A stretch of 33,909 bases of DNA from an uncultured Bacilli bacterium (GTDB lineage: Bacteria > Bacillota_I > Bacilli_A > RFN20 > DUOF01), in contig CALVUJ010000021.1 in assembly GCA_944363575.1 (NCBI GenBank), forward strand, positions 82,226 through 116,134, written 5' to 3'. Position 1 is the stretch's first letter. The number at the start of each line of letters is the position of its first letter. A program made the position numbers and the translations under genes. Below the pieces are notes generated by a model. That model saw nothing but the letters and a program-made list of their open reading frames with translations. It was not told the origin of the DNA and searched no databases. Below are positions 1 to 33,909 of the stretch, piece after piece.

Positions 1-208
1 TAATTTCTGCTTGTAGTTTTTCATTTTCTTCCTTCATTTTTGTTATTTTTTGTACATTTTCTTTGTTAAAAATGTATAGCATAATAGATTTTATATTTAG
101 CAATTCTCCAATTTCTTTAGATTTTGGAAATACATTTGTAATATCTCCTACACCATTTTCTGGCAAATAATTAATTAATCTTTTAATCAACAAGAATGTT
201 TTAGCGCA
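1..208 (-). other. Partial unidentified ORF running off the left edge
   Basis: The minus strand is open from about position 208 (just after an in-frame TAA at 209-211) to the window edge. The translation ends in a charged, probably coiled-coil stretch (KITKMKEENEKLQAEI) and contains YLPENGVGDITNVFPKSKEI. No ATG with a Shine-Dalgarno (SD) sequence lies near its upstream end, only TTG codons without one, so it may be a 5'-truncated gene remnant. I do not recognise the family. It sits in the same decayed patch as the ATPase pseudogene. Confidence 0.3.
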
Positions 209-537
209 TTATTTTACAGCACCCCTACCCCTCAAATCGTTATTTTGTACCCTTAATCGTTAAATAGCTGTTCAATTTATGATGTGAAAATGGAAATTTC
301 GAGATTTTGAGCACTAAAAAACACTCTCTAAAGGTAATTATCCTTTTAAAAGTGCTAATTTTATCAATATTTTGCCATTTTTAGCCCTGAAGTGACCCTT
401 TTTTCATTGTATTATTTTGTTTCTTCAAATATGTAATAATTATGGGCATTAAAATATACATCGAAATTATTTATAACTTTTTAGTTGACTACAAAACTTA
501 ATTCTCTTTTATTTCAATTTTAATTTTAAATCTATAA
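209..537. other. Gene-free stretch with nested inverted repeats
   Basis: I see no coding signal here. It contains a nested dyad, with outer arms AGCACT (310-315) and AGTGCT (351-356) and inner arms AAAGG (330-334) and CCTTT (342-346). A short C-rich run (cacccctacccc) near 220-232 stands out in the AT-rich background. The stretch may hold mobile-element remnants, but no transposase fragment or terminal repeat pair could be recognised. Confidence 0.4.
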
Positions 538-1654
538 CTATGCATCTTCTTTTAACAGCCAATTTGATATGTCTACTACTTTTATTGTTTCATATTGATA
601 TTCGTCATGCCTAGTCCTAGCAATTATCTTTTTAGGATAAGAATCCTTTATTTCTAACAAAGGCAAAACTTCTCTATTAAATGTTACTTCATTACTAATA
701 TTATCTGAAACTTGAATATAAATTTTTTCATTTTTTTTAACTGACACAAAATCTATTTCCTTTTTATACAAAACTCCAACATAAATCTCATAGCCTCTTC
801 TTAACAACTCTATCGCAACTATATTTTCTAAAATACGTCCATAATCCATATTCCTAGTTACTAATTTTGCATATCTAAAAGCACGATTGCTCAAATAATA
901 TTTTTCGCTTGTTGATAATTTTTTTGCTTTTATGTCATATCTGCTGATAAGATAAAACGCAAAAACATTACTTAAATATTGCAGATATTTACCTACAGTT
1001 TTATGATTTATTGTTTCTTTTTGAAGTTTAAATCTGTTTGTTATATTTCTAGTCGAAGTCAAATTAGATACATTATCCATTAAATAATTATGCAACTTAT
1101 CTATAACTAAAGCATTTCTTATCTTATATTTAGTTTGAATATCTCTAACAATCAAAGTATTGAACACTTCATGTATGTAATTATATTTTGATTCATAATC
1201 TTTATAAAGATAAGACCCATACATTCCACTTTCAATAATATATTTATAAAAAGCTTCATAGTTATCAGTATAATTAAAATATTCTTGATATTCTTTAAAC
1301 TAAAAAGGAAATACTTTTATTTCAAAAGTTCTTCCAGTAAACAAAGTTGCTAAATCACTGTTTAATAAGAAATCATTTGACCCTATTACTATATAAATAT
1401 CAAACTTTTTTAATGCGTGAAGACCATTTATTGCTTTTCCAAAATCATATAATTCATGATATTCCAGCAATTTTTCAAAATCAGGAAGATTAAAATTAAT
1501 ATGTATAGCATTAGAGTTAATCTCATCACTTAGAACATATTTTTTAAATGCTTCTAACAATTTAGATTTTTCTGAACTTCTAACACCAGTAATAACTTTA
1601 ATATAAAGTGTTTATCACTTTATTTAAATAATACTTTCTATCTATTAATTTCAT
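538..1654 (-). pseudogene. Degraded AAA ATPase with DUF4143 C-terminal domain
   Basis: This is the remnant of a prokaryotic AAA_14/DUF4143 ATPase, a family of unknown biological role often found in accessory DNA. The start is ATG at 1654 with AGAGG upstream. The first 18 codons (MKLIDRKYYLNKVINTLY) end in TAA; a frameshift near 1600 restores IKVITGVRSSEKSKLLEAF. The expected Walker A GVRRSGKS therefore reads GVRSSEKS, with the essential Gly replaced by Glu. The segment between LYD and FGKAINGL is too short and lacks the LDEIQ Walker B region, which suggests an internal deletion. TVFPF-type sequence is then interrupted by an in-frame TAG at 1300-1302, after which the same frame continues as FKEYQEYFNYTDNYEAFY. 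The C-terminal DUF4143 part (538-1224) is open and ends GRILENIVAIELLRRGYEI and onward. With four independent lesions, the gene is almost certainly non-functional. Confidence 0.85.
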
Positions 1655-2035
1655 AAGTTTTCCTCTATACAAAATCAATATACCGCCATTATTCTCCAAA
1701 ACAACATTTTTATTAAAAATGAGAGATATTTTTTACAAACCTATATTTTATCACATTATTAGAAATCATTGTCGTTGGCCAAAACTGTCAAAAATTGCAT
1801 TTTGGTCAACGAACGAAGCTTTTTAATAATCAACAAATTAAAATTCCGATTATTCAGGTCAGAATCTGAATACTATATATATTGTAGCATTTATTTTCAC
1901 AGAAAATACACTTATATTACCACTTTATATACATCCGTAAAACTTTTTAAAACAAATATTTTTACGAATAATATTCATTCTCTCTTCTACTAAACTTTTT
2001 TAATCATACTTTGAATAAATCATAAACTAAGCAAA
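1655..2035. other. Gene-free stretch with an imperfect dyad
   Basis: AT-rich DNA without a convincing gene; a 74-codon plus-strand ORF here has no ribosome site and no recognisable content. The notable element is an inverted repeat with 12-bp arms, CGTTGGCCAAAA (1773-1784) and TTTTGGTCAACG (1800-1811), one G-T wobble and a 15-nt spacer. No T-tract follows on either strand, so it looks more like a protein-binding or element-end dyad than a terminator. Confidence 0.4.
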
Positions 2036-2075
2036 AAGTGTTACAAATTGATATTTTTTTGACTTTGTAACACTT
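2036..2075 (-). terminator. Candidate intrinsic terminator after the double-HEPN gene
   Basis: A perfect 12-bp stem, AAGTGTTACAAA (2036-2047) pairing with TTTGTAACACTT (2064-2075), with a 16-nt loop. Read on the minus strand the stem runs into five T, which suits termination of the gene that ends at 2223. The distance of about 150 nt from that stop codon and the short T-tract lower the certainty. Confidence 0.5.
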
Positions 2076-2221
2076 AACATGCCAATTTGCTTGGCTATTC
2101 ATATTTTTATTCTTTTGTTTTATATATAGAAATTGTATCAATTTGTTTCTTAAAGAAGGTACTGGTTATAGAAATTAAAATACCTTGTTTTCTTCCTAAA
2201 AATCATATTAACATTCACTTT

Positions 2222-2249
2222 TTCAAAACTTGATTTTCAAAACTTGATT
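2222..2249. repeat. Perfect 14-bp tandem duplication at a gene end
   Basis: Two identical 14-bp units (TTCAAAACTTGATT on the plus strand) lie head to tail across the stop codon of the minus-strand gene ending at 2223. Because 14 is not a multiple of three, the copies are read in different frames, and one copy supplies the TGA stop. This suggests a slippage event that reshaped the C-terminus (VLKIKF). Confidence 0.75.
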
Positions 2250-3476
2250 TTCTTTATTATTCTCCGTTAAACTTTGACACTTAGCAATAAATAATCTCTT
2301 TATCAACATATCTAAAGTTTCACAATCAAAGCTATCTATAAACTCTAATTTTTCTTCTGTTTTATCATCTCTAGGCCCATCATAAATATACAAACTAGCA
2401 TTTATATCTTTATAATATGTTCCATGCATTATAGCATTTCTTAATTTATTTAAAGGAATATAACTCAATTCACTACTTATTTGGTCGTGCAGCACATTAT
2501 TAGGAGTTGTTGAAAATATTTGAAATAAATTGTTACTTAAAAACATACTAAGAATATCCCCAAAATCTTTTAATTCCGTTAACCCACTCGGAGTGTGCAT
2601 ACTTGCTGTAGAAATAAAATTTTGAAGATTTTCACCTCTTAATTTTTTTAAGCAATTTAATAAATGATAAAAATCAATTGTTCTAATAAAATTATTTAAA
2701 GTATTTTGCTTATAGGGATAAAAGAAATTTAAATTATCAGTTTCTTTTATTTTATTATCTCTAATATCTAAAATTAATTGTTTTATTATTTTTCTTTGAT
2801 TCTCATCAGGGTGTAATATTTCATTTGTTCTAATATTTCTTAATTTAATAAACTCTTCTACATTGTATATAAGTTTCTTAGACCTAATTTTATCAATATC
2901 TATATCTAAAATATAATTCAGCTGTTTGTATTCGCTAATATTCTTAATATATTGAACCATTAATGTTACTAGTTCTTCTTCACTTATTATTACTCTAGTA
3001 GAATTATTAGTCTGCTTCTTTTTAGTTGGCAAGAAAGTAAATACTTCTCTAATAAAGTCATAATCATAACACGGGGTATCTAAATCATCATTATGCGCTA
3101 TGGCATTTCTTATATGACTTAATAGTTGCTCATTATTAAAACTTTTATTACCTTGTAAGACATTATTTTTTATTCTATCAAAAGTTGCTTTATCTTTGCT
3201 TAACCCATAATCATAATTTTTATACAGCATTTCATATATATAACAAACAGTTTGAATAACAACAGTGCTTTTTACAGATTTTATAGCATCTGCTAGTATA
3301 TCTCTAGCAGGAACTTCTTTATTATTTAATTTAAGACTAACTTGATTGTTAACTATTGATTCTTTAAAACATGCCAAAAAACTTTTATCAGATTTTTGCA
3401 TCCAAATAGTAAATGCATCTAATAGAGTCATATTATAAGTTAATTTAACTAAATTATAATTTGCTTCATTTACCAT
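2223..3476 (-). CDS. Putative double-HEPN-motif protein, unknown family
   Basis: A 417-aa soluble protein that I do not recognise as a named family. It has two R-x4-H signatures of the HEPN type: R123-N-A-I-A-H128 (followed by ND) and R346-N-A-I-M-H351 (followed by GTYY), one in each half. HEPN domains are metal-independent RNases in many toxin, abortive-infection and Cas13 proteins; the Asn after the Arg and the position in predicted helices fit that pattern. That it is an RNase is inference. ATG at 3476 was chosen because TAGGAGAG lies just upstream; an upstream in-frame ATG at 3503 has no SD. The gene stands alone between a pseudogene patch and a tRNA-Thr, with no CRISPR array, antitoxin or nucleotidyltransferase partner next to it. 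A 14-bp tandem repeat overlaps its stop codon. Confidence 0.6.
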   Translation of the reverse strand: MVNEANYNLVKLTYNMTLLDAFTIWMQKSDKSFLACFKESIVNNQVSLKLNNKEVPARDILADAIKSVKSTVVIQTVCYIYEMLYKNYDYGLSKDKATFDRIKNNVLQGNKSFNNEQLLSHIRNAIAHNDDLDTPCYDYDFIREVFTFLPTKKKQTNNSTRVIISEEELVTLMVQYIKNISEYKQLNYILDIDIDKIRSKKLIYNVEEFIKLRNIRTNEILHPDENQRKIIKQLILDIRDNKIKETDNLNFFYPYKQNTLNNFIRTIDFYHLLNCLKKLRGENLQNFISTASMHTPSGLTELKDFGDILSMFLSNNLFQIFSTTPNNVLHDQISSELSYIPLNKLRNAIMHGTYYKDINASLYIYDGPRDDKTEEKLEFIDSFDCETLDMLIKRLFIAKCQSLTENNKENQVLKIKF

Positions 3477-3515
3477 AAAATCTCTCCTATAATATAACTT
3501 CAATTAAAGAGTACC

Positions 3516-3533
3516 ATAAAATTTAAATTTTAT
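3516..3533. promoter_or_regulatory. 18-bp perfect palindrome upstream of the double-HEPN gene
   Basis: ATAAAATTTAAATTTTAT is a perfect dyad about 40 bp upstream of the start codon, just before a TATATTATAGGAG segment that combines a possible -10 with the ribosome site. It could be an operator, but in DNA this AT-rich such a palindrome may arise by chance. Confidence 0.3.
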
Positions 3534-3609
3534 TTACTAAACACTCGTAGAACCATATAAAGTTATCTCTTTATTTTCAATATTTTGCTTCATTTTATTT
3601 CAACAAATA

Positions 3610-3683
3610 TGGTGCTGCCTGTAAGAATCGAACTTACACTTAAGCCTTACCATGGCTTCGTTCTACCACTAAACTAAGGCAGC
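3610..3683 (-). tRNA. tRNA-Thr(GGT)
   Basis: Full cloverleaf on the minus strand: acceptor GCTGCCT/AGGCAGC, D arm GTTT/GAAC, anticodon stem AAGCC/GGCTT around loop ATGGTAA with anticodon GGT (plus-strand 3649-3651), and T arm GTAAG-TTCGATT-CTTAC. The CCA tail is encoded (3610-3612). It reads ACC/ACT codons. It is solitary, between the PemK-like gene and the double-HEPN gene, a classic type of integration-prone position, although I see no duplicated tRNA end nearby. Confidence 0.93.
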
Positions 3684-3726
3684 AACACATAAATAATACT
3701 ATAAATTTATTAAAAGCAAAATATTT

Positions 3727-4323
3727 TTAATTGTTTTCTATATGAAAAGCAATATAATTTAAAATTTCTAATTCATTAGAATAATTATTAACATCTTTTT
3801 TCACAAAATAATTATAAATATGTTCCTTAACTTTATCTAGCTGATTTTGGTTTAAAGTTAGTTTACCTTGTGGTTTATTAGGCATTCTCCCTATTCTTCT
3901 TTTACTAATTGACCTAATAGCATCTAACTTTAGATATGACCTAGTTATTCCATCATCATTTAATCCTTTTATAACACCTAAATCTAAACATAGCACTGAG
4001 TTATATGAATTTCTACTCGTAAGAGGTATAACCACTACATTACCTAAATCAACAGCCCACACTAAAGCATAATGCCCTTTAGTAAAAACATCACTTAGCT
4101 CATTACCAACATTTACGCCAAACTCTACCCATACGATATCTCCTCTTTGTATATCATCCGGTTGAGCACCATAACTAACTTTTAAAACACTTTGCCTAAA
4201 GTAAACTGTTTTCTTTTCTAACCATAACAAATATTGTAAAACTAAATCTGGATCTAGATTTACTAAATTTTTACGAATATTTTTAAATATTTTTTCATGA
4301 AGTATTTTGTAATTATTATGCAT
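3727..4323 (-). CDS. PemK/MazF-like type II toxin family protein
   Basis: 198 aa. Residues about 58-150 match the PemK/MazF fold: GDIVWVEFGVNVGNE near 61-75, then GHYALVWAVD and VVVIPLTSR (97-104), and IRSISKRRIG further on. Family members are usually sequence-specific mRNA endoribonucleases of about 110 aa. This one has an extra N-terminal helical segment of about 55 residues and a 40-residue C-terminal tail. No antitoxin gene lies beside it, so a housekeeping or regulated RNase role, or an antitoxin elsewhere, is possible. ATG at 4323 was preferred over GTG at 4329 because AGAGG sits eight bases before the ATG but almost touches the GTG. It follows rimO by 31 bp on the same strand. Confidence 0.8.
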   Translation of the reverse strand: MHNNYKILHEKIFKNIRKNLVNLDPDLVLQYLLWLEKKTVYFRQSVLKVSYGAQPDDIQRGDIVWVEFGVNVGNELSDVFTKGHYALVWAVDLGNVVVIPLTSRNSYNSVLCLDLGVIKGLNDDGITRSYLKLDAIRSISKRRIGRMPNKPQGKLTLNQNQLDKVKEHIYNYFVKKDVNNYSNELEILNYIAFHIENN

Positions 4324-4354
4324 AGACACACCTCTTTATATACTATGCCTATCC

Positions 4355-5659
4355 TTAAATTTTCTCCCCTCTTAAATCATAAATTTTTGCTTCTGTTATT
4401 TTTACATCAACTAAATCACCAATATCTATTTTATCTTTACTAGTAAAATAAACATAACCATCTACATTATCTGGTGCGCTCATGTAACTTCTACCACGAT
4501 ATTCTTTACTAAGAGGATTATAAATCTCCACTCTTACTTTATATGTTTTTCCTACTTTTTTCTTATTTAATTCTAAAGAAATATCTTTTTGAATATTCAT
4601 TAAAGTATTAAGTCTTTTTTCTTTTATTTTTTCAGGAACTTGTTTAGTAAAACTATAAGCTTGAGTATTTTCTTCTTTAGAATATGTAAATGCTCCTAAT
4701 CGATCAAAAGGATATTTTTTTATAAAATCACATAATTCTAAAAATTGTTTTTCATTTTCACCTGGATAACCCACTATAAAAGTTGTCCTTATAATGGATC
4801 CTTCTACTTTATTTCTTATTTTGTTAATGATTTCGATAATCTCTTCTTTTGTCCCTCTTCTATTCATATTTTTTAATAAATCGTTATTTACATGTTGTAA
4901 AGGAATATCAAAATAAGGAACAATACGTTTCTCTTTAGCTATTAAATCTATTAAGGAATCAGTAATTTCATCAGGATATAAATAAAGCATTCTTATTTGT
5001 TTAACACTTGTTTTCAAAATATCTTTTAATAAATCTTCAAGATAATAATTATCGTTTTTATCATACCCATATCCCGATGTATCTTGTGCTATTAAGATAA
5101 TCTCTTCTTTACCTTCATTAATAGCTATTTCTATTTCTTTTAAAATAATGTTTTTATCTTTGCTTACTAATGTTCCCCTTATTAAAGGTATCGCACAATA
5201 ACTACAATTGTTACGGCAGCCTTCTGCTATTTTAATATAAGCATAATGTTTAGGTGTTAAACTAACTTTATTTGTCTCTACAAGTCCTATACTATTAAGT
5301 TTTTCATTGTTTAATAAATTAGAGATAATTTCTCCTGCTCTACCATACTCATTAATACTCATTACATAATCAATCTCTGGAACACTCTCAATCAGTTCTT
5401 TTTTATATCTTTGAGCTAGGCATCCTGATACTAATATTTTACAAGTTTTTTTCTTTTTATTAACGCAATCAAAAATAGTATCCAAAGCCTCTTTTTTTGC
5501 ACTCTCGACAAACCCACATGTATTAATAATAATTAAATCACATTCTTCTATTTTATTAACAAAACATATTTTTTCTTGATTTTTAAATAAACCTAAAATC
5601 ATTTCTGAATCTACTAAATTCTTACTACACCCTAAAGAAATAATACCTATCTTTTTCAT
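4355..5659 (-). CDS. rimO: Ribosomal protein uS12 methylthiotransferase RimO
   Basis: 434 aa, normal length. This radical-SAM enzyme adds a methylthio group to the conserved Asp of ribosomal protein uS12. The N-terminal MTTase domain opens with IISLGCSKNLVDSE, the RimO-specific signature, and has auxiliary-cluster cysteines C11, C48 and C80. The radical-SAM CxxxCxxC is C148, C152 and C155 (GCRNNCSYC), followed by GEN-type SAM contacts (TTFIVGYPGE). A TRAM domain closes the protein (KVGKTYKVRVE to the end). The start codon lies only 10 bp after the small membrane protein gene, and the purine-rich ribosome site (GGGAAGGA) is inside that gene's end. RimO rather than MiaB because of the N-terminal motif. 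Confidence 0.96.
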   Translation of the reverse strand: MKKIGIISLGCSKNLVDSEMILGLFKNQEKICFVNKIEECDLIIINTCGFVESAKKEALDTIFDCVNKKKKTCKILVSGCLAQRYKKELIESVPEIDYVMSINEYGRAGEIISNLLNNEKLNSIGLVETNKVSLTPKHYAYIKIAEGCRNNCSYCAIPLIRGTLVSKDKNIILKEIEIAINEGKEEIILIAQDTSGYGYDKNDNYYLEDLLKDILKTSVKQIRMLYLYPDEITDSLIDLIAKEKRIVPYFDIPLQHVNNDLLKNMNRRGTKEEIIEIINKIRNKVEGSIIRTTFIVGYPGENEKQFLELCDFIKKYPFDRLGAFTYSKEENTQAYSFTKQVPEKIKEKRLNTLMNIQKDISLELNKKKVGKTYKVRVEIYNPLSKEYRGRSYMSAPDNVDGYVYFTSKDKIDIGDLVDVKITEAKIYDLRGEKI

Positions 5660-5669
5660 TTTAATATTT

Positions 5670-6065
5670 TTATTTTTCCTTCCCTATAACATCATCATAA
5701 TTAAACACTTTTATATGTATTGTATCATTTTCTTTTACTTCTTTTAAAATTTTCTTATCGGGTAATATTTCTGTTTTTCCATTGATTGTAAACTCAGTTT
5801 GAATTTCCTTTGTTTGATTCTTTTTCTTTTTATTTTTGGTAAAAAAGCCAATTTCTTCATTTCTTTTAATTTTTTCTAAACATTTACCTACATTAACTCC
5901 ACACATAAAGATGAATATAATTGAAATAAACGGGAAAATGAAATAGTCATAGGCAAAACTATTTGTTTTTTTGCTTATGATATACAAAATAAAAACAAAT
6001 AAAAAGGTCCCAAATACTTTTAAAATAATATCTAAAAGTTGCTCAAAAGTTTTTCCTTTCCTCAT
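5670..6065 (-). CDS. Small membrane protein of unknown function upstream of rimO
   Basis: 131 aa, no family recognised. Two hydrophobic segments (roughly residues 12-32 and 40-58) are followed by a lysine-rich cytoplasmic-looking linker (FFTKNKKKKNQTK) and a hydrophilic C-terminal tail that may form a small beta-rich domain (FTINGKTEILPDKK). ATG at 6065 was chosen because GAAGG precedes it by eight bases; the upstream GTG at 6074 overlaps that ribosome site. It is the first gene of the rimO transcription unit, with a promoter at 6086-6115. Confidence 0.6.
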   Translation of the reverse strand: MRKGKTFEQLLDIILKVFGTFLFVFILYIISKKTNSFAYDYFIFPFISIIFIFMCGVNVGKCLEKIKRNEEIGFFTKNKKKKNQTKEIQTEFTINGKTEILPDKKILKEVKENDTIHIKVFNYDDVIGKEK

Positions 6066-6085
6066 TTTTTTCACCTTCTTGTTTA

Positions 6086-6115
6086 ATTATACAATTCATT
6101 AAACAGCAAAAACAA
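6086..6115 (-). promoter_or_regulatory. Promoter for the rimO unit
   Basis: Minus-strand TTGTTT (6110-6115), 18-bp spacer, TATAAT (6086-6091), about 20 bp upstream of the first start codon at 6065. Confidence 0.6.
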
Positions 6116-6206
6116 TACCTAATATTTACTTTTTATAATTAATTATAAAATTTAATTGCATTATATTTTTTTTAAGTATAAAATCTCTTTAGAAAGGAGA
6201 TTAAAA

Positions 6207-6794
6207 ATGAGAAAAATATTTAAAAATAAGGTTGTTTGTATAATTTTAGGGATAATTTGTTTGCTAGCGGCACTTTTATTTGCTCCTATTTGGGGATTCT
6301 GGGATGGTTGTCCTTGGAAAGATTGGGGTACTAAAATAATTAATCTTTTAATTGCTGCTTGTATTATTGCTTATTTAGTTTTATATTTAGCAAAAAAAGT
6401 CAAGGCTCCTGGAAAAAGAGTTATTAAAGTATTAACTATCGTAGAATTTGCTCTTTTATCATTAATTGCACTTGGATGTATCTTTAGCCAATTTAAAATT
6501 ATCAACGTTAGTGGTGCTTGTCAAATATTTGGTTTAATACTATGGACTAGGGGTGCTATTGAATTATTTAGAGCTTATTATCATAGATCTGATAGTAAAG
6601 AAGTATATCCTGTATGGTACCTAGCTGTTTCTATTGCTTTAGTTACGTTTGGAACTTATTGTTTTGCAAAACCATTTATTCAAGATATTGTTATTTTATG
6701 GATATTTGTAGTTTCATTATTAGTTGCAGGTATTTTATTGTTAGTACTAGCTTTTAATAAACCTAGTAAATCTACTTCTAATAGGAAAAAATAA
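6207..6794 (+). CDS. Multi-pass membrane protein, unknown function
   Basis: 195 aa with about six hydrophobic segments: one at the N-terminus (VVCIILGIICLLAALLFAP), two around residues 50-75 and 78-105, one near 105-125, and two in the C-terminal half, ending in a basic tail (KPSKSTSNRKK). The overall shape is reminiscent of small HdeD/DUF308-like membrane proteins, but I would not assign it. The first loop is Trp-rich (IWGFWDGCPWKDWG). ATG at 6207 is supported by GAAAGGAGA just upstream; an in-frame ATG at 6156 lacks one. It is monocistronic, transcribed away from the rimO unit, and ends at a strong terminator. Confidence 0.65.
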   Translation: MRKIFKNKVVCIILGIICLLAALLFAPIWGFWDGCPWKDWGTKIINLLIAACIIAYLVLYLAKKVKAPGKRVIKVLTIVEFALLSLIALGCIFSQFKIINVSGACQIFGLILWTRGAIELFRAYYHRSDSKEVYPVWYLAVSIALVTFGTYCFAKPFIQDIVILWIFVVSLLVAGILLLVLAFNKPSKSTSNRKK

Positions 6795-6851
6795 ATATTT
6801 AATAAATTGACAGTAGTTAAAGCACTAAGAATTTCTTAATGTCAAATTGTT

Positions 6852-6892
6852 GACAAATAAGTTAATTAAATGACTTATTTGTCTTTTTTTTT
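6852..6892 (+). terminator. Strong intrinsic terminator
   Basis: Perfect 11-bp stem GACAAATAAGT (6852-6862) and ACTTATTTGTC (6873-6883), directly followed by nine T. It ends the unit of the membrane protein that stops at 6794. Confidence 0.9.
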
Positions 6893-7046
6893 ACTTATTT
6901 ACCTATACAATTTTACTGTTGCAAAAGATTAAAAAAACTAAAGTACTAGATAACAAATTTGAGTTTTTAACTTTTTTATATTGGTCTTTTTTAACAATAA
7001 TTACTCATTTTTACCCACAACTGGCTTTTATCGCATTTTTTAAATT

Positions 7047-7089
7047 AAAAAAGATAAGTAGCACCCAACCAAATCACTCACTTATCTTT
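7047..7089 (-). terminator. Second terminator downstream of the tRNA array
   Basis: Perfect 10-bp stem AAAGATAAGT (7050-7059) and ACTTATCTTT (7080-7089) with a 20-nt loop. On the minus strand it is followed by a T run. It probably backs up the terminator at 7164-7190. Confidence 0.65.
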
Positions 7090-7094
7090 CTATT

Positions 7095-7115
7095 ATTATA
7101 CGATATTCGTATAAT
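7095..7115. promoter_or_regulatory. 21-bp dyad between two terminators
   Basis: Nine-base arms ATTATACGA and TCGTATAAT separated by TAT form a near-perfect palindrome. Each arm carries a TATAAT-like box, so it could be an operator or a pair of facing -10 elements, but no gene of either strand obviously starts here. Confidence 0.35.
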
Positions 7116-7163
7116 TATTCATTCAAAAAAGCAATTAATAATTTTTTTTATTTTCCTTTATAA

Positions 7164-7190
7164 ATAAAAAGATTCCATCACTTTGGAACC
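7164..7190 (-). terminator. Terminator of the tRNA array
   Basis: On the minus strand GGTTCC, an 8-nt loop, GGAATC (one G-T pair) and then TTTTTATTT, starting about 16 bp after the last tRNA. Confidence 0.75.
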
Positions 7191-7205
7191 TTACTTACCT
7201 TTAGA

Positions 7206-7281
<76 letters not shown>

Positions 7282-7282
7282 A

Positions 7283-7358
7283 TGGCGGTCCTGACGGGGA
7301 TCGAACCCGCGATCTTCTCCGTGACAGGGAGACATGTTAACCACTACACCACAGAACC
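7283..7358 (-). tRNA. tRNA-Asp(GTC)
   Basis: Acceptor GGTTCTG/CAGGACC with G73; anticodon stem TCTCC/GGAGA around CTGTCAC (anticodon GTC). CCA is encoded and abuts the tRNA-Phe gene. Confidence 0.96.
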
Positions 7359-7435
<77 letters not shown>

Positions 7436-7454
7436 ATATATAAATTTAGCAAAC

Positions 7455-7545
7455 TGGCGGAGGAACAGGGATTCGAACCCTGGCGGGCCTCTCAGCCCCT
7501 ACCGGTTTTCAAGACCGGACCCTTCAACCACTTGGGTATTCCTCC
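7455..7545 (-). tRNA. tRNA-Ser(TGA)
   Basis: Class II tRNA with a long variable arm, acceptor GGAGGAA/TTCCTCC with G73, anticodon stem CCGGT/ACCGG around CTTGAAA (anticodon TGA). CCA is encoded. Confidence 0.95.
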
Positions 7546-7557
7546 ATATATAACAAG

Positions 7558-7634
<77 letters not shown>

Positions 7635-7643
7635 ATACACATA

Positions 7644-7720
7644 TGGTAGCGGAAATAGGACTTGAACCTACGACCTGTCGGGTATGAACCGAATGCTCTA
7701 GCCAACTGAGCTATTCCGCC
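7644..7720 (-). tRNA. Elongator tRNA-Met(CAT)
   Basis: Acceptor GGCGGAA/TTCCGCT with a G1-T72 wobble; anticodon loop TTCATAC. The D arm and GGTTCATACCC core match Bacillus elongator Met. CCA is encoded. The outermost anticodon-stem pair (27-43) is a T-C mismatch. Confidence 0.85.
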
Positions 7721-7731
7721 ATAAAACAATT

Positions 7732-7807
7732 TGGTGGAGCCAAGGGGGATCGAACCCCTGACCCCCTGCGTGCAAGGCAGGTGCTCTCCCAGCTGAGCTA
7801 TGACCCC
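7732..7807 (-). tRNA. tRNA-Ala(TGC)
   Basis: Acceptor GGGGTCA/TGGCTCC shows the G3-T70 pair that is the alanine identity element; anticodon stem CCTGC/GCAGG with anticodon TGC. CCA is encoded. Confidence 0.96.
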
Positions 7808-7815
7808 ACATACAA

Positions 7816-7892
7816 TGGTCGGAATGACAGGATTTGAACCTGCAACCCTCTGGTCCCAAACCAGATGCACTACCAAGTTGTGCTACATTCCG
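7816..7892 (-). tRNA. tRNA-Pro(TGG)
   Basis: Acceptor CGGAATG/CATTCCG with A73; anticodon stem TCTGG/CCAGA around TTTGGGA (anticodon TGG). CCA is encoded. First tRNA after the internal promoter at 7910-7938. Confidence 0.96.
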
Positions 7893-7909
7893 ATGCAAAC
7901 TGCCTACAT

Positions 7910-7938
7910 ATAATACCAAAAGGCAATAATTATTTCAA
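7910..7938 (-). promoter_or_regulatory. Internal promoter for the Pro-to-Phe tRNAs
   Basis: Minus-strand TTGAAA (7933-7938), 17-bp spacer, TATTAT (7910-7915), ending 18 bp before tRNA-Pro. It separates an eight-tRNA unit from tRNA-Cys. Confidence 0.65.
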
Positions 7939-7969
7939 TACTTTTTTAATTTTTTTAAAAGTATCAAAA

Positions 7970-8044
7970 TGGAGGTTCCTGTCGGACTCGAACCGGCGAT
8001 CATTGAGTTGCAGTCAATTGCCTTACCAACTTGGCTAAGGAACC
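7970..8044 (-). tRNA. tRNA-Cys(GCA)
   Basis: Acceptor GGTTCCT/AGGAACC with T73 (the U73 identity base of Cys tRNAs); anticodon stem ATTGA/TCAAT around CTGCAAC (anticodon GCA). CCA is encoded. It is separated from the other eight tRNAs by a 77-bp spacer with its own promoter. Confidence 0.96.
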
Positions 8045-8054
8045 ATGCTTTCCT

Positions 8055-8083
8055 ATTATACCATTGATGCTTTTTTATGACAA
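8055..8083 (-). promoter_or_regulatory. Promoter for tRNA-Cys
   Basis: Minus-strand TTGTCA (8078-8083), 17 bp, TATAAT (8055-8060). The predicted start lies only a few bases upstream of the mature tRNA-Cys 5' end. The -35 touches the 3' end of the LCP gene. Confidence 0.75.
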
Positions 8084-8085
8084 TA

Positions 8086-8901
8086 TTAGATATAATATTT
8101 TTTTATCTTTTCTAAATGCTCTTGATCTAGTTTATAGTAATAATATGTGTCAATAAAACCCTCCCCCTTTAAAGTATATTCATTTAATTTGATTTGTTTA
8201 ATATTAATTAATTTTTTTATGTTTAAATCATCCAAGCCTATATCTGTATCTACTCTCTTTTTAAAATAATTATAAAACTTAATTTTATCTATAACACTTA
8301 ACTTTAAAACTTTTTCTATTAGCACTTGCAAAACTTGCCTTTGATTTTTAATACGATCAAAATCTCCATTAGGCAAAGATTTTCTATTACGCATGTATGC
8401 CAAAACCTGCTTCCCATCCGCTAAAATTTTTTTACCTTTTTCAAAACAATACTTATTTGTAAAACTTTCATCAGATTGACAAAAGGTAAAATTAGGAGTC
8501 AATTCTATATATCCAAAATAATCCACTATTTCTACTACATTTTCAAAATTAAACATTATATTTTTCAAATCTTTTATATCAAATAATTGTTTAACCGTTT
8601 CATTTAAACACTCTTCTCCACCAAAAGCATACGCATGATTAACTTTATCATATGCATTATCTTTACAAGTTATTTTCACATAACTATCTCTAGGAATTGA
8701 AGTTGCTGTAATTGATCCATTACTAAAATTGTAATTCATCAAAATAATAACGTCGCTTCTCTCTATTTCATCATTTTCTCTTCCATCTACTCCATAAACT
8801 AAAATATTTATTTTATCTTTATCATATGCTTTTATTATAATAAAACTCGTTAAACTTATAGTTATGATAAACAATATTAATATCAAAGACACTTTTTTCA
8901 T
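8086..8901 (-). CDS. LytR-CpsA-Psr (LCP) family protein
   Basis: 271 aa, one N-terminal membrane anchor (VSLILILFIITISLTSFIIIKA) and an extracellular LCP domain. LCP hallmarks are visible: NILVYGVDGRE and RSDVIIL (first beta-strand and Asp), SIPRDSYVKI, KVNHAYAFGG and the conserved Arg-rich YMRNRKSLPNGDFDRIKNQRQVL region. Family members transfer undecaprenyl-linked anionic glycopolymers such as teichoic acid to peptidoglycan, so the host probably has a cell wall. The start codon has only a weak ribosome site; GAAAGG is about 27 bp upstream. It is transcribed divergently from rnjA. It is short for the family, having only the catalytic domain. Confidence 0.9.
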   Translation of the reverse strand: MKKVSLILILFIITISLTSFIIIKAYDKDKINILVYGVDGRENDEIERSDVIILMNYNFSNGSITATSIPRDSYVKITCKDNAYDKVNHAYAFGGEECLNETVKQLFDIKDLKNIMFNFENVVEIVDYFGYIELTPNFTFCQSDESFTNKYCFEKGKKILADGKQVLAYMRNRKSLPNGDFDRIKNQRQVLQVLIEKVLKLSVIDKIKFYNYFKKRVDTDIGLDDLNIKKLINIKQIKLNEYTLKGEGFIDTYYYYKLDQEHLEKIKKYYI

Positions 8902-8993
8902 TTTATCTATATTAGTATTAATACTTTCCTTTCATTAGTTATATTATATCCATTTACTTTTAATAAAATTACTAAAAGATTTATTAAAACTTC

Positions 8994-9022
8994 TTTACAT
9001 TAGATAATTATAATACTATAAT
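8994..9022 (+). promoter_or_regulatory. rnjA promoter
   Basis: TTTACA (8994-8999), 17-bp spacer, TATAAT (9017-9022). It is about 60 bp upstream of the rnjA start. The -10 lies in a 13-bp palindrome (TACTATAATAGTA, 9014-9026). Confidence 0.8.
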
Positions 9023-9034
9023 AGTAAAAGTCAA
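9007..9034 (-). promoter_or_regulatory. Divergent promoter for the LCP gene
   Basis: Minus-strand TTGACT (9029-9034), 16-bp spacer, TATAAT (9007-9012). It overlaps the rnjA promoter and would give the LCP gene a leader of about 100 nt. An additional TATAAT closer to the LCP start lacks a good -35. Confidence 0.45.
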
Positions 9035-9085
9035 AAAACTGATCAAATTTAAAAGAAATTATAATTTAGATAAGGAGAGAAAAAA

Positions 9086-10870
9086 ATGAAAGATTTAGTT
9101 GAAACTTCAACTAAAACCCTAGTTTTCGCACTTGGTGGTTTAGGTGAAGTAGGTAAAAATATGTATTGTATACAACATGGTGATTCAATTGTTATTATTG
9201 ATTCTGGAGTTATGTTTGGCGATGAATACTTGCCTGGTGTTGATTACATTTTACCTGATTACTCATATTTAGTAGAAAATAATGAAAAAGTAAAGGCATT
9301 AGTTATAACACATGGTCATGAAGATCATATTGGAGGAATTCCTTTTTTACTAAAAAATATCAATATTCCTTGTATTTATGCACCTAGGTTAGCAGCAGCC
9401 TTTATTCGTAATAAACTAGATGAGAATAAAATGGAAAGAAAAAGTAAAATTATTGAAATAAATGAGAATAGTAATTTTAAGGTTGATTGTTTCTTGTTTT
9501 CTTTTTTTAACACCACGCATTCTATTCCAGATAGTATGGGTATTATTGTTGATACTCCTAATGGAAAAATTGTGGAAACTGGTGATTTTAAAGTCGATTT
9601 AACACCTGTTGGTAAAGATATTGATTTATTGAAAATTGCTAAGCTAGGAGAAGAGAATGTCACATTACTTATGAGTGAATCTACGAATATTGAAATTCCT
9701 GGCACAACTCTTAGTGAGAAGGCTGTTATTTCTTCTATTCACGATATTTTTAGAAATTCCAATAGCAGAATAATCGTAGCTACTTTCTCATCAAATGTAC
9801 ATCGAATTCAACAAATTGTTGAAGCTGCTGTTTTATTTAAAAGAAAAATATTAGTTTTAGGTAGATCAATGGAAAAAAACATTATGTTGGGAAGACAATT
9901 AGGTTATATTAAATGCCCTGATAGCACTTTTATTTCACCTGAGATTGCCAATACTTTAAGACCTGATGAAATATTGATATTTTGTACTGGTACTCAAGGT
10001 GAATCGATGGCAGCTTTATCTCGTATTGCAAGTGGGCAACATAAATATGTTAAATTGATGCCTGGTGATACTATTATTTTATCTTCTAGTCCAATTCCAG
10101 GAAATACTGCTAATATTAATAAACTTGTAAATAATTTAAGCCGTGCTGGAGTAACTGTTTTAACTAATTCCGTTTTATCTAACCTACATACTTCAGGACA
10201 CGCTGCTAGAGAAGAATTAAAATTAATTTTAAAACTTATAAAACCTCAGTATTTTATGCCTATACATGGTGAATATCGTATGTTAAAGTTACACACTGAG
10301 CTTGCACAAGAAGTTGGTGTAAAAAAAGAAAATACTTTTGTACTTGCTAATGGCGATGTCTTGTGTTTAGATAAAGGAAAAGTTACATTAGCGAACTATC
10401 GAATAGAAGCCGATGATATATATATTGATGGGCATGATATTAATGGTTTGTCTACTGCTGTTATAAAAGATCGTAAACTTCTATCAACTGATGGATTAGT
10501 TGCCATCTTAATAAGTATCGATTCTAAAAACAACATTCTTCTTACTAAACCTTCTGTCTTGTCTAGAGGATTTATTTATATTAAAGAAAATGGCCAGTTA
10601 ATAACAGAAATAGAAAACTTAGTTAGTGATACTCTAGAAAACTTATTTAAAAAAGAGAAAACCACTTTTTTACAAATAAAAAATGCTGTTAAAAGTACTG
10701 TTTCAACATTTTTATTTCACAAAACTAGAAGAAACCCAATGATTATCCCTGTAATTATGAATAAAGTAGAAAATGGTGAAAGTTATAACTTTATAAAAAG
10801 AGAAAATAGAAATCAAAAATATTCTAGAAAAGAAAATAAAAATATTGAAGAGAAAATAGCTGAAAATTAG
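9086..10870 (+). CDS. rnjA: Ribonuclease J
   Basis: 594 aa. Metallo-beta-lactamase/beta-CASP RNase with 5'-3' exonuclease and endonuclease activity, central to mRNA decay and rRNA maturation in Bacillota. The metal motif THGHEDHIGG places H76, H78, D80 and H81; H145-region THSIPDSMG and D-containing ETGDFK follow. The beta-CASP region contains STFSSNVHRIQ-type sequence (ATFSSNVHR), GRSMEKN and GTQGE, then the late histidines of NLHTSGHA and MPIHGEYRML. The C-terminal domain (from about 450) is complete, with a Lys/Glu-rich end. AAGGAGAG lies just before the ATG. It stands alone with its own promoter and terminator; whether it corresponds to J1 or J2 cannot be decided from one copy. Confidence 0.96.
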   Translation: MKDLVETSTKTLVFALGGLGEVGKNMYCIQHGDSIVIIDSGVMFGDEYLPGVDYILPDYSYLVENNEKVKALVITHGHEDHIGGIPFLLKNINIPCIYAPRLAAAFIRNKLDENKMERKSKIIEINENSNFKVDCFLFSFFNTTHSIPDSMGIIVDTPNGKIVETGDFKVDLTPVGKDIDLLKIAKLGEENVTLLMSESTNIEIPGTTLSEKAVISSIHDIFRNSNSRIIVATFSSNVHRIQQIVEAAVLFKRKILVLGRSMEKNIMLGRQLGYIKCPDSTFISPEIANTLRPDEILIFCTGTQGESMAALSRIASGQHKYVKLMPGDTIILSSSPIPGNTANINKLVNNLSRAGVTVLTNSVLSNLHTSGHAAREELKLILKLIKPQYFMPIHGEYRMLKLHTELAQEVGVKKENTFVLANGDVLCLDKGKVTLANYRIEADDIYIDGHDINGLSTAVIKDRKLLSTDGLVAILISIDSKNNILLTKPSVLSRGFIYIKENGQLITEIENLVSDTLENLFKKEKTTFLQIKNAVKSTVSTFLFHKTRRNPMIIPVIMNKVENGESYNFIKRENRNQKYSRKENKNIEEKIAEN

Positions 10871-10886
10871 TATACTGTAATATCAA

Positions 10887-10922
10887 AAAAAGTCTTTTAG
10901 ATTTTTAACTAAAAGACTTTTT
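10887..10922. terminator. Bidirectional terminator between rnjA and the pullulanase-like gene
   Basis: Perfect 14-bp stem (AAAAAGTCTTTTAG and CTAAAAGACTTTTT) with an 8-nt loop. T-tracts form on both strands, so it serves rnjA (plus) and the converging gene that ends at 10926. Confidence 0.92.
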
Positions 10923-10925
10923 ATT

Positions 10926-13016
10926 TTATTCTTCTTTCTCTTTTTCTTCGTTTTTTTCCTCTTCTGGTTGTTCTTTTGTTTTATCTGCTTCTTTTATTTT
11001 ATTTTTATTGATAAATGGTCGATATTTTTTCTTTATTTTATTGATGTCATATCCTTTTTTCTCCACCAATCTCTTATTTAAAACAATATTAAGCCAATAT
11101 AGTCCTCCTATTACTCCTACAACTAAAATCAAAGTAACCCAACTATTAACTTTAGGCTGTTTAATTTTCTTTTCCATATACAAAGAATTAGCATTTAAAA
11201 TTATTTTTTCTCCATCCCTATTAGATGCATTATAATTATATAATCCTGTCCAGCCTTCTCCAGTCATATCCGTTAACACATATTCATTATGAGAATAATT
11301 TAATACTACGAACACTTTTTCTGTTTCTCTATTATAAGCATTTGGGTATTCCCTAGTATATCCTAAAACTCCTGGTTGCTCTTGATTAATATATATTTTA
11401 AAATTATTTTTTAAGATAACTGAAGATGTTTGAATAATAGTATTATCTCCTTTTCTAAAATTAATTAATGATTGCAAAGATTTTATTGTATGACTATTGC
11501 TGTAAACTTTACTCCAATCTAAACTTTTATATTGCTCTTCTGTATGAAAGCAAAAAGCATCATTCTCTGTGCATATGGAATCAGCTTCTTTACTAGATAA
11601 ATATGACATTAAAAATTCATCACCCGAATATATATATGGAATACCTCCACTAATCATCATAGTTGAAAATCCTAGAATTACTTTTTCTTTAATTAGTTCG
11701 GTGCTTGATAAATTGTTAATATATAATTTATCAAACAATGACAATCCATTTCTACCACCTAAATAATTTATTATTTGATATGAAGACGTATTATTCCAGT
11801 AACTTTTATTAGTTACTCCTTTTACAAGCGAATAATCAATTTCTCCATTATCAACACTACTTAATAAACTAAACTTTAATGTTTCTATAATTTCATTACT
11901 ATAATTACCATCTAATATTCCTGTCTCTTCTTTATTTAATAAATTACCAACCAAACCATAGTTTAAACTCCCATTTACTAATTTAATGTTCGCATTGTTA
12001 ATACTTACAGCACAACTTTCATCCCCATAAATCATGATTTGCCCATTAACCCCTAATAAATTATTCGTTAATTCATTAATGTAACTACTAGGATAATCAC
12101 ACATATTTTCTATTCTAATTCCTGATATTTTAAATTCACTTGCTAGATATACTAGCAAATCTTTTAAATATCTTTGTGTAGATTCACTATTTAAATTCAA
12201 CTGATTATTATTAATGTATTCGCTACTAACTTTACTTATATTATTAATAAAGTCTGTTGATAGTTTTTTATAATCAAACTCTACGATAACCCCAATTCCG
12301 CTCGCATAATAAGAACTTATAACTTGTTTGAACTCAAGATTACTTGAATAACTATCAGTGCCTACCGTATATTTATTATCTAAAGCAAATGGCGTTATAT
12401 CACTATTAATCATAGGTATTTCTATATATGTAATTCCTAAATTTTTAATGTAGTCAAAACCTGTATATTCATTATTATATCTAGTATTAGCTTCAATCAT
12501 TCCTAAAAACTTTCCTCTATTTTCTTCTGTACCAGTCCAAGTGCTACTACTAGTAAAATTTTCAATATTTAACCCATAAATAACTTTATTTTTATCTTTT
12601 ATATTTAAGGTGGTTACCCCATCCCAGTTCTCTATAAATGTTATATTATCCCCATAAATAACATTTCTAGTTTTACTATAATTTAAATATTTACCATATG
12701 GATCTAAAACATTTTCATATACAATTCCATCCTCATATTCAATTTTATAAGAATATTCTTTTCCTTCTAAATTACCTGGAACATATCCTATCCAAATATT
12801 ATTACTTTTAACAAAATCAGCACTTCCAACTTCATCTACTACTACACTTACTTTACTAGCCGTAGGACTATATAAATAAAACATCGTTTTATCTTCACTA
12901 TATTCATAGCCTAATTTATAATCGCTATTAGTGCTTGCTTGAACATTTCCTGATTTAAAAAGAACCATTAAAAATAAAACAATAAAGAAACTATATACAT
13001 ATTTGAATTTTTTCAT
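10926..13016 (-). CDS. Membrane-anchored GH13 pullulanase homologue with substituted catalytic residues
   Basis: 696 aa: signal peptide (residues 2-28, ending NVQA), a CBM48-like module (about 34-120), a GH13 barrel resembling type I pullulanase (about 145-520), a C-terminal beta domain, a membrane helix (about 626-646) and a charged KKEE-rich tail. The scaffold is clear: VIYGLNIENF, GKFLGMIEANT, YTGFDYIKNLGITYIE, INYLGGRNGLSLFDKL, GGIPYIYSGDEFL and YKSLDWSK. The catalytic positions are changed. The nucleophile Asp in FRFDLM is Glu303 (IRIENM), the acid Glu in YGEGW is Asp332 (YGDES), and the HDN of region IV is R-N-G (422-424). Starch debranching is therefore doubtful; a glycan-binding or structural role is possible. 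The start at 13016 follows AGGTGA; an in-frame ATG at 13046 lacks a ribosome site. Confidence 0.85.
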   Translation of the reverse strand: MKKFKYVYSFFIVLFLMVLFKSGNVQASTNSDYKLGYEYSEDKTMFYLYSPTASKVSVVVDEVGSADFVKSNNIWIGYVPGNLEGKEYSYKIEYEDGIVYENVLDPYGKYLNYSKTRNVIYGDNITFIENWDGVTTLNIKDKNKVIYGLNIENFTSSSTWTGTEENRGKFLGMIEANTRYNNEYTGFDYIKNLGITYIEIPMINSDITPFALDNKYTVGTDSYSSNLEFKQVISSYYASGIGVIVEFDYKKLSTDFINNISKVSSEYINNNQLNLNSESTQRYLKDLLVYLASEFKISGIRIENMCDYPSSYINELTNNLLGVNGQIMIYGDESCAVSINNANIKLVNGSLNYGLVGNLLNKEETGILDGNYSNEIIETLKFSLLSSVDNGEIDYSLVKGVTNKSYWNNTSSYQIINYLGGRNGLSLFDKLYINNLSSTELIKEKVILGFSTMMISGGIPYIYSGDEFLMSYLSSKEADSICTENDAFCFHTEEQYKSLDWSKVYSNSHTIKSLQSLINFRKGDNTIIQTSSVILKNNFKIYINQEQPGVLGYTREYPNAYNRETEKVFVVLNYSHNEYVLTDMTGEGWTGLYNYNASNRDGEKIILNANSLYMEKKIKQPKVNSWVTLILVVGVIGGLYWLNIVLNKRLVEKKGYDINKIKKKYRPFINKNKIKEADKTKEQPEEEKNEEKEKEE

Positions 13017-13057
13017 TTCACTGTCACCTATAATAAATTTTATCAAAATAAATCTTT

Positions 13058-13079
13058 ATAAACAATAAATATTGTTTAT
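13058..13079. promoter_or_regulatory. 22-bp dyad between divergent genes
   Basis: Ten-base arms ATAAACAATA and TATTGTTTAT flank two A in the 112-bp gap between the pullulanase-like gene and the divergent membrane protein gene. Position and symmetry suit an operator; the regulator is unknown. Confidence 0.45.
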
Positions 13080-13128
13080 TTAGACAATTTATATTAAAAT
13101 TTTCATGAAACATGAAAGAAGTGAATTA

Positions 13129-14091
13129 ATGAAAAACAAATTTATCCTAAATATTAAATCGCTATTTAAATCAATATTTAATAGCAAAGAATTATTCAAC
13201 AGAAGAAAGAATTCTTTTTTGGTTCCTTTAATTATCTTTTTACTAACTATTTTTATGACGGCTTTTCCAACCTATTTTACATCAATTAATAAAAATAGTT
13301 CTGAGATTATTAAAAATTTCCCTGGCATTTATAAGCCTATGGAAACACTTTTAACTAGCTCTCTTGATTGTAAAATTGAAAAGGAAGTTTTGACATGTAC
13401 TGAGAATTCTATTAAAGTTAATCAAGTAGTGGAATTTTATGATGAAGCAACACAAAGAACTTACAAATATACAATTATTGCCAATGAACCTAATATTTCT
13501 AGCGACATATCTGTTACTTATTCACCTGTTAAAGATACGGATAATCTTATTATTCTTTTGAATAACTATATAAAGATTCGTTATGTCGAAAGAGACTATG
13601 TAAATCAAAATGTAAAAACTTATGAAATACTTGGAGATTATAGTGAATTTGAAGGTTATGATTTTAAAACTATTAGTGATAAATTACTTTCTTCTCCTGA
13701 ATTAGTTAACGAAGAAGTTACTAATTTTATTTATAAAACTTATTTATCTACTTTAGATACTCAGTTATTAGTAGGCATTGCAAGCGCTTTATTATCCTTC
13801 TTGGTTTTTATCTTAGTTTCTTCATTTATTTTAAAAAGTACTACTTTATTTAAAAAGAAAAAAGGATTTAAATATCGAGAATGTTTGAAAATTTCGCTTA
13901 CATCTGCTTTACCTGCCTTATTAATTGCTAGTTGTGGTGCTTTGTTATTTAAAGCTGATTTTACTTCTATTTATGCACTTATTTATATAGGTAGAGTTTT
14001 GTATATTTATTTTAGATATTTATATTCTAATAAAAATAATATTTATAAAGACTTATATTTAGAAACTAATGATGAGAGGTTTAAAATATAA
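13129..14091 (+). CDS. DUF1189-like membrane protein
   Basis: 320 aa. One hydrophobic segment near the N-terminus (SFLVPLIIFLLTIFMTAFPTYF), an extracellular-looking domain of about 160 residues, then three hydrophobic segments (LLVGIASALLSFLVFILVSSFIL; ISLTSALPALLIASCGALLF; FTSIYALIYIGRVLYIYF). This layout resembles DUF1189 membrane proteins of Bacilli, but the assignment is tentative. The extracellular part has a Cys pair (SLDCKIEKEVLTC). ATG at 13129 was taken because AAGTGA precedes it; 13105 is an alternative without a clear site. Its TAA overlaps the maf ATG by one base (TAATG), so the two are probably translationally coupled. Confidence 0.6.
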   Translation: MKNKFILNIKSLFKSIFNSKELFNRRKNSFLVPLIIFLLTIFMTAFPTYFTSINKNSSEIIKNFPGIYKPMETLLTSSLDCKIEKEVLTCTENSIKVNQVVEFYDEATQRTYKYTIIANEPNISSDISVTYSPVKDTDNLIILLNNYIKIRYVERDYVNQNVKTYEILGDYSEFEGYDFKTISDKLLSSPELVNEEVTNFIYKTYLSTLDTQLLVGIASALLSFLVFILVSSFILKSTTLFKKKKGFKYRECLKISLTSALPALLIASCGALLFKADFTSIYALIYIGRVLYIYFRYLYSNKNNIYKDLYLETNDERFKI

Positions 14092-14642
14092 TGATTATTT
14101 TGGCTAGTTCTTCTCCTAGAAGAAAAGAATTATTAAAGAAAATAGTGAATAATTTTAAGGTTGTACCTAGTGATTTTGATGAATCTATTCCTGATTCTAT
14201 TAATTGTATGGATTTAGCGGAGTACTTTGCGGTTCAAAAAGTTAAAAGTGTTTCAAAAGATTATAAAGGTGATATAGTAATTGGTGCTGATACTTTGATC
14301 GTGTATAACAATAAAATTTATGGTAAACCTAAGGATAAAACCGAAGCAAGAGAAATGCTAAAAACTTTTTCTGGTAATATGCATTATGTTATTACAGGTG
14401 TTTGTGTTATGTCTTCTACTAGAACCATTTCTTTTTCTTCGGTGAATGAAGTTTATTTTTATAGTTTGAGTGATGAAGAAATAGATGAATATTTATTAAA
14501 TGATGAATATGAAGATAAAGCAGGAAGTTATGCCATTCAAGGTAAAGCTTCTTTGTTTATAAAGAAAATTAATGGAGAATATAATAGCATCGTTGGTTTG
14601 CCTATCGCTGAATTAAATAGAATCTTAAAGAACTTTTTTTGA
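14091..14642 (+). CDS. maf: Maf-like nucleoside triphosphate pyrophosphatase
   Basis: 183 aa. Hydrolyses dTTP/UTP or modified nucleotides to the monophosphate as a house-cleaning enzyme; B. subtilis Maf has also been linked to septum formation. The signature ILASSSPRRKELL opens the protein, VIGADTLI carries the general-base Asp67, and GKPKDKTEAREML and ITGVCV follow, with YEDKAGSYAIQG near residue 145. Length is typical. It is coupled to the preceding membrane protein by TAATG, an arrangement that hints at joint envelope or division duty but does not prove it. Confidence 0.93.
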   Translation: MIILASSSPRRKELLKKIVNNFKVVPSDFDESIPDSINCMDLAEYFAVQKVKSVSKDYKGDIVIGADTLIVYNNKIYGKPKDKTEAREMLKTFSGNMHYVITGVCVMSSTRTISFSSVNEVYFYSLSDEEIDEYLLNDEYEDKAGSYAIQGKASLFIKKINGEYNSIVGLPIAELNRILKNFF

Positions 14643-14681
14643 TTTGTGGAATATATTGTGATAGAAAGGGGACTTTTAATT

Positions 14682-14894
14682 ATGAATAGACCTTATTATA
14701 CATATCAATATAACCCAAGAGAAGAAAGATTCATTGGGCCTATTTTACCTTTTGTAGGTGGTGCTTTAATCGGTTATATCGCAGGTAGACCTCAATACAA
14801 TTACTCGTATCCTACTTATTATCCTTATCCTGTCTATTATTATCCTACTTATTATCAAACACCATATCCAGGTACTTATACTACTTCTAACTAG
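14682..14894 (+). CDS. Tyr/Pro-rich small protein
   Basis: 70 aa with 18 tyrosines. A short hydrophobic glycine-containing segment (FIGPILPFVGGALIGYIAG) is followed by a low-complexity Y-P tail (YPTYYPYPVYYYPTYY). It resembles Tyr-rich envelope or coat-associated peptides found in Bacilli; function unknown. ATG at 14682 has AAAGGGG about 12 bases upstream; an in-frame upstream ATG at 14646 would put the start immediately after maf without a site. Followed by a terminator. Confidence 0.6.
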   Translation: MNRPYYTYQYNPREERFIGPILPFVGGALIGYIAGRPQYNYSYPTYYPYPVYYYPTYYQTPYPGTYTTSN

Positions 14895-14900
14895 AAAATA

Positions 14901-14929
14901 AAAAGCATAGTTTAACTTACTATGCTTTT
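14901..14929. terminator. Bidirectional terminator
   Basis: Perfect 11-bp stem AAAAGCATAGT and ACTATGCTTTT, with T-rich flanks on both strands. It ends the maf unit (plus) and the EIIB-like gene (minus), whose stop codon (14920-14922) lies inside the stem. Confidence 0.88.
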
Positions 14930-15255
14930 ATATTATTTTGTAAATACTTGTACACTAATGGAGCTTTTTTACCTATTACTAAAGTTATCTTTTTATTAGA
15001 AACAACAATAGCTTCCACTCCATTTTCTTTAACTTGTTCTTTGTCAACATTCTTTTTGTTTTCAAAGTTAAAACTGATTCGTGAACCGTTTAAACTAAGA
15101 TTAGAAATATTACTTGCACCACCTAAAGCTTCTAATAATTCTGGAAATTCATAATTATTTTTCTTTTTAGATTTTGCTTTTAAAACTACTATTAGAATAA
15201 TGATGATTAATAGTAATATTCCGCCTATTAAACACCATTTCAGCTCATCAGCCAT
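14920..15255 (-). CDS. Membrane-anchored PTS EIIB-like domain lacking the phospho-cysteine
   Basis: 111 aa. An N-terminal membrane helix (WCLIGGILLLIIIILIVVLKA) and a basic linker precede a domain that aligns with the glucose-type EIIB fold: ELLEALGGASNI (39-50), the R59 of the TRLR position, VDKEQVKENGVEAIV (70-84) and VIGKKAPLV (93-101). In true EIIB the loop after the first helix has a Cys that accepts phosphate from EIIA; here that position is Asn56 (LNGSRIS), so phosphotransfer is unlikely. No EIIC or EIIA is nearby. A regulatory or ligand-sensing role is inference. Good ribosome site (TAGGAGTG), own promoter. Confidence 0.7.
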   Translation of the reverse strand: MADELKWCLIGGILLLIIIILIVVLKAKSKKKNNYEFPELLEALGGASNISNLSLNGSRISFNFENKKNVDKEQVKENGVEAIVVSNKKITLVIGKKAPLVYKYLQNNIKA

Positions 15256-15280
15256 TTATATATCACTCCTACATTTAATT

Positions 15281-15309
15281 ATTATACTATATTTAATTAT
15301 ATTTTACAA
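15281..15309 (-). promoter_or_regulatory. Promoter for the EIIB-like gene
   Basis: Minus-strand TTGTAA (15304-15309), 17-bp spacer, TATAAT (15281-15286), about 25 bp upstream of the start codon. Confidence 0.6.
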
Positions 15310-15319
15310 GGTAACAAAT

Positions 15320-15343
15320 AAAAACAGAAAAGATAAACTTTTC
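15320..15343 (-). terminator. Terminator of the ribosomal protein operon
   Basis: On the minus strand GAAAAG, a 5-nt loop, CTTTTC, TG and then TTTTTATTT, about 10 bp after the last small gene. It closes the unit that starts at 30324. Confidence 0.75.
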
Positions 15344-15353
15344 CATTTTATAT

Positions 15354-15518
15354 CTAGTAAACAATAATTTGAATTGCTAATCCCACTAACATCGCTACTA
15401 AAACTACAATAATAAACACTCTCATTACAATCGTAGCAAAATTAGCTTTTTCGCTATCTTTATTAGAATCATTTTTTAAATTTGCTTGCCTTCTAATAAT
15501 TTTTCTTTGTTGTGACAT
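15354..15518 (-). CDS. 54-aa single-span membrane peptide at the end of the ribosomal operon
   Basis: A short gene reading MSQQRKIIRRQANLKN and onward: a basic, polar N-terminal half and one hydrophobic helix (about residues 28-52, ATIVMRVFIIVVLVAMLVGL) ending IIVY. AAGGAG lies seven bases before the ATG and the gene starts 11 bp after rplQ, which supports it as real and co-transcribed. The design (charged N-terminus, one helix) recalls small DUF4044-type proteins, but I do not assign a family. Positive charges next to the helix suggest N-in topology. Confidence 0.7.
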   Translation of the reverse strand: MSQQRKIIRRQANLKNDSNKDSEKANFATIVMRVFIIVVLVAMLVGLAIQIIVY

Positions 15519-15529
15519 TTACTATCTCC

Positions 15530-15922
15530 TTATACTAGTTCAACAATAGCCATAGGAGCATTATCACCGCGTCTATTACCAGTTTTTAATACCCTTGCGT
15601 ACCCACCATTTCTATCAGCATATTTAGGAGCTATCTCATCAAATAATTTTTGTAAAGCTGTCTTTGTTTGATCTTTATCAACATAAACATCTCTAATAAC
15701 TTCTGCTGCTTGTCTACGAGCATGTAAATCTCCTCTTTTACCTAAAGTAACCATTTCATCAGCTAATTCTACTAAATTTTTAGCAGTAGATAATGTTACT
15801 TCTACTCTACCATATACAATTAAGTCAGTTACAACATTACGTAACATTGATTTTTCTTTACTACTAGTATATCCTGTTTTAAATTTTACGCCTACTTTAC
15901 CGTGAAAAGTTTTTCTTGACAT
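15530..15922 (-). CDS. rplQ: Ribosomal protein bL17
   Basis: 130 aa, slightly longer than the usual 120. It sits near the exit tunnel of the 50S subunit. Family signatures: the S/T-rich N-terminal region ending MLRNVVTDLI, ITT-like VEVTLSTAKNLVELADEMVTLGKR and the C-terminal NGGYARVLKTGNRRGDNAPMAIVELV. It follows rpoA by 15 bp, the standard alpha-operon order. The N-terminal stretch reads SRKTFHGKVGVKF, less conserved than in most Bacilli. Confidence 0.96.
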   Translation of the reverse strand: MSRKTFHGKVGVKFKTGYTSSKEKSMLRNVVTDLIVYGRVEVTLSTAKNLVELADEMVTLGKRGDLHARRQAAEVIRDVYVDKDQTKTALQKLFDEIAPKYADRNGGYARVLKTGNRRGDNAPMAIVELV

Positions 15923-15937
15923 TTAACTTCCTCCTTC

Positions 15938-16888
15938 CTAGTTACTATCTTTGAAGCTTAATCCTAAGTTTGCCACTTTATCTTTTACTTCTTTAATAGA
16001 TTTTTTACCCATATTACGAACTTTGCATAAATCTTCTTCCGTTCTTAAAATTAATTCTTGAACTGTTTGAATATTAGCTCTCTTTAAACAATTATAAGAA
16101 CGAACAGATAAATCTAATTCTTCAATTGTCATATCATTAAATTTATTAACTACAGGTGCAACTGTTTCTTGTAAAATTGCTTCATATTTATCTAAATTGC
16201 TCAAATCACATAATAATGATAAGTATTCATTTAAAATCTTAGAAGCTACAGCAATTGCTTCATTTGGAGACATTCCACCATTAGTCCAAACATCTAAATA
16301 TAGTTTTTCATAGTTAGTGCTTTGTCCAATTCGTGTTGGCTCTGTTTCATAAGAAACTTTTCTAACTGGAGAATAATTAGAATCTGTAGGAATAATTCCA
16401 AAATGTGTCTTACTACCTTTGTTATTCTCTGCAGTTACATATCCACGACCATTTCTAGCATAAATAGTCATATTTAAAGTTCCACCAGCACTTACTGTTG
16501 CAATATATAAATCTTTATTTACAACTTCAACATCACCAGGACATACAATATCTGCCGCAGTAACTACCTTTGGTCCTTTTACTGAAATTTTTAATTCTTT
16601 CTTAATGTTATCTTCATCATCAATCTTTAGAATTAAATCTTTTAGATTTAAAACGATTGCTGTTACATCTTCTCTTATACCATCAAGTGCACTAAATTCA
16701 TGTCTTGCACCTTCTACTTCTATTGCATATACACTAGCACCTGGTATAGATGATAATAATACTCTTCTTAAAGCATTTCCAAGAGTTGTACCAAATCCTT
16801 TTTCAAGTGGTTCAATAGTTACTCTTAAATAATTTGGTTCATTTACTTCATTTGATGGGTAAATTTTTGGTTTTTCAAACTTTCTCAT
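15938..16888 (-). CDS. rpoA: RNA polymerase alpha subunit
   Basis: 316 aa. The N-terminal domain drives dimerisation and core assembly (GFGTTLGNALRRVLLSSIPG; HEFSALDGIREDVTAIVLNLK) and the C-terminal helix-hairpin-helix domain binds UP elements and activators (IEELDLSVRSYNCLKRANI and MGKKSIKEVKDKV). ATG at 16888 follows AAAGGAG; the upstream in-frame extension (MSKGETI) contains that ribosome site and is not used. It lies 23 bp after rpsK. Confidence 0.98.
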   Translation of the reverse strand: MRKFEKPKIYPSNEVNEPNYLRVTIEPLEKGFGTTLGNALRRVLLSSIPGASVYAIEVEGARHEFSALDGIREDVTAIVLNLKDLILKIDDEDNIKKELKISVKGPKVVTAADIVCPGDVEVVNKDLYIATVSAGGTLNMTIYARNGRGYVTAENNKGSKTHFGIIPTDSNYSPVRKVSYETEPTRIGQSTNYEKLYLDVWTNGGMSPNEAIAVASKILNEYLSLLCDLSNLDKYEAILQETVAPVVNKFNDMTIEELDLSVRSYNCLKRANIQTVQELILRTEEDLCKVRNMGKKSIKEVKDKVANLGLSFKDSN

Positions 16889-16911
16889 TATTGTTTCTCC
16901 TTTACTCAATA

Positions 16912-17325
16912 TTATCCACGTGGACGCTTAGGTGGACGACAACCATTATGTGGAACTGGTGTTGCGTCAATAATCGCTTGAATTTCTAAACCTGCTGCTT
17001 GAAGTGCTCTAACTGCTGCTTCACGACCAGATCCAGGTCCTTTAATATTTACATCTACTGTTTTAACTCCATAGTCTTTTGCACTAGTTGCAGCGTGTTC
17101 TGCTGCCATTTGAGCTGCATAAGGAGTAGATTTCTTTGCTCCCTTAAAACCTAATGCTCCTGCACTAGACCAAGTTAAAACACTGCCTGCTTCATCAGTT
17201 ATAGTAACGATTGTGTTATTAAATGTTGAATGGATATGTGCTACACCTTTAACAACATTTTTACGAGCTCTTTTTTTACGAACTGCTGTACTAGCAGTAG
17301 TCTTTTTAGTTGTTGCTTTAGCCAT
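16912..17325 (-). CDS. rpsK: Ribosomal protein uS11
   Basis: 137 aa. Platform protein of the 30S subunit, close to the mRNA exit. Core motifs are intact: [59 protein letters not shown] and the terminal [13 protein letters not shown]. The N-terminal 20 residues are a Lys/Thr-rich tail (TTKKTTAST). It sits between rpsM and rpoA. Confidence 0.98.
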
Positions 17326-17340
17326 CTCTCTCTAACCTCC

Positions 17341-17715
17341 TTATTGTGTTGCTTTCTTCTTATTAGCGATAGTCTTACGTGGTCCCTTACGAGTACGTGC
17401 ATTAGTCTTAGTGCTTTGCCCTCTTACAGGTAACCCTTTACGATGTCTTAATCCACGATAACTACCAATTTCACTTAAACGTTTAATATTTAAAGCAACT
17501 TCTCTTCTTAAATCACCTTCAACTTTATACTTTGAAACTTCATTACGAATCTTAGTTAACTCTTCTTCCGTTAAGTCTTTTACTCTTTTATCTTCTGAGA
17601 TATTTACAGTCTTCAAGATTTCTTGAGCCAATGGTTTCCCAATACCATATACATAAGTTAATGATATAACCACTCTTTTATCGTTTGGTATATCAATTCC
17701 AGCAATACGTGCCAT
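17341..17715 (-). CDS. rpsM: Ribosomal protein uS13
   Basis: 124 aa, normal. Head protein of the 30S subunit that contacts 50S proteins and the P-site tRNA. Visible: [25 protein letters not shown], the [11 protein letters not shown] helix, and the basic tail [21 protein letters not shown]. It lies 20 bp after rpmJ. Confidence 0.98.
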
Positions 17716-17735
17716 TAATTTTTTCCTCCTTTTAA

Positions 17736-17849
17736 TTAACCTTGTCTTTGTTTATGCTTTGGATTTTCGCAGATAATCATAATACGACCTTTTCTACGAA
17801 TTACTCTACATTTGTCACAAATTGGTTTTACTGAAGGTCTTACTTTCAT
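17736..17849 (-). CDS. rpmJ: Ribosomal protein bL36
   Basis: 37 aa. Full zinc-binding form: [20 protein letters not shown], then [15 protein letters not shown], giving the C-C-C-H zinc ligand set. It is preceded by AGGAAGGA. Standard position between infA and rpsM. Confidence 0.97.
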
Positions 17850-17915
17850 AGTTCCTTCCTCCTTACATTAATTTCTTTATAATTTTACAATATTTTCCTA
17901 AATAAACCAAGTAAA

Positions 17916-18152
17916 TTAATTAGGTTTATAATTAGTAGGAAAACGATATTTGATACGCCCACGTGTTAAATCATATGGGGATATTTCTACAGTGACTCTA
18001 TCACCTAGTAAAACGCGGATAGAATTGTTGCGGATTTTACCAGAAACATGGGCCAAAATCACCATCCCGTTATCTAACTTTACCTTGAACTGTGCATTAG
18101 GTAAAGTCTCGACTACTAAAGCCTCAATTTCAATTACATCTTCTTTTGCCAT
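17916..18152 (-). CDS. infA: Translation initiation factor IF-1
   Basis: 78 aa, S1-like OB fold that blocks the A site during initiation. Characteristic [40 protein letters not shown] and [14 protein letters not shown]. The C-terminus is about six residues longer than usual (PTNYKPN). It sits between map and rpmJ. Confidence 0.97.
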
Positions 18153-18166
18153 TTAATAACCTCCTT

Positions 18167-18916
18167 TTAGATTTTAGTTAAAATTTCATAACCATCATCT
18201 GTAACTACTACCGTATGCTCATAATGTGCAGTAATTTTACCATCCAAGGTTTTCACTGTCCAGTCATCTAATAATGTCCTTGTATGATAATCTCCTAGTG
18301 TAACCATAGGTTCTACTGCAATAACCATTCCTGAAACAATTTTAGGTCCTCTTCCAGCTATTCCATAATTAGGAATAATTGGATCTTCATGAAGACTACT
18401 ACCAACTCCATGTCCAGTATAATCTCTTGGAACACCATAACCATGAGCCTCAACAAAAGTCTGAATGGCATTTGAAATATCACTTATTCTATTTCCTGGT
18501 TTTACTTTTTCTAAGCCTAAGTAAAGAGATTTTTCAGTTACTTCCATTAGCTCCTTAGCTTCTTCACTTACTTCTCCTACGGCATAAGTCCAAGCACTAT
18601 CTCCATGATATCCTTTATAATTTGCACCAATATCAACAGAAATAATATCTCCATTCTTTAAAATATGTTTCTCATTAGGTATCCCATGGACTAATACATC
18701 ATTAATAGAAGTACAAATGCTGCCTGGAAACCCTCCATATCCTTTAAAAGAAGGAGTAGCACCTTGACTTAGAATAAATTTTTCAGCCAATTCATCAAGT
18801 TTCTTCGTAGAGATTCCTTCTTTGATAAAAGGTTTTAGGTAATCATGAGTCATTGCTACTATTTTACCAGCATGTCTCAATAATTCTATTTCCTTTTCAT
18901 TTCTTCTAGTTATCAC
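18167..18916 (-). CDS. map: Type I methionine aminopeptidase
   Basis: 249 aa. Removes the initiator Met from nascent proteins. Five metal ligands are in place: Asp in [10 protein letters not shown], Asp in YHGDSAWTY, His in [12 protein letters not shown], Glu in VIAVEPM and Glu in HYEHTVVV. The start is GTG at 18916, where GGAGG lies eight bases upstream inside the adk end; a TTG at 18931 is in frame but overlaps that site. The gene overlaps the adk 3' end by 11 bp. Confidence 0.96.
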
Positions 18917-19559
18917 TACTACTACCTCCAAGTATCTTTATAATATCACTAGATACCTTTTCAATACTTTGAAGAGCATTAACATTTGCTAATAGATTTC
19001 GCCCTTCATACAAATCTATTAATTGGACAACTTGTGTATGATATACCTCTAATCTCTTTTTAATTCCTTCTTCAGTATCATCATCTCTTTGATATAAAGC
19101 TTGTCCGCATTTATCACAAATGCCTTCTTTTGCAGGTTTTTTGTAAGATGTATGATATGTTTCACCACACTTACATATTACTCGGCCACCAATTCTATCA
19201 ATAATAGCCTTGTCATCTATTTCAAAGTTAATAACTTTATTAACTTTCCTGCCATACTTTTTTAATAATTCATCAAGTAATTTAGCTTGATTAATTGTTC
19301 GAGGAAATCCATCAAATAGAATTCCTTTTTCTTTGCACTTAGAAACTTTTTCTTCTAAAACTTGCAAAGTTATATCATCATCAACAAGTAAACCTTGTTT
19401 TTGTAAAGAAGCAATTTTAAAACCTATTTCATCTTGAATATTTCTTCTCTCTCTTAGTAAATCACCCATTGATATAGCTTCTAAATGATATTTATCTGCT
19501 ATAACTTTTGCTTGAGTTCCTTTACCACTTGAGATGGGCCCTAGAAAAATAATGTTCAT
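18906..19559 (-). CDS. adk: Adenylate kinase
   Basis: 217 aa. Converts ATP and AMP into two ADP. P-loop [12 protein letters not shown] (7-18), with Ser in place of the usual Pro-Gly (GAPGSGKGT). ISMGDLLRE and GFPRTINQA bind AMP. The LID is the zinc type: CDKCG is a normal pair, but the first pair reads C-K-C ([10 protein letters not shown]), one residue shorter than the usual C-x-x-C. The last residues (GGSSSDN) carry the ribosome site for map. Confidence 0.96.
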
Positions 19560-19572
19560 TAATATTGCCTCC

Positions 19573-20880
19573 CTACATAAACCCTTTATAACTTTTACCT
19601 GCTAATTTTGATCTAATTTGTTCATATGTTTCACTAGCAACACCTACTAAGATTATAATACTTGTACCACCAAAAGCAATAGAAGCATCTAAATCAAAAT
19701 AGATTGGAAGTAAAACTGGTAAGACTGCAATTGCTGTAAGAACTATGCCTCCAACAAATGCAACTCTATTAATAACTCTGAATAAATATTTTTCTGTTTC
19801 TTTACCTTGTCTAATTCCTGGTATAAACGAATTATTTTTAGCTAAGTTTTCACTTAATTTTTTAGAATCCATTTGCATGTTAGTCCAAAAGAAAGTAAAC
19901 AAGATAATTAAAACTACATAAATAATTAATCCCCAATACACTCCATCAACTTTCGTTGAATAGTTGAAGATTGCTGCTACTTTTGCTGCACCTTCACTAT
20001 TTGGAAACATGGATGCAATTGTTACTACAGCCATCATTAGTGATGATGCAAAGATAACTGGCATAACTCCTGATGGATTTAACTTTACTGGTAAGTGATG
20101 TACATCTCCTGCTTTTATTTGAGTAGTGTTTTGTGAATGTTGTAATGGTATCTTACGTACACTTTTTTCTATAAACACAACGAAGATAATTACTAGTAAA
20201 TACACAATAACATAAGCTAATAATTTAACAAATCCCGTAAACATTTCTTGACTATTTCCTGTTAAATCTACAAAGCTATAATAAGCATTTACAAATTGTG
20301 TAGGTATACTAGCAATAATACCTGTAAAGATGATCATTGATACACCATTACCTATCCCTCTAGCGGTAATCCTATCTGCTAACCACATAGTGAACATTGA
20401 ACCTGCTACTAAGATGGTTGTGATATAAATATAATCCCAAGTCGTAAATTCTCCTCCACCAACAGGTGTTAATCCATAATTGTTTTTCATTACTAGGATT
20501 ATTCCATAACCTTGAACTGCTGCTAAGATTAGGGTCAAATACCTTGTCGCATTATCAATTTTCTTTCTTCCTTTTTCTCCCTGCTTAGTTAAATCTTCTA
20601 GCTTAGGAAGGATTCCCATTGATAATAATTGAATAATAATTGATGATGTAATATATGGAGAAATACCTAACGCAAATAAAGAAAATGACTGTAAGTTACC
20701 TCCACCTAAGACATTCATCAAAGTGAAGATATCACTACCACTAAAAGTAATACTACTGGAATCAACACCAGGAACAACTAGTGTACATCCAAATCTAAAT
20801 ACTAAAATAATCCCAAGGGTGAATATAATACGCTCTCTTAACTCTTTATTTTTAAAGATAGAGACTAGCTTTCGTATCAT
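19573..20880 (-). CDS. secY: Protein translocase subunit SecY
   Basis: 435 aa, ten predicted membrane helices forming the Sec channel. Signatures: the plug-side GCTLVVPGVD, LGISPYITSSIIIQLLSMG, the TRYLTLILAAVQGYG helix, ADRITARGIGNGVSMIIF, and the ribosome-binding loop NSFIPGIRQGKETEKYL with its SecA-contacting arginine. Co-transcribed after rplO, one base apart, with its ribosome site inside the rplO end (GAGGTGA). Confidence 0.98.
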   Translation of the reverse strand: MIRKLVSIFKNKELRERIIFTLGIILVFRFGCTLVVPGVDSSSITFSGSDIFTLMNVLGGGNLQSFSLFALGISPYITSSIIIQLLSMGILPKLEDLTKQGEKGRKKIDNATRYLTLILAAVQGYGIILVMKNNYGLTPVGGGEFTTWDYIYITTILVAGSMFTMWLADRITARGIGNGVSMIIFTGIIASIPTQFVNAYYSFVDLTGNSQEMFTGFVKLLAYVIVYLLVIIFVVFIEKSVRKIPLQHSQNTTQIKAGDVHHLPVKLNPSGVMPVIFASSLMMAVVTIASMFPNSEGAAKVAAIFNYSTKVDGVYWGLIIYVVLIILFTFFWTNMQMDSKKLSENLAKNNSFIPGIRQGKETEKYLFRVINRVAFVGGIVLTAIAVLPVLLPIYFDLDASIAFGGTSIIILVGVASETYEQIRSKLAGKSYKGFM

Positions 20881-20881
20881 A

Positions 20882-21322
20882 TTAGATCACCTCAATAGTT
20901 CCACCTGCATCGACAATTGCTTTTTCAGCAGACTTAGTAAATTTATTAGCAATTACAGTCAACTTTTTAGTTAGTTTACCATAACCTAATACCTTTAATG
21001 TTGAATATTTTGTCTTTAATAATCCTTTTTCTTTTAATGTTTCTAATGTTACTTTAGAACCTGCTTTTAATGATTCTAAATCACCAACATTAATAGTTGC
21101 ATATTCTTTTTCAGTGTAGTTAGTAAATCCTCTTTTAGGTGAACGACGGTATAAAGAAGTTTGTCCTCCTTCAAAACCAATTCTAACTCCTCCACCGCTA
21201 CGAGAGTTTTGACCTTTGCTACCAGTTCCACAGTTTTTACCTAAACCAGAACCATAACCTCTACCTACTCTTTTTGATACTTTTCTTGCACCTTCTGCAC
21301 TTTTAAGTTCGTTTAATTTCAT
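20882..21322 (-). CDS. rplO: Ribosomal protein uL15
   Basis: 146 aa, normal. Late-assembling 50S protein. Glycine-rich N-terminal half ([28 protein letters not shown]), [18 protein letters not shown], and a C-terminal globular part ending [15 protein letters not shown]. It follows rpsE directly; the usual rpmD is absent. Confidence 0.98.
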
Positions 21323-21340
21323 TTATTGCACCTCCTAAGT

Positions 21341-21973
21341 CTAAGCTAAAATTTCTTTTGGATCTTTGTTACGTAAAGAAGCAACTTTAGATACTGTCTT
21401 CATATTTTCTATACCATTAATAGTTGCTCTAACTACGTTGATTGGAGATCTTGAACCGTAAACTTTTGAATAAACGTTTTTAATTCCTGCTAATTCTAAT
21501 ACAGCACGAACTGGACCACCAGCAATGATACCAGCACCTACAGGAGCAGGTTTCATAAATACTTTAGAAGCACCATATTCTCCCATGATATCATGTGGGA
21601 ATGTTCCACCTTTAACCATAGGTACTTTATAAAGATTTTTCTTAGCTGCTTCTAAGGCTTTTTTAATAGCATCTGGAACTTCGTTTGCTTTACCTGTTCC
21701 AAAGCCAACATAACCCTTACCATCTCCTACAACAACTAAAGCTGCAAAACGCAATTTACGACCACCTTTAACTGTTTTAGAGATTCTGTTAATAGAAACA
21801 ACTCTTTCTTCAAAACGATTATCCTTTTCTTTCTTATTAGTAGGTTTAGCAACACTCTTTTTAACGTTCTTAGAAGTTTTGCTTTTCTTTTCAACCTTTT
21901 CTTCACTTACTTCTGTTTCTTCAACATTTTCAGTTACTTCAGTTTCTACTACTTGTTCTTCTGTTTTCTTCAT
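21341..21973 (-). CDS. rpsE: Ribosomal protein uS5 with an N-terminal acidic/lysine extension
   Basis: 210 aa against about 165 usually. 30S protein at the mRNA entry that affects decoding fidelity. The canonical part starts near residue 52 ([20 protein letters not shown]) with [24 protein letters not shown] and [14 protein letters not shown]. The first 50 residues are low-complexity, rich in E, V, T and K ([16 protein letters not shown]). Ribosome site is AAAAGGAGGG. Confidence 0.97.
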
Positions 21974-21988
21974 TCAATTTCCCTCCTT

Positions 21989-22345
21989 TTAAAACTTTAA
22001 TCCTGCAGCTCTTGCAGCCTCTGCTAAAGCTTTAACTCTACCATGATATATGTATCCACCTCTATCGAATACTACATTAGTAATTTTCTTTGCTAATGCT
22101 TTTTCAGCAATATCTGTTCCAACTTTACTAGCAGCTTCAACATTAGAAGAATGTTCTAACTTTAATGCTAAACTTGAAGAACTTACTAATGTTGTTCCAT
22201 TTGTATCATCGATAATTTGTGCAAAAATATGAGAATTAGAACGATAAACATTTAAACGTGGGCATTCTGTAGTTCCAGAAACCTTTGCTCTAACTCTTGC
22301 ATGACGTCTTTTTCTAGCTTCATTTTTAGATTCTTTATTAATCAT
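21989..22345 (-). CDS. rplR: Ribosomal protein uL18
   Basis: 118 aa. Binds 5S rRNA in the 50S subunit. Visible: [32 protein letters not shown], and [28 protein letters not shown]. Normal length; between rplF and rpsE. Confidence 0.98.
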
Positions 22346-22367
22346 ACTTTTATCCTATCCTTTCCCT

Positions 22368-22913
22368 TTATTTCTTTCCTGCTTTTTTACCGACTTTACG
22401 ACGGATTCTTTCGCCTTTGTACATAATACCTTTACCTGAATATGGCTCTGGTTTTCTAGCACTTCTAATTTCTGCTGCCATTTGTCCTACTGTTTCCTTA
22501 TTGATGCCTGAAACAATAATTTCTGTTTGACTTGGAACTTCAAAGGTAACTCCCTCTGCTGGTTCAACAGTAATTGGATGAGAATATCCTACATTTAATA
22601 CAACATTTTTACCAACTAATTGAGCACGATAACCAATACCTTTGATTTCTAACTCTTTTTTAAACCCTGTATGTACACCTTCTACCATGCCATTTAATAA
22701 AGCTCTTGTTGTACCATGTAATTGTTTTGTTACTTTTTCATCATCTGGTCTAGAAATTTTAATCTTGTTTTCATTAACATCAATACTTAACTTATCATAA
22801 AATTTTCTAGTAAGTGACCCTTTAGGTCCTTTAACTGTTACTAAGTTACCATTATCTACTGTAACTGTAACTCCTTCTGGTAAAGTAATAATTTTATTTC
22901 CTATTCTTGACAT
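22368..22913 (-). CDS. rplF: Ribosomal protein uL6
   Basis: 181 aa, two repeated domains near the factor-binding site of the 50S subunit. [42 protein letters not shown], and the C-terminal [28 protein letters not shown] are diagnostic. It follows rpsH, its ribosome site (AAGGAGG) lying next to the conserved rpsH stop at 22926. Confidence 0.98.
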
Positions 22914-22925
22914 ACAATTACCTCC

Positions 22926-23318
22926 TTACCATACATAAGCAAGCACTTCTCCACCAGTGCCTAATTTACGTGCCTTTTTATCACACATTACTCCAACTGA
23001 AGTAGAAATAATAGCAATTCCTAAACCATTTAAAACTTATGGTAGTTCACGAGCTTGAGCATACACTCTTAAGCCAGGCTTAGAAATACGTTTGATTCCA
23101 GATATAACTCTTTCTGTACCATTATACTTTAATTGTAATGTTAGTACTTTTTTAACATCATTAGTAACACTATAATCAGTAATGTACCCTTCATCCTTTA
23201 AAATCTTAGCTATTTCAACTTTAATCTTACTAGAAGGCATAACTACTGTCTCATTACGCATTTGATTAGCATTACGTATTCTTGTAAGCATATCTGCTAT
23301 TGGATCTGTCATAACCAT
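22926..23318 (-). CDS. rpsH: Ribosomal protein uS8 with an internal in-frame TAA
   Basis: Reads [19 protein letters not shown] through VYAQARELP and then TAA at 23037-23039, exactly where the family has Lys in [15 protein letters not shown]. Beyond the stop the same frame continues [20 protein letters not shown] and ends GGEVLAYVW followed by TAA (22926-22928), giving 130 codons, normal length. As annotated the protein would stop at 93 aa and lose the C-terminal domain that binds helix 21 of 16S rRNA. uS8 is essential, so either the assembly has one wrong base (AAA to TAA) or a very recent mutation, readthrough or recoding is involved. The conserved remainder argues against an old pseudogene. 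Confidence 0.93.
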
Positions 23319-23333
23319 AATTTTATTTCCTCC

Positions 23334-23519
23334 TTACCAACTAGCCTTTTTAAGCCCAGGAATTTGACCTTGATAAGCTAATTCTCTAAGACATATACGG
23401 CATAATTTAAATTTACGAATTACTGCATGAGGACGTCCACAACGTTCACATCTTGTATATTCTCTAACCTTATATTTTTTAGGTTTGTTATATTTTGCAA
23501 TCATTGATTTTTTAGCCAT
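23334..23519 (-). CDS. rpsN: Ribosomal protein uS14, zinc-binding type
   Basis: 61 aa. The short, zinc-binding form with CERCGRP (first C-x-x-C) and CRICLRE (second C-x-x-C), ending GLKKASW. It belongs to the 30S head. The zinc-type paralogue in the spc operon is the usual choice in Bacilli. Confidence 0.97.
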
Positions 23520-23533
23520 TGTTTATTTCCTCC

Positions 23534-24181
23534 TTACCTTGTAAACGGCATACCTAATCCTTCAAGAAGACTTAATGCTTCTTTATCAGATTTAGCCGTT
23601 GTTACTATTACAATATCCATTCCTCTAATAACATTAACTTGATCGTAGTTAATTTCAGGGAAAATGATTTGTTCTCTTATACCTAATGTATAATTACCTC
23701 TTCCATCAAAAGAATTTTTAGATACCCCTTGGAAATCTCTTATACGAGGAATTGAAATAGTAAATAATTTATCTAAGAATTGATACATCTTTTTCCCACG
23801 AAGAGTTACTTTACAACCAATTGGATTTCCTTCTCTTAACTTAAATGAAGCGATAGACTTTTTAGCCTTTGTGATAACAGGTTTTTGACCTGTAATAGCA
23901 GCTAATTCACTAACAGATTCTTCTAATAATTTAGCGTTCTTAGTTGCATCTCCTACTCCTATGTTTACTACTACTTTTTCAATATAAGGAGTTTCCATAA
24001 TTGATTTATAGTTATATTCTTTCATCAAAGCAGGAACAACATCATCCAAGTATTTATACTTTAATCTAACTGAAGAATCTCTTTCTTTAGTTGCCACTGT
24101 TTTAGCTTTAGGAGTAGCTGTCTTAGCTACTGTTGCTTTACTAGTAGTAGTCTTTGTCGTTGTTTTCTTTGTCTCAGCCAT
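23534..24181 (-). CDS. rplE: Ribosomal protein uL5 with an N-terminal Thr/Lys/Ala extension
   Basis: 215 aa against about 180 usually. 5S rRNA-binding protein of the central protuberance. The core starts near residue 38 ([20 protein letters not shown]) and contains [42 protein letters not shown] and [18 protein letters not shown]. The first 35 residues are a simple-sequence tail ([18 protein letters not shown]). It is one of three spc/S10 proteins here with such a tail. Confidence 0.97.
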
Positions 24182-24192
24182 AATTTACCTCC

Positions 24193-24501
24193 TTACGCTA
24201 TTACTGTAGAGGACTTTTTAGCCACTCTAACTTTTTTTCCATCTTTAATTTCATATCTTACTTTAGTTGCTTTCTTAGTTTTAGGATCTACAAGTGCTAC
24301 ATTAGAAATATGAATAGGTGCTTCTTTTTCTGTAATTTTACCTTCTGGTTCTGCTTGATTAGGTTTAATATGTTTTTTAACCATATTAACTCCACCAATA
24401 ATTACCTTTTCTTCCTTTGGAAGAACTTTTGTTACAGTACCTTCTTTTCCTTTTTCTCCACCTGCAATTACTACAACTTTATCGCCTTTTTTTATTCTCA
24501 T
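24193..24501 (-). CDS. rplX: Ribosomal protein uL24
   Basis: 102 aa, normal. KOW-containing protein that initiates 50S assembly. MRIKKGDKVVVIAGGEKGKEGTV is the KOW motif; GGVNMVKKHIKPNQAEPEG and ISNVALVDPKTKKATKVRY follow. Spaced 11 bp before rplE. Confidence 0.98.
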   Translation of the reverse strand: MRIKKGDKVVVIAGGEKGKEGTVTKVLPKEEKVIIGGVNMVKKHIKPNQAEPEGKITEKEAPIHISNVALVDPKTKKATKVRYEIKDGKKVRVAKKSSTVIA

Positions 24502-24514
24502 AGTGATTTACCTC

Positions 24515-24889
24515 CTATAATACTTCTGATGCTAATGATACAATTTTCATGCATCCTGCACCTTTTTCACGAAGTTCTCTTGCTACTGGCCCAAACACAC
24601 GAGTTCCACGTGGTGAACCATCTGGTTTTAATAACACTACAGCATTGTCATCAAACTTGATGTGTGATCCATCTGGACGATTAACGCCATACTTAGTACG
24701 AACGATAATTCCTTTTACAACATCACCTTTTTTTACTGCAGCATTTGGAATGGCATCTTTAACAGCACATATTACAATGTCACCAATATTAACTTTTTTT
24801 CTAACAGAACCACCCAATAATCTAAAAACTCTTACACTACGAGCACCAGAGTTATCTGCAACTACTAAATTAGTTTCATTTTGTATCAT
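24515..24889 (-). CDS. rplN: Ribosomal protein uL14
   Basis: 124 aa. Subunit-interface protein of the 50[21 protein letters not shown], the [11 protein letters not shown] strand, [14 protein letters not shown] and the C-terminal [24 protein letters not shown] are all present. Between rpsQ and rplX. Confidence 0.98.
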
Positions 24890-24907
24890 ACTAATATCCT
24901 CCTTGCC

Positions 24908-25168
24908 CTATGCTATACTAGCCTTTTTGATTACTTCTACTAATCTAAAGTGTTTAGTAGCTGATAAAGGTCTAGTTTCCATAATTTTAACTGTGTCCCC
25001 AATAGAAGCAACACCATTTTCATCATGTGCTTTATACTTTTTAGAGTATTTAACTCTTTTATGGTATATTGGGTGATTTTTATAAGTTTCTACTAAAACT
25101 GTAATTGTTTTATCCATCTTATCAGACACAACAGTGCCAGTTAGTACTTTTCTTTGATTTCTTTCCAT
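24908..25168 (-). CDS. rpsQ: Ribosomal protein uS17
   Basis: 86 aa. OB-fold 30S assembly protein. [20 protein letters not shown], the [16 protein letters not shown] loop, and [24 protein letters not shown] are diagnostic. Confidence 0.98.
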
Positions 25169-25187
25169 TTTCTTTTACCTCCTTAAC

Positions 25188-25379
25188 CTATTGCGCCTTG
25201 CGTTGCTCTAACACCGTAAGCATACGAGCAATAGTCTTACGTATTTTCTTTAATTCATTTGGATTTTCTAATTGTCCTGTAGCTTGTTGAAATCTTAATG
25301 TAAATAATTGTTGTTTTAAATCTTTAACTTGATTTTCAATTTCACTAGTTTCTAAATTTCTAATTTCTTCAACGTTCAT
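25188..25379 (-). CDS. rpmC: Ribosomal protein uL29
   Basis: 63 aa, two-helix protein at the tunnel exit that binds SRP and trigger factor. Ends [21 protein letters not shown] at 25379 was chosen: GGTGAG at the end of rplP is its ribosome site, so the upstream GTG start at 25391 is unlikely. Starts one base after the rplP stop. Confidence 0.96.
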
Positions 25380-25380
25380 A

Positions 25381-25797
25381 TTACTCACCACACTTCCTTG
25401 TTACAACTTTACATTTAATTGGTAATTTTTGTGATGCTAACCTTAAAGCTTCTCTTGCTTGCTCTTCAGGTATTTCATCCATTTCAAATAAGATTGTTCC
25501 ATTTTTAACTACTGCTACCCAATGATCAGGAGCACCTTTACCAGCACCCATACGAACCTCTAATGGTTTTTTACTCATTGATAGATGTGGGAATATTCTT
25601 ATCCATATCTTACCTTGTCTTTTTGTATATCTTGCTAAGCAAATACGAGCTGCCTCTATTTGTCTATTAGTTACCCAAGCTCCTTCTAAAGCTTGTAAAC
25701 CATATTGCCCATAAGATAACTCTGTATTTCCTTTTGCTTTACCTTCATATGAAATTTTATGAGGTCTTCTATATTTAACTCTTTTTGGCATTAACAT
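25381..25797 (-). CDS. rplP: Ribosomal protein uL16
   Basis: 138 aa. Binds the A-site tRNA region of the 50[35 protein letters not shown], the [15 protein letters not shown] loop, and [16 protein letters not shown] are diagnostic. Its ribosome site (AAAGGAGAG) is at the end of rpsC. Confidence 0.98.
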
Positions 25798-25803
25798 AAT
25801 AGA

Positions 25804-26472
25804 TTACTCTCCTTTCATTTCTTCGGTCTCATTAGTTTTTTTCTCAGGAAGAATTTCTCCACGACAAATCCAAACCTTAACTCCTAAACGACCATATGTT
25901 GTATGTGCTTCACTAGTCGCATAATCTATGTCAGCACGTAATGTATGTAATGGAACAATTCCATCACTATATCCTTCACTTCTAGCAATATCTGCTCCTG
26001 CTAATCTTCCTGATACTAATGTTTTTACTCCTTTAGCACCAGCTTTCATAACTCTTTGCATTGCCTTCTTTTGAACTGTTCTAAATGATGCACGATTTTC
26101 TAATTGTTCTGCAATCCATCTAGAAATTACTCTAGCATCTAAATCAGGATTTTCTACTTCTTTAACGTTTAATTTAACGTTTTTACCTTTAGTTATTTTA
26201 GATATTTCTTTAGTAAGAACTTCAACATTTTTACCATCTTGTCCAATAATAACTCCAGGACGAGCAGCAATAACATTTACAGTTACATTTTCTTTTGTTT
26301 TTTCTATTTCAATTTTAGAAATAACAGCTTCTTTTAACTTGCTATTTAATAACTTTCTAATTTTAATATCTTCGTGTAAATAAGTTGCAAAATCTTTTTC
26401 TGAATACCATTTAGATTCCCATTCTTTATTTATTCCTACACGTAATCCTACTGGACTAACTTTTTGACCCAT
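25804..26472 (-). CDS. rpsC: Ribosomal protein uS3
   Basis: 222 aa. 30S protein at the mRNA entrance with an N-terminal KH domain ([20 protein letters not shown]) and a C-terminal domain ([21 protein letters not shown] and [20 protein letters not shown]). It ends [12 protein letters not shown], with rplP starting six bases later. Confidence 0.98.
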
Positions 26473-26487
26473 GTTTCTTGCTCCCTC

Positions 26488-26832
26488 CTATCTCTCTGCA
26501 ACTACCACATTAATGTGGCTAGTTCTTTTAACTAATCCTGATGATCTTCCTTTTGCTCTAGGCATATATCTTTTCATTTTTACGCCTTCATCAGCATATA
26601 TCTCTTTGATAAATAACTTATCTTGATTCATACCGTGGTTATTAACAGCATTTGCTGCAGCTGAGTTAATAAGTTTTAAAACAATTGGAGAAGCAGCTTT
26701 ATTAACATTTTTTAATATTGCTTGTGCTTCTGCTACTGACTTACCACGAACTAAATCAATAACCAATCGTGTTTTTCTTGGAGTAACACCTACATTACTA
26801 ACCGATGCTTTTGCTTCAATTATATTTTCCAT
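26488..26832 (-). CDS. rplV: Ribosomal protein uL22
   Basis: 114 aa. Lines the peptide exit tunnel. VTPRKTRLVIDLVRGKSVAEA, KLINSAAANAVNNHGM, and the beta-hairpin region MKRYMPRAKGRSS... with the terminal HINVVVAER are diagnostic. Between rpsS and rpsC. Confidence 0.98.
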   Translation of the reverse strand: MENIIEAKASVSNVGVTPRKTRLVIDLVRGKSVAEAQAILKNVNKAASPIVLKLINSAAANAVNNHGMNQDKLFIKEIYADEGVKMKRYMPRAKGRSSGLVKRTSHINVVVAER

Positions 26833-26843
26833 ATATGCCCCTC

Positions 26844-27140
26844 CTACTTCTTAGCTTTATTTGCTGCCTTATCTTCAGCAGTATGTCCTTTATGACCTGT
26901 ATATTTTCTAGTTGGAGAAAATTCTCCTAACTTGTGCCCAACCATATCTTCTGTAACGTATACTGGGATATGTTCTCTACCGTTGTAAACAGCAATTGTT
27001 AAGCCGATGAATTGTGGGAAGATTGTTGATCTTCTTGACCACGTTTTAATTACTTCTTTCTTTCCAGACGCTCTAATTGCTTCAGCTTTTTTCATTAAAT
27101 GTTCGTCACAGAAAGGTCCCTTTTTTAAACTTCTAGCCAT
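26844..27140 (-). CDS. rpsS: Ribosomal protein uS19
   Basis: 98 aa. Head protein of the 30S subunit. [38 protein letters not shown], the [18 protein letters not shown]-type core ([14 protein letters not shown]), and the basic tail ending DKAANKAKK are diagnostic. Confidence 0.98.
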
Positions 27141-27154
27141 CTCGTTTATCCTCC

Positions 27155-27988
27155 TTATTTACCATTTCTTCTTCTTACTATTAATTTAGTAGAAGCTTTT
27201 TTATTATTTCTAGTCTTAACACCTAATGCACGTTTACCCCATGGAGTTCTTGGTGCATCATGACCTATTGGGCTCTTACCTTCACCACCACCATGTGGGT
27301 GATCATTAGGGTTCATAACAGAACCACGAACTGTAGGTCTTGTTCCTAGCCATCTAGTTCTACCTGCTTTTCCAAGTTTAACTAAGCTATAGTCTTCATT
27401 TCCAACAACACCAACTGTTGCTCTACATGTTTCTAAGAATTTTCTAACTTCCTTTGAAGTTAAACGAACTATTACGTACTTTCCTTCTTTACCAAGAATT
27501 TGAGCTCCAGTTCCCGCTGCTCTTACTAGTTGGCCTCCTTTTCCAGGATAAAGTTCAATGTTATGAATATATGTACCTTCAGGAATATTTTTTAAAGCAA
27601 GTGCATTTCCAACTTTAATATCAGTTTGTTCTCCAGAAATTATTTCTTGCCCTACTTCTAATCCTTTTGGAGCTAGAATATATCTTTTTTCTCCATCAGC
27701 ATAATTGATTAAAGCTATATTTGCACTTCTATTTGGATCATATTCGATACCAGCAACTTTACCAACTATACCATCCTTATTTCTTTTAAAATCGATGATA
27801 CGATATTTTCTTTTGTGTCCTCCACCAATATGGCGACATGTAATGATTCCCTGACTATTTCTTCCGCCAGTTTTAGTCATACTAACTAGCAATGATTTTT
27901 CAGGAGTTTTCTTTGTTATCTCATCGTTTACCAATGTTGACATATTACGACGACCAGCCGATGTAGGCTTATATGTTTTAATTCCCAT
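27155..27988 (-). CDS. rplB: Ribosomal protein uL2
   Basis: 277 aa. Core 50S protein needed for subunit joining and peptidyl transfer. [32 protein letters not shown], the [20 protein letters not shown] strand and the conserved C-terminal [20 protein letters not shown] with its histidine. Full length. Confidence 0.98.
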
Positions 27989-28016
27989 GTTTTTCCCTCC
28001 TATATTTCTCTTTTAC

Positions 28017-28481
28017 CTATTTTTTTAATAAATCTAATGATTGTCCTTCTGCTAAAGTGATGATAGCCTTTTTGTAAGAACTTGTTTTTCCGTAATATTT
28101 ACCAACTCTTTTATCTTTAGCACGAACATTTGAAACATTGATTTGTTTTACCTTAACACCGAAGATTGCTTCAAATGCATTTTTAATTTCTACTTTGTTA
28201 GAATCTTTCTTCACTTGTACAGTAATCTTGTTTAAAGTTTCCATATTTTTCATAGACTCTTCAGAAAGAAGTGGTCTAATGATGCAATCATAACTACTAA
28301 CTGTGGCTTTACCAACCTTAACTACAGGTTCTTCTTTTTTAGCAGTTTTCTTTGCTGTTGTTTTTGTTGCTTTTTTCTCTGTCTCTACTTCAGTCTTTTT
28401 AGCTGTAGTTTTACGAACAGTTTTAGTTTTCTTTACTTCTTCAGTAGAAGTTTCAGCCACTTCGCTAACTTTCTTTGCCAT
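28017..28481 (-). CDS. rplW: Ribosomal protein uL23 with a long N-terminal tail
   Basis: 154 aa against about 95-100 usually. Tunnel-exit protein and docking site for SRP and trigger factor. The canonical part starts near residue 62 (SSYDCIIRPLLSEESM) with TVQVKKDSNKVEIKNAFEAIF and the VRAKDKRVGKYYGKTSSYKK loop. The first 60 residues are a Lys/Thr/Glu/Ala tail (VRKTTAKKTEVETEKK). Its ATG overlaps the rplD stop (TAATG), with GAGGAGG as ribosome site. Confidence 0.97.
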   Translation of the reverse strand: MAKKVSEVAETSTEEVKKTKTVRKTTAKKTEVETEKKATKTTAKKTAKKEEPVVKVGKATVSSYDCIIRPLLSEESMKNMETLNKITVQVKKDSNKVEIKNAFEAIFGVKVKQINVSNVRAKDKRVGKYYGKTSSYKKAIITLAEGQSLDLLKK

Positions 28482-29113
28482 TATGCTAGTACCTCCTCAA
28501 TCATTTTCATAGCATCTAGTGTCATTACAACGCTATCACTATTTACCACATCATATACATTTATCTCATCTGCAAATAGAACCATAACATTTGCTAAATT
28601 AGACATTGATAATAAAGCTTCATAATTAATGCTATCCTCACTAACAACAAACAAAGTCTTCTTTTTTGCTTTTAATAACTCAAGCATTTTTACCGCTTGC
28701 TTAGTTTGTGGTTTTTCATATTTAATTTCATTAACAAGAATCAAATCCTTATCTTTTGCTTTAGCACTTAAAACTGATTTTAATGCTAATCTATATTCTT
28801 TTTTGTTTTGTTTAAGTGTGTAGTTTTGTTCCCCAGTTGGTCCAAATACAATTCCTCCACCTCTCCATTGTGGTGATCTAGTAGAACCTTGTCTAGCTCT
28901 GCCTGTACCTTTTTGTCTCCAAGGCTTACGGCCACCTCCGCTTACTTCATCTCTTTTTTTAGTTTTTGCTGTAGCTTGACGGCAATTAGACATACTAACT
29001 TGGATTGCATCATAAACAACATTATCGTTTGGTTTGATTCCAAAAACATCTTTATTTAATTCTACTTCTTCAACTTTTGTCCCTGTTTGATTTAAAACAT
29101 CCATTGCTTTCAT
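28481..29113 (-). CDS. rplD: Ribosomal protein uL4
   Basis: 210 aa. 50S tunnel protein; in some bacteria the S10-operon autoregulator. The extended loop is present (RQATAKTKKRDEVSGGGRK, then PWRQKGTGRARQGSTRSPQW and GGIVFGP). Normal length. Translationally coupled to rplW. Confidence 0.97.
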   Translation of the reverse strand: MKAMDVLNQTGTKVEEVELNKDVFGIKPNDNVVYDAIQVSMSNCRQATAKTKKRDEVSGGGRKPWRQKGTGRARQGSTRSPQWRGGGIVFGPTGEQNYTLKQNKKEYRLALKSVLSAKAKDKDLILVNEIKYEKPQTKQAVKMLELLKAKKKTLFVVSEDSINYEALLSMSNLANVMVLFADEINVYDVVNSDSVVMTLDAMKMIEEVLA

Positions 29114-29132
29114 CGTTCTATCCTCCTAACCA

Positions 29133-29831
29133 CTATTCGGTAACCGCTGAAGCTTCAGCATTTGAATAGTTAACTAAAGTTTTTACTTTAGGGCTTTTCT
29201 TTTGTGTCTTAACAGCACTTCTAATAGTTACAAGCCCTCTGTTTGGCCCAGGAATACATCCTTTTACTAAAATAGCATTCTTAGCAGCGTCTACTGATAC
29301 AACTTCCAAATTCAAAATAGTCACTTGCTCATTGCCATCATGACCAGGCATTTTTTTACCAGGATGAATTCTATTGTTAGTTCTACCAACAGTAGCCATA
29401 GATCCAACACCTCTATGATATCCTGAACCGTGTCCCTTTGGACCTATTTTATTTCCGTGTCTTTTAACACTACCTGAGAATCCCTTACCTTTTGATGTAC
29501 CAATAACATCTACTACGTCACCACTTTTAAATATCTCAGCAGTAACTGCTTGTCCAACATCATACCCATTCAATTCATCGCCTTTTATTTCTTTAATAAA
29601 TTGTTTAGTAGAAGTGTTAGCTTTTTTAAAGATACCTTTTAAAGGCTTATTTGTTATGTTTTCTCTTTTTTCTTCATAGCCTATCTGTAGAGCCTCATAA
29701 CCATCTTTTTCATTTGTCTTCTTTTGTAAAACAACATTTGGTAGTACCTCAACTACTGTAACAGGAATCATAACCCCATCTGTAGTGAAAACTTGAGTCA
29801 TACCAACTTTTCTTCCTAATATTGATTTCAT
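29133..29831 (-). CDS. rplC: Ribosomal protein uL3
   Basis: 232 aa, about 20 longer than usual because of a C-terminal tail (YSNAEASAVTE). Early-assembly 50S protein near the peptidyl transferase centre. MKSILGRKVGMTQVFTTDG, KGKGFSGSVKRHGN, GPKGHGSGYHRGVGSM and HPGKKMPGHDG are diagnostic. Confidence 0.97.
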   Translation of the reverse strand: MKSILGRKVGMTQVFTTDGVMIPVTVVEVLPNVVLQKKTNEKDGYEALQIGYEEKRENITNKPLKGIFKKANTSTKQFIKEIKGDELNGYDVGQAVTAEIFKSGDVVDVIGTSKGKGFSGSVKRHGNKIGPKGHGSGYHRGVGSMATVGRTNNRIHPGKKMPGHDGNEQVTILNLEVVSVDAAKNAILVKGCIPGPNRGLVTIRSAVKTQKKSPKVKTLVNYSNAEASAVTE

Positions 29832-29851
29832 GCTTTTATTCCTCCTTTATG

Positions 29852-30163
29852 TTACAGTTTAATTTCGATATCTACACCACTTGGTAAATCTAATCTAGTT
29901 AAAATATCAACCGTCTTAGCAGTAGGATTAACGATATCAATTAATCTCTTATGTGTTCTCATTTCAAATTGCTCACGAGAATCTTTATATTTGTGTACAG
30001 CTCTTAAAATTGTATAAACTTGTTTCTCTGTTGGTAGAGGAATAGGTCCAACAACTTTAGCTCCTGTAGATTTTGCAGCATCTATAATCTTTAAAGATGA
30101 TGCATCTAAAATTTTGTGATCGTATGCTTTTAATTTAATACGAATCTTGTTTGACTTTGCCAT
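29852..30163 (-). CDS. rpsJ: Ribosomal protein uS10
   Basis: 103 aa. Head protein of the 30S, also the NusE antitermination factor. [39 protein letters not shown], and the loop [15 protein letters not shown] are diagnostic. ATG at 30163 was preferred over 30169 because AAAGGGG is correctly spaced only from the former. First gene of the long operon, 126 nt after the predicted transcription start. Confidence 0.97.
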
Positions 30164-30289
30164 TTTCATTTCCCCTTTCGTCTAAAATCTGGCTTAGACA
30201 GTGCTCCATACAAATTACCTGATACCTCTAGGGTGGCTATGACAACCTTTATCGGTGTATCAGCAACCTCGCATTTCATAGCACATGCA
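30164..30289 (-). promoter_or_regulatory. Structured leader of the S10 operon mRNA
   Basis: The 126-nt 5' leader has several pairings on the minus strand: GCTATGA (30276-30282) with TCATAGC (30236-30242); CTGATAC (30257-30263) with GTATCAG (30219-30225); GTGCT (30280-30284) with AGCAC (30201-30205); and GTCTAA (30194-30199) with TTAGAC (30180-30185) as a hairpin just before the ribosome site. The first two pairs are interleaved, giving either a pseudoknot or two exclusive folds. This fits an autoregulatory ribosomal-protein leader; binding by an operon protein is inference. Confidence 0.6.
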
Positions 30290-30295
30290 AGTAGA

Positions 30296-30324
30296 ATTAT
30301 ATACTCTAACTGATAACGTGTCAA
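30296..30324 (-). promoter_or_regulatory. Consensus promoter of the S10-spc-alpha operon
   Basis: Minus-strand TTGACA (30319-30324), 17-bp spacer, TATAAT (30296-30301): a perfect sigma-70/SigA consensus. No other comparably strong promoter was noticed within the following 15 kb. Confidence 0.93.
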
Positions 30325-30387
30325 GAAAAAAATATTATTTTTAATTTAAAATTTATTTTTATCGTTTTAACAGCGTTTTTTTCTTTT

Positions 30388-30411
30388 TTAATGATATATA
30401 TATATCATTAA
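30388..30411. repeat. 24-bp AT palindrome
   Basis: Perfect dyad with TTAATGAT at its left end and ATCATTAA at its right, joined by a TA alternation. It lies about 65 bp upstream of the S10 operon -35. It could be a regulator site or a cruciform-prone sequence. Confidence 0.4.
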
Positions 30412-30608
30412 TTTTTTAAAAAAGGTCTTTTTCTAATATTTGATATAACTTGTCCTATTTAATAATAATATAAATACTTAATAATTTTTCATAAATGTAT
30501 ATCTAATCATATTGCACTTATTTCAAGGATATTTAAACTACTGAAAGACCTGCTTTTTCCTGATTATTTGTGCGTTTTTTTACTAAAAAACTCCACATTA
30601 TTTACATT

Positions 30609-30624
30609 TGTTTCACATGAAACA
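30609..30624. other. parS-like ParB binding site
   Basis: TGTTTCACATGAAACA matches the ParB/Spo0J consensus (TGTTNCACGTGAAACA) at every fixed position except one central base (G to A). parS sites cluster near the origin in Bacillota, and the S10 region is origin-proximal in many of them. Only one such site is in the window. Confidence 0.6.
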
Positions 30625-31331
30625 ATTATTTTTTCACGCCACAAAACTATTATCTTACATAAATCTAGCTACCCTGCTTTACTTCTAAAATAAGTTTTAC
30701 CTAACCCACGTTTCATTTTACTATTCACATATAATCTTTCTGTATTCGACGCTCTTTGTTTATATACTTCATTAACACATATTTAACTTGCTAGTCATTT
30801 ACAACTTTCCTAAATACATTATTTCATCAATTATTTTCTCTCTTTATTATTTATAATCTTTTTTCTATTTGCATTTACATTTGCTCCATATACACAACTA
30901 AAACAATGATGCTCTATCACTTTATTTAAAGTATTATTTATTTCTAAATTTCAAAGATTTCTATTGTTTGTTGAATAGCACTTTTAAATATAGCATCACT
31001 CCGTTTATAGTGTATCCTACGAGCTATTTACACAATAAATCACATTTTAAAATTTAAGATACTCTTCCAGGTAAAGATTTTAAATACGCATACCGGCTTT
31101 ACCCATAATCTTCCTGTAGTTAACTATTTTCATCTTTATTTCTTCGTATTCTCTTGCTATTTACAATAGTAATCTTATAAAGCTATTTCTTCCTATATTT
31201 CCTTATTTTGCTCCTTAACACTATCGCTATATATTTTTACAATAAAAAAAACAATAAGATCACAGTTACCTTTTTAGATCAAAAGATATACTATTACCCA
31301 AATATATGTTAAAGACATTGATTCCTTGCAT

Positions 31332-31362
31332 AAAAAAAGACTGCCGATTTTATCAACAGTCT
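31332..31362 (-). terminator. Terminator of the P-type ATPase/DUF2238 unit
   Basis: On the minus strand AGACTG, a 13-nt loop, CAGTCT and then seven T. It lies 24 bp after the stop codon of the gene ending at 31386. Confidence 0.8.
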
Positions 31363-31385
31363 GATAGTGCTTTTTACCCGCTTTA

Positions 31386-32177
31386 TCAATCACTTGTTTT
31401 TTTGGGTTTTTCCGTTATTTTTTCTTCATTTAATACATTTAATTCATCATTAGTTTTTTCTTCTATAATTATTGGCAATTCTGTTTTCTTCTCAATAAAC
31501 CATTTTACAACGTTGTGCTCTTTTGTTTTCTTTAAATCTATATAACTTATTACTGCAATGATAATTGCTCCCGCAAGATCAAGTATAAGATCTTTCATTG
31601 TATCAAATAAAGCCTCTCTGCCCAAAAAAGGTTCTCTTGTCATTGAGTCACTATACCTTTGCATATTTGACCCAACCATGGCATCTGCCACAAATTCTAC
31701 AATTTCCCATAACACCCCTACTGTTACACTAAAGAAAACAATGAATGCCGAAATAAACAATGGATTTAATTTCAAATCAACTTTTTCCCAATTATTTAGC
31801 CCACGTATTATAGAAAAACCTAAAATAGCAAGCATAGAACCAGATAGCATATGTAATACAGAATCAAACACTTTGCTTTTTATATATAATTCTCCAACTT
31901 CACCAACAATGAAATGTGCTAAACAAAATAATATAAACACGCTACTCATTACATTAGGAACAGTGACTTTCCCTTTTCTTTCAATAAATCCAGGAATGTA
32001 TGTACACAATAGCATCATAAACGATTGTGCTGCATTAAACATTGCTCTACTTCTTTGACTATCATCGCTATCTATTATAAAGCCAACAACATTTGCTATT
32101 AACAATAAACATATCCAAATCCTAACACTAATATATAACAGTTTTGTTTTAGAAATTTGTTTCTTTACTCTCTTCAT
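31386..32177 (-). CDS. DUF2238/YjdF-like membrane protein
   Basis: 263 aa with about six membrane segments (LLYISVRIWICLLLIANVVGF; SFMMLLCTYIPGF; VPNVMSSVFILFCLAHFI; VLHMLSGSMLAILGFSII; LFISAFIVFFSVTVGVLWEIVEF; LILDLAGAIIIAVISYI) and a hydrophilic C-terminal tail of 45 residues. The HMLSG helix, the GVLWEIVEFVAD motif and the FDTMKDLILDLAGA helix match the DUF2238 family, whose function is unknown. Conserved His, Glu and Asp inside the membrane suggest ion or small-molecule handling, which is inference. It follows the P-type ATPase gene by 29 bp. Confidence 0.65.
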   Translation of the reverse strand: MKRVKKQISKTKLLYISVRIWICLLLIANVVGFIIDSDDSQRSRAMFNAAQSFMMLLCTYIPGFIERKGKVTVPNVMSSVFILFCLAHFIVGEVGELYIKSKVFDSVLHMLSGSMLAILGFSIIRGLNNWEKVDLKLNPLFISAFIVFFSVTVGVLWEIVEFVADAMVGSNMQRYSDSMTREPFLGREALFDTMKDLILDLAGAIIIAVISYIDLKKTKEHNVVKWFIEKKTELPIIIEEKTNDELNVLNEEKITEKPKKTSD

Positions 32178-32206
32178 TTATACACCACATCCTACTACTT
32201 AATTTA

Positions 32207-33909
32207 CTATTTTTTACTCCTATTTTCTTTTTTTTCTTTAATACTTAAAATCAAAACAATTATTTCATGCATTATTAATACCAATAGAGAAATTCCTAAA
32301 ATATAACACCATTCACTAAAAGCTAACTGTGTTGTTTTAAAGAATTTATTTAAAAATGGAATTTCTGTAACAATAACTTGCAAAAATACACCTAAAGCAA
32401 CTGAAAATAGCATTAACTTATTATTAAACGTTTCTTTTCTTATAAATGTTTTTCTCGTATTTCTCATTCCTAAAGCATGGAACAACTCACACACTGCTAA
32501 AGTTGTAAATGCAAATGTTTGTGCTCTCATTAGGATATCCTCGTTTTCCAATATTCCTAATATAGAATCATAATTAATTTGACTTCCCAAATTATTTAAT
32601 TCCGCAATAGGTACACTTAAGAAAGCAAATAACGTTAAGATTCCAATCAAAAATCCGTACAATAATGTAATCTGTATTCCCCCGTGAGCAAACAATGATT
32701 CTTTAGGGTTACGTGGCTTGTCCTTCATAACATCACTATCTTTAGGATCGCTTCCTAGTGCTAAAGCTGGAACAGAATCTGTTAATAAATTTATCCATAA
32801 TATATGAATAGCAATAAGTGGCATTGGCATCCCAATTAAAATAGCCACAAACATTGTTACAATTTCAGCAAAATTGCTCGACAATAAAAATAAAACAGAC
32901 TTTTTTATGTTACCATATATCGTTCTTCCTTCTTCTATCGCTTTCTCGATAGAAGCAAAATTATCATCACTAAGCACCATATCCGCTGCACCTTTAGCAA
33001 CATCTGTTCCAGTTATTCCCATAGCAATTCCAATGTCCACTGCTTTCAAACTAGGAGCATCATTAACACCATCTCCTGTCATAGAAACTATCTTATCATT
33101 AGCTTTAAATGCTTTAACAATTTTAACTTTATGTTCTGGTGAAACTCTTGCAAAAACTCTTAGATTAGTGACCCTGTCATTTAATTCTTCTTGTGTCATT
33201 TTATCTAATTGATCACCGCTAATGCATTGATCTATTGTTTCTGCAATTCCCAAGTCTTTTGCAATTGCAAAGGCCGTATCTTTATGATCTCCAGTAATCA
33301 TTATAGTTGTAATCCCCGCTTGCTTAAAGGTATTAACGGCTTCCTTAGCTTCAGGTCTAGGAGGATCAATCATTCCTACCATACCTACAAAAATTAAGTT
33401 ATTTTCTTCAAACTGGCCAACCTCTTTATATGCTAATGCAAGTACTCTAAGGGCCTCTTGAGACATATTAAGAGATGCATCATTTATTCTATCTATGTCT
33501 TCTTTTGTTATTTCACGAACTTTATCATCAACGTATATTTTAGTACATACTTTCAAAATATTATCAATAGCACCTTTAGTGTACATTCTTTTACAATTTC
33601 CATAAATATGCTGTGTAGACATTAGTTTTCTTTCCGAGTCAAAAGGCAATTCATTAATACGTTTATGATCTTTATTTAAATTATCTTTTTCTACTCCAAA
33701 TTTTTTTCCTAAATCAATGAGTGCTACTTCAGTAGGATCTCCTATAGCATTTCCATTATCAATAACAGCATCATTACATAGGACCATTCCTTCAATTAAC
33801 AATTCGCAATTTTTCGCATTATTTATATGATATGATTTTTCAGAGCAATACATTTTTTCTACAGTCATTTTATTTTGGGTAAGAGTACCAGTTTTATCAC
33901 TACAAACAA
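32207..33909 (-). CDS. P2-type cation (probably calcium) transporting ATPase, 5' end outside the window
   Basis: The last 566 residues are visible. The first bases in the window encode the phosphorylation motif CSDKTGTLTQNKMTVEK, with the aspartyl-phosphate Asp codon at 33896-33898. Then come the nucleotide-binding domain (FDSERKLMS and MYTKGAIDNIL), the hinge MITGDHKDTAFAIAKDLGI and MTGDGVNDAPSLKAVDIGIAMG, and six membrane helices. ILWINLLTDSVPALALG in M6 has the Asn and Asp seen at calcium sites of P2A pumps (SERCA-like NLVTDGLPA), and M5 has NFAEIVTMF. Export of calcium or a similar ion across the membrane is the expected role; M4 lies outside, so the ion is not proven. Confidence 0.92.
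   Translation of the reverse strand, partial: VCSDKTGTLTQNKMTVEKMYCSEKSYHINNAKNCELLIEGMVLCNDAVIDNGNAIGDPTEVALIDLGKKFGVEKDNLNKDHKRINELPFDSERKLMSTQHIYGNCKRMYTKGAIDNILKVCTKIYVDDKVREITKEDIDRINDASLNMSQEALRVLALAYKEVGQFEENNLIFVGMVGMIDPPRPEAKEAVNTFKQAGITTIMITGDHKDTAFAIAKDLGIAETIDQCISGDQLDKMTQEELNDRVTNLRVFARVSPEHKVKIVKAFKANDKIVSMTGDGVNDAPSLKAVDIGIAMGITGTDVAKGAADMVLSDDNFASIEKAIEEGRTIYGNIKKSVLFLLSSNFAEIVTMFVAILIGMPMPLIAIHILWINLLTDSVPALALGSDPKDSDVMKDKPRNPKESLFAHGGIQITLLYGFLIGILTLFAFLSVPIAELNNLGSQINYDSILGILENEDILMRAQTFAFTTLAVCELFHALGMRNTRKTFIRKETFNNKLMLFSVALGVFLQVIVTEIPFLNKFFKTTQLAFSEWCYILGISLLVLIMHEIIVLILSIKEKKENRSKK

Follow-up and report, generated by a model that had tools for sequence, protein, structure and literature searches.

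A compact protein with two HEPN motifs encoded beside a tRNA gene of an uncultured Bacilli bacterium, and other array-less double-HEPN ORFs of Bacillota

A 33,909-nucleotide stretch of DNA from an uncultured gut bacterium of the Bacilli (contig CALVUJ010000021.1; hereafter, the window) encodes P0001, a compact protein with one HEPN-type R-x4-H motif in each half. This observation is real and not an artefact. HEPN RNases normally are homodimers in which two R-x4-H motifs contribute to one composite active site. Judging from its sequence and by analogy, P0001 is probably a single-gene, single-chain (pseudo-dimeric) HEPN RNase that would combine two pEK499_p136-like HEPN domains and act as a toxin or abortive-infection effector. 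Most likely, the two halves would pair intramolecularly, as those of Cas13 do, yielding a complete nuclease from one polypeptide. Such an enzyme might be held inactive by its own linker or N-terminal parts or by another factor until a phage- or stress-derived trigger releases it, whereupon it would cut cellular RNA (tRNA or mRNA) and growth would stop. The first-pass annotation proposed an undescribed single-gene defence factor or toxin. The stand-alone double-HEPN part of that proposal is supported below; what we infer is that P0001 acts as an RNase, that its halves pair within the molecule, that a trigger turns it on a target and that it serves defence, the defence or toxin function specifically from the domain family, the patchy distribution and the genomic location.

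The gene and the adjacent features are as follows (window positions; domain boundaries are approximate).

2223-3476, minus strand: P0001, 417-aa double-HEPN protein (ORF and translation; top match to the HEPN profile in the host genome)
2907-3263, minus strand: HEPN1, about residues 72-190, comprising helices, the R-x4-H motif, strands and a final helix (PF18736 fragment match and leave-out profile)
3093-3110, minus strand: motif 1, R123-NAIA-H128 (RNAIAH, residues 123-128; translation)
2580-2906, minus strand: linker or middle region, about residues 191-299 (no Pfam match of the middle fragment)
2247-2579, minus strand: HEPN2, about residues 300-410 (leave-out profile and AF2 domain model)
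2424-2441, minus strand: motif 2, R346-NAIM-H351 (RNAIMH, residues 346-351; translation)
3483-3488, minus strand: Shine-Dalgarno-like AGGAGA preceding the ATG at 3476 (sequence)
2036-2075, minus strand: stem-loop with a perfect 12-bp stem and a T run after it, a likely intrinsic terminator downstream of P0001 (fold z-score -3.23)
3610-3683, minus strand: tRNA-Thr (GGT), with the accessory island on its 3' side, by synteny
3727-4329: PemK/MazF-like gene, between rimO and tRNA-Thr
538-1560, minus strand: DUF4143/AAA ATPase gene (PADLOC candidate family PDC-S01), probably a pseudogene since it is split and truncated

With AGGAGA ahead of the ATG and the stem-loop with its T run at the 3' end, P0001 appears to be an intact gene transcribed on its own. 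In composition shuffles of the protein, two RxxxxH motifs arise by chance in about 2% of cases, and two copies of R[NDHKQ]A[ILVM]xH in none of 200,000. The host genome, in 26 contigs, has 1,324 ORFs that are 100 aa or longer; 20 of them contain two RxxxxH motifs, and only P0001 contains two of the form R[ND]xxxH. The claim of one motif per half of a 417-aa protein is borne out by the translation. A third, weak HEPN-motif-like stretch lies within the linker in the middle of P0001 (LRNIRTNEILH; LRNIRTNEILHPD at 2811-2840, minus strand, residues 213-222); at the DNA level it is similar to motif 2 (repeat D10), and its protein similarity to HEPN2 is not significant. The last codons of the gene lie in a 14-bp tandem repeat (2220-2252; 2.4 copies, 100%).

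As a whole, P0001 showed no match worth naming to any Pfam, NCBIfam or PHROGs family, and its PADLOC matches are weak and centred on the motifs (CARF-HEPN, E 6e-4; RTasHEPN, around motif 1). When six fragments were compared with Pfam, HEPN1 alone matched PF18736 (pEK499_p136 HEPN), with an E value of 1.3e-4 and 22.2 bits, under the gathering cut-off of 26.6 bits; by that cut-off, P0001 is not a full member of the family. When 27 HEPN cores taken from other genomes were made into a profile, with P0001 excluded, the first half scored 29.9 bits and the second 24.4 bits, in a test that is partly circular given that the cores were chosen for the motif, and that is only partly controlled by shuffling; in 1,000 shuffles per half with the hexapeptide kept in place, the maxima were 28.3 bits (N-terminal half) and 19.3 bits (second half), so that none reached the observed scores. 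Across the entire host genome, the same profile gave 38.5 bits for P0001 and 8.4 bits for the next ORF. That no motif-preserving shuffle reaches the observed scores points to similarity outside the motif as well, among other parts in the strands and the last helix that follow it; the order of motif, strands and final helix is seen in the profile alignment of both halves and in the model of HEPN2. Thus, the conserved R-x4-6-H motif of the HEPN superfamily is present twice, and by this partly circular test both halves resemble HEPN domains around it, so that the comparison with HEPN profiles for which the first-pass annotation called came out in favour of HEPN, with HEPN1 matching PF18736 below the cut-off and both halves scoring above all shuffles.

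Locally, the two halves match at 38% identity over a short stretch of 45 columns, a score reached by 3 of 500 shuffles; the alignment of one half with the other is no longer significant once the motifs are masked, and we therefore do not claim a recent internal duplication. Assignment of the halves to HEPN1 and HEPN2 lineages was given up: they cross-match and do not separate.

About 1,120 partly overlapping genome look-ups among relatives and across the order, class and phylum, together with searches of GTDB contigs, IMG/VR, phages and plasmids, yielded no homologue of P0001, and the PDB searched with its sequence gave no match. Weak matches at L002, L008 and L010 were examined, and no ORF there is a credible relative. 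The searches did, however, bring up eight further double-HEPN ORFs of compact size (350-673 aa), two in genomes of the same family and six in MAGs of Bacilli or Clostridia type. PF18736 was detected in 12 of the 274 genomes of the order searched; these include three of the four same-family genomes covered, each with a compact double-motif ORF, namely, P0001, L015 and L017. L015 (350 aa; RNSFSH and RNSIAH) contains two PF18736 stretches and, at 29.7 bits, exceeds the cut-off; L017 consists of 503 aa and carries RNALMH and RNALAH. Given their marginal similarity to P0001 and their different genomic places, we do not claim orthology for either. Single-domain PF18736 relatives (L013, L014) occur in the same order as the P0001 host.

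Scanning GTDB contigs for the motif gave 31 loci, and six of these hold double-motif ORFs of 482-673 aa (L079, L081, L090, L091, L092 and L101), from MAGs titled Bacilli, Clostridia or Bacillota. Four of these (L079, L091, L092 and L101) form a family that aligns along the length of the proteins, with 24-34% identity to L091, and in it neither the Arg nor the His of either motif varies. Conservation of these residues, on which the first-pass annotation had staked its claim, thus holds within that family; it counts against the preferred reading that no homologue aligns with P0001 over its full length and that such conservation is seen only in other double-HEPN ORFs. Altogether, the profiles and the other double-HEPN ORFs that keep both motifs support two HEPN domains in a protein that is compact, array-less and stand-alone. 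A conserved 310-aa family of Anaerococcus (L075, L080, L082-L084, L086, L088 and others) was rejected as a double-HEPN candidate: it has a single HEPN domain (RNAIAHGNF), followed by a region that may resemble an Mrr/PD-(D/E)xK nuclease.

Alternatively, catalysis in P0001 might fall to a single domain, acting as a homodimer, with the other domain serving for regulation or RNA binding. Many HEPN domains are indeed non-catalytic RNA binders (PMC3710099), and HEPN1 was the sole fragment to match PF18736; however, both motifs of P0001 are canonical, and both are invariant in the four-member family, so that we regard this alternative as unlikely.

A survey of neighbouring genes was also suggested in the first-pass annotation. 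In one genome of the same family (G001), a same-strand trio (contig C1, L026:7412-10909) consists of a reverse transcriptase that PADLOC places in class UG26 (E 4e-159), a hydrolase and, as the third gene of this tight run, the double-HEPN L017, a candidate defence-associated reverse transcriptase operon with a double-HEPN effector. Most of the other double-HEPN genes, however, lie outside defence islands, amid housekeeping-looking genes, which counts against the interpretation of P0001 as a defence effector. No CRISPR array was found near these ORFs in the DNA examined, which covers their flanks in part.

P0001 itself had been described as lying beside a tRNA in an accessory patch, and synteny confirms this. 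The gene order in G001 is rimO, the PemK/MazF-like gene, small genes, tRNA-Thr and a conserved block; in the window, rimO, the PemK-like gene and tRNA-Thr are followed by about 7 kb absent from G001 that hold P0001, the split DUF4143/PDC-S01 ATPase gene, a gene for a 440-aa protein and two similar genes for proteins of 277 and 278 aa. With tRNA-Thr placed after rimO in relatives and the segment beyond its 3' side unshared, gene order puts P0001 in a partly decayed accessory island 3' of tRNA-Thr. The adjacent genes for the 278- and 277-aa proteins lie upstream of the window, in the same island (L011:12787-14668, minus strand); their products are clearly similar and coiled-coil-looking, and the pair forms a tandem duplication. 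An att-like repeat of the tRNA end was considered and dropped, as it amounts to a 12-mer that gives no evidence of an att site.

These surroundings bear on the possibility that P0001 is the toxin half of a toxin-antitoxin or other multi-gene system, with the PemK/MazF-like gene, the broken DUF4143 ATPase gene or the 440-aa gene as its adjacent partner. All three candidates share the strand of P0001 and are no more than a few kb away, and members of the pEK499_p136 family are known from defence operons (PMC3710099). However, G001, in which no homologue of P0001 was found, has a similar PemK-like gene after rimO; this gene thus belongs to the conserved block, so that we rejected it as a partner. 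The DUF4143/PDC-S01 gene survives as a split, truncated copy, and P0001 is bounded by the tRNA gene and the terminator-like stem-loop. The minimal nucleotidyltransferase of HEPN-MNT pairs is absent from the adjacent ORFs, which match only PemK, DUF4143 and AAA in Pfam. Altogether, we consider dependence on an adjacent partner quite improbable.

The four-helix bundle expected of HEPN domains was sought by structure prediction. Folded by AF2 without an alignment, full-length P0001 reached a pLDDT of 39. HEPN2 (residues 250-417), folded with 29 HEPN cores, reached a pLDDT of 64 and a pTM of 0.43; in ten-residue blocks from residue 340, pLDDT is mostly 79-86, with two blocks at 67 and 56, and it is highest around and after the motif and lower elsewhere. 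In this medium-confidence model, the motif lies at the end of one of the helices, and there are strands and, last, a long helix; Foldseek found no similar structure for it in PDB or BFVD. A full-length MAFFT alignment of the double-HEPN proteins placed motif 1 of P0001 out of register and was left unused for folding. The low-confidence structures, the lack of a Foldseek match and the lack of a full-length homologue would also suit a helical protein in which two HEPN-like hexapeptides coincide without a HEPN fold. Such a coincidence is very unlikely in view of the shuffle and genome-wide controls, the PF18736 match and the similarity outside the motifs.

The first-pass annotation further stated that P0001 has no CRISPR array and is less than half the size of Cas13. 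The former is correct along the entire contig, window included; the genome as a whole does contain one array, at the edge of another contig (C17; L122:1-350), with 30-bp spacers and a 36-bp repeat, GTTTTGATACCCTCACAATTTATGCTATATTGAAAC, of the GTTTT...AAAC form. A Cas9 fragment (450 bits) is located at the edge of contig C4 (L174), and Cas1 was not found in the genome, which is 91% complete; given that array and Cas9 fragment both lie at contig edges, this is most likely a type II system split by assembly. The size argument is out of date, Cas13an proteins being 429-577 aa long (PMC12165695). By sequence, P0001 has two predicted HEPN domains in one chain, as type VI effectors do; a linked array and a match to the Cas13 models of NCBIfam, by the whole protein or by its halves, are both absent, and by these sequence comparisons P0001 is not Cas13. 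That P0001 is nevertheless a Cas13-like nuclease guided by a crRNA in trans or by a nearby non-coding RNA, as its architecture and near-Cas13an size, the array in the host genome and a weak Cas13e match of HEPN2 in L079 and L101 (unlike in P0001) might suggest, is extremely improbable: the array is on another contig and accompanied by Cas9, no CRISPR repeat 12-mer occurs near P0001, and the upstream region is not unusually structured and yields no ncRNA, neither AbiF RNA nor any other credible Rfam match. Nothing supports RNA-guided targeting.

The unexpected set of stand-alone double-HEPN proteins is of greater interest than the orphan P0001 alone. Tentatively, these proteins may be a broad undescribed class of compact, array-less, single-gene and single-chain RNases of gut Bacillota built from fused pEK499_p136-like HEPN domains, either unconnected with Cas13 or survivors of the kind of HEPN-fusion toxin proposed as its ancestor. 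An origin of Cas13 by fusion of two defence-associated HEPN genes has been proposed (PMC12165695), as has its origin from HEPN toxins, possibly, on two occasions (PMC12669027). A full-text literature search for two, tandem or dual HEPN domains returned papers on Cas13, with no array-less double-HEPN protein among the matches listed, and no description of similar stand-alone proteins was found in the databases searched. The set makes it possible to test whether HEPN domains fuse into a one-chain nuclease independently of CRISPR, and whether the resulting proteins can by themselves protect against phages; if active, they would be very small single-chain RNases.

Among the known systems, the PF18736 family shares with P0001 the motif type and the similarity from the motif through the last helix; its members are predicted RNases, occasionally found in defence operons, and more generally RNase activity is predicted from the motif in the HEPN superfamily (PMC3710099). 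The PF18736 model, however, covers one domain of about 150 positions, whereas P0001 has two HEPN-like halves and is under the Pfam cut-off. Cas13an and Cas13e (PMC12165695, PMC12669027) resemble P0001 in having two HEPN motifs per chain, which in Cas13 pair intramolecularly (PMC12165695), and in size (429-577 versus 417 aa); Cas13an, however, functions with a CRISPR array and crRNA, and its HEPN domains group with AbiD/F (PMC12165695, PMC12669027), whereas P0001 has no linked array, no NCBIfam Cas13e match and pEK499_p136-like HEPN similarity. AbiF and AbiD (Abi_2) are defence-associated HEPN proteins and the proposed source of the Cas13 HEPN domains (PMC12165695); unlike them, P0001 has no Abi_2 match and no AbiF RNA (RF03085) nearby. 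The HEPN proteins associated with DRT systems (PADLOC RTasHEPN) are weakly matched around motif 1 (E 0.0075), and L017 lies downstream of RT_UG26; in contrast to L017 with its adjacent reverse transcriptase, P0001 has none among the ORFs beside it. Finally, Tha, the tail-activated HEPN defence protein, is a single-gene RNase that, like P0001, functions without CRISPR, and its RNSIMH motif, which is required for defence (PMC11087260), is close to the RNAIMH of P0001; it differs in having one C-terminal HEPN domain, a predicted homodimeric state and a location on prophages of S. aureus (PMC11087260).

Follow-up and report, generated by a model that had tools for sequence, protein, structure and literature searches.

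P0001, a 696-residue protein encoded on the complementary strand of the window (the whole stretch of 33,909 nucleotides analysed, from an uncultured Bacilli bacterium whose genome is called G000 here), is very probably non-catalytic as an alpha-glucan hydrolase. All three acids of the GH13 catalytic triad are replaced in P0001 and in its two orthologues, P0002 and P0003, and all 45 canonical homologues aligned with them keep the triad. The protein descends, as a pseudoenzyme, from a type I pullulanase, and we favour, at about an even chance, the view that it acts as a non-catalytic membrane scaffold or receptor.

Gene, domains and fold of P0001

The gene and the protein that it encodes are laid out as follows, residue numbers being those of P0001.

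10926..13016, minus strand: gene of the pseudo-pullulanase P0001, 696 codons plus stop, ATG at 13016 and TAA at 10926
12936..13016, minus strand: signal peptide, residues 1-27, read from hydropathy, with cleavage after VQA placed by eye
12693..12917, minus strand: CBM48, residues 34-108 (Pfam PF02922, 39.9 bits against a cut-off of 22.4)
11442..12599, minus strand: GH13-type (beta/alpha)8 barrel, about residues 140-525, from the order of strands and helices in the model and from superposition
12108..12110, minus strand: E303, position of the nucleophile Asp (D in 45/45 canonical rows)
12021..12023, minus strand: D332, position of the general acid Glu (E in 45/45 canonical rows)
11748..11750, minus strand: N423, position of the transition-state Asp (D in 45/45 canonical rows)
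11550..11573, minus strand: loop containing Cys482 and Cys489, which may form a disulfide; 3/3 orthologues have a Cys pair at this place
11157..11402, minus strand: domain C beta-sandwich, residues 539-620, from the AlphaFold2 model
11073..11150, minus strand: transmembrane segment, residues 623-648, from hydropathy (model helix 625-654)
10929..11072, minus strand: charged tail, residues 649-696, presumed cytosolic, with 16 K/R and 13 D/E, from the alignment

An alternative TTG start at 13046 would add 10 residues. The relationship of P0001 to type I pullulanase goes well beyond what chance would give. The protein matches the NCBIfam model of type I pullulanase, TIGR02104, with an E value of 1.9e-43 and 148.4 bits, below the equivalog cut-off of 504.5, and its best sequence match in the PDB is 2WAN, a pullulanase of B. 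acidopullulyticus (residues 32-575, E 3.3e-24). The Pfam GH13 model gives no match to P0001.

The signal peptide announced by the preliminary description of this DNA is present at the amino terminus, as judged by eye and by hydropathy. The carboxyl-terminal anchor that it announced exists too, in a refined form: transmembrane segment 623-648 is followed by the 48-residue charged tail and is not part of a wall-sorting signal. An LPXTG wall anchor was discarded, no such motif being read in the sequence and the tail, with its 48 residues, being too long for one. This topology derives from hydropathy and the model rather than from a dedicated predictor.

AlphaFold2 models were made for P0001 (mean pLDDT 84.0, pTM 0.82) and for P0003 (pLDDT 79.6) from input alignments that both included canonical members, which favours the canonical fold. 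The top structural matches of the P0001 model are solved type I pullulanases (Foldseek, VIA-align 2), with a Z score of 42.6 to 2WAN over 554 residues at 2.3 A (VIA-align 2), and the P0003 model has a pullulanase fold with a Z score of 32.5 to 3WDJ. In the P0001 model, strands 299-302, 328-331 and 415-418 are directly followed by E303, D332 and N423. GH13 triads sit on strands 4, 5 and 7 according to a review (PMC11046441), and the model places these three residues at the corresponding beta4, beta5 and beta7 positions. Superposed on type I pullulanase, the predicted structure thus matches in fold and is substituted at every triad position. The claim that the rest of the GH13 scaffold is retained holds for the fold (CBM48, barrel and domain C) but not for most of the substrate-contact motifs, which are lost.

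Catalytic triad and cleft motifs

The triad was followed in a 48-row alignment of the three orthologues with 45 canonical homologues of the same order. These canonical rows are P0004, P0005 (the second pullulanase of G000 itself) and 43 of 46 loci selected from the best-scoring, ATG-started ORFs of at least 500 aa with a phmmer E value <= 1e-20 to P0004; L020, L023 and L046 were dropped as near-copies and L014 had been omitted earlier as partial. The triad reads D/E/D in all 45 canonical rows, E/D/N in P0001, and R/G/E and E/G/E in P0002 and P0003, respectively, the three acids being absent from both. Alignment and model therefore agree with the preliminary description in placing E303, D332 and N423 at the three catalytic positions, and the related genomes extend its claim to both orthologues, with different replacements. 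The assignment in P0001 is stable in four MAFFT modes applied to the 48 rows and in four random subsets, in one of which the second triad residue of P0002 fell in a gap. An intact Asp/Glu/Asp triad elsewhere in P0001 appears neither in these eight realignments nor in the model.

The surroundings of the triad are changed as well. Canonical rows have R and H at two substrate-contact positions beside it; P0001 keeps the first as R301 and has R422 in place of the His. The N, W, G and Y columns of a YNWGYDP-type motif, each found in 98-100% of the 45 canonical rows, are gaps in P0001. P0001, P0002 and P0003 all differ from the canonical rows at the His of region I, at the His of region IV and in most of region II. 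The canonical rows conserve 79 columns. Of these, 21 lie in the five active-site motifs and 58 elsewhere; the three proteins keep 3, 5 and 1 of the former and 32, 34 and 22 of the latter, respectively. The preferential loss of motif columns has Fisher p values of 0.002, 0.010 and 0.004, with columns taken as independent and the 21 motif columns picked post hoc, once the 48-row alignment had been seen. Erosion of the orthologues is targeted: motif columns are lost preferentially, and the fold is kept in the two that were modelled, P0001 and P0003.

Acids remain at two of the three triad positions of P0001, and E199 on strand 2 is new and identical in the three orthologues (in a fraction of 0.02 of canonical rows), E467 being kept in all. 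A changed enzyme with new pocket chemistry, based for instance on E303 with D332 or on E199 with E467, could account for these residues. However, at every triad position at least one orthologue has R, G or N in place of an acid; the neighbouring contact residues differ among them, and besides E199/E467 no common new active-site set is visible. We consider such an enzyme very improbable.

Distribution and maintenance of the orthologues

Of the other family genomes, G001 to G003, two encode an orthologue of P0001, so that three of the four family genomes carry the protein. P0002 is encoded on contig DUOF01000006.1 of bacterium isolate AS08sgBPME_148, and P0003 on JAFWYE010000006.1 of Bacilli bacterium RGIG6178 from sheep rectum. 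G003, whose assembly is 86% complete, gives no match to the pseudo-pullulanase profile. A wider contig scan found two loci, both being records of P0002 and P0003. Profile A1 scores over 1000 bits solely in the three family genomes; the next match, in G008, reaches 251 bits and is canonical, and in 395 evenly drawn genomes of the class the next best match reaches 224 bits. Ten new loci from across the class have GFRFDLM and HDN in 10/10 cases and YGExW in 8/10. Among the best-ranked matches no further pseudo-member was recognised outside the family, these being canonical or having mostly intact motifs.

The three orthologues share 26-33% pairwise identity. TIGR02104 recognises P0002 (229.9 bits) and not P0003, which has no Pfam or NCBIfam match at E <= 0.01; the CBM48 is recognised by Pfam in P0001 and P0002, two of the three orthologues, and not in P0003. 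Common to all are the loop Cys pair, the transmembrane segment and a tail that opens with a KKxGxDxxxIK-like stretch and extends 48-80 residues beyond the membrane-spanning helix. A search with the tail in five genomes retrieved solely the orthologues at E <= 1e-3, and the idea of an anchor tail shared with other surface proteins was abandoned on this result. Two weaker matches in G000 have E values of 0.0047 (with stops) and 0.03.

The three proteins form one branch of the tree (SH-aLRT 100), but long branches meet there: the terminal ones measure 1.49, 1.56 and 5.0 changes per column, against a median of 0.35. The three may descend from cytosolic or from lipoprotein pullulanases. The gene lies beside rnj in 3/3 holders, and its inheritance across three genera is therefore vertical.

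Fast branches, a genome of about 1.1 Mb and the lack of a match in G003 of the same family would fit a relic in decay, a pullulanase gene that is being lost and is still present merely for want of time. Against this stand full-length open frames of 696-737 codons in three genera at such low identity. Random sequence of the same composition would contain an expected 62-73 stops, although this is a different yardstick from a decay model. Confident folds, the conserved anchor and tail, and a codon-position GC of the P0001 gene that resembles that of neighbouring genes argue in the same direction, and we hold a relic to be improbable. The earlier statement that this large pseudoenzyme is maintained is upheld by its retention beside rnj, the open frames and the shared anchor, with the reservation that it evolves fast. 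We read this as selection on the fold and anchoring of P0001 that is real but loose.

The gene is flanked by the following two genes.

9086..10870, plus strand: rnj (RNase J), convergent neighbour in 3/3 holders; a locus marker, not part of the mechanism
13105..14091, plus strand: P0006, divergent neighbour in 2/3 holders, a membrane protein without a recognised family

P0006 adjoins the pseudo-pullulanase gene in G000 and G002 and lies elsewhere in G001, and is on weak grounds a candidate partner. A profile built from its homologues in G000, G001, G002 and G008 gives strong matches solely in these same four genomes. Homologues at E <= 1e-5 occur in 73/279 genomes of the order; co-distribution is therefore not specific and makes no case for a dedicated partner. 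Assignment of P0006 to DUF1189, a family known from Streptococcus as DUF1189/MalA, would tie the locus to maltodextrin use. Pfam gives it no support: PF06691 (cut-off 28 bits) does not match P0006 and gives 10.9 bits (E 0.32) with the G001 homologue.

The position before rnj is occupied by a LytR-CpsA-Psr-type gene in G000 and G002 (by eye in G002), unlike in G001, where rnj is preceded by a putative lipoprotein of 1216 residues whose start is repeat-like (L032, 2063-5713, minus strand). Other minus-strand genes of the window encode a DUF4143 protein (538-1224, PF13635), apparently just the C-terminal portion of the common ATPase-DUF4143 architecture; a 426-residue protein with no Pfam or NCBIfam match (2223-3503); a protein with a PemK/MazF-like toxin domain (3727-4329, PF02452); a 111-residue membrane protein with a weak PTS_EIIB match of 18.9 bits, below the cut-off of 27 (14920-15255); and the C-terminal part of a P-type cation ATPase near the contig end, where contig and window end together (32207-33868).

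Alpha-glucan metabolism, proposed role and known counterparts

One cluster of G000 contains the genes for its second pullulanase, for GlgB and for glycogen phosphorylase; MalQ is encoded at another site. PF00128 matches solely this pullulanase and GlgB, and the sole canonical PulA match of the genome has a copy on contig C15 without a visible signal peptide. None was seen either in those further GH13 proteins that were read in G001 and G002, some of them in part. Capture of starch with ABC uptake would involve a sugar ABC substrate-binding protein, and matches to SBP_bac_1 and SBP_bac_8 (PF01547, PF13416) are found in none of the four family genomes; an incomplete assembly might account for its absence from one genome, with less likelihood for its absence from all four. 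In G008, home of the nearest canonical lipoprotein-like pullulanase, PF13416 and PF01547 have 9 and 10 matches, respectively. Since no sugar-ABC binding protein and no other GH13 protein of secreted appearance was found, extracellular starch use seems to have been given up in the family, with the surface pullulanase persisting in non-catalytic form. In G003, with its 86% complete assembly, GH13, GH77, SBP_bac_1, SBP_bac_8 and the pseudo-pullulanase are all without a match, which suggests complete loss of alpha-glucan use in this sister genus.

The preliminary description proposed glycan binding or a structural duty. Glycan binding by the CBM48 or by surface sites is the main rival to a scaffold: P0001 would be a surface lectin whose CBM48 or secondary sites bind starch, glycogen or capsular glucan without hydrolysis, for adhesion or to hold substrate near the amylases of other cells. 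The CBM48 of P0001 and P0002 and the cell-surface location fit this reading, and complexes of the plant proteins ISA1 and ISA2 have been modelled with several glucan-binding sites (PMC12510319). It is weakened by the loss of the cleft motifs (the YNWGYDP-type stretch in P0001, regions I, II and IV in all three), by the failure of Pfam to recognise a CBM48 in P0003 and by the missing sugar-ABC binding proteins of the family, and we regard it as unlikely.

The structural duty is favoured, as that of a scaffold or receptor, and we infer with about equal chances for and against that this is the present role of P0001. The ectodomain would face outward and, without catalysis, bind another surface protein or a ligand, and the conserved tail may dock something inside the cell. 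By analogy, its mode of work would be that of the non-catalytic GH13 subunits ISA2 and 4F2hc/rBAT, not that of an enzyme. Loss of extracellular starch use in the lineage probably released it from its earlier role. Some observations count against a scaffold or receptor: the fast evolution of the orthologues also fits weak constraint, the CBM48 in two of the three fits a lectin, and P0006 lies apart from the gene in G001.

Automatic annotation could call P0001 a pullulanase and so ascribe to a gut bacterium of small genome an extracellular starch debranching that is very likely absent from it. The three orthologues, in which the same site is lost by different replacements, offer a compact natural series on the post-catalytic role of the debranching-enzyme fold, and serve equally to ask whether loss of sugar import accompanies such reuse.

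P0001 shares fold, ancestry and the order CBM48-barrel-domain C with type I pullulanases (TIGR02104; PDB 2WAN, 2E8Y, 3WDH, 6JHG), and differs from them in having no triad, lost motifs, a transmembrane anchor with tail, and 148 bits versus the 504.5 of the cut-off. Plant ISA2 is, like P0001, a debranching-enzyme GH13 paralogue that has lost its catalytic residues; PMC12510319 describes it as conserved despite a non-functional site and as evolving faster than its active kin. The catalytic residues are likewise changed across the P0001 group, in 3/3 orthologues. ISA2, an isoamylase-type protein, has active ISA1 as its partner (same source), whereas P0001 is of the pullulanase type, apparently exported and membrane-bound, and no secreted active partner comparable to ISA1 is seen in G000. 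4F2hc and rBAT, the heavy chains of animal amino-acid transporters, combine a GH13-like ectodomain of absent or doubtful activity with one transmembrane domain (PMC8537225). P0001 has the same combination of a single transmembrane segment, by hydropathy and model, and a GH13 ectodomain, with the segment at the C-terminus; in 4F2hc/rBAT it is near the N-terminus and an SLC7 light chain is covalently linked (same source). The polysaccharide deacetylase-like lipoproteins BA0330 and BA0331 of B. anthracis are also surface proteins, without activity, that stabilise the cell wall; they differ from P0001 in fold, family and their lipid anchor (PMC4505593).

It is conceivable, though doubtful, that P0001 is a bacterial counterpart of 4F2hc and ISA2, in which one gut Bacilli family turned a debranching enzyme into a single-pass transmembrane receptor or transporter-accessory subunit, sensing or organising outside and signalling or docking inside through its tail. 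A literature search, with most subscription papers outside its scope, found no bacterial pullulanase pseudoenzyme, which is weak evidence of absence. Non-catalytic GH13 proteins are already documented in plants and animals; new here is the combination of descent from a bacterial type I pullulanase, export to the surface, and an anchor that spans the membrane and carries a conserved tail.
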